A stretch of DNA of 51,788 nucleotides from positions 1-51,788 of the forward strand of contig JAFQXV010000006.1 of NCBI GenBank assembly GCA_017406775.1. Reading direction: 5' to 3'. The notes beneath the pieces are model-generated. The model made no database searches, was not told the origin of the DNA, and was given only the letters and a program-made list of their open reading frames with translations. How positions within the stretch are numbered: the first letter of the stretch is position 1; each line of letters opens with the position of its first letter. The DNA is from Candidatus Saccharimonadota bacterium. Its GTDB lineage: Bacteria; Patescibacteriota; Saccharimonadia; Saccharimonadales; Saccharimonadaceae. Below are positions 1 to 51,788 of the stretch, one piece after another. The translations under genes were made by a program, and so were the position numbers.

Positions 1-764
1 CCAAGACTACACTGATTACCCATAGTATCTGTGACCCCGCTAGCATTTGGCCAATAAGAGATACATCCGGCTGTAGATGGTTGAGGCTGAGTGGGTGCTT
101 CCGCAGTGCTTGGATGGACCATGGTGTATTTGACTTTGCCGGTGTAGGTAGCGGCGGCTTGGGTGGGAGAAACGTAAACCTTGTAGTTAGATTGAACCTG
201 AGAACCAGTAGTGCCGCTCGTATTGGAACCAAAGGTGGCCACCTTGGTATAAGTACTAGGTACATTGTGATAGTTCTCACTATCAAAGCCACCAAGAATA
301 GTTGGCTTATTGGCTCCATCTACGGCAGTTAATCTCATCATCCAATTGGATGTATTCCCACTTATGGCTGTACCGGTAATAATATTTCCTGTAGCAGTGC
401 CACTAGTGCCAGGGTTAGCTAGGCTACTAATCATCTCCGTGTTGCCAAATTCATTATTAGAATAACCAATTGCATATATGGAGTAACCGTTTGGGTCATT
501 ACATAAAGTAGTAAAGGTGGTGCTGCCTAGAGTTGCCGTGTTTCCCGGATTTACGCTAGCCGTATAGGTGGCATCTCCCGTAATTCCATTGTTAAAAGTA
601 CACGCCGTCGGCACAGTAATGCTTACATCGTCTACTACAGTATCGTTATCTGCAAATGAGAGGCTAGAAGTTAAAAACAAAAAGGAAGCCAAACTAAGGC
701 TAAATAAACAAGCCGTCGTGCATAAACCAGCCCTAATTAATTTACAAGATATTAACTTATGCAT
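1..764 (-). CDS. Secreted surface protein, N-terminal part (runs off left edge)
   Basis: Open from ATG at 764 to the window edge, 254 codons; AGGAGG lies about 11 nt upstream. Residues 1-37 form a signal peptide (basic start, long hydrophobic stretch, cleavage near SLSFA). The mature part is rich in Thr, Asn, Gly and Ser, with few charged residues and only scattered Cys, then a Pro/Thr/Gln linker near residue 230 before GCISYWPNASG. This is the general N-terminal style of FISUMP/DUF1566-like surface proteins of Saccharibacteria, whose C-terminal lectin-like domain can be a DGR target; that domain would lie outside the window. The surface location is well supported; target status is inference. 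It is not simply the other end of the right-edge gene: joining the window ends directly would put the two frames out of phase. Confidence 0.7.
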   Translation of the reverse strand, partial: MHKLISCKLIRAGLCTTACLFSLSLASFLFLTSSLSFADNDTVVDDVSITVPTACTFNNGITGDATYTASVNPGNTATLGSTTFTTLCNDPNGYSIYAIGYSNNEFGNTEMISSLANPGTSGTATGNIITGTAISGNTSNWMMRLTAVDGANKPTILGGFDSENYHNVPSTYTKVATFGSNTSGTTGSQVQSNYKVYVSPTQAAATYTGKVKYTMVHPSTAEAPTQPQPSTAGCISYWPNASGVTDTMGNQCSL

Positions 765-824
765 AAAATAGCCAACCTCCTTTGTTTAGTTAATTATAGC
801 ATAAGAAAAATAAATTATACAAGT

Positions 825-1988
825 CTAATAAATGATTTTTTGCATGATTTTTTGGACTTTCTCTACATCCTCTGGCCGGTTATGTAGCCCTAAGGAGAAT
901 CTGACTAGTGGTGGCATACCTAGCACATGATCCAAATAATAATGGACGCAAAAATATCCCGTACGCGCCATGATGTTTTCTCGTGATAAAGCCGTACCTA
1001 GTAGATGCGAGTCTAACCCCTCCACATAAAAAGACATAGTAGGATTAGCTTCTTGATTAACCATGTGCACCTTACTAGAATCATTTAAGAAATTAAAAAG
1101 CTCCGTGTAGTTTTTTTCTAGATTCTGCCAGGCTTTTTTGGGTAGCTTGTCTAGCCAATCTAAGGCGGCGCCTAGCCCTACAATTTCGCCCCAAGCCTGC
1201 AGGCCAGATTCAAACCTAGTATAACGGTGCTCTTTGTTATCGGCAGAAAGTAAGTACGATTCCCTGTTTACATCATCCACCATGCCACCACCCACAAAAC
1301 CCGGTACTAGCTTCTTCATTAGATCGTCTTTCCATACGATTACACCTAGTGATGGCGCGTACAATTTGTGAGCCGAAAAACAAATAGCATCTGGCTCCAC
1401 CCCACGCAAAATATCCGCCGAATGTGCCATGGCTTGAGCGGCGTCTATAATGATAATACCACCAGCTTTATGCGTGGCTCTTATTACTTCTTTGATATTT
1501 AGGAGTTTACGCCCGTCAAAATTAGAAGCACAGTTAACCACTACTACAGCATCGGTAAAATCATAGGCGCTTATATCAATTGAGCCGTCTTCCTCGCGCT
1601 TAATTACCTCACGCTGTAAGCTCGTACGCTCAGAAAACGCCATCGTGGCTAGGAACGGCGAGTTATGTTCTATTTCGCTGGTAATTACTTTTTTGAATCC
1701 ATCTGGCTTCAGCTGTGACAAAATAAGATTAATCCCATAAGTAGTGTTAAGTGTAAAAGAAACAGTATATTTACGAGGCGAGAGCTTTAAAAACTTAAGA
1801 ACCTTATCCCGCGTAGCCTCTACCTTTTCATCCGTTTCTATCCCCCATTTGTATTTAACGCGTTCTCCGCAAGAGTTATGCTCGGTGTAATAATTATTAA
1901 TTGCGTCTATTACCGGGCGCGGCCTTAAGCTTTGACAAGCCGCATCTAAGTATACTTCCCCCTTACCTAAATAGTCAAAATCATTCAT
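825..1988 (-). CDS. Aminotransferase class V / cysteine desulfurase-like protein
   Basis: 387 aa, fold type I PLP enzyme. The PLP lysine is K208 in SAHKLYAPS, with D182 in IDAAQA and H108 in EIEHNSPF, the usual ring-contacting residues. Near the C terminus, ARTGYFCVHYY has the RTG motif and a Cys (C347) at the place of the SufS/NifS catalytic cysteine. It could mobilise cysteine sulfur for Fe-S clusters or tRNA thiolation, or be a related class V lyase; no SUF/ISC partner is adjacent, so the substrate is open. The start sits 7 nt after a TATAAT (1996-2001), so the mRNA is probably leaderless. It is divergent from the KilA-N gene. Confidence 0.8.
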   Translation of the reverse strand: MNDFDYLGKGEVYLDAACQSLRPRPVIDAINNYYTEHNSCGERVKYKWGIETDEKVEATRDKVLKFLKLSPRKYTVSFTLNTTYGINLILSQLKPDGFKKVITSEIEHNSPFLATMAFSERTSLQREVIKREEDGSIDISAYDFTDAVVVVNCASNFDGRKLLNIKEVIRATHKAGGIIIIDAAQAMAHSADILRGVEPDAICFSAHKLYAPSLGVIVWKDDLMKKLVPGFVGGGMVDDVNRESYLLSADNKEHRYTRFESGLQAWGEIVGLGAALDWLDKLPKKAWQNLEKNYTELFNFLNDSSKVHMVNQEANPTMSFYVEGLDSHLLGTALSRENIMARTGYFCVHYYLDHVLGMPPLVRFSLGLHNRPEDVEKVQKIMQKIIY

Positions 1989-2107
1989 GGGTATTATTAT
2001 ATCACAGGAAATTGTGGTACTTTTGTTTCTTTGATGTCTAGCTATGCTATAATGTGGTTAGTATAGCCGTAATATTAAACATAATGCGCATGACGCAAGG
2101 AGTTATT

Positions 2108-2968
2108 ATGGCTAATAATTCGTTCGTAAAAGCCAAAATGAATGTCAAAGATAATCAAGTGAGCGTAATTCGCGTTGGCGATATAGACTATATTTCGTTG
2201 ACGGATTTGGCTAGATATAAAAATCCAAAAGAACCCGGAGAAGTAGTAATAAAATGGATGAGCAATAAAAGCTCGTTTGATTTCTATTACTTATGGGAAG
2301 AATTATCAAATCCAGATTTTAAAGTAGCGGAATCTCGCCACTTTAAAATAGAAGCCGCCACTCAATCATTTACCATGAGCCCTTCTCGATGGATAAAATT
2401 AACTAACGCCAAAGGATTTATTACTAAACGAGGTAAATATGATGGTGGCACATTTGCACACCCAGACATTGCATTAGAATTTGCATCATGGATTGACCCA
2501 GCTTTTAAATTGTATTTAATAAAAGAGTTTGAACGTCTAAAGACCAATGAAACTTATCAAAATAAAATAGAATGGTCCGTAAGGCGCAGTTTATCCAAAA
2601 CAAATTACAGAATCCAAACAGAAAGTATTAAGGAAAAATTAATCCCAACTCTTACGGATTCGCAAAAGAAGTATGTATATGCGAGTGAGGCAGACGTTAT
2701 TAATGTGGCTTTATTTGGAAAGACCGCTAAAGAGTGGCGAGAAGAAAATCCAGAGTTAGAAGGTAATATCCGAGATCATGCAAATATTTTGCAATTAATT
2801 ATATTGAATAATCTTGAATTGCTTAATGCTAGTATGATTGAGGAAGGCATTAGTCAGGCGGAACGACTTGAGAGGCTAAACAATAAAGCGATTGCCGAAT
2901 TAAATATTTTGATAAATGATAAAAATATTTTTGGAATAGACAATCTCGATACTAAATTACTAAACTAA
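2108..2968 (+). CDS. KilA-N domain protein
   Basis: 286 aa from ATG 2108, chosen because AAGGAG lies 5 nt upstream; an in-frame ATG at 2054 has no such site. Residues about 10-130 match the KilA-N pattern: DYISLTDLAR near the start, FITKRGKYDGGTFAHPDIAL in the middle, and SWIDPAFKLYLIKEFERLK at the end. KilA-N domains bind DNA and are common in phages and as stand-alone chromosomal proteins. The rest is helical and Asn/Glu/Lys-rich, with no second domain I recognise. There are no phage structural genes nearby. The gene ends at a symmetric terminator shared with rplL. Confidence 0.8.
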   Translation: MANNSFVKAKMNVKDNQVSVIRVGDIDYISLTDLARYKNPKEPGEVVIKWMSNKSSFDFYYLWEELSNPDFKVAESRHFKIEAATQSFTMSPSRWIKLTNAKGFITKRGKYDGGTFAHPDIALEFASWIDPAFKLYLIKEFERLKTNETYQNKIEWSVRRSLSKTNYRIQTESIKEKLIPTLTDSQKKYVYASEADVINVALFGKTAKEWREENPELEGNIRDHANILQLIILNNLELLNASMIEEGISQAERLERLNNKAIAELNILINDKNIFGIDNLDTKLLN

Positions 2969-2970
2969 CA

Positions 2971-3001
2971 AAAAACTGCATATATAATATATGCAGTTTT
3001 T
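2971..3001. terminator. Bidirectional terminator between KilA-N gene and rplL
   Basis: Perfect 14-bp stem with a 3-nt loop. The A-tract and T-tract are part of the stem, so it reads as an intrinsic terminator on both strands. It separates two convergent genes. Confidence 0.85.
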
Positions 3002-3026
3002 GAAACAATTAGCTGACTTTTATGAT

Positions 3027-3410
3027 TTAAGCGAGCTCTACGGTTGCACCAGCTTCTTCAAGAGCTTTCTTCATAGCTTCGGCGTCGTCTTTGGCAACCT
3101 TTTCTTTAACGGTAGCAGGAGCACCGTCAACGATAGCTTTGGCTTCACCTAGACCAAGTCCAGTGGCTTCTTTAACAGCCTTGATGACTGCGATCTTTTG
3201 AGCACCAGCGTCTTTTAGAATTACGTCGTACTCGGATTTGCCTTCGTCGGCAGCAGCGCCAGCGTCAGCGGCAGGACCAGCGGCCACAGCTACGGCTGCA
3301 GCAGCAGGCTCGATGCCATATTCGTCTTTTAAGACATTTTTTAATTCGTTTACTTCGAGAACAGTTAATTTAACTAGTTCCTCGGCTAATTTTTTAATAT
3401 CAGTAGCCAT
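3027..3410 (-). CDS. rplL: 50S ribosomal protein L7/L12
   Basis: 127 aa, full family length. Helical N-terminal dimerisation part (residues 1-32), Ala/Gly-rich hinge (about 36-55) and the globular C-terminal domain ending [17 protein letters not shown]. Forms the ribosomal stalk that recruits elongation and release factors. SD-like AAAGGAT precedes ATG 3410. It follows rplJ after a 26-bp gap and is presumably co-transcribed from the L10-leader promoter. Confidence 0.97.
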
Positions 3411-3436
3411 AATTTATCCTTTCTATTAATAGATTG

Positions 3437-3958
3437 CTAATTTGCGTGAGCTTCTAGGCCAGACAAGATTTCTGGAATTCCACCGGTAAGGCCAGAAATA
3501 GAATCCGTGACTGGTGAAAGCAGTTGTACCACCACCTGAGCAATAAGCTCGTTTTTGGTAGGCATAGCAGCTAGGGCCTTGACCTCGTCCTCGGAAAGAG
3601 AGTGACCAAGATCGTTAAAGCCACCAGCCAAATTAAGTGCATTGTGGGTTTTAGCAAAATTTGCTAAAACTTTAGCCGGAGCAACTTCGTCTTCGTCGGA
3701 AATTGCATAAAGCAATTGTCCAGTAAGACCTGTAGTATCGGTGTCTTTGTAGACGGCGATTTGATTCATCGCCACACGCACCAAGCGGTTTTTAACTACC
3801 TTGATTTTAACGCCAGCTTCGCGGGCGGCTTTACGCAATTCCTGAAGCTCTGCTACGGTTAAACCTTGGTATTTGGCATAAACCGTGGTTTTAGCGCCAG
3901 TTAAAAGCTCTGTTAAATCAGCAACCAATTCGTTCTTTTTTTGCTTTGAAATTGCCAT
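3437..3958 (-). CDS. rplJ: 50S ribosomal protein L10
   Basis: 173 aa. Typical L10 start (MAISKQKKNELVADLTELL) and KIKVVKNRLVRVA segment, with the C-terminal helix that holds L7/L12 dimers. Anchors the stalk to 23S rRNA. The upstream leader has the conserved L10-leader sequence and fold, so the rplJ-rplL pair is probably autoregulated by the L10-L12 complex. Confidence 0.97.
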   Translation of the reverse strand: MAISKQKKNELVADLTELLTGAKTTVYAKYQGLTVAELQELRKAAREAGVKIKVVKNRLVRVAMNQIAVYKDTDTTGLTGQLLYAISDEDEVAPAKVLANFAKTHNALNLAGGFNDLGHSLSEDEVKALAAMPTKNELIAQVVVQLLSPVTDSISGLTGGIPEILSGLEAHAN

Positions 3959-4012
3959 AAAAAGTTCCTTTTGGTTATTATTGATATTTCAGTCAGCTAA
4001 TTGTTAAATAGC

Positions 4013-4083
4013 GTCACCAAACAAATTTTAAGAAAACTCCTCGGTAGCATAATTAAGATCACTCCGCTACTGTCTTTGGTAAC
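4013..4083 (-). ncRNA. Ribosomal protein L10 leader
   Basis: In the rplJ 5' UTR. On the minus strand it has ACCAAAGACAGTAGC, then TTAATTATGCTACCGAGG, the conserved core of the bacterial L10 leader. Closing arms 4075-4083 and 4013-4021 pair over 9 positions with one G-U, and CAGTAGC pairs with GCTACCG inside. The known role is binding of L10(L12)4 to shut off the operon. It begins at or next to the predicted transcription start. Confidence 0.85.
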
Positions 4084-4090
4084 TGCCCCA

Positions 4091-4119
4091 ATTATACCAC
4101 AAGATGTAATTATTTTCAA
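4091..4119 (-). promoter_or_regulatory. Promoter of rplJ-rplL
   Basis: Sigma70-type: TTGAAA at 4114-4119 and TATAAT at 4091-4096 with 17-bp spacing. Predicted start near 4084, at the 5' edge of the L10 leader. Confidence 0.85.
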
Positions 4120-4120
4120 C

Positions 4121-4232
4121 AAAATAAATTATATTATTTGGGACAATTCGGAGGTTACGACCGAGAGTTAGGGCGCGAGCCCCGTAACGACGGGCGCGAG
4201 TGACCCGTGTCCCAAATAATATAATTTATTTT
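4121..4232. repeat. Long intergenic hairpin A with shared GC-rich core
   Basis: Perfect 24-bp inverted repeat (4121-4144 with 4209-4232), AT-rich with a GGGAC tip, enclosing 64 nt. It begins just after the stop codon of the 4234-4818 gene and ends at the rplJ -35 box, so it can act as a terminator. The loop holds a 23-nt segment at 4177-4199, with a CCCG/CGGG palindrome, found again identically at 46704-46726 inside another long hairpin with different arms. Confidence 0.85.
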
Positions 4233-4233
4233 T

Positions 4234-4818
4234 TTAATTAACATGTTTAGTGGTAGCGAATTGAAAGATTGCACCAATTAATGAGATGCCACCAATCAAC
4301 GGGAAATAAAAGATTTCTTTACTAATATCTGGGAACAGATTAAGAATTGCCAAAGTAAGGGTGTAACCGCCGGCGATGGCAGTAGCGATAATTATGGCCG
4401 GTTTCATCATGGCAGTAGCGGCAGCTCCAGCTACTACGCCAATAATTGCACCCACTGCCAAAGTCGGCACATCCGTACCAAAATATTGCACGGTAATCAT
4501 CATCACTAAGAAAAAGCAAATTCCGGCTACACAGATTTTTTCGATTGAAAACCCTAGCAGCGCCAGCAAAAGTCCACCCGCAATCGGTAGCAAGATTTGG
4601 TAAAGGCTGCTCTCGGCAATTGCCGGTACTAAGTTGTTAAGAGTTGGCATCAAAAACATCATTAAATTATAGCCAATTAAAAACCAGATTATAAAGAAGG
4701 CAACCTTTTTGATGCGATAACCAAACAGTAGTACGGCCAGCCCCAGCGCAGCCATCACTAATAGTTCGTATATTTCCATTGATTTGTATTTAGCTTCGAT
4801 TTCTTTTAAATATTCCAT
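4234..4818 (-). CDS. Small multi-pass membrane protein of unknown function
   Basis: 194 aa with about six hydrophobic helices, the first near residues 16-35. Gly/Ala-rich segments such as IIGVVAGAAATAMMKPAI resemble permease helices. I do not recognise a family (DUF4203-like is only a guess). A TACAAT (4825-4830) ends 6 nt before ATG, indicating a leaderless mRNA independent of rplA. It sits between rplA and rplJ, which are adjacent in most bacteria, and hairpins flank it on both sides. Confidence 0.7.
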   Translation of the reverse strand: MEYLKEIEAKYKSMEIYELLVMAALGLAVLLFGYRIKKVAFFIIWFLIGYNLMMFLMPTLNNLVPAIAESSLYQILLPIAGGLLLALLGFSIEKICVAGICFFLVMMITVQYFGTDVPTLAVGAIIGVVAGAAATAMMKPAIIIATAIAGGYTLTLAILNLFPDISKEIFYFPLIGGISLIGAIFQFATTKHVN

Positions 4819-4836
4819 AAGCTTATTGTAACATAT

Positions 4837-5014
4837 TGTTTTAAATATTTTTTAGAGCATAATGAGATTTAGACCAGATTTGTTTGCGTAATTATTGCAA
4901 CCTAGCAATGAAAAAATGCCCCAAAGCCCGTAGGGCGAATAAGGACATTTTTTCTTGACCTATGTTGCAATAATTACTAGCAAACAAGTCCCTGCTCTAA
5001 AAATATTTAAAACA
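4837..5014. repeat. Long nested intergenic hairpin B
   Basis: Downstream of rplA on its strand. Outer arms 4837-4859 and 4993-5014 match over 22 bp with one bulge. A second pair of arms, about 4880-4901 and 4964-4987, sits inside, and a GAAAAAATG/CATTTTTTC pair with a GCCC-GTA-GGGC tip is innermost. The whole intergenic region can fold into one imperfect stem. It may terminate rplA transcription; the size is unusual for that. Confidence 0.75.
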
Positions 5015-5023
5015 AATAATTAA

Positions 5024-5944
5024 TTAGTTATAGATATTTTCAACTGCAATCGAAGGACCCATAGTAGTGGTAATGAATACCGACTTTACATAAGAGCCTT
5101 TAAGTGAAGCAGGTTTTTGTGCCTTGAGGCTATCAAAGAATGCATTGGCGTTTTCCAACAATTTATCTGCGCCAAAGGAAGTTTTGCCTACGCCAATATG
5201 TACAATAGCTTGCTTATCAACACGATATTCAACTTTGCCGGCCTTGGATTCTTTAACGGCTTTTTCAACGTCCATCGTAACGGTACCGGCTTTTGGATTA
5301 GGCATTAAGCCTTTAGGGCCAAGTAAGCGAGCAAATTTGCCTAGCTTTGGCATGTACTGTGGGGTAGAGATTAAAACGTCAAAGTTGATCGTACCTTTTT
5401 CTAGTTGTTTGAGGAATTCTTCGTCCTCTGCGATGTCGGCACCAGCAGCCTTGGCGGTTTTACATACGTCAATTGGCGCGAATACGGCTACGCGTACTTC
5501 TTTGCCATTACCATTAGGTAATACAATGGTAGTGCGGATATTTTGATCAGCTTGACGTGGATCTACGCCTAGGCGGGTGTGAATTTCTACGCTAGCATCA
5601 AATTTAGTTGGGTTGGTTTTAAGTGCTAATTCGATTGCGTCTTTAAGGGTGTAGGTTTTGCCCTTCTCTACTAATTTAGCAGCTTCTTGGTATTTTTTGC
5701 CACGACGCTCCAATTTAGGACGCGTAACGGGGGTAGCGCCTTTTGGCTTAACTAAAGCCTCTTCTGCTTTGCGCTCAGCTTTGCGGGCTTGACGCTCCTC
5801 TTCGGCCTTTACTTCTTCTACATGTTTTTTGGATTTTTTACCAGATTTTGCAAAAGTTTCTGCCTCTTTTGCTTCAGTTTTGGTATCTTCAGCTACTTCA
5901 GTAGCCTCAACATTTTTTAAGTCTTTGACCTCTTCTTCGGCCAT
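5024..5944 (-). CDS. rplA: 50S ribosomal protein L1 with N-terminal extension
   Basis: 306 aa from ATG 5944, preceded by AAAGGAT; the longer reading from 5986 has no such site. The L1 domain begins near residue 85 (KKYQEAAKLVEKGKTYTLKDAIELALK) and includes the signature LGPKGLMPNPKAGTVT. Family members are about 230 aa; here roughly 80 charged Lys/Glu/Ala-rich residues are added at the N terminus. L1 forms the stalk at the ribosomal E site and can repress its own mRNA. It has its own promoter and is separated from rplK by two unrelated genes. Confidence 0.96.
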   Translation of the reverse strand: MAEEEVKDLKNVEATEVAEDTKTEAKEAETFAKSGKKSKKHVEEVKAEEERQARKAERKAEEALVKPKGATPVTRPKLERRGKKYQEAAKLVEKGKTYTLKDAIELALKTNPTKFDASVEIHTRLGVDPRQADQNIRTTIVLPNGNGKEVRVAVFAPIDVCKTAKAAGADIAEDEEFLKQLEKGTINFDVLISTPQYMPKLGKFARLLGPKGLMPNPKAGTVTMDVEKAVKESKAGKVEYRVDKQAIVHIGVGKTSFGADKLLENANAFFDSLKAQKPASLKGSYVKSVFITTTMGPSIAVENIYN

Positions 5945-6006
5945 TTTGATCCTTTCTGTGGTGATAGCGAGCCTCAGCTCTCCCAACCTTGATTTATATT
6001 ACACAT

Positions 6007-6035
6007 ATTATAACAAATTTTCTAAAAAAGAACAA
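6007..6035 (-). promoter_or_regulatory. Promoter of rplA
   Basis: TTGTTC (6030-6035), 17-bp spacer, TATAAT (6007-6012). The -35 box lies in the T-tract of the upstream gene's terminator. Confidence 0.7.
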
Positions 6036-6061
6036 GGGTGGACGGCTCTAGCCATCCACCC
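6036..6061 (-). terminator. Terminator of the 6072-6464 gene
   Basis: On the minus strand GGGTGGA pairs with TCCACCC around an inner GGC/GCC, followed by TTGTTCTTTTTT. It lies 10 nt after the stop codon. Confidence 0.85.
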
Positions 6062-6071
6062 AGTAGCACAA

Positions 6072-6464
6072 CTAGCCGTAAATCTTCCAATCGTCCTTAT
6101 GACGAAGCTGCCTACGGCAAGCAGCCACACCTTCGCGAGCAACCTTAAGCTCATACATGCGAGAAAAACGTTCAAGCCGGTCCAGTAGAGATTTTAGTTC
6201 TCCGATCGACAAGCTATCCGCCTCTGCCTTAGCCAAATCCTCGGTTGGAAGCGCAAGAAACGGTATAGTGGGCCAAGCTTCAAACACATAGGACGGTACC
6301 TCGTGACGAAGCGGCATTCCGAGCTTTCGGATCTCCTCCGCAAGCTTATGGTAGGTGCTCCTACCGTTGCGGTAGAAATTACCATACAGCCGCCATTTGT
6401 TCACGACGGACGCCACTAGATTGCGTTTCTTGTCTTGTTCGTTTATGCTACAAAAACGTGCCAT
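6072..6464 (-). CDS. Hypothetical protein in the rplK-rplA gap (1)
   Basis: 130 aa from ATG 6464, chosen because TTTGGAGT lies just upstream and a consensus promoter fits it; a longer frame to 6584 runs through the promoter and the upstream terminator. The product is basic, rich in Arg/Leu/Glu and mostly helical, with no motif or membrane segment I recognise. GC content and codon use are clearly higher than in neighbouring genes, like the next gene and the one at 30530. With its own promoter and terminator it is a self-contained cassette inserted between rplK and rplA, which suggests gene gain. Confidence 0.65.
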   Translation of the reverse strand: MARFCSINEQDKKRNLVASVVNKWRLYGNFYRNGRSTYHKLAEEIRKLGMPLRHEVPSYVFEAWPTIPFLALPTEDLAKAEADSLSIGELKSLLDRLERFSRMYELKVAREGVAACRRQLRHKDDWKIYG

Positions 6465-6503
6465 TTGTACTCCAAACATTCTGGGGAGGATAAATACCAC
6501 TAT

Positions 6504-6532
6504 ATTATAACACAGACGTGTAAATCTGTCAA
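6504..6532 (-). promoter_or_regulatory. Consensus promoter of the 6072-6464 gene
   Basis: Perfect TTGACA (6527-6532), 17 bp, perfect TATAAT (6504-6509). The TTGACA shares bases with the T-tract of the preceding terminator. The leader downstream carries CCTCCCCAGA. Confidence 0.9.
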
Positions 6533-6541
6533 AAAAAGAGT

Positions 6542-6565
6542 GGGGCGAGCTATGTTGCTCGCCCC
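6542..6565 (-). terminator. Terminator of the 6585-7040 gene
   Basis: GGGGCGAGC and GCTCGCCCC form a perfect 9-bp stem with a 6-nt loop, followed on the minus strand by ACTCTTTTTTT. Confidence 0.9.
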
Positions 6566-6584
6566 AAAAGCGCAGAAGAGGCAA

Positions 6585-7040
6585 CTAATCCGATATCCCG
6601 CTATTGCCACTCCTAGAGCGGCCTTTACCGGAACAGGAGCCAGGATCGACACCAAACTCAGACTTGGGATGCCCATGAGACATAACCTTATAGTTCATGT
6701 CTATGATGGCGTCGCGTAGGCGTTGGCAATACTGTACCATGGCGCCGTCGCGAAAATCGTTGGCTAGAAAAGCCAAACGCATCCCGCGTAGGCGCCGAAG
6801 CATAGCTTCGGCCTTGTCTGGGTCATCCTCCGCAAGATAGTCACACTCGACCACCCTAAATTCCGCAGACAAGGGCTTAGGATGCCCACCGATCTGTTCG
6901 TGGCGCTTAACAAGAAGTGCCTCGTACTTCTTCCGCAGCTTGATGTAATCCTGGCGACAAGGATTGTACCAGAAGTACATCAAGAATTGGACATTGTCTT
7001 CGTACCTTTCTTCTGCTGTAAGGTGCTGCGTTTTGGCCAT
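6585..7040 (-). CDS. Hypothetical protein in the rplK-rplA gap (2)
   Basis: 151 aa from ATG 7040 (MAKTQHLTAEERYEDN), with AAGGAG upstream; the longer frame to 7079 would include the leader. Helical, charged, with a Gly/Ser/Arg-rich tail (CSGKGRSRSGNSG). No recognised domain. It shares with the previous gene a GC-rich composition, a private promoter and terminator, and an identical 10-nt CCTCCCCAGA in the 5' leader. The proteins themselves are not obviously alike. I would not assign a function. Confidence 0.65.
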   Translation of the reverse strand: MAKTQHLTAEERYEDNVQFLMYFWYNPCRQDYIKLRKKYEALLVKRHEQIGGHPKPLSAEFRVVECDYLAEDDPDKAEAMLRRLRGMRLAFLANDFRDGAMVQYCQRLRDAIIDMNYKVMSHGHPKSEFGVDPGSCSGKGRSRSGNSGISD

Positions 7041-7084
7041 GTTTTTTCTCCTTATCTCTGGGGAGGCCAATACAACCATCTATT

Positions 7085-7113
7085 ATTATACCACACATTT
7101 CATAAAAAATCAA
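7085..7113 (-). promoter_or_regulatory. Promoter of the 6585-7040 gene
   Basis: TTGATT (7108-7113), 17 bp, TATAAT (7085-7090). Confidence 0.8.
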
Positions 7114-7133
7114 GGCCAGTACTATAGACCAGC

Positions 7134-7165
7134 AAAAAAACGGCCCCTTCAAAGAGCCGTTTTTC
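7134..7165 (-). terminator. Terminator of rplK
   Basis: AAAAACGGCTC pairs with GGGCCGTTTTT around a short loop, followed by a T-tract on the minus strand; directly after the rplK stop. Confidence 0.85.
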
Positions 7166-7177
7166 ATAAATAGATGA

Positions 7178-7606
7178 CTATTCTACAACTTCTACACCCA
7201 TGGAACGTGCCGTACCAGCTACAATTTTAATTGCACCCTCGATATCTACAGCGTTAAGTTGTTCCATCTTCTTTTCGGCAATCTCTTGTAACTGAGCCTT
7301 GGTAATTTTACCAACCTTATCCACATTGGGCTTACCAGAGCCTTTGTCAATCTTGATTGCCTCGCGGATTAGATCGTCAACTGGCTGGCCAAGTGATTTC
7401 CAGTCAAAGGTGCGATCATCAAATACGCGAATATGAACAATTACATTTTTACCCATTAAATCTTTAGTTTTTTCGTTGAATGGGTTGATGAAATCCATCA
7501 TATTTAAACCCCATTGACCAAGCGTAGAACCAACTGGAGGTCCAGCGGTAGCGCGCCCTGCCGGGATACGTAACTTAAGATTTCCGATAACTTTTTTTTC
7601 TGCCAT
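7178..7606 (-). CDS. rplK: 50S ribosomal protein L11
   Basis: 142 aa, full length. N-terminal domain with LRIPAGRATAGPPVGSTLGQWG, which binds thiostrepton-type ligands and release factors, and the C-terminal rRNA-binding domain ending VAGTARSMGVEVVE. AAAGGT precedes the start. It has its own promoter and terminator here, so it is uncoupled from nusG upstream and rplA downstream. Confidence 0.97.
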   Translation of the reverse strand: MAEKKVIGNLKLRIPAGRATAGPPVGSTLGQWGLNMMDFINPFNEKTKDLMGKNVIVHIRVFDDRTFDWKSLGQPVDDLIREAIKIDKGSGKPNVDKVGKITKAQLQEIAEKKMEQLNAVDIEGAIKIVAGTARSMGVEVVE

Positions 7607-7636
7607 GAAAATACCTTTCTAGTGCGTAACGGTTAT

Positions 7637-7665
7637 ATTATAACAATTAAGTGCAAAAAAGTAAA
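7637..7665 (-). promoter_or_regulatory. Promoter of rplK
   Basis: TTTACT (7660-7665), 17 bp, TATAAT (7637-7642); lies just after hairpin C. Confidence 0.65.
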
Positions 7666-7766
7666 GGCGCCAAATTATCGCAATCTGTCCTAAGGGACAT
7701 AAAGACTTGGCTCAAAAGCGGCCCGGAGCGTGCCCACAGGGCACGCTTGCGATAATTTAGTGCCTT
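7664..7766. repeat. Long intergenic hairpin C
   Basis: Arms 7664-7683 and 7747-7766 agree at 18 of 20 positions, and the other two allow G-U pairs on one strand. The loop contains GTCC-TAA-GGGAC and a perfect 9-bp AGCGTGCCC/GGGCACGCT hairpin. It follows the nusG stop and precedes the rplK promoter, so termination of nusG is plausible. Confidence 0.75.
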
Positions 7767-7769
7767 AAA

Positions 7770-8318
7770 CTAATTTAATTGCTTAACCTGAAGGGCGTCA
7801 AGTTCTACTGGTGTTTCGCGTCCAAACATAGATACCATTACTTTAAGCTTGCCCTTAGCGGCATCAATTTCAGAGATTGAACCATCAAAACCTTTGAATG
7901 GTCCATCGGTGATAGAAACTACTTCGCCCACTTCGTATTTAACCGAGAATTTAGGATCTTCAACGCCCATGCGTTTTTTAATCTTAGCGATTTCCTTTTC
8001 AGAAACTGGTGTGGGCTGCGTGCCGGTGCCAATAAATCCAGTTACGCCAGGCGTATTACGAATAATATACCAAGTTTCATCGGACAATTTCATATCTACA
8101 AGTACATAACCTTGCAAAATCTTACGGTCTACAATTTTGCGCTTACCGTTTTTGATTTCAATCTGCTTTTCCTTAGGCACGATTGCTTCAAAAATTTTGC
8201 CCTTCATCTCGATGGTACTAGTACGCTGATTAATACTGTCGGCTACTTTATCTTCGTAGCCGCTGTAGGTTGAGATAGCATACCAGGCCCGAGTATCATC
8301 ATATCTGTTTACTGCCAT
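7770..8318 (-). CDS. nusG: Transcription termination/antitermination factor NusG
   Basis: 182 aa. NGN domain (AWYAISTYSGYEDKVADSI, about residues 11-110, with PGVTGFIG) and a C-terminal KOW domain (VGEVVSITDGPFKGFDGSI). Binds RNA polymerase and increases processivity, and couples to ribosome or Rho. It follows secE after 9 bp, the usual secE-nusG pair. Confidence 0.96.
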   Translation of the reverse strand: MAVNRYDDTRAWYAISTYSGYEDKVADSINQRTSTIEMKGKIFEAIVPKEKQIEIKNGKRKIVDRKILQGYVLVDMKLSDETWYIIRNTPGVTGFIGTGTQPTPVSEKEIAKIKKRMGVEDPKFSVKYEVGEVVSITDGPFKGFDGSISEIDAAKGKLKVMVSMFGRETPVELDALQVKQLN

Positions 8319-8327
8319 TTTACTCCT

Positions 8328-8708
8328 TTATCCTAAAATTAAATTAAATAACCAAGTAAAGAACAAATCTAGTAGAGAGATTATAAGTACAAACAAAGCC
8401 GTATAGGCTAGTACCGCAAGCACCATTTTCCAGGTAGCTTTACGATTTGGCCAACGCACTTGGCGGATTTCACGCCAGGAATCACGCAGATAGCGTCCTA
8501 GGTATACGAAAGGCCGAATCAAAATAAATGGTTTTTTCTCTTTGTCAGATTTGCCGATCTTTTTCTCGGCATTTTTTATGGCTTTTTGTTTGGTTTTAGC
8601 TGATTTTTTGTCTTTTACGATAACTTTTTTTCGAGTAATCGTTGGCGCATCAGACTTTTCCTCCTTACGAGGAGAGTCGCTTGCTTTAATTCTGGTGATT
8701 TTAGCCAT
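8328..8708 (-). CDS. secE: Preprotein translocase subunit SecE
   Basis: 126 aa. Residues 1-70 are a Lys-rich cytoplasmic extension. The conserved amphipathic helix follows (YLRDSWREIRQVRWPNRKATW), then one membrane helix (VLAVLAYTALFVLIISLLDLF). SecE clamps SecY in the Sec channel. Short single-helix SecE proteins are near 60-70 aa, so the extension is notable. AAGGAGT precedes the start. Confidence 0.93.
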   Translation of the reverse strand: MAKITRIKASDSPRKEEKSDAPTITRKKVIVKDKKSAKTKQKAIKNAEKKIGKSDKEKKPFILIRPFVYLGRYLRDSWREIRQVRWPNRKATWKMVLAVLAYTALFVLIISLLDLFFTWLFNLILG

Positions 8709-8753
8709 CTTACTCCTTATTATTAAAAAAAATCTGATACCAGACTTGTCAAT

Positions 8754-8782
8754 AGTATACTCCTAATGGAACAAATAGTCAA
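8754..8782 (-). promoter_or_regulatory. Promoter of secE-nusG
   Basis: TTGACT (8777-8782), 17 bp, TATACT (8754-8759), partly inside the last codons of the upstream phosphorylase gene. Confidence 0.65.
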
Positions 8783-10505
8783 GATAATCATCTAACATTC
8801 TGGCGCCGGAAATAATTGGCAAATATGCCCTAAGTTGTTGTTGCAGCCAAAATTCCAGTTCAAAATCATTATCCCAAACCGAAAGCGCCTCTTCCATCCT
8901 TTGATAAAGCATATTTAATTCTTCCCTCTCATCAACGCCAGAAACATTTAGATAATTATTGAGAGAGGCATCTGCCACGCCACCATCGTGCGTAGAAATT
9001 AGTAGGTTTAGATTGCCAACGTCTTTCATCCAGGAAGTACCGCAAGCCTCCAGACCTACGATCGGGAGATTAATCGCAGTGTTAGAGCCGGAGGAGAGCC
9101 CAAACGCCAGCTCCTCGTCATAATCCGGCAAATAATGGACATGCGTTTTCAGGAATTCATCCTCATCAATAATAGTTAAGATTCTACCGAGTTTTTCCAT
9201 CATGCCATTATCGCCAGTATGAACCCTACCGGTCAAAATATAATGCGCATCGCGACTCTCTAATATATTTTTAAGCCTGGCTGGCTCGCGGAAAGGTAAA
9301 TCGGGACGCTTGTAATCCGTAAAACGTCTTTTAAAATCAAAGATAAAATCATCTTGGTCAAAGTTTAGGATATTGCCATATTGATCCGGGTGTTTTTTAA
9401 GCACACGGTTAAGGATGTCCCGCCCCAAATTTTTAAAATTACGAATTTCATCAATTGTTAAATAGCCGATATTATCGCCGTAATTTAGAGTTGGCGCACC
9501 GTATTGATCGATTAGGCCAATTTCTTGGTAGAAGTTATATAAATCTGATAAAAGCCAATTCTCTAAATCGATTCCGTTAGTAATAGCTTTAAATTTAACT
9601 TTATTTCCAGCAATATCACGATAGTTAGCCACCCGTGCATGCAATTTAGAAACCCCAGATCTAAGCTCGGCGATTTCTATCGTTACAGAAGAAAGTTTAA
9701 TTTTGCTGTCTACAAATTTATCGGTCAACCATTTTTTGAGCGCCAAAGATTTTAGATTAGGAAAAACATATCGATCAAACTGCTCTTTTGAAAACTCGGC
9801 TTCGGCGGCTTGTACCAGAGTATGATTAGTGTAAAGAGTGTGTTTGCGCGTATAAACTACCGCCTCATAAAAATCCATCCCATTGGAAGCCAATTCATCC
9901 AATCTAGCTAGCGCCGCAAAAAAAGTGGCAACCTCATTTAAATGGATAATAGCGGGCTTAAGTCCAATTAATTTTAGTGCTGCATACCCACCAAAGCCCA
10001 ACGCTACTTCCTGATACAAGCGATGGTCGGAATTACTAGTGCCAGAATATAGCTCGCCAAAATTTGGTTCAGTAATAGAAATTATCCTAGTATTGCCAAA
10101 AACCTTTTCGATCACATCAAGATAGCAAACGCCATCAGGACTTTTAAAATTAACGCGGTCTACATATTTAAAGCCAAATTTTTTATAGTTAACAGATTCG
10201 TGAGTCTCGCAAACCTCACCATTTTTTAAATATTGGTGTGGCTCGGAAGGGTAAAAAGGCGTAATCAGTACAAATGGTATATTCATTTTTTCGGCTATAC
10301 GTCTTGTATCGGCCGCCAGTACACCTAAACCGCCACCGCCCCTAATTCCATTTTTTTGATCATAAAGCTCTATCGTCCAATAAGTATATGGCCGCTCAGG
10401 CGAGATAGATCTAGTTAAATGCTTGCGATCCAGGGCATCATAAAAGACATCAATGTCTTCGATATTTTCTAACGGATGATAAAAGTATTGCCCATCGCTT
10501 TCCAT
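8763..10505 (-). CDS. glgP: Alpha-glucan phosphorylase (GT35)
   Basis: 580 aa, nearer the short bacterial/archaeal-type glucan phosphorylases than the 800-aa glycogen phosphorylases. Seen: glycine-rich RGGGGLGVLAADT near residue 55, FKRRFTDYKRPDL (phosphate/PLP region) near 385, and GTSWMKDVGNLNLLISTHDGG near 485, the counterpart of the GTSxMK PLP-lysine motif. It releases glucose-1-phosphate from glycogen or maltodextrin. Together with the GT4/GH57 pair at 27772-30181 it suggests storage-glucan turnover. A TATAAT lies 10 nt before ATG, giving a very short leader. Confidence 0.85.
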   Translation of the reverse strand: MESDGQYFYHPLENIEDIDVFYDALDRKHLTRSISPERPYTYWTIELYDQKNGIRGGGGLGVLAADTRRIAEKMNIPFVLITPFYPSEPHQYLKNGEVCETHESVNYKKFGFKYVDRVNFKSPDGVCYLDVIEKVFGNTRIISITEPNFGELYSGTSNSDHRLYQEVALGFGGYAALKLIGLKPAIIHLNEVATFFAALARLDELASNGMDFYEAVVYTRKHTLYTNHTLVQAAEAEFSKEQFDRYVFPNLKSLALKKWLTDKFVDSKIKLSSVTIEIAELRSGVSKLHARVANYRDIAGNKVKFKAITNGIDLENWLLSDLYNFYQEIGLIDQYGAPTLNYGDNIGYLTIDEIRNFKNLGRDILNRVLKKHPDQYGNILNFDQDDFIFDFKRRFTDYKRPDLPFREPARLKNILESRDAHYILTGRVHTGDNGMMEKLGRILTIIDEDEFLKTHVHYLPDYDEELAFGLSSGSNTAINLPIVGLEACGTSWMKDVGNLNLLISTHDGGVADASLNNYLNVSGVDEREELNMLYQRMEEALSVWDNDFELEFWLQQQLRAYLPIISGARMLDDYLDYLFH

Positions 10506-10526
10506 ATCGCTTATGATTATATCATA

Positions 10527-11489
10527 CTAATACCAAAATTCTTTTGGCAACTTTTCTGCAATGCGTTTATGAAATTCGTAATCAAGCCCGTCCAGGCGTT
10601 CTGGATTTTTGGTTTTGAAATAATTTTTTCTAATTTCTGCGGCCGTCATTATTTTGCAGGGAATCAATCGATACTTTTTACCAAAATTTAACCCTTTTTT
10701 GTAATTTTTGGGTGGCAAAATCGCAAGTGGTACAAAATCACAGTTAACTTCAGGGTCGGAATATAATTTAAGCGCCAACATGGACATGGTTGGAATAATT
10801 TCTTCTTCACGATTGTAGGCTTCTTCAGTTTTAAAAACTGTAGCTTGACGAGTAGCGGACGGAGCCACAAAAATCACACCACCGTTTTTGATGGCGTCAT
10901 GCGATAGATTGGTGTAAATATCTCGAAATGCACGCTTAATCTTTTTACCAAACTCGTATTTTTTGGTACCTTCTTTTAACGCCATTTTCTTCCAAGTGGA
11001 CGGAGTAATGGTTGGAGTAATAATGATGCCGAGTTGTTTAATTCTGTCAAAATTTGGCGCTAGAGCCTCGTACCAGGGTAAATTTACCGGGAAATACATT
11101 GGCTTATCACCCATAATATCGATTTTCATGGTCAAAATACGCGCAATTTCGCCAAGTGACGGATGATTAAAGCCAACTACGAGGCCATTTGGATTATCTT
11201 TAGGCATCCCAGCGTAACTTCCGGGAGTAATTTTAGACAAGATTTTAACTAGTTTTTTCCTGGCCGCTTTGCTATGTTTTTCTGGGTCGTTTTTGGGCCC
11301 AGTAGTTTTAAAAAAATAATTTATGGCCGTGTTACAAGCTTTACCAACAGGCACCATTTCTTTGCGCAGATTCTCGGCACCTAAAGTAGTTAATAGTGAA
11401 TAGTTTTCGTGTTGAATCTTGTCAATAATTTCTTCCGCGCTTAAAGTCTCTAATTCGTGATTTGTAAAAGTTTTCTTTTGCTTTGCCAT
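10527..11489 (-). CDS. PlsC-like acyltransferase family protein (probable)
   Basis: 320 aa, soluble, basic. GFNHPSLGEIARI near residue 105 resembles the NHx4D/E acyltransferase motif I of lysophosphatidic acid acyltransferases, and VIFVAPSATRQ near 210 sits where the substrate-phosphate motif would be. An unusual N-terminal helical region of about 100 residues precedes these. Phospholipid acylation is inferred from motifs only; CPR bacteria often lack complete lipid synthesis and may remodel host lipids. TATAAT lies 9 nt before ATG. Confidence 0.5.
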   Translation of the reverse strand: MAKQKKTFTNHELETLSAEEIIDKIQHENYSLLTTLGAENLRKEMVPVGKACNTAINYFFKTTGPKNDPEKHSKAARKKLVKILSKITPGSYAGMPKDNPNGLVVGFNHPSLGEIARILTMKIDIMGDKPMYFPVNLPWYEALAPNFDRIKQLGIIITPTITPSTWKKMALKEGTKKYEFGKKIKRAFRDIYTNLSHDAIKNGGVIFVAPSATRQATVFKTEEAYNREEEIIPTMSMLALKLYSDPEVNCDFVPLAILPPKNYKKGLNFGKKYRLIPCKIMTAAEIRKNYFKTKNPERLDGLDYEFHKRIAEKLPKEFWY

Positions 11490-11517
11490 AATAATTTCAT
11501 TATATCACAAACAAAAA

Positions 11518-11667
11518 TGGCTGGAGCGGAGGGATTACAAGTAATCCCAAACCGCTCGCAGGAAAACAAAATAAGAGAGCAAGCTCTCTATTTTATTTTC
11601 CTGGCTGGAGCGGAGGGATTCGATTCGAAGAACGAATCCCGCTTTTTGGGATTTTATGCAATAAAAA
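11518..11667 (-). repeat. Two hairpin copies of the tRNA-Gln 3' end
   Basis: Downstream of tRNA-Gln, on its strand, its 3' terminal 15 nt (CCTCCGCTCCAGCCA) occur twice more, with CCA complements at 11602 and 11518 (units 66 and 84 bp). In each the T-arm is replaced by another hairpin. In the outer unit GGGATTAC/GTAATCCC stacks on GAGCGG/CCGCTC, a tRNA minihelix (acceptor plus T-arm) with encoded CCA. The inner unit has GGATTCG/CGAATCC and AGCGG/CCGCT. An AT-rich hairpin with a GAGAGC/GCTCTC tip separates them. Confidence 0.85.
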
Positions 11668-11742
11668 TGGCTGGAGCGGAGGGATTCGAACCCCCGAATG
11701 ATGAGACCAGAACCCACTGCCTTACCACTTGGCGACGCTCCA
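11668..11742 (-). tRNA. tRNA-Gln(CTG)
   Basis: 75 nt with encoded CCA. Acceptor TGGAGCG pairs with CGCTCCA. U1-A72 and discriminator G73 are glutamine identity features. Anticodon loop TTCTGGT gives CTG. T-loop GTTCGAATC is normal. Confidence 0.9.
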
Positions 11743-11773
11743 GTACGAGCTAATTATATCACATTTTTAAATT

Positions 11774-14700
11774 TTATTCACTACGTAAGGCTTCCACTGG
11801 GTCTTTCTTGCTAGCGGCCCTGGCTGGTATAATGCCTCCAATCAAGGTAAGTACAATGCTAAGCCCAATCAAGAATATCGCCATTTTTGGGTCTAGCGCA
11901 GCGCTTAATGGGATATCACCTGTAAAATGATGCAATATTAGGTTAATTGGTGGAATCAATAAATACGAGATGCCTACACCAAACAAACCAGACAAAAATC
12001 CTATAATAATTGTTTCAGCATTAAAAATCGAGGAAATGTTATGTTTGCTTGCGCCAATAGAGCGCAAGATGCCAATTTCTTTGGTGCGCTCATAAACAGA
12101 AATATAAGTGATTACTCCAATCATAATAGAAGACACTACCAAGGAGATCGAGACAAAAGCAATCAAGACATAGCTTACGGCATCCACAATGGTTTTTACC
12201 GAAGACATTAACACACCAGTAGTATCTGTATAATCAATTACCTTTGTTTCGCTGTCTATTTCTTGCATTAGTTTATTGTAATTATCTAAAAAATCAACAA
12301 AATGAGTTTTACCATCAAAATCCCAAAAATAAAAATCAATTTCTGTCGGATCGGCTAAATCCTGATAGCCTAAAGCCGATAGGTTAGTGGCCAAAGTTGA
12401 TTTTTTCTTGGTAAACATGGCAGTTACCACGCGTGATAATTCATCTTCCGTAAAATTAAGTTTAAATGCCCCAATAATAGCATCCTGATTCACGTTGAAA
12501 GCAGACGCAAAACTATTAGTTAAATAGGTAGACAGCTCGCCAATTTTAGACAATATTTCTTTCTGCATATTAATTTCAGTAACTGGAATAGCGACCGCTT
12601 CAAACACAGCATCAATCTTAGTCATGCCAAGATAACCTTCAATAGTTTTATCAAAGATTTCCTGATTCATGACGATTGGATCGCTGTCAGGGTTAAAATC
12701 ACCGCCCATCGCTTTTATAGTGGCAATATAGCCTTCGTTATAAACGCTAAGCAAACCACTCAGCAAACCTGAATACATCTCGCTAAATTTAGCTTTCGGT
12801 ACATAATATTTCTCCTCCAAATCGGTAAAATCTTGTTGCTCCATAAACTCTTGCAAAATTTTATCAGTATCGGACTTCATGTAATATCCGCCATTTTCGA
12901 TAATTTTGTCTTTGAGGCTACTAGCCAGGCTCTTAAATCGTTCAATAAAGACGTTCTTAACTGGCGAAACATCGGCGGTGATATCTTGAGAAACTGCATT
13001 AATATATTCCTTGGTTTTATTTGCTACGGCATTTTGATCAATTTTAACACCAAAGGCTTGTGCTAATTTAGCCTCATCAATCGAAACTAAGTCAGAAAAT
13101 TCGAAATTAAAATCGTTCCCTTCTTCATCAAACCGCGTATTGGAAAAAATATCAACTTCCGGGTTAGTTAATTGGTTTTTGACGATTTCGGTTTGAGCGG
13201 ACTGTTCGACTATGTGCGTTATTAATGAGGGCAAATAAGCCACGCCACTGCCACCAGAAAGCATCTCGGAATTCATCGTGGCTATCCCTACGATATGTAA
13301 CTTTTCGGCACCCTGATAGAGCGAATTCATATAAGAATCGTCGCCACTCATATCCTCATATACGTTATATTTCTCATTATATTTATAAGTACTAGTAGCC
13401 GGAATCAGTCTAAGATCAACATTCATGAGGTCATCGTAAGATAGCTCTAGTGGCTCATTCTTAATCTCAACATTCTCGCCGCTTAGAATTTTAGATACAA
13501 TTTTGTTAAGCTCATTAGTGTCGTGAAAACCTAGAGAATAAGTTAATAAATCTGAAATTTGATTAGGGTTACTTAATACCAAAAGCATTTCATTGTATTC
13601 TTCTGGATAACGCCCAGACAGTAAATTAGTGTCGTTTTTTAAATTATCCAGTTCGTATTGTCTAAAAACCGAAGTCATCGACGAATAATTAGAAAGTAGT
13701 GATGTATCGCCAATCAAAGAAGAAAATAAATTACTAGGGTTCAATTTAGCCAACTCTCCCGTAGCATCAACCGTATAGATTAGTGGATCGACATTGTAAT
13801 TATACTCCATCAGCCTAATATCATTTTTGATTTCGTCATGATGGGCATCTAGATATTCCGTAAAACTCTTTAAATCGTTATTTGAAACCGTACCAAGAGT
13901 AGAAGTCAGGATTTGATTTTCCTTAACCTTGTTTGAAATCTGCGCGGGAGTTTCATTGCCGGACAAATTTAGTAGTATTCCCGTAATATCGGCAGATTCT
14001 TTCTGTAAAGCAAGAGGATAAGAAGTTAGTGTGTCCGCCTCGATTTTGTCGATGTAATTTTGAAAACCGGTAGAGACAGCAGATATCAAAGCGATCCCAA
14101 TAATCCCAATCGAACCCGCAATAGCTACCAGAATTGTTCTAGCTTTTTTGGTCAATAGATTATTTAGAGAAAGAGATAAAGCTGTAATAAAAGACATTTT
14201 GGTTTTTTTGGACTTTTGTTTAGCCTCTTTTTGTATCAAATCAGTCTTAATCTTTCCATCGTATGGATTAGAGTCGGAAGTAATTTTACCGTCTTTAAGT
14301 GTAATAATTCTAGAAGCGTATTTTTTAGCCAGCTCTGGGTTGTGCGTCACCATAATTACTAGTTTGCGCTTGGCAATTTTAGCTAACAAATTCATAATTT
14401 GGAGGCTAGTTTCTGAATCGAGCGCGCCAGTTGGTTCGTCCGCTAGTAGAATATCAGGGTCGTTTACTAGGGCTCTAGCAATTGCTACTCTCTGCATCTG
14501 CCCACCGCTTAATTGAGCCGGCCGCTTATTGATGTGATCTTTTAGTCCAACATCTTCCAAAGCCTTCCGGGCACGTTTAATTGACTCTCGCTTAGAAATT
14601 CCTGATAAAGTTAAAGCAAGTCTTACGTTCTGCAAGATTGTTTGGTGAGGGATTAAATTATAAGATTGAAATACAAAGCCAATTCTATGATTGCGATATG

Positions 14701-14935
14701 AGTCCCAATCCTTATCGCGATATTTTCGAGTAGATTTTTCATTAACAACTAAATCTCCTGCATCATAATGATCTAAGCCGCCAATAATATTAAGTAATGT
14801 GGTTTTACCAGAGCCAGAGGGACCTAAAATCGCCGCAAATTCCGAAGCGCGAAAATTAATCGATACTTTCTTTAGTACCGTTCTTTTTACTCCACCCGAA
14901 ACATAGGCTTTAGTAACTCCCTTAACTTCTAACAT
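11774..14935 (-). CDS. MacB-like ABC transporter: ATPase fused to FtsX-type permease
   Basis: 1053 aa. ATPase at residues 1-225: Walker A GPSGSGKTT, signature LSGGQMQRVAIARAL, Walker B ILLADEPTGALD, H-loop VTHNPE. One membrane helix near 265-290, a large extracytoplasmic domain of about 600 residues, then three membrane helices near the C terminus with the FtsX/MacB segment YERTKEIGILRSIGASKHNI. Usually ATPase and permease are separate, or fused with a smaller periplasmic part. Such systems are mechanotransmitters that move lipoproteins, peptides or toxins without transporting through the membrane helices. It lies 28 bp after the sensor kinase gene, so probably forms a sensor-regulator-exporter unit. 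Substrate unknown. Confidence 0.9.
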   Translation of the reverse strand: MLEVKGVTKAYVSGGVKRTVLKKVSINFRASEFAAILGPSGSGKTTLLNIIGGLDHYDAGDLVVNEKSTRKYRDKDWDSYRNHRIGFVFQSYNLIPHQTILQNVRLALTLSGISKRESIKRARKALEDVGLKDHINKRPAQLSGGQMQRVAIARALVNDPDILLADEPTGALDSETSLQIMNLLAKIAKRKLVIMVTHNPELAKKYASRIITLKDGKITSDSNPYDGKIKTDLIQKEAKQKSKKTKMSFITALSLSLNNLLTKKARTILVAIAGSIGIIGIALISAVSTGFQNYIDKIEADTLTSYPLALQKESADITGILLNLSGNETPAQISNKVKENQILTSTLGTVSNNDLKSFTEYLDAHHDEIKNDIRLMEYNYNVDPLIYTVDATGELAKLNPSNLFSSLIGDTSLLSNYSSMTSVFRQYELDNLKNDTNLLSGRYPEEYNEMLLVLSNPNQISDLLTYSLGFHDTNELNKIVSKILSGENVEIKNEPLELSYDDLMNVDLRLIPATSTYKYNEKYNVYEDMSGDDSYMNSLYQGAEKLHIVGIATMNSEMLSGGSGVAYLPSLITHIVEQSAQTEIVKNQLTNPEVDIFSNTRFDEEGNDFNFEFSDLVSIDEAKLAQAFGVKIDQNAVANKTKEYINAVSQDITADVSPVKNVFIERFKSLASSLKDKIIENGGYYMKSDTDKILQEFMEQQDFTDLEEKYYVPKAKFSEMYSGLLSGLLSVYNEGYIATIKAMGGDFNPDSDPIVMNQEIFDKTIEGYLGMTKIDAVFEAVAIPVTEINMQKEILSKIGELSTYLTNSFASAFNVNQDAIIGAFKLNFTEDELSRVVTAMFTKKKSTLATNLSALGYQDLADPTEIDFYFWDFDGKTHFVDFLDNYNKLMQEIDSETKVIDYTDTTGVLMSSVKTIVDAVSYVLIAFVSISLVVSSIMIGVITYISVYERTKEIGILRSIGASKHNISSIFNAETIIIGFLSGLFGVGISYLLIPPINLILHHFTGDIPLSAALDPKMAIFLIGLSIVLTLIGGIIPARAASKKDPVEALRSE

Positions 14936-14963
14936 CTATATTTAATATAATAGCATATTGATA

Positions 14964-15884
14964 CTAAAAAGATAATATAAAACGTGTTCTAGTATTTGTG
15001 CTGCTGGCCGTAAGTTTCCAATTATTTCTATCAGCAATTGATTTAGCAATGGAAAGTCCTAACCCTACGCCATCTGCCGTCTTATCTACCTGATAAAAAC
15101 GTTCAAAAATTCGTTTTGCATCATCATTTTTAATAATTGTTCCGTCATTAGAAATAACTAAAGTATGTGATCTTAAATTGATATCGATTTTTTTGTCACA
15201 ATATTTTATTGCGTTATCCATTAATATATCAAAAATTTGCGCATAATCATCCTTTGCGATCGTTGTCTCATATTTTTTAGTGAGGCTGATGTTTGTTTTG
15301 ATTGTACCAAGTAAAGGTTCGTGTTTTTTGATTAATTCTTGCGTGAGTTTTGTTAAATCTATATTAGCCACATCGGAAGTACGAACCAAGTCCGTGCGAG
15401 CTAAATTTAATAAATCCGCATTAAGCTTGGAGAGCTTTTTTGTCTCTTCTTCAACATTATCAATCCACTTATTGCCATGAATATCTGCAGCTTCTAGGTT
15501 AGCCATTATGGCTGCAAGTGGAGTTTTTATCTCGTGAGAAGCGTTGGCAATAAAAACCTTTTGTGATTCATATGATTCACGTACAGGCTTAATAGATTCT
15601 TCCGCCATATAGTATGAAATTAAAACCACAATTAGCTCAATTGAAATGCCAGAAATGATCAAAATAACCAGTAGATCTTTAGCAGCGGCTTGTTTTTCGT
15701 CTCGTATGGTGGCTTGAATCAAAATCTCCATATCATTTGAATACATTTCTGTATTTTGCACTGGCGGACGATTATCTGCCGAATGTGTAGCAAAAATATA
15801 TATAGTTGAAAAAGCCACCAAAAGCACCACAGAGGTTATACCAACGTTTGTCCAAATCAATTTATTGCGAAGATTATTAAACAT
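14964..15884 (-). CDS. Sensor histidine kinase
   Basis: 306 aa. Two membrane helices (about 12-33 and 70-91) bracket a short extracytoplasmic sensor. HisKA with FIANASHEIKTPLAA (H117), HATPase with MDNAIKYC (N box) and GVGLGLSIAK (G box). The family phosphorylates an OmpR-type regulator, here the overlapping upstream gene (8-bp overlap). The sensor is too small for a recognised ligand domain. Confidence 0.95.
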   Translation of the reverse strand: MFNNLRNKLIWTNVGITSVVLLVAFSTIYIFATHSADNRPPVQNTEMYSNDMEILIQATIRDEKQAAAKDLLVILIISGISIELIVVLISYYMAEESIKPVRESYESQKVFIANASHEIKTPLAAIMANLEAADIHGNKWIDNVEEETKKLSKLNADLLNLARTDLVRTSDVANIDLTKLTQELIKKHEPLLGTIKTNISLTKKYETTIAKDDYAQIFDILMDNAIKYCDKKIDINLRSHTLVISNDGTIIKNDDAKRIFERFYQVDKTADGVGLGLSIAKSIADRNNWKLTASSTNTRTRFILSF

Positions 15885-16536
15885 AAATTAGTTTATATCC
15901 TAAGTTTCTAATTGTCTTGATTTCTACTCTAGAGTTCAGATTCTTCAGCTTTTTCCTGAGATAAGAAATATATACTTCTACATAATTATCTTCAAACTCT
16001 GAATCGGCACCCCAAACATGTGCCAAAATTTGCTCCTTAGGAACCACGGCACCAGGTTTTTTGATCAGCATTTCAAGAATCTCGGACTCTTTGTCGGTAA
16101 GTTCGATTTCGTTAATAGTTCTATTATTTAAATTAAACTTAATATCGCCATACTCTATAATTGTGTCGCTGGCGATAGCGGGTCGTCTGCAAAGCGCGCG
16201 TAACCTAGCAATCAGCTCTGCCGTCTTAAATGGTTTAGCTAAATAATCGTCTGCCCCATAGTCTAGACCTTTAATTTTATCTTCGACTTCATTTAAGGCC
16301 GACAACATAATCACGGGCGTCTTTACTCCTCTTTCTCGCATAATTTTTAGAATCTCCAGCCCAGAAAGATGAGGTAGCATAATATCAAGTACCACTACGT
16401 CATAATTTGGTTTTAGAGCTAGCTCAAGCCCCTCTTCCCCATCTAGGACGTGATCAACGCTAATTTTGTCTTTTTTTAATAGATGAATCACAGCTTCTGC
16501 CAAAAATTTTTCATCTTCTACGTATAAAATTCTCAT
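15877..16536 (-). CDS. OmpR-family response regulator
   Basis: 219 aa. Receiver domain 1-115 with acidic E7/D8, phospho-acceptor D51 in VVVLDIMLP and the KPF lysine near 101; C-terminal winged helix with the family ending EIKTIRNLGYKL. Partner of the overlapping kinase. It is divergent from the VTC gene, and a TTTAAG tandem box typical for this family lies between them. Confidence 0.96.
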   Translation of the reverse strand: MRILYVEDEKFLAEAVIHLLKKDKISVDHVLDGEEGLELALKPNYDVVVLDIMLPHLSGLEILKIMRERGVKTPVIMLSALNEVEDKIKGLDYGADDYLAKPFKTAELIARLRALCRRPAIASDTIIEYGDIKFNLNNRTINEIELTDKESEILEMLIKKPGAVVPKEQILAHVWGADSEFEDNYVEVYISYLRKKLKNLNSRVEIKTIRNLGYKLIYV

Positions 16537-16591
16537 ACACTTATATTATATTATAATAATTAAACCAAACTTAAAATTAATCCGGAAGATT

Positions 16592-16608
16592 TTTAAGTCT
16601 TATTTAAG
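16592..16608 (+). promoter_or_regulatory. Putative response-regulator box upstream of VTC operon
   Basis: TTTAAG (16592-16597) and TTTAAG (16603-16608), a direct repeat with 11-bp phasing, ending 11 bp upstream of a TATAAT (16620-16625). No good -35 is present. PhoP/OmpR-type regulators bind such tandem half-sites in place of the -35 box. The obvious candidate is the divergent regulator gene. Confidence 0.6.
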
Positions 16609-16631
16609 CTATTATCGTATATAATATGGGC

Positions 16632-17357
16632 ATGAGTGAGAAAGTCTTTGATCGCATCGAGAAGAAATACCCTATCACGCTTGAGGACAAGAAAAAGCTT
16701 CTAAAAGTTATCAAAAAACACATGAAAAAAGATAACTATTATAAATCCGAAGTCTTCAATATATATTTTGATGATGACTCTTACGATTTAATTATTCAGT
16801 CAATTGATCGGCCGTTTTTCAAAGAAAAACTAAGAGCTAGGAGCTATGGTGGGTACGACCGAGTTTTCTTTGAAATTAAAACTAAAATTAAAGGAAAAGA
16901 CGCCAATCTGGGCTACAAACGTCGTGTTATGATTACAAAAGAAGATTACAAAGAATTAATCCAAAACAAAACCGACATCGTTACGCTTGCGCAAAAAAAT
17001 ACAGAAAAAAGCAATGATGTTCAGATTGCCAAAGAAGTAGATTACCTAATCAAAAGATTTGATTTAAAACCAAAAATCTTAGTAGTCTATGATCGCGAAA
17101 GCTATAAAAATGAAGATGGTCTTAGGATCACCTTCGACGAAAATCTTAAATACCGTGATAAAAATTTAAGTTTTGTTAAAGAAAAAAATGATAAAATTTA
17201 TTTTAAAGGAGAACAAAATATTATTATGGAGATTAAGGCACATGGTTATTTGCCGTTATGGCTGGTAGACGCTTTATCTCAAAACAAAATTTATCCGATG
17301 CAATTTAGTAAAATTGGTAAAATATTTGAACAAATAAGAAAGGAATCAAATGTTTAA
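16632..17357 (+). CDS. VTC domain polyphosphate polymerase-like protein
   Basis: 241 aa from ATG 16632. This start is chosen because TATAAT (16620-16625) ends exactly 6 nt upstream, giving a leaderless mRNA; ATG 16626 would lie upstream of the start site. FDRIEKKYPI at the N terminus and basic/acidic tunnel strands (RARSYG, FFEIKTKIKG, VDYLIKRF, VYDRESY, ITFDENLKY, IMEIKAHGYLPLWL) match VTC/CYTH-like triphosphate tunnel enzymes. Eukaryotic VTC4 makes polyphosphate; bacterial members next to DUF4956 are less well understood. It overlaps the next gene by 8 bp. Confidence 0.85.
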   Translation: MSEKVFDRIEKKYPITLEDKKKLLKVIKKHMKKDNYYKSEVFNIYFDDDSYDLIIQSIDRPFFKEKLRARSYGGYDRVFFEIKTKIKGKDANLGYKRRVMITKEDYKELIQNKTDIVTLAQKNTEKSNDVQIAKEVDYLIKRFDLKPKILVVYDRESYKNEDGLRITFDENLKYRDKNLSFVKEKNDKIYFKGEQNIIMEIKAHGYLPLWLVDALSQNKIYPMQFSKIGKIFEQIRKESNV

Positions 17358-18021
17358 CAGTATATTTGACCAAACCGCAACTGGGCTAAGCTTTACTACG
17401 GCCCTAATCTGTGCCGCTGTGGCAATAGCATTAGGCGTTGCGATAGCAGTAACCCACATGAAAACCTCTCAAACTACCAAAGGCTTTTTGATTACACTAG
17501 CCACACTGCCGCTGCTGGTAATGGCAGTAATGATTATGATTAATGGTAATCTTGGCACATCGATTGCTATTCTAGGAGCATTTTCTTTAATCCGATTTCG
17601 TTCTATTCAAGGACAAGCCAAAGAGCTACTCAGCGTCTTTTTTGCCATGACTATTGGCCTGGCATGCGGTATGGGTCACGTATTATTTGCGGTAGCTATC
17701 ACTATTGCTGCAATAATTGTAATCCTCTTGTTTTCTTATACTAATATCCTTGAGCCAAACAAGAAAAATCGGGTTCTTAAGATTGTTATCCCCGAAGATT
17801 TAGATTACGAAGAATCTTTTGACGAGATATTTAAAAAATATACTTCAAAAGCTACGTTGGTAAAAATGAAAACCATGAATATGGGCAGTTTATATAAATT
17901 AACTTATGACATTTCTTTAAAACCGGGTGTTAAGGAAAAGGAATTCCTAGATGAAATTCGAGTCAAAAACTGTAATCTTAAGGTACTACTTTCTCATCCA
18001 TGTCTTGAAGAGGAGATATGA
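17350..18021 (+). CDS. DUF4956 membrane protein
   Basis: 223 aa. Four membrane helices in residues 15-135 with the family-typical GAFSLIRFRSIQGQAKEL between helices, then a soluble C-terminal alpha/beta domain of about 85 residues. DUF4956 genes regularly sit next to VTC-domain genes, as here, and may form a membrane polyphosphate or surface-glycan system with them; that role is inference. RBS AAAGGAA overlaps the end of the VTC gene. Confidence 0.88.
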   Translation: MFNSIFDQTATGLSFTTALICAAVAIALGVAIAVTHMKTSQTTKGFLITLATLPLLVMAVMIMINGNLGTSIAILGAFSLIRFRSIQGQAKELLSVFFAMTIGLACGMGHVLFAVAITIAAIIVILLFSYTNILEPNKKNRVLKIVIPEDLDYEESFDEIFKKYTSKATLVKMKTMNMGSLYKLTYDISLKPGVKEKEFLDEIRVKNCNLKVLLSHPCLEEEI

Positions 18022-19601
18022 TGGCTAAAGATAATTCATCGTTGCCAAAGTCAAAAATTAACTACAAGCTAATAGTTGGTGTACTTGGCTTAGTATTGAT
18101 ACTCGTAGCGGCCATATTAGTTAATTCTATAGCAAATAAGGACACTAGTTCCGTATTAACAGGCGCCATTAGTATAGATAACGGAGACCAAGAAATAAAC
18201 TGGAATCGCTATCCTACGACAGATGTAGAATTAACTGATACATACGAAATCACCAAATCAGGTACTTACCACGTAACTGGCACCTTGGAAGACGGCAAAA
18301 TTACAATTAATGCCAAAAACGAGGTAGTTAAACTAATATTAGATAATGTCACTATTAGCAATTCGGCTGGTCCGGCCATCTCCTGCCTAGAGGCAGAAGA
18401 TTTGGTGATTGAACTTGTAGGCGAAAACACGCTTGAAGATGGCGCCAACTATGCCAATGAAACCGACGAAGATATTACCGGCACAATTTATTCCAAGGCC
18501 GACTTAACGATTGAGGGGTCAGGCGGACTTAATATCACCGGTAACTTCCAAGACGGAATTGTGTCAAAAGACGATCTTAAAATCAAATCGGGTACTTACG
18601 TAATAGATGCAGCAGATGATGGTATTCGTGGTAAAGATTCTGTGTATATTGTAGATGGAAACTTTACCATTAGCTCCGCGGCAGACTCTATTAAATCCAC
18701 TAACGAAATTGACGCCGGCAAGGGTTTTGTTTTAATCGAAAAAGGAAATTTTAATTTAATCTCCGCCGCTAAAGGCATCAAGGCTTTTAATACAGTTTTG
18801 ATTTATGATGGAATTTTTGACATTAATTCATATGACGACTCCATCCATTCTGATAACTACATTGGCATTACTAACGGGCAAATTAATATTGACTCAGGAG
18901 ATGACGGCATTCATGCAAATAGTAAAATAATCATAGATGGTGGAGAAATCAACATCGATAAAGCCTACGAGGGGATAGAGGCCCAGGCAATTTTAATCAA
19001 CGACGGAAAGATAACCGTTAAGTCTACCGACGACGGTGTCAATGCTGGCGGCGGCGCTGATAGCTCTGCTACTAATAGAAAAGGAGCCGGAGCCTTTGAT
19101 GCCGATGAAGATTGCGTGATTACTATTAATGGTGGCCAAATCTACGTTAACGCAAGTAGTGATGGTATAGATTCAAATGGCTACGTATATTTTAATGGTG
19201 GTAGAACGATTGTGGACGGGCCCACTAATAACGGTAATGGTGCACTAGACGCTGGAGCCGGGGTAAATATTTCCGGCGGCGATGTAATTGCAGTAGGTGC
19301 TAGTGGTATGGCGGTTTCGTTTAATAAAAACTCATCTGTATACAATTTGAGCATTTATTTGGCTAGCGTTCAGGCTGCCGAAACCAAAATCGAAATCAAG
19401 AATTCACAGGATGAGGTAGTTGTCTCTCACACTTCCGCCAAAACCTTTTCCCATATGACCATCGGCTCAGAAAAGCTTTATCCAGGAGAAACCTACACCA
19501 TTTATCTTAATGATCAAAAATATCAAGAATTTGTCATCTCGGATATCACCACTACTATCGGCAATAGCAATAATAATTTTAATAATAACTTCCGTAGATA
19601 A
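18018..19601 (+). CDS. Secreted beta-helix carbohydrate-binding protein (Cthe_2159-like)
   Basis: 527 aa. N-terminal membrane anchor (residues about 17-38), then a right-handed beta-helix with repeated DDGI, ADDGIRGKDSVYI and GG.I.I-type rungs at 20-25 residue spacing, as in the Cthe_2159/DUF4353 calcium- and glycan-binding family. Asn-rich tail. ATG 18018 overlaps the previous stop as ATGA; ATG 18021 is equally possible behind GAGGAG. The VTC-DUF4956-beta-helix order is common in Gram-positives, often with CotH, which is missing here. Likely displayed outside the cell. Confidence 0.85.
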   Translation: MMAKDNSSLPKSKINYKLIVGVLGLVLILVAAILVNSIANKDTSSVLTGAISIDNGDQEINWNRYPTTDVELTDTYEITKSGTYHVTGTLEDGKITINAKNEVVKLILDNVTISNSAGPAISCLEAEDLVIELVGENTLEDGANYANETDEDITGTIYSKADLTIEGSGGLNITGNFQDGIVSKDDLKIKSGTYVIDAADDGIRGKDSVYIVDGNFTISSAADSIKSTNEIDAGKGFVLIEKGNFNLISAAKGIKAFNTVLIYDGIFDINSYDDSIHSDNYIGITNGQINIDSGDDGIHANSKIIIDGGEINIDKAYEGIEAQAILINDGKITVKSTDDGVNAGGGADSSATNRKGAGAFDADEDCVITINGGQIYVNASSDGIDSNGYVYFNGGRTIVDGPTNNGNGALDAGAGVNISGGDVIAVGASGMAVSFNKNSSVYNLSIYLASVQAAETKIEIKNSQDEVVVSHTSAKTFSHMTIGSEKLYPGETYTIYLNDQKYQEFVISDITTTIGNSNNNFNNNFRR

Positions 19602-19634
19602 AACTTGTGCTATAATAGTAAAAAAGGAGGTTAG

Positions 19635-20576
19635 GTGCAACTAATTATTATTCTGCTTGCAACGGTATCAATACTGACATTTTTATCAGGCGCAATAGTT
19701 TTCTTCGGCGCCAAAAAGAAAGAAAAATTACGTTCGGCTTGGTTCTTTATTGCCGCATTCTTTGCTACGGTTTGGATGGCGTCGATTTCGATTTTCTTAA
19801 CGGCCGGCATTGATAAGATGGATACTATAGATTGGCACGTAAAATGGACCTTTGTTAGTGCGATATTAATCGATGTTGCCTTCTTGGCCTACGTGATTTG
19901 GCCAGAAAAAAAGGGTAAGCTGGTAACTTTTGGTTTTTTTGTAGTAGGCATGATACTAAGTGCGTTGATTTTTATCAAGCCAGCGCTATTATACTCGGAG
20001 ATAATCTTATCAAACACCGGCAACACCATCACCTTAAATATTGACGTATTTTACATATTATATATCATGTATTTTTGCTTCATTGTACCAACCATCGTTT
20101 TAACCCTCCTTAAACAATTTGTTAAAACCAGTTCCAATCGCAAACGCGGTGGCGATTTGGTAGTAATGATTAGTTTTGGTTTGTCTAGCGTACTAGTAAT
20201 GATATCAGAAATCGTTTTGCCGATTATGAGCAATTGGCATTTAATTTGGCTTGGGCCACTTGCATTATCTGCCACGATTATTGCATTCTATTACTCTATT
20301 CTAAGATACCGAGCACTAAATCTTTCTTCTATATGGCTTAAAATATTTTCGTATATCGTATTGCTTTCTTCAGTGGCAATTGTATATATGATTATTTTCT
20401 CGCTCATTTTTGCCGCCCTATTTAGAGGTTCTACACCATCTATAGAAGTAATTATACTAAACTTTATCATGGTTATAATATTTATATTACTTATGCCGGC
20501 ACTTGATGAAGTTTATGCTTCCATCCGGGCGTTAATTGCAGACCAAAAACCCACTAACAAAAAGGACGTCGCCTAA
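19635..20576 (+). CDS. Seven-helix membrane sensor-like protein
   Basis: 313 aa, GTG start 8 nt behind AAGGAGG; TGCTATAAT upstream is an extended -10. About nine hydrophobic segments; the first seven resemble the histidine-kinase N-terminal 7TM region, with no kinase domain attached. The C-terminal tail ends soon after the last helix. Possibly a signalling receptor lacking its output domain, or a membrane partner of the CAP protein encoded directly after. Confidence 0.65.
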   Translation: MQLIIILLATVSILTFLSGAIVFFGAKKKEKLRSAWFFIAAFFATVWMASISIFLTAGIDKMDTIDWHVKWTFVSAILIDVAFLAYVIWPEKKGKLVTFGFFVVGMILSALIFIKPALLYSEIILSNTGNTITLNIDVFYILYIMYFCFIVPTIVLTLLKQFVKTSSNRKRGGDLVVMISFGLSSVLVMISEIVLPIMSNWHLIWLGPLALSATIIAFYYSILRYRALNLSSIWLKIFSYIVLLSSVAIVYMIIFSLIFAALFRGSTPSIEVIILNFIMVIIFILLMPALDEVYASIRALIADQKPTNKKDVA

Positions 20577-20577
20577 A

Positions 20578-21537
20578 ATGGCAGAAACTACTCCCAAAAA
20601 ACCGAAAACGACAATCCTACTGTCGCTAAACGCAGCCGCAATTCTAGTGGCAGGTATCTTGATTTCTAGTGCAATCTGGCTTAACGGCGGCATTAATTTC
20701 CGCGCCGTAGATGAGCGTTCTGATATCGTCGACGGCAAAGTAAGCGAAACAGAGCTCCTGGAGTCTGTCACTGATTCTGATGCCGAAATCGAGTATATCG
20801 ATGTGACTGGCAACGACGATTACATCTCTACGTCAAGCCATGAGTTTGATAACTCGCCAGTTTCTGCTGGAGAATTATGGAACGAAAAGTCAATCGTGCT
20901 ATATGCTACCCCAGATATTGATATTTGTGTGGGTGGCAGCTTGGCCGATCTTGGCGAAATGTACTGGCAGACGTCGGACCCTAACGTAATTAGTGGGTTT
21001 TATAATTCTGCACGCACTTGGCTAGGTTATAACAGCGAAACCTGCCGTTATCCCGTCATTAGAGGAGTAGGTACTACCACCATCACGGCCGGCACATACG
21101 ACGGCACGCGTAAGGATTCTATTACAGTTACCGTAATGGATCCACCCAAGGATCAATGGGAGCATGAAGTCTTGACTCTAGTTAATAAAATCAGAATTAA
21201 AAATAACCTAAATCAACTTACGTGGGGTGAAACCTGCGCAGATGCTGCAGATATTAGAGCCAATGAGACTACTAAGCTATATAGTCATACGCGCCCCGAT
21301 GGCTCCAACTGGTCCACGGCGTGTCCCGCCCCAAGCTCGGGTGGCACTAGTGGTGAGAATCTAGCTATCGGCAACGCAGCAGTATCACCTGCTACTACGG
21401 TAGCCTTATGGATGGGCTCAGAGGCTCATCGTGCCAACATTCTAAACCCAGAATTTACCAAACTATCCGTGGGTTTTGTCTTTGATCTAAATTCCGATTA
21501 TAAAACCTATTGGTCACAATTATTTAGTACTTATTAA
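20578..21537 (+). CDS. CAP (SCP/PR1) domain surface protein
   Basis: 319 aa from ATG 20578, one base after the previous stop, with AAAGGA upstream; an in-frame ATG at 20536 lies inside the previous gene. N-terminal membrane anchor (about 13-35), a beta-rich Ig-like (BIG2-type) domain about 90-195 with two cysteines, then CAP: LVNKIRIKNNLNQLTW, SHTRPDGSNW, SGENLAIG and HRANILNPEFTKLSVGF. CAP proteins act outside the cell; enzymatic activity is not settled. It overlaps the next, convergent gene by 14 bp. Confidence 0.88.
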   Translation: MAETTPKKPKTTILLSLNAAAILVAGILISSAIWLNGGINFRAVDERSDIVDGKVSETELLESVTDSDAEIEYIDVTGNDDYISTSSHEFDNSPVSAGELWNEKSIVLYATPDIDICVGGSLADLGEMYWQTSDPNVISGFYNSARTWLGYNSETCRYPVIRGVGTTTITAGTYDGTRKDSITVTVMDPPKDQWEHEVLTLVNKIRIKNNLNQLTWGETCADAADIRANETTKLYSHTRPDGSNWSTACPAPSSGGTSGENLAIGNAAVSPATTVALWMGSEAHRANILNPEFTKLSVGFVFDLNSDYKTYWSQLFSTY

Positions 21538-22444
21538 AATAATCCTCTATCATGCCACCAAGCTGCCTAATTTTTTGAAATGGCACACGGCTACTCATTA
21601 CCACTATAATAAAATTGCGATTTTGCTCAGGAAATTCAACAATTGCTGCATCATGATAAAGTTTCCAATATTTATTATTCGGATCATAATCCCAACCAAC
21701 TTTATTATACACATTGGCTAATTTAAAACCGCTAGGTAGCCCTTGTCTCCAATTATACTCGGTAATTGGTTGATTTAAAAAAGAATCCTTCATTGTATCA
21801 ACTAAAACACTGTTCGTAATATCATCATGGTAAAAATATATTTTTAACATCTTAACCATATCGCTAGGTGTAGAGATTAGTGATGATATGTCAGAATCGG
21901 TAATTTTAAAATCGTTTTCAATAATCTCATCAAGGTTTGCATGTCCAATCTTGGCCCAAATAGCCTCAGCACATTCAGAATTAGATTCCCTAATTGCCAA
22001 ATCTAAACATGTAAGTATGGTGCGCCCACCGATCAATCCTGCGTCACCCGACCATTCTCCAGACTGCACACGCCGATATCCCTCATATACAACAAATAAT
22101 TTATATAAAGAAGCGGTGTTATATTGCTTATCCGCATTGTAAGCACCCGCTACCTTATCCAAATCAAGATCATATAATATTACACTACGCGTACCACTAG
22201 TAGTTTTTATCCATTCATCGATTACGGGCTGAAAATCAATTTCTTTAGGCTTAATTTCATCCTCAATAACATCATCAATGTTTTCAGAAGTAGTTTCGCC
22301 TGATATTTCGTTACTAGTTGGCGCAGCAGGAGTAGTTTCGTTACGTACATCAAACATAATTAAACCTAAACATACGCCCAGCGTAATAATTAGAATGAAA
22401 AGAATTGTCAAAAATAATCCAGTACCAGTTTTACGGATTGTCAT
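21524..22444 (-). CDS. Beta-lactamase-fold serine hydrolase, membrane-anchored
   Basis: 306 aa from ATG 22444, overlapping the stop of the upstream gene as ATGA; a longer frame from 22477 lacks a reason. Membrane helix near residues 8-30, an acidic Ser/Thr linker, then the class A fold: TASLYKLFV (SxxK nucleophile and base), SNSEC at the SDN position. No clear KTG; AYNKVGWDYD could be the equivalent, with K-V-G. Likely a peptidoglycan-directed peptidase or penicillin-binding-type protein rather than an antibiotic-resistance enzyme. Operon with the CapA-like gene. Confidence 0.8.
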   Translation of the reverse strand: MTIRKTGTGLFLTILFILIITLGVCLGLIMFDVRNETTPAAPTSNEISGETTSENIDDVIEDEIKPKEIDFQPVIDEWIKTTSGTRSVILYDLDLDKVAGAYNADKQYNTASLYKLFVVYEGYRRVQSGEWSGDAGLIGGRTILTCLDLAIRESNSECAEAIWAKIGHANLDEIIENDFKITDSDISSLISTPSDMVKMLKIYFYHDDITNSVLVDTMKDSFLNQPITEYNWRQGLPSGFKLANVYNKVGWDYDPNNKYWKLYHDAAIVEFPEQNRNFIIVVMSSRVPFQKIRQLGGMIEDYFNKY

Positions 22445-23898
22445 GGGCGCGCGTTGGTCAATCTTTTGATAAACCATTCCCTGCTCTCCTCATCTAGTAG
22501 GCTTGGTTGATAATCGAAATCATAAGAAGTTGGCATCAATTTTGTTTGTAATAACTTCCCATCTTTAAAATAATGAGCCAAAATTAAGCTACGAGTAGTG
22601 CCGGGCCACCAAGCTTGATCAAAAAATAAATTACCTAGCCCATAATAAATAGCACCATCGCCATATAATTCAAAAGTTTGCGGCTGATGCGCAGAAGTCC
22701 CAACCACCACGTCGGCACCCAAATCGATTAAATGACGGAAAAAACCAACCTGATCGCCGGCGGAAGAATTAGCATAGTCGCAAGTAGGATCTTCGTACTC
22801 CGAAACATATGCACTACACTCATAATATTGAACGTCAACTAAAACAAAATCACCCCGTTCCTTAGCGACGGCTATCTCGGCTGTGGCGTTTTCTTCGTAG
22901 TACTGATTGGCACCAGGCGTACTATCGTAAGTCGCTCCGCCAGTAGAAAGATTGTAGGCTAGAAACGTAATATTGGTTTCTTTTTGGCTAATTTTTAGTG
23001 GCTTGGCGGCATCTTCAGCAGTTTTACCGCCGCCGACAATCTGAATATTGTTTTCGGCATAAATATCAATTGTGCTAAGGGCTGATTCATCACCACAATC
23101 TAAATTATGGTTGCCCGTTAATTCTACCACGTCGAGGCCAATCGCTTTTAGGGTATTAACAAACTCTGGTTTGGCGCAAATATTTTCACTAGTGGCGTAG
23201 TCAGAAAAAGAAGCTTCGTTAGAGGTGTGAGTAATATCAAATTTAGACAAATAATCGCCAATTTTGTTAGCAAAAAAAGTCGCATCGCCGACTTGTCCTA
23301 ATTTTCGATTAACTCCGCGTGATAAAGCTGTAACGCCAGTTTGTGCAAAAGTTAAAATTTCATCAGTGGAAATATTTTTATCTGTATATAAATCCGAAAT
23401 CAAAGGCAAAATTTCCTCATCAAATAATTCAGATTCAAAACTAATTACCCTAAACTTAGCACCTTCCGTTAGTTCGTCTAAATAATATTTATTATTAATC
23501 GATAAGAGCTTTTGTTTAAAATCCAACTCATCAATCGGAATGTATTTATATTCAGATTCTTCAAACTCCAAAACATCATTGCGAGATTCATAATAATCCG
23601 CTACCGGAACATAAATTTCAGAAATAAAATCATTTTTTGCTAAATCTTTGATGGAAAAAGAATCATATGCCGAAACTACTACATCTTTCTCTAGGACAAT
23701 CTCATCATTAAAAACAGAATTTAGTTTTATAATCTCCTCCTGGCTAACCGATTCGTCATAGATTACGACTCCAGGAACTTTAAAAATGCCAGTTTTAGTA
23801 AAAAACTGGAGACCAAAAAATACAATTAAAAACAAGACCAATAGTAAGGTAGCAATAGAAAGAATTTTCCTTCGCCTATCCTTATCGCGATATGTCAT
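22441..23898 (-). CDS. CapA-family (poly-gamma-glutamate synthesis type) metallophosphatase-like protein
   Basis: 485 aa from ATG 23898 (a longer frame reaches 23940 but crosses the -10 region). N-terminal membrane helix (about 13-35); CapA/PGA_cap domain in the C-terminal half with LTGNHNLDCGDES, VVVGTSAHQPQ and YYGLGNLFFDQ, which carry the metal-binding His/Asn/Asp residues. An N-terminal extra domain of about 170 residues precedes it. Function in capsule polymer or envelope maintenance is by family. TATAAT lies 10 nt before the start. Confidence 0.85.
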   Translation of the reverse strand: MTYRDKDRRRKILSIATLLLVLFLIVFFGLQFFTKTGIFKVPGVVIYDESVSQEEIIKLNSVFNDEIVLEKDVVVSAYDSFSIKDLAKNDFISEIYVPVADYYESRNDVLEFEESEYKYIPIDELDFKQKLLSINNKYYLDELTEGAKFRVISFESELFDEEILPLISDLYTDKNISTDEILTFAQTGVTALSRGVNRKLGQVGDATFFANKIGDYLSKFDITHTSNEASFSDYATSENICAKPEFVNTLKAIGLDVVELTGNHNLDCGDESALSTIDIYAENNIQIVGGGKTAEDAAKPLKISQKETNITFLAYNLSTGGATYDSTPGANQYYEENATAEIAVAKERGDFVLVDVQYYECSAYVSEYEDPTCDYANSSAGDQVGFFRHLIDLGADVVVGTSAHQPQTFELYGDGAIYYGLGNLFFDQAWWPGTTRSLILAHYFKDGKLLQTKLMPTSYDFDYQPSLLDEESREWFIKRLTNARP

Positions 23899-23940
23899 AT
23901 TACAAATAATTATAGCATAGATTATGTTATAATAATACAT

Positions 23941-25890
23941 ATGCTTAATAAGCGAAAAATTAAAGACGTAAGTAGCAAAATCTTATCACCAAACAAAAAT
24001 ATAACGTGCATCTTGATACTAAAAAAAGGACAACTATTCTATTCGGTTGTCAAAAATGACCAAGAAATTATTAAAAAATCTCAGCTAGGCATAGAAATCT
24101 GCGGTGAAGGAATTTTGGGTGAAAATCTTAATCTAATTAGAGAGCAAAAAACTTTTCATGACGAAACAATAGAAATGCCGTGGGGCGAAGATCGTTGGAT
24201 CGAAAATAAATATAACGAATCGTCTTTTTTCCTGGCCGAAAACACCACCTTGGGGAGAATTATGACACTTAGAATTAGGGTATTCGATACCGGCGTCGCT
24301 TTTAGGTACGAAATACCGCCTCAACCTAAATTCAGACAAATCTCAATCAAAGACGAGCTAACTGAATTTAACCTTTCACCCAGTAGCACAGTTTGGCAAA
24401 TTCCTGCCTATCAGCCAGACCGTTATGAATACTGCTATACCAAGACAAAGCTTGGACTACTGACCGGCTCCGTGCATACACCGCTTACCATTCAAACTCC
24501 AGATAAGACCTACTTATCTATACATGAGGCGGCGCTATATAACTATGGCTCAATGACACTTTGTTTGAACAATAGTATCCTAAAAAGCGATATCACTCCC
24601 TTGTCCGACAATACCAAAGCCCATGTAGTTTTACCATTTTGTACACCCTGGAGACTAATTATGATAGCGGACACGGCAATTGATTTAACTAAAAATAGAC
24701 TTATATACGCGCTAAACGAACCTCCGACTAGCGATTTTTCGTGGGTAAAAACACTAAAATTTATTGGTATATGGTGGGCTATGTATGTTGGAGAATGGTC
24801 TTGGGCCCCAGGCGACAAGCATGGTGCTACCACGACGCACGCCAAAGAATACATTGATGCAGCCGTAAAACTCGGCATCTCAGGACTATTAATTGAAGGT
24901 TGGAATGACGGCTGGGAGGGTAATTGGCTAGAAAATGGTATTAATAATAAATTTACGGTGCCAACCAGTGATTTTGACTTTGAATCCGTAGCAAATTATG
25001 CCAAACGCAGAAACGTGGAGCTAGTCGGACATCATGAAACGGTAGGTTTTGTTGACAACTACGAAGAACAACTGGAAGCCGCCTATAACTATTATGCCGT
25101 AAATGGTGTTAGATACATTAAAACTGGTTACGCCGGTAGCAAAATGACCATTAATGGTAGACAAGAATTTCATCATTCCCAACGCGGTGTAAATCATTAC
25201 CAAAAAACCGTAGAGCTCGCCGCTTCCAAACATATTTGCCTAAATATTCACGAACCGATTAAAGGAACTGGCCTTGAGCGTACTTGGCCTAATCTGCTAG
25301 CTAGAGAAGGCGCTAGGGGTCAAGAATACGAAGGCGGTTCTCTCACGCCGTCACATGCCTGTTTCCTTCCGTACACTAGGTTACTTTCAGGCGGTATGGA
25401 CTACACAAGTGGCATTCTTGACATAAAAAATACTACTAAAAGAGTATATACTACTATATCTCGGCAACTTGCTTATTATATTACGATTTATTCTGGTATG
25501 CAAATGGCCGCCGATAGACCATTCATGTATTTGGATAGATATCCAGATCTATTTGAATTTATAAAATGCGTACCAACTAATTTTGAAAAGACGCTTCCCT
25601 TGTCGGGGGAAATTGGGGAGTACTATCTAGTAGCCAGAAAAGATCGCGACAGCGCAAATTGGTATATTGGCGGCATCACCAACGAAAAAAGCCGCCAGGT
25701 GGATATCGTATTGGATTTTCTCGATGACGAAAATTATCAAGCAATGATTTATTTCGATAAAAACGACGCCCATTACAAAACCAATCCAGACTCTTATCAA
25801 ATTAAACATAAAAAAATCAAAAGAGGAGACACCATCACGATATTTATAGCACCAGGAGGTGGTTTTGCTATTGAATTACAGCGGTTATAA
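23941..25890 (+). CDS. Glycoside hydrolase family 97 (alpha-glucosidase/galactosidase type)
   Basis: 649 aa, typical GH97 length. N-terminal beta-sandwich, then a TIM barrel starting near WVKTLKFIGIWWAMYVG with LLIEGWNDGWEGNW, RNVELVGHHETVG, GVRYIKTGYAG and CLNIHEPIKGTGLERTWPN, and a C-terminal beta domain. No signal peptide, although most GH97 enzymes are periplasmic. TATAAT (23928-23933) ends 7 nt before ATG: leaderless. Overlaps the convergent sortase gene by 23 bp. Confidence 0.9.
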   Translation: MLNKRKIKDVSSKILSPNKNITCILILKKGQLFYSVVKNDQEIIKKSQLGIEICGEGILGENLNLIREQKTFHDETIEMPWGEDRWIENKYNESSFFLAENTTLGRIMTLRIRVFDTGVAFRYEIPPQPKFRQISIKDELTEFNLSPSSTVWQIPAYQPDRYEYCYTKTKLGLLTGSVHTPLTIQTPDKTYLSIHEAALYNYGSMTLCLNNSILKSDITPLSDNTKAHVVLPFCTPWRLIMIADTAIDLTKNRLIYALNEPPTSDFSWVKTLKFIGIWWAMYVGEWSWAPGDKHGATTTHAKEYIDAAVKLGISGLLIEGWNDGWEGNWLENGINNKFTVPTSDFDFESVANYAKRRNVELVGHHETVGFVDNYEEQLEAAYNYYAVNGVRYIKTGYAGSKMTINGRQEFHHSQRGVNHYQKTVELAASKHICLNIHEPIKGTGLERTWPNLLAREGARGQEYEGGSLTPSHACFLPYTRLLSGGMDYTSGILDIKNTTKRVYTTISRQLAYYITIYSGMQMAADRPFMYLDRYPDLFEFIKCVPTNFEKTLPLSGEIGEYYLVARKDRDSANWYIGGITNEKSRQVDIVLDFLDDENYQAMIYFDKNDAHYKTNPDSYQIKHKKIKRGDTITIFIAPGGGFAIELQRL

Positions 25891-26359
25891 TTAATCTATG
25901 GCTAGCATCGCCGTCAGAATATAAATCACCTGCACAAGTCATGATTATGATCGTATCACTCGTTTCGGACTTTAAAATTTCTTTCATGCTAATGGCTGAT
26001 TTTGGCAAAATCGCTGAATCAACAACTTTATAACTAGTACCATTTACATTAATTGTGTCGTTGATCTTAATATGATGGAGCCCATTAAACACAGTACTAG
26101 AATGACCATACAAAAATGTTTTGTTAGCATTTTCCGAGTAGCTACCAACAATAGATTCTGGTGTCTCCAAAGCACCATCCACCAAACCGGTGTCAGTGAT
26201 GTCTGAAACAAGACCAATTGATGGAATTTCAAGCCTGCCAGAAACGGCATAAGTTTTAGCTTTAGCTGGCTGCAAGCCAATTATCACATAAAGCAAAAAT
26301 ATAACTACATATAGACCGATAAAAATATATTTCGGATCTAAACGTTGCTTTAGCTCCAC
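25868..26359 (-). CDS. Sortase (class E/F-like transpeptidase)
   Basis: 163 aa. One N-terminal membrane helix (about 11-30), then the sortase barrel: catalytic His in FLYGHSS, Cys in IIIMTCAGD and Arg in SHRLII. Sortases attach surface proteins to the wall or to each other. The short, compact form resembles class E/F enzymes. GGAGAGG precedes ATG. Substrates may be the signal-peptide proteins at the window edges, but their C termini are not visible. Confidence 0.9.
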   Translation of the reverse strand: MELKQRLDPKYIFIGLYVVIFLLYVIIGLQPAKAKTYAVSGRLEIPSIGLVSDITDTGLVDGALETPESIVGSYSENANKTFLYGHSSTVFNGLHHIKINDTINVNGTSYKVVDSAILPKSAISMKEILKSETSDTIIIMTCAGDLYSDGDASHRLIITAVIQ

Positions 26360-26394
26360 CTCTCCTCCTTGACTCTATTATAGCACAAGCTTTT

Positions 26395-26940
26395 TTAAAG
26401 TCCAGGACTAAAATGCTTTAATTTTTTTTCGTGTTCTTTATATCTTTTATCATGTAAGCCTACTTCTGCCCAAAAAGCCTTAGAGTGATCCATATGATTT
26501 AAGTGCGCAAGCTCGTGCAAAATCACGTAGTCGCGTAGTGGTTCCGGCACATTCATCAAGCCAATATTTAACGAAATTGTTCGATTCGAGGAACAACTGC
26601 CCCATCTCGTATTTGCATGAGACAACCGACATTTATTATATGAGTAGCCATACAATTTAGCAAAATATTCTAATCGATACGGCAAATATTCTCGTGCTTT
26701 TTTCATTAACACCTTTTTTTGATAATCACGCGCGCGCTGCTCGCTTGGGTCTTTGATTGGTAGTTTTTCTCGGATAGCTTTACGATTAGTTTCTAGAAAA
26801 CGTCTGGCTAAGAAATCTGACGTATATTTAGGCACCGACATTGATAATCGCCCAGAAGTTGAAACAGAAAATTTAATACTCCTAGACCAGGCATTTTTTC
26901 GAACTATAACTTCACCAAATTCCTTATCTTTTACGATCAT
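26395..26940 (-). CDS. YgjP/M48-like zinc metallopeptidase
   Basis: 181 aa. Contains RWGSCSSNRTISLN followed by YVILHELAHLNHMDHSKAFW, giving the HExxH zinc motif, a third His in NHMDHS and a following Trp, as in the YgjP/DUF45 family. Soluble, basic. Substrate unknown; relatives are linked to processing of restriction or stress proteins, but that is weak. It overlaps the upstream kinase gene by 17 bp. Confidence 0.85.
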   Translation of the reverse strand: MIVKDKEFGEVIVRKNAWSRSIKFSVSTSGRLSMSVPKYTSDFLARRFLETNRKAIREKLPIKDPSEQRARDYQKKVLMKKAREYLPYRLEYFAKLYGYSYNKCRLSHANTRWGSCSSNRTISLNIGLMNVPEPLRDYVILHELAHLNHMDHSKAFWAEVGLHDKRYKEHEKKLKHFSPGL

Positions 26941-27433
26941 TGGCGCTAAGATCTGCTAAGCCAGAAATTACATGTTTAGCTTGTGTTTCAAAAGTATGTT
27001 TACCAGAAAGAATAATAGGAGACTCTGCGTCAGAAGGTGCCTCTATTCTATCAATCGCTAAATTATACGCCTCTTTGGCTTTAGCTAAACTATGATATTT
27101 GCTCTTTAAACGATTCCGGATAGTTGAAGCATCGGTCTGGATCCAAACTAAAGACGGGTCGTAGCCTGCGTTATATAAAAGCGAACGAATTTCACTACGT
27201 TCCCTTTCAGTGTCTAAACCACCCTCAATAATAATGGTTTGTTTTGTTCTAGTGATTAAACCAAGAATAAGAATAATATTTTTTCTAGTAAACTTATGCT
27301 CCTCTTTGAGCTCATCAAGATCATAAAAAGCTAAAGAAAATTTAGTAGCAAAACGTGCCGCAAACGTAGTCTTTCCGCTGCATGGTGCACCGAAAACCAA
27401 AATTGCCCGCGGTTTTGTTTTATTACCTTCCAT
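26924..27433 (-). CDS. P-loop (AAA_33-type) kinase-like ATPase
   Basis: 169 aa from ATG 27433, 9 nt downstream of TATAAT; longer frames run into the tRNA-Trp repeats. Walker A FGAPCSGKTTFA near residue 14, an ExxH/D region YDLDELKEEHKF, and IIIEGGLDTERER as Walker B/switch. LID-like RNRLKSKYHSLA. Resembles small nucleotide or nucleoside kinases of the zeta-toxin/AAA_33 superfamily. Substrate not assignable. Confidence 0.75.
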   Translation of the reverse strand: MEGNKTKPRAILVFGAPCSGKTTFAARFATKFSLAFYDLDELKEEHKFTRKNIILILGLITRTKQTIIIEGGLDTERERSEIRSLLYNAGYDPSLVWIQTDASTIRNRLKSKYHSLAKAKEAYNLAIDRIEAPSDAESPIILSGKHTFETQAKHVISGLADLSANDRKR

Positions 27434-27478
27434 AGTAACACTATTATAACACAGAGAATTAAAAATGTGAAACAAAAA

Positions 27479-27634
27479 TGGCAGGAGCCAAAAGGACTCG
27501 CACCGAGCTTTAGCGAGGTCCGAGTCCTGTTTTTTTGAGTTTTTGTGAAACAAAAATGGCAGGGGTTGCAGGACTCGCACCGAGCTTTAGCGAGGTCCGA
27601 GTCCTGTTTTTTTTGAGTTTTTGTGAAACAAAAA
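27479..27634 (-). repeat. Two 78-bp tandem units copying the tRNA-Trp 3' end
   Basis: Units 27479-27556 and 27557-27634 are nearly identical and lie directly after tRNA-Trp (27635-27710) in exactly 78-bp register. Each starts (minus strand) after the CCA with TTTTTGTTTCACAAAAACTC, continues with an AGGACTCG/CGAGTCCT hairpin in place of the T-arm, and ends in CCA. The unit next to the tRNA keeps GCAACCCCTGCCA, the native 3' strand; the outer one has diverged there. Confidence 0.9.
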
Positions 27635-27710
27635 TGGCAGGGGTTGCAGGACTCGAACCTACGACACCTGGTTTTGGAGACCAGTGCTCTACCAACTGAG
27701 CTAAACCCCT
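27635..27710 (-). tRNA. tRNA-Trp(CCA)
   Basis: 76 nt with encoded CCA. Acceptor AGGGGTT/AACCCCT, discriminator G; anticodon stem CTGGT/ACCAG with loop CTCCAAA. Read as Trp for UGG; no UGA-reading partner is seen. Confidence 0.95.
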
Positions 27711-27771
27711 ACGTTAAAAGTACTATCTACAATTTTACCATAGATATTCAAAATATGATATAATTAAAAAG

Positions 27772-28983
27772 ATGAAAATACTTATGCTAGGTTGGGAATT
27801 GCCTCCGCATAATAGTGGCGGACTGGGTGTTGCCTGCCTGAACATAGCTGAGGCATTGGCAAACGAGGGAGCAAAAATCGATTTCCTCTTGCCATTTAAC
27901 GAGGACTATTCCAACATCAATTTTATGAATATCCTACCAGTTACGAATCATATCCATTTCTCTCAATTCGTTAACGACGCTTATTCGTCTAGCAAAATTA
28001 ATCCAAAAAATATTCCTAGCCACAACGACGGATATCAAATCCCTATCCGGAATATTCAAAAAAAATATTGCAAATATGTAATAAACTATTTAAAAAATCA
28101 TCGTCCAGACGTAGTGCATGCTCATGATTGGCTAACCTTTGAGGCGGGCATTATTGCTAAAGAAAAATTCCATATCCCGCTAGTCGCACACGTACATGCT
28201 ACTGAATTTGATCGAGCAGGTATGCATACAGGTAATCCCATCATCCATGAAATCGAATATAAAGGCCTGGTAGCGGCAGATCGTATTATCGTGGTTTCAA
28301 ACATTACCAAAAGGGTCATCCACGAAAAATATCACATTCCGTTAGAAAAAATTGAAGTAGCTTATAATTCGCTTGATAAAAACTACAATTCAACATATAT
28401 ACTAGATAACAACACTCGTCATACGCTAGAAAACCTCAAAAAACAAGGTTTTACAATTGTATCCACCGTTGGGCGTTTTACTTTGCAAAAGGGGATGCCA
28501 AATTTAATGAAAGCCGCAGCATTAGCTATTTCTAAAAATCCAAAATTAATCTTTATATTTGCCGGCGATGGCGAAGAAAGAAATAAGCTAATCGAGATGT
28601 CTGCTGAGCTTGGTATTTCGCAAAATGTGATTTTTACTGGATTTATCCGCGGACAAAAATTACGCGATATATATGCGGCAACCGATATCTTCGTTATGAG
28701 CTCCATCTCTGAACCGTTTGGCTTAACTGCACTGGAAGCGGCGCATCACGGTGATACGCTTATTCTCACCCACCAATCCGGCGTCTCAGAGATAATCTGT
28801 TCTGCCCTAAAATATAATTATTGGGATATTAAAAAATTAGCCGCCGAAATATTAGCCGTATCAAGTAACCCAGTCCTAAAAGAGTCATTACAAAAAAATT
28901 TAAAGAAAGAACACTGCAACTACACCTGGACTAACCTTGCAAAAAAATGCCTAAAGATATATAGTCAAGTTGTCTCGGATTAA
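27772..28983 (+). CDS. Glycosyltransferase family 4 (glycogen synthase-like)
   Basis: 403 aa. GT-B fold: N-terminal MKILMLGWELPPHNSGGLGVA nucleotide-sugar synthase motif, VVHAHDWLTF, C-terminal GRFTLQKGMPNLMKA and the EPFGLTALEAA donor-binding motif. Leads directly into a GH57 gene (4-bp gap). Likely makes an alpha-glucan, or another glycoside, in the cytoplasm. TATAAT (27759-27764) ends 7 nt before ATG, so leaderless. Confidence 0.9.
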   Translation: MKILMLGWELPPHNSGGLGVACLNIAEALANEGAKIDFLLPFNEDYSNINFMNILPVTNHIHFSQFVNDAYSSSKINPKNIPSHNDGYQIPIRNIQKKYCKYVINYLKNHRPDVVHAHDWLTFEAGIIAKEKFHIPLVAHVHATEFDRAGMHTGNPIIHEIEYKGLVAADRIIVVSNITKRVIHEKYHIPLEKIEVAYNSLDKNYNSTYILDNNTRHTLENLKKQGFTIVSTVGRFTLQKGMPNLMKAAALAISKNPKLIFIFAGDGEERNKLIEMSAELGISQNVIFTGFIRGQKLRDIYAATDIFVMSSISEPFGLTALEAAHHGDTLILTHQSGVSEIICSALKYNYWDIKKLAAEILAVSSNPVLKESLQKNLKKEHCNYTWTNLAKKCLKIYSQVVSD

Positions 28984-28987
28984 TAAA

Positions 28988-30181
28988 ATGCAAGGAATCT
29001 GTCTATATCTACACATGCATCAGCCTATTCGCTATCGCGAATACTCAGTTTTTGATATTGCAAACAATCACAACTACTTTAATAGTGAATACAAAAGCCG
29101 CGAATCAAATGAGCAAATTTTTAAGAAGGTAGCCACCAAAAGTTATCACCCAATGCTAAATTTAATCGAAAAAAACATTAAAAAATATCCAAATTTTAAG
29201 GTCTCTTTATCTATTACAGGGACCTGGTTGGAACAGGCTAAAAAATTAGACCCCACTTTAATCACGCAAATAAAACGCCTCGTAAAAAGTGGTAGGGTTG
29301 AAATACTAGGAGAAACCTATTATCATTCCTTAGCCTTCTTTTTTAATCGGGCCGAGTTTAATTACCAAGTTCAAAAGCATAAAGAAGCAATTGAAAAAAC
29401 TTTCAACGTAACACCCATGGTGTTTCGAAATACCGAACTAGCCTATAATGATAAAATCGCCAAGTGGGCTAACACCAAAAAATACAAAGGCATCCTAGCG
29501 GAAGGTTGGGATAAAATTTTAAAAGGAAACAGCCCTAATTATGTTTATAAACCAGTAGGTTGTGCAAAAACGCGGCTACTACTAAAAAACTACCGCTTAT
29601 CGGATGATATCGCTTTTCGTTTTTCTGATCAAAGTTGGCGCGAGTGGCCACTCACGGCCGATAAATATCTAAAATGGCTACAAAAAAGCTGTAAGAAAGG
29701 CAACCTAATTAACCTATTTATGGATTTTGAAACATTTGGCGAGCATCAATGGAAAGAAACGGGCATCTTTGACTTTATTAATTCCGTAATCTCGCAATGG
29801 CTATCTGAGCCGACCCGCACCTTTTTAACAGCTTCAGAAGCTTGCGACTTTATGAAACCAGTTTCAGAAATCTCTATGCCAAGTACCGTTACCTGGGCGG
29901 ATTCGGAACGTGATTTATCAGCCTGGCTAGCCAACTCAATGCAAAAATCTGCTACAAAATATTTATACAGTCTAAGAAATAAAGTACTAAAAACCAAAGA
30001 CCAAAATCTGATCCGCGACTGGCGTCTGCTTACCACCTCAGACCACCCATACTCAATGTGTACCAAATATTGGAACGATGGCAATGTACATGCCTACTTT
30101 TCTGCGTACGAAAGCCCTTACGAGTCTTTTATCTATTTTATGAATATTCTGAGGGATATAGAGTTTAGAATAAAAAAATAA
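28988..30181 (+). CDS. Glycoside hydrolase family 57 protein
   Basis: 397 aa from ATG 28988, 4 bp after the GT4 stop; the 28970 reading begins inside the upstream gene. GH57 motifs in order: LYLHMHQPIRY, ILGETYYHS, VFRNTELAYND (nucleophile Glu) and FMDFETFGEHQ (acid/base Asp). Members are alpha-amylases, 4-alpha-glucanotransferases or branching enzymes; with the adjacent GT4, trimming or branching of glycogen is the best guess. Confidence 0.88.
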   Translation: MQGICLYLHMHQPIRYREYSVFDIANNHNYFNSEYKSRESNEQIFKKVATKSYHPMLNLIEKNIKKYPNFKVSLSITGTWLEQAKKLDPTLITQIKRLVKSGRVEILGETYYHSLAFFFNRAEFNYQVQKHKEAIEKTFNVTPMVFRNTELAYNDKIAKWANTKKYKGILAEGWDKILKGNSPNYVYKPVGCAKTRLLLKNYRLSDDIAFRFSDQSWREWPLTADKYLKWLQKSCKKGNLINLFMDFETFGEHQWKETGIFDFINSVISQWLSEPTRTFLTASEACDFMKPVSEISMPSTVTWADSERDLSAWLANSMQKSATKYLYSLRNKVLKTKDQNLIRDWRLLTTSDHPYSMCTKYWNDGNVHAYFSAYESPYESFIYFMNILRDIEFRIKK

Positions 30182-30218
30182 CCGCCTCATTGCGAGACGT
30201 GTTATTTTTAAGTACAAA

Positions 30219-30428
30219 TTAGCGCTTTTTCTCTTTGACTTCGTTACGGCCAAGGTTCTTCTTTGTTTCTACGAAAAGCACATGTTTGCGAAGCACTGGA
30301 TCATACTTCCTGAGACTTAGCTTATCAGGAGTATTCATAGTGTTTTTCTTGGTATAGTAAGCCCTAACGCCTGATTCCTCAGATACAAGACCAACTAACT
30401 TTCTCTTGGTATTATTCTTCTTTGCCAT
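30219..30428 (-). CDS. rpmG: 50S ribosomal protein L33
   Basis: 69 aa. YYTKKNTMNTPDKLSLRKYDPVLRKHVLFVETK is the L33 core. No CxxC pairs, so the zinc-free form. Slightly longer than usual owing to a basic C-terminal tail. TATAAT upstream on the same strand. Confidence 0.93.
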   Translation of the reverse strand: MAKKNNTKRKLVGLVSEESGVRAYYTKKNTMNTPDKLSLRKYDPVLRKHVLFVETKKNLGRNEVKEKKR

Positions 30429-30460
30429 AATTATCCTATATTATATCACACAAATTAAAC

Positions 30461-30486
30461 GGGGGCAAGACCGAAGTCTCACCCCC
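30461..30486 (-). terminator. Hairpin terminator after the 30530 gene
   Basis: GGGGGTGAGAC and GTCTTGCCCCC pair around a TTCG tetraloop, followed by GTTTAATTT on the minus strand. A second hairpin (30497-30526, TGCGGT/ACCGCA with inner GTGGC/GCCAC) lies between it and the stop codon. Confidence 0.7.
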
Positions 30487-30529
30487 AGGAATCTAGTGCG
30501 GTAAAAGTGGCGATGCCACAACCGCAGGC

Positions 30530-30742
30530 CTACCAGCCGCGACGCTTTATGCGAAGCTCGTCGAGCGTCGATGCCCCATAGTAGTCCATCACACGACGGA
30601 CCTCGAAGCTAGAAGTATCGACATTGCGACCCTCGTTATAAAGCCTAACGAGCTGATCGGCGGCACCAGCATAGCCGGATTCAGTCGGCGTGAAACCGAC
30701 AGAACCAATGCCATGGGTACCAGGAACGATGATATCGCTCAA
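30530..30742 (-). CDS. Small hypothetical protein, GC-rich
   Basis: 70 aa from TTG 30742, 8 nt behind GGGAGG; a GTG at 30751 overlaps that SD. Sequence includes PTESGYAGAADQLVRLYNEG and VRRVMDYYGASTLDELRIKRRGW. No recognised family. GC content is clearly above that of its neighbours, as in the two cassette genes at 6072 and 6585. About 100 nt of leader runs from a TATAAT-like promoter near 30845, and paired hairpins lie downstream. I would treat it as expressed but unassigned. Confidence 0.55.
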   Translation of the reverse strand: MSDIIVPGTHGIGSVGFTPTESGYAGAADQLVRLYNEGRNVDTSSFEVRRVMDYYGASTLDELRIKRRGW

Positions 30743-30859
30743 GCGATTCACCTCCCATCAAAAGAGCATACTAAGAAGCACTATTATGGCTCGTATCGTT
30801 GTCCTCCCCCAACAATACGCCTAGTTGATTAGTACACGCAGATTATATTATATATTAGC

Positions 30860-33800
30860 CTAATATGCAAGCATAAGCTCAACGAATTTCTTAATATCTT
30901 TAATGCCTAAGGCATTATTAGCTGGCACAAATATCTCTGGATTGTCGATAAAATCAAGCGAAATTACCTGATTGTATACACTCTTCATTAGGTCCAAAAG
31001 CTCTTTCTCGTCATTATGATTAAATTCATAGACTTTGTCGTAAACTTCGCCATCTTTATCAGGCGTCACGAATAGAATATGAGCCCGCTTTACTTGATAC
31101 TTGGCATACTTAGAAGAATTATTTAGTAGAAGCTTGTAAAACTCTAACTGCAACATGTATTTATACAAAGTAGCATGGCTCTGCCATTTTTCTTTGTGAT
31201 ATCCACCCGTTTTAAAATCGTAAATCTCGATAGATTTGTCATCCTCATTTATGGCAATATGGTCAATCTTACCAGTAATTGGCACACCATTTACTACCAA
31301 CTTTTCTGGAGCAAAGTCCACTTCCGCCTCTCCGTTTTTAAGGATATCGTCAAAGCTACTTATAGCAATATTAAGGTTAGCCGGACCAGATTCACGCAGT
31401 TTACTAGCAATCTCAATCGGTAAATCTTTTTTGTCAAGCTCATCCATAAAGAATTTTATGGCATCCTCATTAGATACACCCGTCTTAGTGATCATTTCAA
31501 ACGTCTTATGCACCAAATCACCATATGCCATTGCTTCTGTTTCAGGTTCAAATGGAGCACGTAGAAAGTAATTTTTGAAAAATTCCTGCGGACCCGCATA
31601 TACGATATCTATAAAAGAAGTCAAACTCGATGCCGACATTCGGTAGTTTTTAATTCTATCCTTATAAATTGCCCGCATATCCGGAGAAAGTTTAATATAG
31701 GGTAATAACCAATTTTTAATATTATCCTCGGACGACGCATAGGCACTTTCCTCATAATGAGTGATGATTTTACGATTAGGCAGTAACGGGGAAATTATTT
31801 CGTCCCCATCAATATATTCATCCAAATATTCCAAGCGCTCCGGCGACTTACCGTTAAAATCATGTAAGGAATTAGTAATGCACAAATATTTTTTTGCTCT
31901 AGTAAGCGCAACATATAATATCCTTAATTTTTCCCCGTCAGTGGTCCCGGTATGTCTGATTTGCAACAAATTTTTAGGCAAAGCCAACAGATTGTTATTG
32001 CCTTTTCCCTTACCCCAAGCCATATGGTCGGCCGAAATTATAAATACATATTCAAACTCCAATCCTTTAGCTTTATGTGCACTTAGAATCTGCACGGCAG
32101 CATCTGCCTCTTTATAAGGGCTAGTAGTATTAATTGGCATATCAGCGGCTTCGTAATCATTTAACATTTCAATTAAATCAGCCAATTTCAGGCTCTTCTC
32201 CCCATAATGTTTATGAAGTTTACCTCTAAGTGCCGCCAAACTCTCATATAGAGAAAAGGCCGCATATTCACCATCTCTAGTGTGATATTCTAGAAACGCT
32301 GATTTATATCCGTCTAGTTCGGATGCCCCAACTAAATAGTCTAAGAAAATTTCCAAAGGTTCATTAAATGACTTAGCCACTAAATTAGCAAAGAAGTTTG
32401 CTACCTGTTTAATCTTATCATTTTCTGATTCTGATAATACATCAAATACAGCACGCTTTTCGGCGCGCGCCAAGCCGACCAATTTTATTACCTCAAGAAT
32501 TGGTAGCCCCAAGAAGGGATAAGCCAAAATTTCTAGAACAGGTACCGTAGGGCGTTTCTCGTTTGCAAGTTCATAAATATATCTCGCAATCGATAAAATC
32601 TCATGTAACCTCTCATCCTCTAATAAATTGTCCTTTTTTTCGTAAGCAATCTTAATCTCTGGATGAGACTTTAAGAATGGTAAGAGAGGCATAAAATATT
32701 TAGTTTTATATGAAATAATGGCAATTTCGCTTTGATTTACGCCAGACTTAATCAATTTAGAAATCTCATCCGCCACAAAAGCATACTCCATGTCGGAGGA
32801 CAGAAACTCATGTCTAAAAATTTGAGAGGTTTTGGGAGCCTCCTTATGCGCGATTAATTCCTTGTCGGCAAACCTATCCGGCGCCTCATTAATAATCTTT
32901 CGTGAAAAATCCAAAATTTCCTGCGTACTCCGATAATTTTCTACCAAAGGTACCACGTGCGCTGAGTAGTGTTTTTGAAAATCCGTCAAATTAGTAGAAA
33001 GTGCTCCCTGAAATTCATAAATCGCCTGGTCATCATCACCTACCGCCATAATCAAAGGTTTATCGTAATCCGTTAGCTCTTTTACAATCGCAAACTGAGA
33101 TGGATTAGTGTCTTGAAACTCATCAAGCATAATAAACTGATATTTTTCACTTAAAGTAGCTTTAAAACCGGCATCATTTTTAAGAATATGTACAGCCTCT
33201 TGGATCATATCATCAAAATCATACAGCGCGTTATTCTTTAAAAGCGTATCATAATCTTGCATGACTTTAGCAAGCGAAGCTAATTTTTGGTTGGCAATCC
33301 GGTCTTTTAAGCGATAATTACCTTTAGCATCCTTTTCAAAATAATTATCTTTCCAGCTAGACAAAGGCTTAATTTTGGCTAAGCTTTCCGCTTCAAGGAT
33401 CGCATCCTTCAAATCCCTAGCGATAATATTAATATTTCTCTCGATATTCTTAAGCAGAGGCTTTGTTTCGCTATATTCTTTTAATATTTCATAAATAGGA
33501 GAATAGGCTAGTTCGAACGATTCTTTAAATTTCCTAGGTACAATTTTTTGTAAAAATGGCGAAATGGTCTCAGATAAAACCTTAGAATCAGCCAAATTTT
33601 GTTCTGCAATTTTAGCTAAATCACTACTAGTAAGTCCGGCAGATTTAACGGCAGAAATCACCGAAATAATATCCTTAACATTATCACCCCTCAAAATATC
33701 TTTGGCCGAAAGTTGATCCTGAATTTGCTTAACAATCTTGTATTGAGTTACTTCATCAATAACCGCATCTAAGCGCCTATCATATTCTGCAGAATAATTC

Positions 33801-34084
33801 TTATATTGTGCTAAAATTTCTGAACCAAAAGCATGGTAGGTCCCAATATTAACCTTAAGTCCATCCGCCCCCACAATGGTTTTGAGCCGCTCTCTCATAT
33901 TAGAGGCCCCAGTTTCGGTAAAAGTTAAGCATAGTATATTTTCTGGATTAGTATCCGTATTTTTTAGAATAAAGGCCACTTTTTCCGAAAGAAGTTGAGT
34001 CTTCCCGGTACCTGGTCCAGCTAAAACCAACAATGGACCCTCTAAATATTCTACGGCTTCCCGCTGTTTCTGATTTAGTGGCAC
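30860..34084 (-). CDS. UvrD/PcrA-family helicase with C-terminal RecB-type nuclease
   Basis: 1074 aa. Walker A LAGPGTGKTQLL near residue 20, helicase motifs FTETGASNMRERL, FIMLDEFQDTNPSQ, MAVGDDDQAIYEFQGA, AHKAKGLEFEYVF and LYVALTRAKKYL. The last 270 residues hold a PD-(D/E)XK nuclease: DLVHKTFE, GKIDHIAINEDD and IEIYDFKTGGY. Likely a single-chain AddAB/RecB-like end-processing repair enzyme. It overlaps gpsA by 10 bp. Confidence 0.92.
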   Translation of the reverse strand: MPLNQKQREAVEYLEGPLLVLAGPGTGKTQLLSEKVAFILKNTDTNPENILCLTFTETGASNMRERLKTIVGADGLKVNIGTYHAFGSEILAQYKNYSAEYDRRLDAVIDEVTQYKIVKQIQDQLSAKDILRGDNVKDIISVISAVKSAGLTSSDLAKIAEQNLADSKVLSETISPFLQKIVPRKFKESFELAYSPIYEILKEYSETKPLLKNIERNINIIARDLKDAILEAESLAKIKPLSSWKDNYFEKDAKGNYRLKDRIANQKLASLAKVMQDYDTLLKNNALYDFDDMIQEAVHILKNDAGFKATLSEKYQFIMLDEFQDTNPSQFAIVKELTDYDKPLIMAVGDDDQAIYEFQGALSTNLTDFQKHYSAHVVPLVENYRSTQEILDFSRKIINEAPDRFADKELIAHKEAPKTSQIFRHEFLSSDMEYAFVADEISKLIKSGVNQSEIAIISYKTKYFMPLLPFLKSHPEIKIAYEKKDNLLEDERLHEILSIARYIYELANEKRPTVPVLEILAYPFLGLPILEVIKLVGLARAEKRAVFDVLSESENDKIKQVANFFANLVAKSFNEPLEIFLDYLVGASELDGYKSAFLEYHTRDGEYAAFSLYESLAALRGKLHKHYGEKSLKLADLIEMLNDYEAADMPINTTSPYKEADAAVQILSAHKAKGLEFEYVFIISADHMAWGKGKGNNNLLALPKNLLQIRHTGTTDGEKLRILYVALTRAKKYLCITNSLHDFNGKSPERLEYLDEYIDGDEIISPLLPNRKIITHYEESAYASSEDNIKNWLLPYIKLSPDMRAIYKDRIKNYRMSASSLTSFIDIVYAGPQEFFKNYFLRAPFEPETEAMAYGDLVHKTFEMITKTGVSNEDAIKFFMDELDKKDLPIEIASKLRESGPANLNIAISSFDDILKNGEAEVDFAPEKLVVNGVPITGKIDHIAINEDDKSIEIYDFKTGGYHKEKWQSHATLYKYMLQLEFYKLLLNNSSKYAKYQVKRAHILFVTPDKDGEVYDKVYEFNHNDEKELLDLMKSVYNQVISLDFIDNPEIFVPANNALGIKDIKKFVELMLAY

Positions 34085-34854
34085 AATAACTCCTTATTTA
34101 ATAGGTCTGATAATGTTTTTAGGCCCTGAGGTACAAGTATCTCCCCGTTCTTGATTTTTCTTAAAACTATTATTCCTTCCACTGCATCATTTGGGTTTTT
34201 AGTCAAATTATTGTGAATTTCGAGCCCGTATCGATAATTCCTTGATGGCAATCCACAGGTTAGTTCTAAATCCGCCCTTCCACAACCTAAATCAAAAGTA
34301 TCAGGATTACAACCGTTAGCCAAAAGCAGACTTTTAATTTCTTGGCCAGCTTCATCTAAATACTCTAGCCATTCCTTAGTGCCTCGCTCTAGCTCCCTCA
34401 TTCCAGCCATAATGGCATAGACATTTTTTAAAGCACCACACATTAATACACCCCTCCTGTCAGTAGTAAAATCAAGTTTTAGACAGGAAGATTTAAATAA
34501 TTCCAAAAGACAACGATCAGTAACGGTAATATTGGCTACTCTACCAGCTTTAATGTCATCTGCATAGCCGGCCCCAGAAAACACCATATAATTGGAAAAT
34601 CGAGAAAATGGCTGTTCAGTTAAAAAGCCTTTAGATGCAATCACGAGCGGAATATCGCTAGGTAATTTTGGTAAAATTTCCGGCGCAGCACCAGAAGGCG
34701 CAACATACATAATCATTTTGACGCCATTTATTACATCAATAAAATCATCTCTACCAAATTTAGGATCATAATACCTGATGTTATGTCCATTTTTAATCAA
34801 AATTTCTCCGAGAGCTGTACCATAAGCCCCCGCACCCAAAATAGCAATTATCAT
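34075..34854 (-). CDS. gpsA: NAD(P)-dependent glycerol-3-phosphate dehydrogenase
   Basis: 259 aa, shorter than the usual 330. Rossmann motif GAGAYGTALG at residue 7; catalytic Lys in VIASKGFL and in CGALKNVYAIMAG; C-terminal CGLPSRNYRYG substrate region. Makes sn-glycerol-3-phosphate from DHAP for lipids. The loss lies mainly between the Rossmann fold and the substrate domain. TATAAT is 6 nt before ATG: leaderless. Confidence 0.85.
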   Translation of the reverse strand: MIIAILGAGAYGTALGEILIKNGHNIRYYDPKFGRDDFIDVINGVKMIMYVAPSGAAPEILPKLPSDIPLVIASKGFLTEQPFSRFSNYMVFSGAGYADDIKAGRVANITVTDRCLLELFKSSCLKLDFTTDRRGVLMCGALKNVYAIMAGMRELERGTKEWLEYLDEAGQEIKSLLLANGCNPDTFDLGCGRADLELTCGLPSRNYRYGLEIHNNLTKNPNDAVEGIIVLRKIKNGEILVPQGLKTLSDLLNKELLCH

Positions 34855-34923
34855 AAAAATATTATAGCATAGAATAATATATATAATATATAGTGCTAAT
34901 TTCGTATTACATTGTCATACAGT

Positions 34924-36117
34924 CTAAATTTCGCCAATCAATTTCTTAGACTCAGGTTCCGGCAATTCTTCTACGTCTTTTAATTGTCTTTCAATTTGAC
35001 GAGAAGAAGTTTTAGCTTGATCAATCTTGTTAGCAGATTCCTGAAGCTTCTTTTGTACACCTTCAAGTAAATCGCCAAACTTACCAAATTGAGTTTTAAT
35101 CGCACCAAGTTTTTGCCAAACTTCGGCAGAACGTTTCTCTATGGCTACAGTACGAAATCCCATCAATAGTCCCGACAACATCACTGGAAGCGTGGACGGC
35201 GAAGCAATCGAAACATTATATTTTTTACGAATCTCATCGGAGAGCCCCGCCACCCTAATTATTTCCGCATATAGTGATTCGGTAGGTACAAACATAATAG
35301 CAAAATCCGTTGTTTTGGGCGGATCAATATATTTAGTACTAATTTTTTTGGCCTGTTCCTTAACATCATTTGAAAGCGCCTTGCGGTATGTTTCAATATT
35401 CGCCTTATTGCCGTCATCGTACGCCGAAATCAAACGCGAATAGTTTTCTACTGGGAACTTAGAGTCAATCGGTAAATACACAACATCAGTTTTACCAGGC
35501 ATTTTGACCGCAAATTCTACACGGTCATTAGACCCCGCTTTAGTGATAATATTCTCCTCATACTGAGATTTAGTTAAAATATCTTCAATAATTGCACCAA
35601 GCTGAACTTCTCCGTAAATACCGCGTGTTTTAACGCCTTCCATTACTTTTTTTAGGCCACCAACTTCTGTTGCCATAGATTTCATTTCGCCAAGCCCCTG
35701 CGAGACCTGATTAAGCTGAGTAGAAATCGTTTTAAAACTCTCGTTAAAACGTTTTTCTACGGATGCTTTTAGTTTTTCGTCAACGGTTTCCCGCATTTCT
35801 TCAAGCTTTTTTTCATTTCCAGTTCTAAGCTGCTCCAAACTTTTTTCATTGCTTTCCCTCATCCGGTCAAAGCCCTTTTCGTTGCTGGTGCGCATTCTTT
35901 CCAAATTATCGTTTATTTCCTTACGATTTTCACGAAAATTACGATCCATTTCGGGATTGATTTTGCCAACTTCTCCCTCCAAACGAATCATCCTCTCCTC
36001 CATCGATTTAAAATCGACAGAATTTTTTGTACCAGAATCTTTCTTAACCAGAAGAACGATCACTGCAATTAACAAAATAATAATCAATACCCCCAAAATA
36101 ATCCCTAATATTTCCAT
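34924..36117 (-). CDS. rmuC: RmuC-family DNA recombination protein
   Basis: 397 aa from ATG 36117, 6 nt behind TATAAT (36124-36129). Membrane helix 4-26, a long coiled coil with repeated RMRESNEKSLEQLRTGNEKK-type heptads (about 30-130), then the RmuC domain: TRGIYGEVQLGAIIEDIL, VVYLPIDSKFPVENY, DFAIMFVPTESLYAE. Predicted nuclease-fold protein limiting inversions at short repeats. Confidence 0.93.
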   Translation of the reverse strand: MEILGIILGVLIIILLIAVIVLLVKKDSGTKNSVDFKSMEERMIRLEGEVGKINPEMDRNFRENRKEINDNLERMRTSNEKGFDRMRESNEKSLEQLRTGNEKKLEEMRETVDEKLKASVEKRFNESFKTISTQLNQVSQGLGEMKSMATEVGGLKKVMEGVKTRGIYGEVQLGAIIEDILTKSQYEENIITKAGSNDRVEFAVKMPGKTDVVYLPIDSKFPVENYSRLISAYDDGNKANIETYRKALSNDVKEQAKKISTKYIDPPKTTDFAIMFVPTESLYAEIIRVAGLSDEIRKKYNVSIASPSTLPVMLSGLLMGFRTVAIEKRSAEVWQKLGAIKTQFGKFGDLLEGVQKKLQESANKIDQAKTSSRQIERQLKDVEELPEPESKKLIGEI

Positions 36118-36194
36118 GCAACAATTATAACACACTCAAGCACTACCATAATAAAATTATTGTTTTATGTCAAAATGTGCTATAATAAAATAGC

Positions 36195-36270
36195 GCCGTG
36201 ATAGCTCAGTTGGTAGAGCAGCCGCCTTGTAAGCGGCAGGTCGCCAGTTCAAACCTGGCTCACGGCTCCA
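36195..36270 (+). tRNA. tRNA-Thr(TGT)
   Basis: 76 nt with encoded CCA. Acceptor GCCGTGA/TCACGGC; anticodon stem GCCGC/GCGGC with loop CTTGTAA, giving TGT. Confidence 0.95.
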
Positions 36271-36275
36271 TAAAA

Positions 36276-36299
36276 AACAGCCCCGCAGGGCTATTTTTT
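36276..36299 (+). terminator. Terminator of tRNA-Thr(TGT)
   Basis: AGCCC-CGCA-GGGCT followed by ATTTTTTT. Unlike the Gln, Trp, Tyr and Ala genes this tRNA has a plain terminator and no copies of its 3' end. Confidence 0.85.
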
Positions 36300-36835
36300 T
36301 AATAGTTATCGGCCTTAATCTCAAAATAAGCTTTAGGATGCGCGCACACCGGACAAAACTCGGGCGCCTCTTTGCCAATTACGATATGCCCGCAATTACG
36401 ACAAACCCAAATCGCATCACCATCGCGTGAAAATACTTTTTTATCCCTCACGTTTGATAATAATTTGCGGTAACGCTCCTCATGAGATTTTTCTATAGCG
36501 GCAACTTGTTCAAATTTAACTGCCAATTCCGTAAAACCTTCTTCCCTAGCAGTCTCCGCAAATTCCTTATACATATCAGTCCATTCGTAATTTTCTCCTG
36601 CCGCAGCCGCTTCTAGATTAGTAGCAGTATCTTCCACTGCTCCACCATGTAGCTCCTTATACCACATCTTAGCATGCTCTTTCTCATTTGCGGCTGTCTC
36701 CGCAAAAATTGCCGCAATCTGCTCGAAGCCATCCTTTTTAGCCTTAGAGGCAAAAAAATCATATTTATTTCTAGCTTCTGATTCTCCCGCAAAAGCCTTT
36801 TTTAAGTTTTCTTCTGTTTTAGTACCTTTATACAT
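36299..36835 (-). CDS. Rubrerythrin
   Basis: 178 aa from ATG 36835 behind AAAGGAG. Ferritin-like diiron part with [23 protein letters not shown] and [10 protein letters not shown], then a rubredoxin tail with CRNC and CPVC. Reduces peroxide and protects against oxygen in anaerobes and microaerophiles. In operon with the SDR gene (14-bp gap), a possible NAD(P)H-linked partner. Confidence 0.95.
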
Positions 36836-36849
36836 ATAAACTCCTTTCT

Positions 36850-37611
36850 TTAAATACAAGTGTAGCCACCATCAACCGGCATGATTAAACCAGTAACATA
36901 TGAAGCTTCTTTAGAGGCTAAAAATACCGCCGCTGCGTCAAGCTCACCAGGTTTACCATAGCGTTGCATCGGGACATGAGCCTTAGCAAACTCTTGAAAT
37001 CTATCGGTATCTAGGACCGCTTTAGTTAATTCAGTTTCAAAATAGCCTGGGCAAATAGCATTACATGTAATGCCGTCCATGGCCAACTCCGCCGCCACCG
37101 CACGAGTAAAATTAACCACGGCGCCCTTAGACGCATGATAAGCGACTGTATGGATTTCCGTATTACCCACCAACCCATACATAGAGGCAATATTGATAAT
37201 TCTACCATAATGATGTTTTTTCATGATACTAGCAAACGCTCTAGTCATCTTAAAAACTGAGGTCTCATCCGTAGCAATCGTAAAATCCCACTCTTCATCG
37301 GACATCTCTAATACCCCTTTGTCCTTAGAAGATCCGGCGCAATTTAATAGAATATCTACTTTACCAAATTGCTGCTCAACCTTTACGGCCACACTATTAA
37401 TTTCATCAGTATTAGTTACGTCGCATTTATAAGCGGCAACGTCTGCTGCGCCAGCTTCTAGCAATTTAGGCTTAAATTCTTCTAGGCGTTCTAATCTTCT
37501 AGCCAGGATCACCAAACTAGCACCCTGACGCGCAAAAGCCAGCGCTATCTGTTGACCTAGGCCAGAAGACGCCCCAGATACGACTGCAACTTGTCCCTTA
37601 AGATCAAACAT
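36850..37611 (-). CDS. Short-chain dehydrogenase/reductase
   Basis: 253 aa. Classical SDR: cofactor motif [10 protein letters not shown] at residue 13, NCAGS (NAG), catalytic S in IINIASMYG and YHASKGAVV (YxxxK), and the C-terminal IMPVDGGY. Arg at the first beta-strand turn (ARRLERLE) suggests NADP(H). Resembles FabG/gluconate dehydrogenase; substrate open. AAGGAG upstream. Confidence 0.92.
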
Positions 37612-37663
37612 ATCTACTCCTTTTTATAAAACAATTATAACAAAACTATGCTAAAATTACAGC

Positions 37664-38323
37664 ATGAATAAAGAACGTAGTAAAATTATTTCAAAATCTG
37701 GATATTTATTTATTGCTACGAATTTACTATTAGCCATTCTAAACGCAGCAATCGGATTAATCTCCAATTCGCTCGCAATTCTATCTGATGCTACGCATAG
37801 TATCATTGATTCCGTATCAGAACTCTTAATCGTTATTAGCGAAAAACTAGCTAATCACAAAAAATTCACAGAAAAGCGTGAGCATATCGAAAGAGTCACC
37901 ACCATAGTCATTGCCCTAATTATTATAGTAACAGGTATTCATATTATCATAGAATCCATAGAAGAAATCATCGAACCAGAAGAAGCAGACTACTCTCCCG
38001 TTACCATTGCAATCTTGATCATTAGCATATTGATAAAATATATACTAGCAAAATACCTAAAAAATACTGGCAAAAAATATGATTCAAAAGTACTAACCGC
38101 TTCTGGAGCTGAAACTATGAATGATACCTGGATATCTATTGCGGTTTTTGTGTCAGCGATTATCTATTTAGTTTTTGGCGTCGATATCGAGGCCTACATT
38201 AGCATCTTTATTGCGCTAATAATCGTTAAAATTGGCCTAGAATTCATTTTTCCAAAACTATCGAGTCATCATCACCACCCACTCGAGCAGAATCCAGACC
38301 ATCGTATTCATCATCATAAATAA
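37664..38323 (+). CDS. Cation diffusion facilitator (zinc/iron-type exporter)
   Basis: 219 aa. Six membrane helices; metal-site motifs SDATHSIIDSVSE in helix 2 and AETMNDTWISI in helix 5. The cytoplasmic domain of CDF proteins is missing; a His-rich tail (SHHHHPLEQN, HRIHHHK) replaces it. TAAAAT ends 6 nt before ATG: leaderless. The last 80 bp overlap the convergent gene at 38244. Confidence 0.85.
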   Translation: MNKERSKIISKSGYLFIATNLLLAILNAAIGLISNSLAILSDATHSIIDSVSELLIVISEKLANHKKFTEKREHIERVTTIVIALIIIVTGIHIIIESIEEIIEPEEADYSPVTIAILIISILIKYILAKYLKNTGKKYDSKVLTASGAETMNDTWISIAVFVSAIIYLVFGVDIEAYISIFIALIIVKIGLEFIFPKLSSHHHHPLEQNPDHRIHHHK

Positions 38324-38483
38324 CATTCTCCCATTCAACACCATTTAGAGCGGAAGTCTTTTGATCAATTTGAGAATCAAAACCAGTTAAAGATTTAAAC
38401 GGCATAAATTGCGCCGTCCGATCGTGTCCGCTCATAAACGGACGTCCCGGCGCATGAAAATGTGGCAATTCTAACAAATTCAT
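38244..38483 (-). CDS. Small partner protein of Y-family polymerase
   Basis: 79 aa. HDRTAQFMPFKSLTGFD resembles the RAAQFAPFAAL-type motif of small proteins encoded next to UmuC/DinB-like polymerases in Clostridia and relatives. The start overlaps the polymerase stop as ATGA, a translational coupling. Acidic C terminus. Role probably in polymerase regulation, not established. Overlaps the CDF gene on the other strand by 80 bp, so both C termini constrain the same DNA. Confidence 0.7.
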   Translation of the reverse strand: MNLLELPHFHAPGRPFMSGHDRTAQFMPFKSLTGFDSQIDQKTSALNGVEWENVIYDDEYDGLDSARVGGDDDSIVLEK

Positions 38484-39835
38484 GCTCGGTGTCCTCCTAT
38501 TTGACTATTTCTCTGGCGCATTGTAGCGCCATCTTCAAAATTAATTCCTTTTAATATGGCATTCTTGCCAAACTTAGCTTTGATTTTTAGAATCGCTTTT
38601 TGACGACTTTTTTCTTTTTTCATATTCTGTTCTTGTTGTTTATAATCCGTAAATAAATCTAGTTGCACGGATTTTTTAGTGTTGTCATCAATTTTTACGT
38701 GATTAGCAATAATATAAACTCTGCGCACCGTTAAGCTCCGATCGATAATTTTATCAAAAAGCTCCAGAGACTTATCGATAATTAAACTCGCCGACGCATT
38801 AAAATCGCCCAAATTTATTGAGCCATGAGCATATTTTGGCACCAACCTACCATACCAATCCTTTTGTTTTTCACCAGCAAAATGATTACTGGCATCATAT
38901 CCCAAAGTCAAAACAATTTGATCCGCAACAAGATTTTTTTTGACTAAATCCAAAGCTAATGCATCCGCCATTTCCGACACAATAGTTCTAGTCTGATTGT
39001 ACCTATATGGCTGCGCCAGTACCTGCCCAATCGAAATACTATGATTATCGGAATGATAACTTTTGATATCTTGCATGGTAACAGGCTCGTAACCCCAAGC
39101 GTGGTCAATTAAGAGTTCTGCATTAATACCAAAGGTTTTATAAAGATTATCATAACCAGTCAGAGAATATTTGGCTAACTCGCCCATGGTATAGATACCT
39201 AAATTTTTGAGACGCCTAGCGTAGCCTGGTCCTATTCGCCAAAAATCAGTAATAGGTTGATGATCCCATAATTTCTTCCTGTAAGAATATTCGTCTAGCT
39301 CTGCTATTCTTACGCCATCTGCGTCCGGTTCCATATGTTTGGCCTCAATATCCATCGCGATTTTAGCAAGATATAAATTAGAACCAATTCCCGCCGTAGC
39401 CGTAATACCAGTTTCCTCAAGTACTTTAGCAATCATAGTTCTAGTTAAATCATGCGCATTCATTTTATAACTCTTAAGATAGCTCGTGACATCTATAAAA
39501 ACTTCGTCAACCGAATAGACATGGATATCTTTAGGCGAAACAAAAGAGGCATAAATACCAAAGATTTTAGTGCTTACTTCCATGTATTTTTTCATTTGGG
39601 GTGGCGCCACGATAAAGTCTTTGCGAGGAATCATCCTTAGAACTTCAAATAAACGCGGGCGCCCAGAAACCCCTATCGCCTTAAGTGCGGGCGACACGGC
39701 CAAACAAATAGTTTTATCGGTACGAGATTCATCCGCCACTACTAACTTAGCTTTTAGGGGGTCTAATCCTCTTTCCACACATTCCACCGAAGCGTAAAAA
39801 GATTTTAAATCTATTGCAACGTATGTCCTTGCCAT
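38480..39835 (-). CDS. Y-family DNA polymerase (UmuC/DinB type)
   Basis: 451 aa from ATG 39835, 6 nt behind TATAAT (39842-39847); a longer frame crosses the promoter. AIDLKSFYASVECVERGLDPL start, catalytic VYSVDEVFIDVT, thumb ATAGIGSNLYLAKIA, helix-hairpin-helix ITDFWRIGPGYARRLKNLGI and the little-finger domain. Translesion synthesis. C-terminal tail basic. Closest to Gram-positive UvrX/UmuC-like polymerases because of the small partner gene. Confidence 0.93.
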   Translation of the reverse strand: MARTYVAIDLKSFYASVECVERGLDPLKAKLVVADESRTDKTICLAVSPALKAIGVSGRPRLFEVLRMIPRKDFIVAPPQMKKYMEVSTKIFGIYASFVSPKDIHVYSVDEVFIDVTSYLKSYKMNAHDLTRTMIAKVLEETGITATAGIGSNLYLAKIAMDIEAKHMEPDADGVRIAELDEYSYRKKLWDHQPITDFWRIGPGYARRLKNLGIYTMGELAKYSLTGYDNLYKTFGINAELLIDHAWGYEPVTMQDIKSYHSDNHSISIGQVLAQPYRYNQTRTIVSEMADALALDLVKKNLVADQIVLTLGYDASNHFAGEKQKDWYGRLVPKYAHGSINLGDFNASASLIIDKSLELFDKIIDRSLTVRRVYIIANHVKIDDNTKKSVQLDLFTDYKQQEQNMKKEKSRQKAILKIKAKFGKNAILKGINFEDGATMRQRNSQIGGHRA

Positions 39836-39916
39836 AAATATATTATAAAACATTTTAAACACCACAATAAAGTATCTCTGGAGGATTAATAAGTTTATAT
39901 GCTATAATCAAATTAA

Positions 39917-40012
39917 TTAATAAAGATAGAACATGTCCTTCAAGAAGATTTGGGCTATACCGAAAAAGAGGCTGTTAGTATTGTTGACGAAATAATAAGA
40001 GAGTCGAAATAA
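39917..40012 (+). pseudogene. Possible gene remnant
   Basis: An in-frame stretch IEHVLQEDLGYTEKEAVSIVDEIIRES ends in TAA at 40010-40012 but has no start codon after the preceding stop. It reads like real protein rather than random sequence. A TGCTATAAT sits upstream near 39900. The rest of 39866-40023 is AT-rich with nothing else seen. Confidence 0.3.
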
Positions 40013-40023
40013 TTACAAAAAAA

Positions 40024-40099
40024 TGGAGCCTTCTACCAGGTTTGAACTGGTGACCTCATCCTTACCATGGATGCGCTCTACCAACTGAGCTAAGAAGGC
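40024..40099 (-). tRNA. tRNA-Thr(GGT)
   Basis: 76 nt with encoded CCA. Acceptor GCCTTCT/AGAAGGC; anticodon stem CATCC/GGATG with loop ATGGTAA, giving GGT. Followed directly by a T7 tract. Second threonine tRNA of the window. Confidence 0.94.
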
Positions 40100-40105
40100 A
40101 AATTT

Positions 40106-40245
40106 TGGTGCTGGAGGTAGGACTCGCTTCGAGCGAAGCGAGAACCGATACCCTGCTTTTTAATGCACTTTCGTAGAAAGTGGTGCTGGAGGTAGGACTC
40201 GATTTGAAAAACGAGTCCGTATTTTTCAGCAAAATTGTTAAATTT
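40106..40245 (-). repeat. Two hairpin copies of the tRNA-Tyr 3' end
   Basis: CCA complements at 40106 and 40181 give units of 75 and 65 bp between tRNA-Tyr and tRNA-Thr. Each ends with the tRNA-Tyr 3' sequence GTCCTACCTCCAGCACCA. The T-arm is replaced by GGACTCG/CGAGTCC in the inner unit and CTCGCTTC/GAAGCGAG in the outer one. Some acceptor-like pairing (GCTG/CAGC; GGTA/TACC) remains. A small hairpin CACTTTC/GAAAGTG separates the units. Confidence 0.88.
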
Positions 40246-40330
40246 TGGTGCTGGAGGTAGGACTCGAACCTACGAAGCCCGAAAGCGAGAGATTTACAGT
40301 CTCTTGTCATTGCCACTAGACGACTCCAGC
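40246..40330 (-). tRNA. tRNA-Tyr(GTA)
   Basis: 85 nt with encoded CCA and a long variable arm (TCGCTTTCGGGC region). Acceptor GCTGGAG/CTCCAGC, discriminator A; anticodon stem AGAGA/TCTCT with loop CTGTAAA. Confidence 0.94.
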
Positions 40331-40363
40331 AGTGACTTAATTATATCAAATGTAAGAAAAAAA

Positions 40364-41182
40364 TCAAATTCTTTTTCTGCCCACGTGGGGTTTGATAATT
40401 TTAGGTGAAGTTGTTATTCTAGCAGAGGCGGGCCTTTTAGTAGAATCGGTTTTCTTGCTTACCGGACTCACTCTTGCAATGCGCCTAGAACCCACCGATA
40501 AACGTTTTCTAGTAGAAACCTTTCCAGAAGTAGCCTTGGCTTTGGCGCGCTTTTTCTTGGCCTCATTGTCTTTAATGATTTGAGCTTCGATTCGCGCAGC
40601 CGTGGCGGCTGTAGCCTCCGCATCTCCTGCATCCTCATATATCGCCAGAATCTGTCTTAACGTAGCAACATTTGGATCAAGCTCAAAAGCATTCTCTAGC
40701 GCCTCAATTGCCTTTCTGGTGTTGCCTAATTTTTCTTCCGCTTTAGCAAGTGCAATATACCTAGCTGGCACATCACCTTCCAACTCGATTGCCTGATTAA
40801 AGGCCATGGCGGCCTTTTCGTATGCACCAGTTTCAAGGTAAATTAGGCCCGCATTATGAATCGACGCTGGATTGCTATCAAGTGATTGCGCAATTTCGAA
40901 ACACTCCACCGCCTCATCGTATTTCTGTCCTTTAGCATACAAAATTCCCAAGCGGTTATACGCAGCTGCATTCTTTTCATCAAATTTAAGAATAGTAAGT
41001 AATGCCTTTTCTGCCCTAAACGGCTTACGTTCTTTCATGGAAGTTTGCGCGACCTGCCAAAGTTTTTTCATTTGTGCTTTATATTTAGGAGATTTTTCCT
41101 CTTCTACAACCTTCTTTGGCTCCATCGGAAACAAAAACACTAAATAAACCACGAAAATAAAGATAAGCAAAATTGCAATCAT
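40364..41182 (-). CDS. Membrane-anchored TPR protein
   Basis: 272 aa. N-terminal membrane helix (2-18), then about five tetratricopeptide repeats (residues 50-195; for example AAAYNRLGILYAKGQKYDEAVECFEIAQ and NAGLIYLETGAYEKAAMAFNQAI), and a basic Lys/Arg/Ser-rich tail. Protein-protein scaffold, partner unknown. TAAAAT (41189-41194) ends 6 nt before ATG: leaderless. Confidence 0.85.
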   Translation of the reverse strand: MIAILLIFIFVVYLVFLFPMEPKKVVEEEKSPKYKAQMKKLWQVAQTSMKERKPFRAEKALLTILKFDEKNAAAYNRLGILYAKGQKYDEAVECFEIAQSLDSNPASIHNAGLIYLETGAYEKAAMAFNQAIELEGDVPARYIALAKAEEKLGNTRKAIEALENAFELDPNVATLRQILAIYEDAGDAEATAATAARIEAQIIKDNEAKKKRAKAKATSGKVSTRKRLSVGSRRIARVSPVSKKTDSTKRPASARITTSPKIIKPHVGRKRI

Positions 41183-41191
41183 AATCCTATT

Positions 41192-41854
41192 TTAGCATAA
41201 ATCCGCCACCAGATGCAACTTTATGTGACCATTCTTGGCGATATTATCGTAAGCTGTCAAAAATTTTGGAATCTTTTTTAGGAAAATCTCTCGATTGGTC
41301 AAAAAATAAGTCTTATATAACATCTCAATCGCTATGCTAAGAACAGTAAGAGCATTATTTCTTACATCCTTCTTAGGTTTAGTGATCTCCTCGGCAAGTA
41401 GTACCAGATCTTTAGGTTTAGCCACCATTAACCGCTTAGCCAATTCTTTAGCTTTAGCGTCACCTAAAGATATCGTCTTAAGGTCTAGGGGTTGTTTTTG
41501 CAAATAAAGCCCCGCCCGACTTAAAATAGTAGGTAACAACCTAGAAGGAGCATCAGTTACCAAAACAAAATGCACCTTATCCTTAGGTTCCTCCAGATTT
41601 TTCAATAAAGCATTAGCTGCTTCATCATTCATCAAATCTGCCGGCCTAATTACAATAAAAATATCCTGAAGCTGCTTGGTATTCAATTTTAAGAGTACTT
41701 CCCTGATCTGTTCAATCGTAATTACGGTTTTTTTGTCAGGCTCTATCAATATCGCGTTTTTAAGATTTAATTTCTGACTAGGTGGCAATACAAAAATCGA
41801 TGCGCCCGCCCTACTGGCAATCAACGGAATTTCTTCCAAAGACTCATAATACAC
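41192..41854 (-). CDS. DNA polymerase III delta-prime-like subunit, short
   Basis: 220 aa from GTG 41854, chosen because CAGGAG lies 7 nt upstream; it overlaps the pseudouridine synthase end by 11 bp. DLMNDEAANALLKNLEEPKDKVHFVLVTDAPSRLLPTILSRAG is the clamp-loader delta-prime/gamma signature. The P-loop region of the family is missing, so it is probably a structural subunit without ATPase activity. C-terminal helical collar part present. Confidence 0.8.
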   Translation of the reverse strand: MYYESLEEIPLIASRAGASIFVLPPSQKLNLKNAILIEPDKKTVITIEQIREVLLKLNTKQLQDIFIVIRPADLMNDEAANALLKNLEEPKDKVHFVLVTDAPSRLLPTILSRAGLYLQKQPLDLKTISLGDAKAKELAKRLMVAKPKDLVLLAEEITKPKKDVRNNALTVLSIAIEMLYKTYFLTNREIFLKKIPKFLTAYDNIAKNGHIKLHLVADLC

Positions 41855-42722
41855 AAGAAAACTCCTGCGGCACAGGCGCCGAAAAAATCTTCCTAATTCC
41901 ACCTGGCAAAGTAATTTCCAGCTCCTTAGCGTGTAGATATAGCCGCTCGGCCGGCTCATCCCCATATACAGGATCACCTAAAATCGGGTGGCCAATATAT
42001 TTAAGGTGCACCCTGAGTTGATGAGTGCGACCAGTAGTGGGTTTTAACTCAAGCAAAGAATATTTACCGTTCGATTTTAATACTTGATAAAAAGTTTCCG
42101 AAGCTTTGCCGTTAGGATCCACTTTAAAAGTAGTGGGGTGGTTTAAATCCCTAGCAATCGGTAAATCAATACGCGCCGCCTCAAGTTTAGGGCGTCCACT
42201 AACCACCGCTACATACGTTTTATGAGTCTTACGGTCCTGGAATTGCTTGCGCAAAAACTTTTGCACCTCTGGAGTTTTAGCTAGAATCACCACTCCGCTA
42301 GTATCACGGTCCAACCTATGCACCAATAAGCCAAAATCTTCTAAAGTTCTTTCTGGACAGTATTCGCCCTTAGCCATGCTTAATAGTCCAGCGGGCTTGT
42401 TAAGCACTAAAACATCGTTATTTTCGTAAATAATATCCGGAACCAAGTCGGCATTTTTAATTTCTTCTGGCACGTTTAGTTCTAATTTTGCATCTGGTAA
42501 AAACTTAAGGTTAGCTTTTAACACTACCTTGCCGTCCACTTTTACGTAGCCATTTTTAATAAATTTCTGCAGAGTAGAACGGTTGTAACTTTTATATTTA
42601 TCAACTAATAGTAAATCTAGGCGCACTTTGGGCGTTTCTTCCGGCGCTTCCGTCAAAATAATATCGCCGTTTACTACGCGTGACATTTCTGGTTTACTAA
42701 ACTTTTTTCCCGTCCGAATCAT
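41844..42722 (-). CDS. RluA/RluD-family pseudouridine synthase with S4 domain
   Basis: 292 aa. S4 RNA-binding domain in residues 27-75 (RLDLLLVDKYKSYNRSTLQKFIKNGYVKVDGK), catalytic LVHRLDRDTSGVVILAKT (Asp), and GRTHQLRVHLKYIGHPILGDPVYG. Modifies rRNA or tRNA uridines; the exact site cannot be read from sequence. TATAAT lies 10 nt before ATG. Confidence 0.92.
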   Translation of the reverse strand: MIRTGKKFSKPEMSRVVNGDIILTEAPEETPKVRLDLLLVDKYKSYNRSTLQKFIKNGYVKVDGKVVLKANLKFLPDAKLELNVPEEIKNADLVPDIIYENNDVLVLNKPAGLLSMAKGEYCPERTLEDFGLLVHRLDRDTSGVVILAKTPEVQKFLRKQFQDRKTHKTYVAVVSGRPKLEAARIDLPIARDLNHPTTFKVDPNGKASETFYQVLKSNGKYSLLELKPTTGRTHQLRVHLKYIGHPILGDPVYGDEPAERLYLHAKELEITLPGGIRKIFSAPVPQEFSCVL

Positions 42723-42762
42723 CTATACCTATATTATACCATACTTATGCTTAAAAGTCAAT

Positions 42763-43773
42763 TTAACGTAGGCCAAACGCCTTTTGCGCCTCTAATAATT
42801 TAGCATTAGCTACCTTATTGGCGTAAGACTCGCCTTTTTCCAATAATTCAAAAATTTGCTCATCGGTTACATCCTCTAGCTTAGCGTGAAAATCGGTTAA
42901 AAGCTGCGAAACACTCCCGGCAACCTTTTTCTTAAGATCTCCGTAGCGTGTACCGCCATTCCATTCATTACAGACCTCAGCAAGCGGCACATCGTTTACC
43001 AAAGACTCAATCAACATCAAATTAGAAATCCCCGGCTGGCTCCACATGTCAAACTTAATTTTACCAAAAGAGTCCGTAGTAGCAGACATAATCTTTTTGG
43101 CGGCCTTTTCTGGAGCATCGTTCATCATGATTTTAGAATTCTCCGCTGGGGTAGACTTAGACATCTTTTTCTCTGGATTTAAGAGATCTCTCACCCGAAT
43201 ACCCTCATCGCTCCCCATAAATTTAACCTGGTCTTTGGTTTTAGCCGGCACCGTAAAAATCTCGCCAAACTTATTATTAAAACGAATCGCCAAATTACGC
43301 GTTAATTCAATGTGTTGGAATTGATCCTCACCAATCGGAATAAATTCCGCATCATAAAGTAAAATATCTGCTGCCATTAAGATGGGATAGTTAAAAATTC
43401 CTACATTGCAAGAATCCTGGCCCTTGGATTTTTCCTTATATTGAATCATGCGCGAAGTTTCGCCCATAGTAGCTACACAATCCAAAATCCAACATAACTC
43501 AGAATGAGCCGGAACAAAACTTTGGCGGTAAATATGGACGTTATCATTTAGTTCCAAATCAGAAGCAAGATAATACTTAAGCGAACGAATAGTATTTGCA
43601 GCCAAATTTCCGTCCACCTCAGAGATAATCGAATGTAAATCTGGCACAAAAATATTGATGTTGTACTCTTTAGAATATTTATTAGCTAATCGCACCATCG
43701 GTAAAAGTGCCCCTAGATAATTTCCTAGAGTTATTTCTGAATTAGATCTAATCCCAGTCAAAATAGTTTTCAT
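42763..43773 (-). CDS. trpS: Tryptophanyl-tRNA synthetase
   Basis: 336 aa. Class I: TGIRSNSEITLGNYLGAL (TIGH-like) at the start, VGIFNYPILMAADILLYDAEFIPIGEDQFQHIELTR, KKMSKSTP (KMSKS). Charges tRNA-Trp encoded at 27635. TATAAT (43780-43785) ends 6 nt before ATG: leaderless. Confidence 0.96.
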   Translation of the reverse strand: MKTILTGIRSNSEITLGNYLGALLPMVRLANKYSKEYNINIFVPDLHSIISEVDGNLAANTIRSLKYYLASDLELNDNVHIYRQSFVPAHSELCWILDCVATMGETSRMIQYKEKSKGQDSCNVGIFNYPILMAADILLYDAEFIPIGEDQFQHIELTRNLAIRFNNKFGEIFTVPAKTKDQVKFMGSDEGIRVRDLLNPEKKMSKSTPAENSKIMMNDAPEKAAKKIMSATTDSFGKIKFDMWSQPGISNLMLIESLVNDVPLAEVCNEWNGGTRYGDLKKKVAGSVSQLLTDFHAKLEDVTDEQIFELLEKGESYANKVANAKLLEAQKAFGLR

Positions 43774-43811
43774 ATTCCCATTATAACAAATTTGTGATAA
43801 AATAAAACCAC

Positions 43812-43887
43812 GGGGTGTTAGCTCATTTGGTAGAGCGCTTCCATGGCATGGAAGAGGTGAGGAGTTCGAGCCTCCTACACTCCACCA
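43812..43887 (+). tRNA. tRNA-Ala(GGC)
   Basis: 76 nt with encoded CCA. Acceptor GGGGTGT/ACACTCC with the G3:U70 alanine identity pair; anticodon stem CTTCC/GGAAG with loop ATGGCAT. Confidence 0.95.
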
Positions 43888-43971
43888 AAAATAAAAAGAT
43901 GAGAGCTTGCTCTCATATTTTTATTTTTTAGGAATGGTCGGAGGATATTTATAGCCTCCTACACTCCACCA
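43888..43971 (+). repeat. Hairpin copy of the tRNA-Ala 3' end
   Basis: An 84-bp unit after tRNA-Ala. First an AT-rich hairpin with a GATGAGAGC/GCTCTC tip, then GGAATGG, a GGAGG/CCTCC hairpin replacing the T-arm, and CCTACACTCCACCA, identical to the tRNA 3' end. GGAATGG can pair with ACACTCC at 5 of 7 positions, so a minihelix with CCA is possible. Confidence 0.85.
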
Positions 43972-44436
43972 CAGTAGGAACCGATTAAAAATCCAAAGCT
44001 AGCTTTGGATTTTTTGAGGTGACGCCCTGTGGAAGACTTGCAAAACAAGTCTACTAAAAATACATTAAGAACTAACCAGACTTATTTAATCATATTTAAT
44101 TTTCTATGATAAAATAAGAAAATGTGAATTGGGAAGATCATACCGAATGGCGTTAGTTTAGAAAAGCACGAAAATGATACCGTAGTATTTTTTACTAATT
44201 TAGGCTATGACGTTGAGCTGATTCCACCTTCTAACGCCCCAAAAACCAAGACGCCAGATTTTATGATGAAGAATTAAAAATCTTAAAATCATTACCGCAG
44301 AACGGTAAGTTATTGATTTTAAAAAGTAAGCGTGATATAATAAGCGTATTGAGGGCGACCTTTTGTCGAAGAGCAAAAGACCAAGCCCTCATTTTTTCAT
44401 AAACACATAGGCTTGTAGCCTCCTACACTTCACTTG
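43972..44436 (+). mobile_element. Decayed islet bounded by tRNA-Ala 3'-end copies
   Basis: Noncoding stretch between the tRNA-Ala copy ending at 43971 and a mutated third copy near 44416-44433 (GCCTCCTACACTTCACTT). It holds a perfect 28-bp palindrome (43987-44014), an AGACTTG/CAAGTCT hairpin (44034-44052), a toxin-like gene remnant (44140-44340) and a terminator hairpin (GAGGGC/GCCCTC, about 44350-44390, followed by ATTTTTTC). Direct repeats of a tRNA 3' end at both sides are what a site-specific integration would leave. No integrase is visible. Confidence 0.5.
44140..44340 (+). pseudogene. Remnant of a CdiA-CT/polymorphic-toxin-like gene
   Basis: The frame from 44140 reads IPNGVSLEKHENDTVVFFTNLGYDVELIPPSNAPKTKTPDFMM and stops at 44275-44277. 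The HE-DT ... GYDVELIPPS ... PD pattern is that of CDI-type nuclease toxin C termini. After a frameshift the next frame continues EELKILKSLPQNGKLLILKSKRDIISVLR. No start codon, so not expressed as a normal protein. Confidence 0.6.
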
Positions 44437-45091
44437 CAAACACCACAAACCTATGCGTAGCTCTACCGCCACCAAGCATCGTGCCATAACAAGTCATTAA
44501 CGCCAAATCATAAGAGTTAATGCTCACCTGTCCAGTAACAGGATCAATGATTTTCTCAATTGCATTAGATACCGCACCCATATAGTTGCCCTTACCATTT
44601 AATTGCAAAAGCCCATTGGCTTCATTTTTCTCGTAAACCACCACTCTAGAAACTACGTAGTTACGGGCAACTCCACCAGTATAAACCGTAAATCCTTGCC
44701 CCACGTAAGACCCATAAAGCACACCAAAAATATTAGCAGAATTATGACCATAAATATATTTATTGCCATAGCGATTGGCATGATAATTAGAAACATAACC
44801 AGTATTGTCAGACTGCTCAATCAGAATAGTTTTACCGCCAATTATAATTGCATCTTGCGAAGTTGCGGTAACGCTAGTATAAACCACCGGAACAGAACTG
44901 ATAGATGCAGTACTGGCTAAATTAGAACTAGCAGAAACCGCCAGAGCACTTTTTACAACTGGTTTTTCTACAGTTTCTACCGCATTAAAATCAGGCGCCG
45001 CACCAAGAATAACCTTATCGGCTGCAAGATAATTAGGATTAATCATCACCTCTGTTAAACAAATAATTAGTAACAAAAAAAGGCGTTTCAT
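44423..45091 (-). CDS. Sortase-like transpeptidase with signal peptide
   Basis: 222 aa from ATG 45091 behind GGGAG. Signal peptide/anchor at residues 1-24, a Ser/Val/Thr linker, then the sortase barrel with catalytic His in YIYGHNSA, Cys in LALMTCYGT and Arg in GRATHRFVV. The second sortase of the window, with a longer linker than the first. Its stop codon lies inside the mutated tRNA-Ala 3'-end copy, so its last residues may derive from that insertion. Confidence 0.85.
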   Translation of the reverse strand: MKRLFLLLIICLTEVMINPNYLAADKVILGAAPDFNAVETVEKPVVKSALAVSASSNLASTASISSVPVVYTSVTATSQDAIIIGGKTILIEQSDNTGYVSNYHANRYGNKYIYGHNSANIFGVLYGSYVGQGFTVYTGGVARNYVVSRVVVYEKNEANGLLQLNGKGNYMGAVSNAIEKIIDPVTGQVSINSYDLALMTCYGTMLGGGRATHRFVVFASEV

Positions 45092-45126
45092 CACGTAACT
45101 CCCATTTATGACCAAATTATGCCTTA

Positions 45127-45155
45127 ATTATAGCACGGAATTGCATTTTTGTCAA
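45127..45155 (-). promoter_or_regulatory. Promoter of the second sortase gene
   Basis: Perfect TTGACA (45150-45155), 17 bp, perfect TATAAT (45127-45132). Confidence 0.9.
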
Positions 45156-45187
45156 TATTATTCTTAAGCTAATATAGGCGGATATGT

Positions 45188-45193
45188 TATAAT
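45188..45193 (+). promoter_or_regulatory. Extended -10 of thyA operon
   Basis: TATAAT preceded by TGT (TGn extended -10), 16 nt upstream of the thyA start; no clear -35. Confidence 0.65.
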
Positions 45194-45209
45194 TAAACAG
45201 GAGGCCAAA

Positions 45210-46175
45210 ATGAATAGTTTTGATAAACAATACATTAATCTCTGCCAAAAAATCCTGAAATCCGGTGAGTCTATCATTAATTACAGCTCAACAGATAAGA
45301 GAAGCTCTGCTTCCCTAGCGGCAATTCCTAATCATTCCGCCCAAGTCAATTCTGCCGCCGAGACTATTCGTTTGCCACATCAAATCTTACAGTTTGATTT
45401 ATCCCAAGAATTCCCGATTCTTACCTCTAAAAAAGTTGGCTATAAATCCGCAATTTTAGAAATTCTTTGGATCTATCAAGTAGCCTCCAACGACGTCCGC
45501 TGGCTTAAAGACCACAATGTCCACATTTGGGATGAATGGGAGATAGATAAAAACGGCAACTATCAGGGGCGCAATATTAACCAAATCTACACCAAAAATC
45601 ACCCTAATCTACCGCCAGAAAATTTTGCCCATACCATTGGTACCGCTTACGGCTGGATTGTCAAAAAGTACGATCTAATGCGCAATTTAATAGAAGCCCT
45701 TAAAACCACCCCCGGTAATCGTCGTATGGTAATTTCGCTTTGGCAAAACGAATGGCTAGAAACCACCGCCCTGCCATCTTGCGTTTGGAATTCCGAATGG
45801 AACATTATAAACGGCCATCTAAATCTCCTGGTTAATTCCCGCTCCACCGATGTTCCCTTAGGATTGCCATACAATATAGTCCAATACGCGGCGCTCTGCC
45901 ATATGATTGCTCAAGTAATTGGCGTCCGTCCCGGAATTTTTACTTTTGTCACCAACGACGCCCACATCTATAAAAACCAAATCCCCGGCATCCAAGAACA
46001 AATTGCGCGCTACAAAAAAGCCGTAAAAGACCATGTCCTACCGCCCGCACCCAAACTCTGGCTTAATCCCAAAATTCACGATTTTTACGCCTTCGACAAT
46101 TCTAGCAAGCTAAAAGATATCAAATTAGAAAATTATGAGCATCTTGGTGTAATCAAGATGCCAGTTACGGAGTAA
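45210..46175 (+). CDS. thyA: Thymidylate synthase
   Basis: 321 aa. GTAYGWI folate region, GNRRMVISLWQN (phosphate Arg), catalytic C191 in LPSCVW, RSTDVPLGLPYNIVQYA and THDAHIY-like TNDAHIY. The family's LPPCH is LPSCV here, so the residue after Cys differs. Converts dUMP to dTMP using methylene-THF. AGGAGG upstream. Followed by folA after 2 bp, completing the folate cycle with glyA. Confidence 0.96.
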   Translation: MNSFDKQYINLCQKILKSGESIINYSSTDKRSSASLAAIPNHSAQVNSAAETIRLPHQILQFDLSQEFPILTSKKVGYKSAILEILWIYQVASNDVRWLKDHNVHIWDEWEIDKNGNYQGRNINQIYTKNHPNLPPENFAHTIGTAYGWIVKKYDLMRNLIEALKTTPGNRRMVISLWQNEWLETTALPSCVWNSEWNIINGHLNLLVNSRSTDVPLGLPYNIVQYAALCHMIAQVIGVRPGIFTFVTNDAHIYKNQIPGIQEQIARYKKAVKDHVLPPAPKLWLNPKIHDFYAFDNSSKLKDIKLENYEHLGVIKMPVTE

Positions 46176-46177
46176 AG

Positions 46178-46654
46178 ATGTTCAGTATTATCGCAGCTAT
46201 AGGTAAAAACAGAGAAATCGGCAAAAATAACCGCCTAATTTTTCACCTTAAAGATGATGTGGAGTTCTTTAAAAACACTACGTTAGGCCACAAAGTAGTT
46301 ATGGGGCTAAACACCTGGAATTCTTTGCCAGGCAAACTCCAAAACCGCCAAAATATCGTCATCTCCCCCGTTGACTTAACCGGGCCAGACTTAGTCGTTA
46401 AAGATTTAAAGCAATTTATTGCAGACTACACGGATACTGATGAAGAAATCTTTATCATTGGTGGCGGCATGATTTATCAAGCATTTCTCCCCTACGCCAA
46501 AAATCTTTACCTCACAGAAATTAGTGCCACCGACCCTAGCGCCACGGTATTTTTCCCCAAATTCAACAAATCTAAATATGATAAAATAGTTTTAAAGGAA
46601 GGTCTACAAGATGATCTAAGTTTTAAAATAGTTCGATATTATAAAAAATTTTAA
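46178..46654 (+). CDS. folA: Dihydrofolate reductase
   Basis: 158 aa. SIIAAIGKNREIGKNN start, HLKDDVEFFKNTTLGHKVVMGLNTWNSLP, IFIIGGGMIYQAFLPYA. The usual active-site acidic residue (DLxxFK) is present as DDVEFFK. Regenerates THF oxidised by ThyA. Confidence 0.95.
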   Translation: MFSIIAAIGKNREIGKNNRLIFHLKDDVEFFKNTTLGHKVVMGLNTWNSLPGKLQNRQNIVISPVDLTGPDLVVKDLKQFIADYTDTDEEIFIIGGGMIYQAFLPYAKNLYLTEISATDPSATVFFPKFNKSKYDKIVLKEGLQDDLSFKIVRYYKKF

Positions 46655-46761
46655 GATTAGTTCTTTTGAGACCGTTTGCGACGACGGGAGCAAGTAAGCG
46701 ACTGAGCCCCGTAACGACGGGCGCGAAGGAGCGGGTCGAAAAAGAACCTAATCTTAAAATT
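46647..46761. repeat. Long intergenic hairpin D with shared GC-rich core
   Basis: Arms 46647-46667 and 46740-46761 pair over 21 bp with one bulged G. The first arm overlaps the folA stop; the second ends 19 bp before glyA. The loop contains, at 46704-46726, the same 23-nt segment as hairpin A (4177-4199), though the arms are unrelated. Confidence 0.85.
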
Positions 46762-46780
46762 AATTATGTAGGAGAAAATT

Positions 46781-48181
46781 ATGAAAGACATTGTATTTGA
46801 TTTAATTGAGCAAGAAGAGACTCGCCAAAGCCAAGGCCTGGAGCTTATCCCTAGCGAAAACTACGTCTCCAAAGCTGTTCTAGAAGCTATGGGCTCATGT
46901 CTAACCAATAAATATTCCGAAGGCTACCCAAATTTTGAGGGCCTCACCTCTTGGAGCGAAGATAAAATCGCCGAGGAAATCCTGCCAAACTACCGCTATT
47001 ACGGAGGACAGGCCAACGTAGACCGCATCGAACGCCTAGCAATCTCCCGTGCCTGCAAACTGTTTCATGCTGATCACGCCAACGTTCAACCTCACTCTGG
47101 TGCCAACGCCAACGAAGCGGTGTATTTTGCCTGGTGCAACCCAGGCGATAAAATCCTAGCCATGGACCTTGGCCACGGCGGCCATCTTACCCACGGCTCC
47201 CCTGTTACACGTAGCGCCAAAATTTACAATTTCATCCCCTACCATACCGATAAAAACGGTGATTTAGATTACGAAGAGATTGAGTTGCTCGCCCTTAAAG
47301 AAGATATTAAACTATTTTTAATTGGCTATTCCGCCTTTATGAAAATACCTGATTTTAAACGCGTCAACCAGATCCGAGACAAAGCCGCCGCCAAATGGGG
47401 GCACGAAATTCTTTTAATGGCTGATATGGCACACGTAGCTGGGCTAATTGCCGCCGGCATCCACCCAAATCCCCTAGATTTTGGTTTTAACGTAATAACT
47501 ACCACTACGCATAAAACCTTGCGCGGCCCACGCGGTGGACTAATTCTTTCAAAAGGAAGCGTAGGAAATCCTCTCAAAAAAGTAGAAGAAAAATCATTAA
47601 ATAACATCCCTACACTAATAGATAAAGCTGTCTTCCCAGGTACTCAAGGTGGCCCTCTAGAGCACATCATCGCCGCTAAAGCCATAGCTTTTGGCGAGGC
47701 CTTACGACCAGAATTTAAAGAATATGCCAAAAATATCGTTAAAAACGCCAAAGCTCTTGCTAAAGAACTTATGAGTCGCAGCTTTATTTTGCAAGGCGGT
47801 GGCACCGATAACCATTTAATCTTAATCGATATTAAAAGCAGCTTCGGTATAGACGGCAAAACCTATGAAAAAGCTCTAGATTTAGTAGGGCTCACTCTAA
47901 ACGCCAACGCCCTCCCGGGCGATACCAGCGGTGCTTTTAAGCCAGGCGGCGTCCGTCTTGGCACTCCGGCCATCACTACGCGTGGTATGGGTGGACCAGA
48001 AATGGTCAAAATCGCCGAATGGATGGAAAAAGTTGCTAAACTCTGCCAAAAAGCCAACGCAGACGGCATAAAAGATCTTGAAGCCGCCTATTCAGAGGAA
48101 TTCGCAAAAATTCGTGAAGAAGTCAAAGCTTTAGCCCTAAAATTTCCTGTACCTACGCTGATTTTCTCGAAAAATTTATAG
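46781..48181 (+). CDS. glyA: Serine hydroxymethyltransferase
   Basis: 466 aa, slightly longer than usual. ESRQSQGLELIPSENYVSKAVLEAMGS start, NKYSEGYP, VQPHSGANANEAVYF, PLP lysine in TTTTHKTLRGPRGG. Makes glycine and methylene-THF for ThyA. GGAGAAAA SD. Ends 6 bp into the convergent PIN toxin gene. Confidence 0.96.
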   Translation: MKDIVFDLIEQEETRQSQGLELIPSENYVSKAVLEAMGSCLTNKYSEGYPNFEGLTSWSEDKIAEEILPNYRYYGGQANVDRIERLAISRACKLFHADHANVQPHSGANANEAVYFAWCNPGDKILAMDLGHGGHLTHGSPVTRSAKIYNFIPYHTDKNGDLDYEEIELLALKEDIKLFLIGYSAFMKIPDFKRVNQIRDKAAAKWGHEILLMADMAHVAGLIAAGIHPNPLDFGFNVITTTTHKTLRGPRGGLILSKGSVGNPLKKVEEKSLNNIPTLIDKAVFPGTQGGPLEHIIAAKAIAFGEALRPEFKEYAKNIVKNAKALAKELMSRSFILQGGGTDNHLILIDIKSSFGIDGKTYEKALDLVGLTLNANALPGDTSGAFKPGGVRLGTPAITTRGMGGPEMVKIAEWMEKVAKLCQKANADGIKDLEAAYSEEFAKIREEVKALALKFPVPTLIFSKNL

Positions 48182-48580
48182 TTCACGCAAAAACTCCACC
48201 GGAGTGTAAACTTTTATAGTAGTATTTTTAAAATCCTTTTTATTACGTGTCACAATCACATCAATCTTTTCGCGTCTCACCGTTTCATACATTACCGCAT
48301 CCTCATAATCAGATATATCACTACGCAGCGCAGCCAAACAATCGCTAGCAGTTGTATCAATTATCGCAAAAATCTTTGTAAGCTCCGCTAAGCCATCTCG
48401 CGCCTTCTTTTTGTTGTGGTAAAACCTATTCATCAGATAAAATATATCAGTCATACTACTTGCAGTAATAAAACCGTTATATTCATAAGACCGAAGCATC
48501 ACCAGGCCAGAATCCTCCAAAAAACCTTTTCTACTCTGCAGTCCATCTATAATTATATTTGTATCAATTAGAACTTTCAC
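48176..48580 (-). CDS. PIN-domain toxin (VapC-like)
   Basis: 134 aa. MKVLIDTNIIIDGL (first Asp), DISDYEDAVMYETV and IDVIVTRNKKDF (later acidic residues) form the PIN metal site. Family members are RNases that cleave tRNA or rRNA. Overlaps the antitoxin gene by 4 bp (ATGA). Confidence 0.9.
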   Translation of the reverse strand: MKVLIDTNIIIDGLQSRKGFLEDSGLVMLRSYEYNGFITASSMTDIFYLMNRFYHNKKKARDGLAELTKIFAIIDTTASDCLAALRSDISDYEDAVMYETVRREKIDVIVTRNKKDFKNTTIKVYTPVEFLREL

Positions 48581-48813
48581 TTCTTACCCAACCTTTCCGC
48601 CCGAATCTCGCCAAGAGATATATAATCACCCTTGATCGACCCAACCAACTTTTTTGCGGCTCTCTTTTTGTCCATTTTTTCCTTTCTAGCCGAAAAAGGC
48701 TCGGTAAGTCTGGATACAACCTTTCCGTTTTTAGTTACTAAAATATCCTCATCGCGAGACATCATAATATACTTACCAATGTTCTCTTTCAACTCTGTTA
48801 AAGTTATTTCCAT
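48577..48813 (-). CDS. Phd/YefM-like antitoxin
   Basis: 78 aa from ATG 48813 behind AAGGAGG; a longer frame to 48885 crosses the promoter. MEITLTELKENIGKYIMMSRDEDILVTKNGKVVSRLTEP is the Phd DNA-binding fold; the Lys-rich C-terminal half would bind the toxin. Probably autoregulated through the inverted repeat at 48844-48868. Confidence 0.9.
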   Translation of the reverse strand: MEITLTELKENIGKYIMMSRDEDILVTKNGKVVSRLTEPFSARKEKMDKKRAAKKLVGSIKGDYISLGEIRAERLGKK

Positions 48814-48843
48814 ATTCCTCCTTATATTTAATATATCAAAATC

Positions 48844-48868
48844 GCACGATTTGTCAAATAAATCGTGC
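48844..48868 (-). promoter_or_regulatory. Operator and -35 of the toxin-antitoxin operon
   Basis: Perfect 9-bp inverted repeat GCACGATTT/AAATCGTGC with 7-nt spacer, covering TTGACA (48852-48857); a TATATT follows at 16-bp spacing. Binding here would block the promoter. Confidence 0.8.
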
Positions 48869-48996
48869 AAATTAGCATAGAACAAGGTGTGACTTCCAAA
48901 AAGTCAGGACTTAACTTCCGAAAAATCACCAAACTCCATCTAGAAGCCAAGAGCTCAGCCCTCTCCGTTTTTAGCTAAAAATAGTATAATAACATT

Positions 48997-49419
48997 ATGC
49001 ACGCAGCCAAACAAGAACAAAACCAAAGCCAAATCTATAAATTATATTTCAAAACCAAACAACTCGCCAAACTCCTAGAAGAAGATAATAACAGCAAGCT
49101 AATCCTCTTTCCTTCAGCCAGTGGCGAAAAAGACGAGTGGCTCAAAATGGGTGGAAGTTCAGCTCTTTTTTACAAATACCTCATCGCCCCAAGACTAAAC
49201 AAAAAATCTCCCACCATCCGCCCAGACACGGACTTATCTCACCGTTTCAAAGACGGCATTATTTCCATCCACTGGAAAAATCTTTTCCTAAAAAATCTAA
49301 CTAAGATAGGTCTACCCCCCCCACGAAGAAAATGGCTTGCTGATCGTGGAACTCAACCACAAATTTACTCAAGCAGAAATCAAAAAACTAAAATCTCGCG
49401 AAAAAGAAAAACATGCTGA
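48997..49419 (+). CDS. DGR accessory protein, N-terminal frame (frameshifted from Avd)
   Basis: 140 aa as read; leaderless (TATAAT 48985-48990, 6 nt before ATG). Residues 1-105 read as a folded domain; after the C8 tract at 49315-49322 this frame turns into Arg/Lys-rich nonsense, while the next frame continues PPHEENGLLIVELNHKF into the Avd part. So one protein of about 264 aa is probably intended. I do not recognise the N-terminal domain (DEWLKMGGSSALFYKYLIAP, FKDGIISIHWKNL). Confidence 0.6.
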   Translation: MHAAKQEQNQSQIYKLYFKTKQLAKLLEEDNNSKLILFPSASGEKDEWLKMGGSSALFYKYLIAPRLNKKSPTIRPDTDLSHRFKDGIISIHWKNLFLKNLTKIGLPPPRRKWLADRGTQPQIYSSRNQKTKISRKRKTC

Positions 49420-49789
49420 GATTAACCAAATTTTAAAACCTAAAAATTCCATCCCCGAACTCTACCATATACTGCTTGTTCTCGCTAAGTCCCTCCCGCC
49501 TAAAGTAGCTAAATTAAAAGAACCCTACCGTAATGATTTCGGCAGTCAAATTAATCATACCGTCTGCGAATTATTTATTACCTACACAGATTATGTAGAC
49601 AAAAACATTACATCTCTCTCCGCTAAAAGTTCGTTCCATCGCTCGGTTAACAAACTAAACGCTCTCCTCATTATCTTAAACGAAAACAAACTTCTAGATT
49701 ACTCTACAATCGGCCGAGTCGGCCGTACTCTCCTAGATCTCCGCGAAACCATAGAAAGAACAATTAAAGATGCAAACGATCCTAAATAA
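49337..49789 (+). CDS. avd: Avd-like DGR accessory protein
   Basis: 150 aa as read from ATG 49337. Residues about 35-145 form a four-helix bundle pattern (IPELYHILLVLAKSLPPKVAK, INHTVCELFITYTDYV, SFHRSVNKLNALLIILNENKLLD, IGRVGRTLLDLRETIERTI) of the Avd/S23-like family. In Bordetella phage DGRs, Avd binds the reverse transcriptase and template RNA and is required for mutagenic cDNA synthesis. It ends 20 bp inside the RT gene. Probably the C-terminal half of the 48997 product, separated by a homopolymer frameshift. Confidence 0.75.
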   Translation: MLIVELNHKFTQAEIKKLKSREKEKHAEINQILKPKNSIPELYHILLVLAKSLPPKVAKLKEPYRNDFGSQINHTVCELFITYTDYVDKNITSLSAKSSFHRSVNKLNALLIILNENKLLDYSTIGRVGRTLLDLRETIERTIKDANDPK

Positions 49790-50969
49790 AATCAAAGGTT
49801 ATGTCCCGTCAAAGTACCGTACCATAGACTCCCAACTAGAGCTCGCTCTTTACTACTCCTATCTTGAGGCCAGAAAAGGCGGCAAAAGAAAAACCCACGA
49901 TGAACACGATTTTGAAATTCACGACTTTAAAAATCTGGAAGCTCTCAAAAACGACATCCTAAACAGAACTTACAAACCCTCCCGCTCCACCGCTCATATC
50001 ATAGAAAAGCCCGTCATTCGGGAGATCTTCGCCGCCCCCTTTTGCGACCGCGTTGTCCACCACTTAATCTTTAATTCTGTCTATGACTGGTGGGATAATC
50101 ATTTTATTTACGATTCATATTCCTGCCGCGTAAACAAGGGTACGCTTTTCGGCATTAGACGCCTAGATCATCACATCCGCGCAGTCTCCAGAAACTACGC
50201 TCGCCCAGCCTACGTTCTAAAACTAGACATAGAAGGCTATTTCATGTCACTTCCCCGTCTTAAGCTTTATCAACGCGCCATCTGGGGCCTAAACCAACAA
50301 TTTAAAAACCGCCGGCATGCTACCGAATACCAAATCCTTAAATTTCTCTGGTACCAGACCATCATGGATGATCCAATAAAAAGTGTTAAGAAAAAGGGCG
50401 ACCTCAGTCTCTGGGATAAGCTACCTAGCTCTAAGAGCCTTTTTACTCAACCACCTGGAAAAGGTATCGTCATCGGCAACCTTACGTCCCAGCTTCTCTC
50501 CAATATCTATCTAGACCAACTAGATCGTTTCATCACTTACGACCTCGGATACAAACACTACGGCCGCTATGTAGACGACTTCTACATTGTAGTAACGGAA
50601 GAAAAATTGCCACAACTAAAGCGCGATATCAGCGCCATCGCGGAATACCTTAAGTTAATAGACCTCACTCTCCACCCTAAAAAACGCCTACTAAAAAACT
50701 CTAAATACGGTATCCCCTTCCTTGGTGCTATTGTCTACCATAATCATATATTACCCGGTAAGCGTCTCTCTAAGAACATGAGCCAGACCTTCAAAGAAGT
50801 CATCACCGGTGAGCGAGATATCACCACGGTAACATCTTATCTCGGCCATATGAAGCATATTAATAGCTACAACCTAGTTAAAGAAGTCTTTACTACTATC
50901 GGCTGGGATTATCAAGACGACGATTGTTTCCGCACTTCCGCTCAAATCACCAAAAAAAGCCGCCGATGA
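49770..50969 (+). CDS. DGR reverse transcriptase
   Basis: 399 aa. RT fingers and palm: IEKPVIREIFAAPFCDRVVHHLIF, VLKLDIEGYFMSL, GIVIGNLTSQLLSNIYLDQLDRF and HYGRYVDDFYIV (YVDD catalytic site). The IGNLTSQ form of motif 4 is typical of DGR RTs, as opposed to the QG of retron and group II enzymes. Copies the template-repeat RNA with errors at adenines into the VR of a target gene. Overlaps avd; next to the TR on the opposite strand. Confidence 0.95.
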   Translation: MQTILNKIKGYVPSKYRTIDSQLELALYYSYLEARKGGKRKTHDEHDFEIHDFKNLEALKNDILNRTYKPSRSTAHIIEKPVIREIFAAPFCDRVVHHLIFNSVYDWWDNHFIYDSYSCRVNKGTLFGIRRLDHHIRAVSRNYARPAYVLKLDIEGYFMSLPRLKLYQRAIWGLNQQFKNRRHATEYQILKFLWYQTIMDDPIKSVKKKGDLSLWDKLPSSKSLFTQPPGKGIVIGNLTSQLLSNIYLDQLDRFITYDLGYKHYGRYVDDFYIVVTEEKLPQLKRDISAIAEYLKLIDLTLHPKKRLLKNSKYGIPFLGAIVYHNHILPGKRLSKNMSQTFKEVITGERDITTVTSYLGHMKHINSYNLVKEVFTTIGWDYQDDDCFRTSAQITKKSRR

Positions 50970-50980
50970 CGATGGCGGCT
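50951..50980 (-). terminator. Terminator of the template-repeat RNA
   Basis: On the minus strand AGCCGCC pairs with GGCGGCT around a 9-nt loop (50980-50958), followed by T7. It overlaps the RT stop codon (50967-50969). In the plus direction there is no T-tract. Confidence 0.8.
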
Positions 50981-51003
50981 AGCTTTACCCAGTGGGGAGC
51001 TGA

Positions 51004-51202
51004 ACAAAACAAACTACGAACCCGTAACCATACACCTAGCCATCCTACCGTTATACTTATTGTTGTTATTGGTACCAGGGTTAACATTACTACTGTTGAA
51101 GTTCATATTGTAGGCGTTGTTACTATTGTTGGCCGTAGAAGACCAATAGTTGCCGTTTGAACTACAATTGTTAATAGACGTACCATTAACGTTGCCAGAG
51201 TA
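51004..51202 (-). repeat. DGR template repeat (TR)
   Basis: 199 bp matching 51590-51788 with 20 mismatches, all at T on the plus strand, that is A in the template RNA (positions 51060-51193). It is very rich in AAC/AAT codons in the frame of the target, which lets mutation yield many amino acids. Changes: 9 A to T, 9 A to G, 2 A to C. Confidence 0.95.
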
Positions 51203-51438
51203 GACAAACACGATACTTCTAAACACCAAGAGGGCAGCTTGGCACACAAGGCGGATACGCTAAAAGAAGCTACTTCCAATCGTTATAGACCATAGCCTAT
51301 AAAAATCGCTCCAAGTGAACATATGCCTGACGAAGTCAGGTGAGCTTCTGAGCCCCACATTGGCAAAGGTGCTTGATTGGGCGATGATAGTAACCGAATC
51401 TATCATTCCTTTCCCATCAAGGCTTATTAGCCATAAAC

Positions 51439-51467
51439 ATTATAACACAGTACTAAATCTGTGGAAA
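51439..51467 (-). promoter_or_regulatory. Promoter of the template-repeat RNA
   Basis: TTTCCA (51462-51467), 17 bp, TATAAT (51439-51444). Two strong hairpins upstream (stems of 9 and 13 bp, about 51478-51538) separate it from the target gene. Confidence 0.65.
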
Positions 51468-51475
51468 AGCTTTTC

Positions 51476-51540
51476 CCTTGAGCCGGACAGTGCCGGCTCA
51501 AAGGTGGCAGGTGAAATCCTGTCGGGGATTTCACCTGCTA
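51476..51540. terminator. Two hairpins after the DGR target gene
   Basis: TTGAGCCGG/CCGGCTCAA (9 bp) and GCAGGTGAAATCC/GGATTTCACCTGC (13 bp, perfect) lie in tandem. On the minus strand they follow the target gene and probably end its transcript. Confidence 0.6.
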
Positions 51541-51547
51541 TCTAGTC

Positions 51548-51564
51548 TACTTGCTTCGCAAGTA
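51548..51564 (-). other. Hairpin 3' of the variable repeat
   Basis: Perfect 7-bp stem TACTTGC/GCAAGTA with a 3-nt GAA loop on the coding strand, 36 nt after the target stop. DGRs studied by Guo and Miller have a short hairpin or cruciform of this kind just 3' of the initiation-of-homing site, needed for efficient target recognition. Confidence 0.65.
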
Positions 51565-51589
51565 TCCTAGATGTTCCGTGGGGCTCTTC

Positions 51590-51788
51590 ACAAAACAAAC
51601 TACGAACCCGTAACCATACACCTAGCCATCCTACCGTTATACTTAAGGCTGCCATTGGTACCAGGGTTAACATTACTACCGCCGAAGAGCATATAGTAGG
51701 CGTAGTTACTACCGTAGGCCGTAGAAGACCAATAGTAGCCGTACGAACTACAATTGTAAATAGACGTACCATTAACGTAGCCAGAGTA
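51590..51788 (-). repeat. DGR variable repeat (VR)
   Basis: 199 visible bp of the target's C-terminal coding region and just beyond the stop, matching the TR except at 20 template adenines. Identity is unbroken at the 3' end (51590-51645), where homing initiates; beyond 51590 the downstream sequences resemble each other imperfectly (GTGGGG present in both). Confidence 0.95.
51600..51788 (-). CDS. DGR target protein, C-terminal part (runs off right edge)
   Basis: 62 visible residues ending at TAG 51600-51602. YWSSTA, then NVNPGT and KYNGRMARCMV, is the end of a FISUMP/DUF1566-type domain with formylglycine-enzyme/C-type-lectin fold, the fold used by known DGR targets. Against the TR translation 14 residues differ, 13 at Asn and one at Ser, mostly to Tyr, Gly, Leu and Ser. 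Probably a surface-displayed binding protein with a diversified ligand site; the N terminus, signal peptide and anchor are outside the window. Confidence 0.9.
   Translation of the reverse strand, partial: YSGYVNGTSIYNCSSYGYYWSSTAYGSNYAYYMLFGGSNVNPGTNGSLKYNGRMARCMVTGS

Follow-up and report, generated by a model that had tools for sequence, protein, structure and literature searches.

We propose, with a probability of roughly 0.66, that a DGR of Saccharibacteria is of a working type in which the strand that primes cDNA synthesis doubles as a guide, selecting the variable region (VR) over the template region (TR). The proposal is drawn from a segment in the 5' leader of the TR RNA that pairs imperfectly with the boundary of the TR (IMH*) and perfectly with that of the VR (IMH). 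Pairing between leader and VR boundary is strongly supported by sequence comparison among loci, and a guide function is suggested by it.

A DGR with an inverted template

The window, the whole stretch of 51,788 nt that was analysed, stops where contig C2 ends at base 51788, so that the target gene is cut within its VR. The source genome (720 kb in 14 contigs) has ruminant-gut 'Candidatus Saccharibacteria' as close kin and contains three DGR RTs, on contigs C2, C12 and C13. By its reverse transcriptase (RT), TR/VR signature, IMH and IMH* and probable type of target, the element on C2 is a genuine DGR of Saccharibacteria (Table 1). The RT, in which the YVDD and IGNLTSQ motifs reported by the first-pass annotation are present, found its best PDB sequence match in the BPP-1 DGR reverse transcriptase (8ub7; E 5.5e-21) and matched the PHROG reverse transcriptase at 1.2e-71.

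The same annotation had described TR/VR differences confined to template adenines, and this proved correct: over 199 bp (51004-51202 against 51590-51788, offset 586) each of the 20 mismatches is a T on the plus strand, that is, an A in the minus-strand template RNA, and the hypergeometric P for 20/20 differences on the 62 template-A sites of 199 is ~6e-12. Its count of recoded residues (14 of 62; 13 Asn and 1 Ser) was reproduced on recounting. The A-only stretch does not quite reach the functional boundary; IMH and IMH* lie outside the coordinates that the annotation had given and differ from each other, the VR carrying GAGCCCCAC and the TR the altered GCTCCCCAC. The RNA leader, its complementarity to the VR and the targets in trans, described below, had likewise escaped the annotation. 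Pooled over 47 loci of Saccharibacteria and other Patescibacteria, 1052 of 2739 template-A sites differ versus 34 of 7456 other sites, a figure that is no independent test, since the locus-finding scan favours A-type mismatches. A stem-loop 3' of the IMH was seen at the cis VR and is not obvious at the VR on contig C4; across loci, VR stem-loops were longer than TR stem-loops in 23 and shorter in 12, which is not decisive.

Table 1 Features of the DGR locus, with positions in the window
Feature	Position	Strand	Basis or remark
Accessory protein, N-terminal a/b domain (ORF 1 of split gene)	48997..49419	+	ORF
C8 tract, breaks accessory reading frame (+1)	49315..49322	+	
Accessory protein, Avd-like helical bundle (ORF 2, +1 frame)	49337..49789	+	ORF, ortholog fold
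DGR reverse transcriptase, 399 aa, YVDD, IGNLTSQ	49770..50969	+	Pfam RVT_1 2.5e-10
Terminator-like hairpin of TR RNA	50952..50979	-	Overlaps RT stop codon
IMH*, TR boundary, GCTCCCCAC	50992..51000	-	Two mismatches to guide, near guide's 3' end
Template region (TR)	51004..51208	-	Sequence comparison
Structured 5' leader of TR RNA, ~225 nt	51209..51432	-	Conserved in four orthologs
Helix 3' strand, AGCTTCT	51265..51271	-	Conserved helix following guide
Helix 5' strand, AGAAGCT	51343..51349	-	Directly after guide
Putative guide segment, GTGGGGCTC	51350..51358	-	9-nt perfect complement of VR boundary
Promoter-like site TTTCCA-17-TATAAT, extended -10	51439..51467	-	TATAATG invariant in four orthologs
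Stem-loop 3' of VR (TACTTGC-GAA-GCAAGTA)	51548..51564	-	
IMH, VR boundary, GAGCCCCAC	51578..51586	-	Same sequence in both trans VRs
Variable region (VR), 3' end of target gene	51590..51788	-	Gene cut by contig end

The TR RNA is antisense and convergent to the RT, and this holds for all 44 surveyed gut-clade loci, in which the TR lies -19 to +111 nt from the RT stop on the opposite strand. The RTs of these 44 loci form one side of a branch with a support of 97, corresponding to one change; in four environmental relatives and in Bacteroidales loci, the TR is on the RT strand. Most of the clade loci have inverted the TR alone and keep the target on the RT strand; in our window the RT occupies one strand and the TR, VR and target the other. 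The latter layout is that of the DiGReF group 4 'inverted' DGRs of Shewanella, Vibrio and Photobacterium (PMC3521204), and RT/TR inversion, known but rare, also occurs in cassette G5 (PMC6642488). Group 4 comprises three loci, whereas here a single clade accounts for 44. The Patescibacteria DGRs of clade 2 in PMC8144416 are likewise cellular, and the part of that article drawn on here makes no mention of a leader or guide in Patescibacteria DGRs.

The template RNA and its VR-complementary segment

Upstream of the TR, a promoter-like site precedes a structured leader, for which RNAalifold on four orthologs gave 48 consensus pairs, 15 of them with at least one compensated change; an Rfam search of the leader region returned no family. 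Terminators after the TR were found in only 8 of 44 loci and are thus not a general feature. In L058, L060, L066, L068 and L078, the TR 3' tail was observed to pair with the leader over 10-12 nt.

Within the leader, the VR boundary recurs in antisense: GTGGGGCTC matches the GAGCCCCAC of the VR perfectly, where the TR has GCTCCCCAC instead. Comparable segments of 7-15 nt complementary to the VR 3' boundary recur across loci, and the IMH* is usually mismatched to them, in most cases at a distance of 2-3 nt from the 3' end of the segment. Covariation was assessed by taking, for each locus, the longest exact complement between leader and VR boundary and permuting leaders among loci. Over 53 loci (columns -15..+12) the complement came to 8.13 nt against 6.16 nt after permutation (z 13.3, 0/5000), although the relatedness of the loci means that this and all other permutation z values overstate independence and gauge the specificity of pairing, not exact probabilities. 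Controls were null, both for the same sense (z -2.1) and for the TR 3' tail (z -0.3), where a VR-complementary segment of the BPP-1 type would lie; three loci with VR or TR sequence present in sense orientation in their leaders were excluded from the sense control, which they otherwise raise.

The guide hypothesis arose from part of the 53 loci, and in ten previously unused loci the signal was again obtained (z 4.2, 0/5000), spanning the boundary and absent from columns -25..0. Over columns -25..0 common to TR and VR in the first set, z was 6.7 for the VR and 1.1 for the TR. Per-locus sign tests of better pairing with the VR than with the TR were not significant, which we blame on the TR tail also pairing with the leader; these tests placed the boundary at the first non-A mismatch, and the column-restricted permutation test was relied on instead. 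Duplex energies favoured the VR over the TR in six examples. A clear guide by exact match is missing in about a quarter of loci (e.g. L058, L064 and L097), the guide does not discriminate VR from TR at own12, and the corresponding test in Bacteroidales DGRs was weak (z 1.4-2.3).

The helix that follows the guide (7-9 nt, paired with the leader end) also covaries (z 5.9). Beyond the TR end, at columns 0..+30, the TR pairs with the leader (z 9.5), which suggests a 5'-3' closing stem of the TR RNA.

Further targets and the accessory gene

A search of the genome with the C2 TR, a check that the first-pass annotation had recommended, yielded two more VRs, VR7 on contig C7 and VR4 on contig C4. A sites account for 18 of the 19 differences in VR7 and for 24 of the 25 in VR4, and the sole non-A difference is common to both. 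TR position 36 is T in the C2 TR and the cis VR and is C in VR7, in VR4 and in the TR of each of three orthologous loci, which places the rewriting of the cis VR after the mutation in the TR. By this marker, which lends independent backing to the earlier claim of recent retrohoming, VR7 and VR4 are shown to be older than the C-to-T change in the TR, the cis VR having been rewritten last. The evidence supports a DGR that looks recently active, present activity being more than a single assembly can demonstrate.

The cis VR of a sister genome, G052, shows 26 A changes and no non-A change, and the trans VRs have about 29 and 9, 20 and 9 (plus indels) and 29 and 27, respectively; we read these VRs as a series that runs from fresh copies to aged ones. 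Non-A changes number 9-30 in the other trans VRs versus 0-1 in cis VRs. All six trans targets examined (C7, C4, G052 C22, C29 and C13, and a relict on contig C10 of our genome) retain an IMH that matches the guide. VR7 and VR4 both have GAGCCCCAC, and the three aged VRs of G052 all keep GAGCCCTG, the complement of the G052 guide, despite 9-27 non-A changes in the body. The relict (C10:815-1038; L167), 72% identical, resembles a VR that was copied from the C13 TR and has since diverged, with 33 A and 30 non-A changes; it appears to be an aged target, and its boundary is still GCCTTTCC, in agreement with the guide of the C13 DGR.

The targets of the orthologs end in a FISUMP domain (Fib_succ_major, TIGR02145), and a role at the cell surface may be envisaged for the target, which is possibly C-type-lectin-like. 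Its Lcl_C match was weak, as were the structure search and the AlphaFold model of the target domain (pLDDT 59.5), which gave no significant match against the PDB. In L044 (158-2725, on C12 of our genome) the target protein has two FISUMP stretches, and the TR matches only the last. The first 139 bp of C7 and C4 are identical and extend upstream of the VR, so that these targets probably have a collapsed repeat as their 5' part. Contigs C2, C4 and C7 were all seen to end at VRs of one TR, and the assembly seems to have collapsed or lost the 5' portion of the target family.

The gene upstream of the RT is split at a C8 tract. An intact ortholog, L052, was modelled at a pLDDT of 94 as an a/b domain at the N-terminus followed by an Avd fold; its C-terminal half matched BPP-1 Avd (4dwl; TM(target) 0.75-0.79, probability 0.99-1.00) and 8ub7. 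Searches of the accessory protein against Pfam, NCBIfam, PHROGs and PADLOC gave nothing convincing, and Avd was recognised by fold search only. In G052, a second species, the accessory gene (L046) has C11 at the same site and is out of frame by the same offset; the gene has no poly-C tract in the intact relatives G006 and L053. The split may reflect phase variation, programmed +1 frameshifting or an assembly error. Phase-variable control of a DGR is a possibility, and a literature search on phase variation in DGRs returned no relevant paper. Because the frame is broken at the C8 tract, this copy of the DGR could now be switched off; the Avd half sits entirely in ORF 2 and so could still be made. 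By eye, an apparent N-terminal helix-turn-helix (XRE-like) domain is fused to the a/b-Avd accessory protein in L054, L056, L058, L059, L060, L061, L064 and L065.

Proposed target choice by the primer strand

BPP-1 (bRT, Avd, TR-Sp RNA, mtd) resembles the Saccharibacteria element in its DGR-type RT, Avd fold, A-specific TR/VR differences and IMH distinct from IMH*, and in both a VR-complementary segment is followed by a helix. In BPP-1 this segment, Sp 48-56 (AGGTGGTCA), complements VR 118-126 without a mismatch, and the TR has one three positions from the 3' end; the match between Sp and VR may already be described in the literature. The last base of the segment is A56, which we take to be the priming nucleotide; priming at A56 with a cDNA start at TR 117 was reportedly found by Naorem (2017) and Handa (2018). 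The motif GTGGTCA occupies a similar Sp position in most BPP-1-related phages, where the permutation test was uninformative, the IMH being nearly invariant and covariation consequently weak. The two systems differ in that the segment lies 3' of the TR, in the spacer, in BPP-1 and in a long 5' leader in Saccharibacteria, whose TR has its own promoter-like site and is antisense to the RT, and whose accessory protein has an N-terminal domain additional to Avd.

According to the reading we prefer, the TR would be transcribed from its own promoter as an RNA of ~480 nt, antisense and convergent to the RT and consisting of structured leader, TR and short tail; copying of the TR by the RT and the Avd-fold accessory protein would be error-prone at A. 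The 9-nt segment, at the foot of the conserved helix, would pair imperfectly with IMH*, and cDNA would be primed at the adjoining A, predicted by analogy with BPP-1 A56 to be 51349, the first A of AGAAGCT. The segment would also pair perfectly with the IMH, annealing to the VR coding strand beside the cDNA, such that guide, priming A and cDNA would present one continuous strand to the VR. In this manner, the guide would direct cDNA into the VR and not back into the TR, and would permit several trans targets.

An unlikely alternative, though one with some evidence in its favour, is that the segment is the cDNA primer strand on the TR only; VR boundaries would then match it because retrohoming copies or converts primer sequence into the VR, the segment playing no part in selecting the target. 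It would fit the ending of the BPP-1 segment at its presumed priming nucleotide, and every trans target examined has a VR boundary that equals the complement of the primer. However, a primer acting on the TR alone should match the TR best, and among the 43 loci whose run reaches 7 nt or more, 39 have the mismatch on the TR side, a biased count in that the segment was chosen for its VR match; the segment must, moreover, still meet the VR during integration. We consider it very improbable that this is a plain recently active DGR whose leader is an RT-binding part of the RNA and matches the VR by chance or shared ancestry: DGRs are common in CPR bacteria (PMC8144416), yet the strength of the leader-VR covariation, its null sense and tail controls and its replication in held-out loci all speak against chance. 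That the leader is an antisense regulator of target mRNA 3' ends, controlling expression of the variable protein with no role in retrohoming, agrees with the guide complementing the coding strand just past target stop codons, but is scarcely credible, as it leaves unexplained the recurrent TR mismatch, the helix after the guide and the fact that the segment coincides with the priming site of BPP-1.

Whether target choice by DGRs is RNA-guided as a general rule, through a short stretch of the template RNA that also serves as the cDNA primer strand, pairs with the IMH and is mismatched to IMH*, and that would lie 3' of the TR in BPP-1-like phages and 5' in Patescibacteria, we regard as evenly balanced. 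Priming at IMH* by an internal spacer adenine has been described, and even for the best studied DGR the way in which mutagenised cDNA finds the VR and integrates is said to be incompletely understood (PMC12875486). A guide that matches the target and not the template could explain how DGRs tell the two apart. Such a guide would be legible from sequence, testable by compensatory mutation and predictive of trans targets, here in a lineage of DGRs whose template RNA is rearranged and in a genome that holds three DGRs in only 720 kb.
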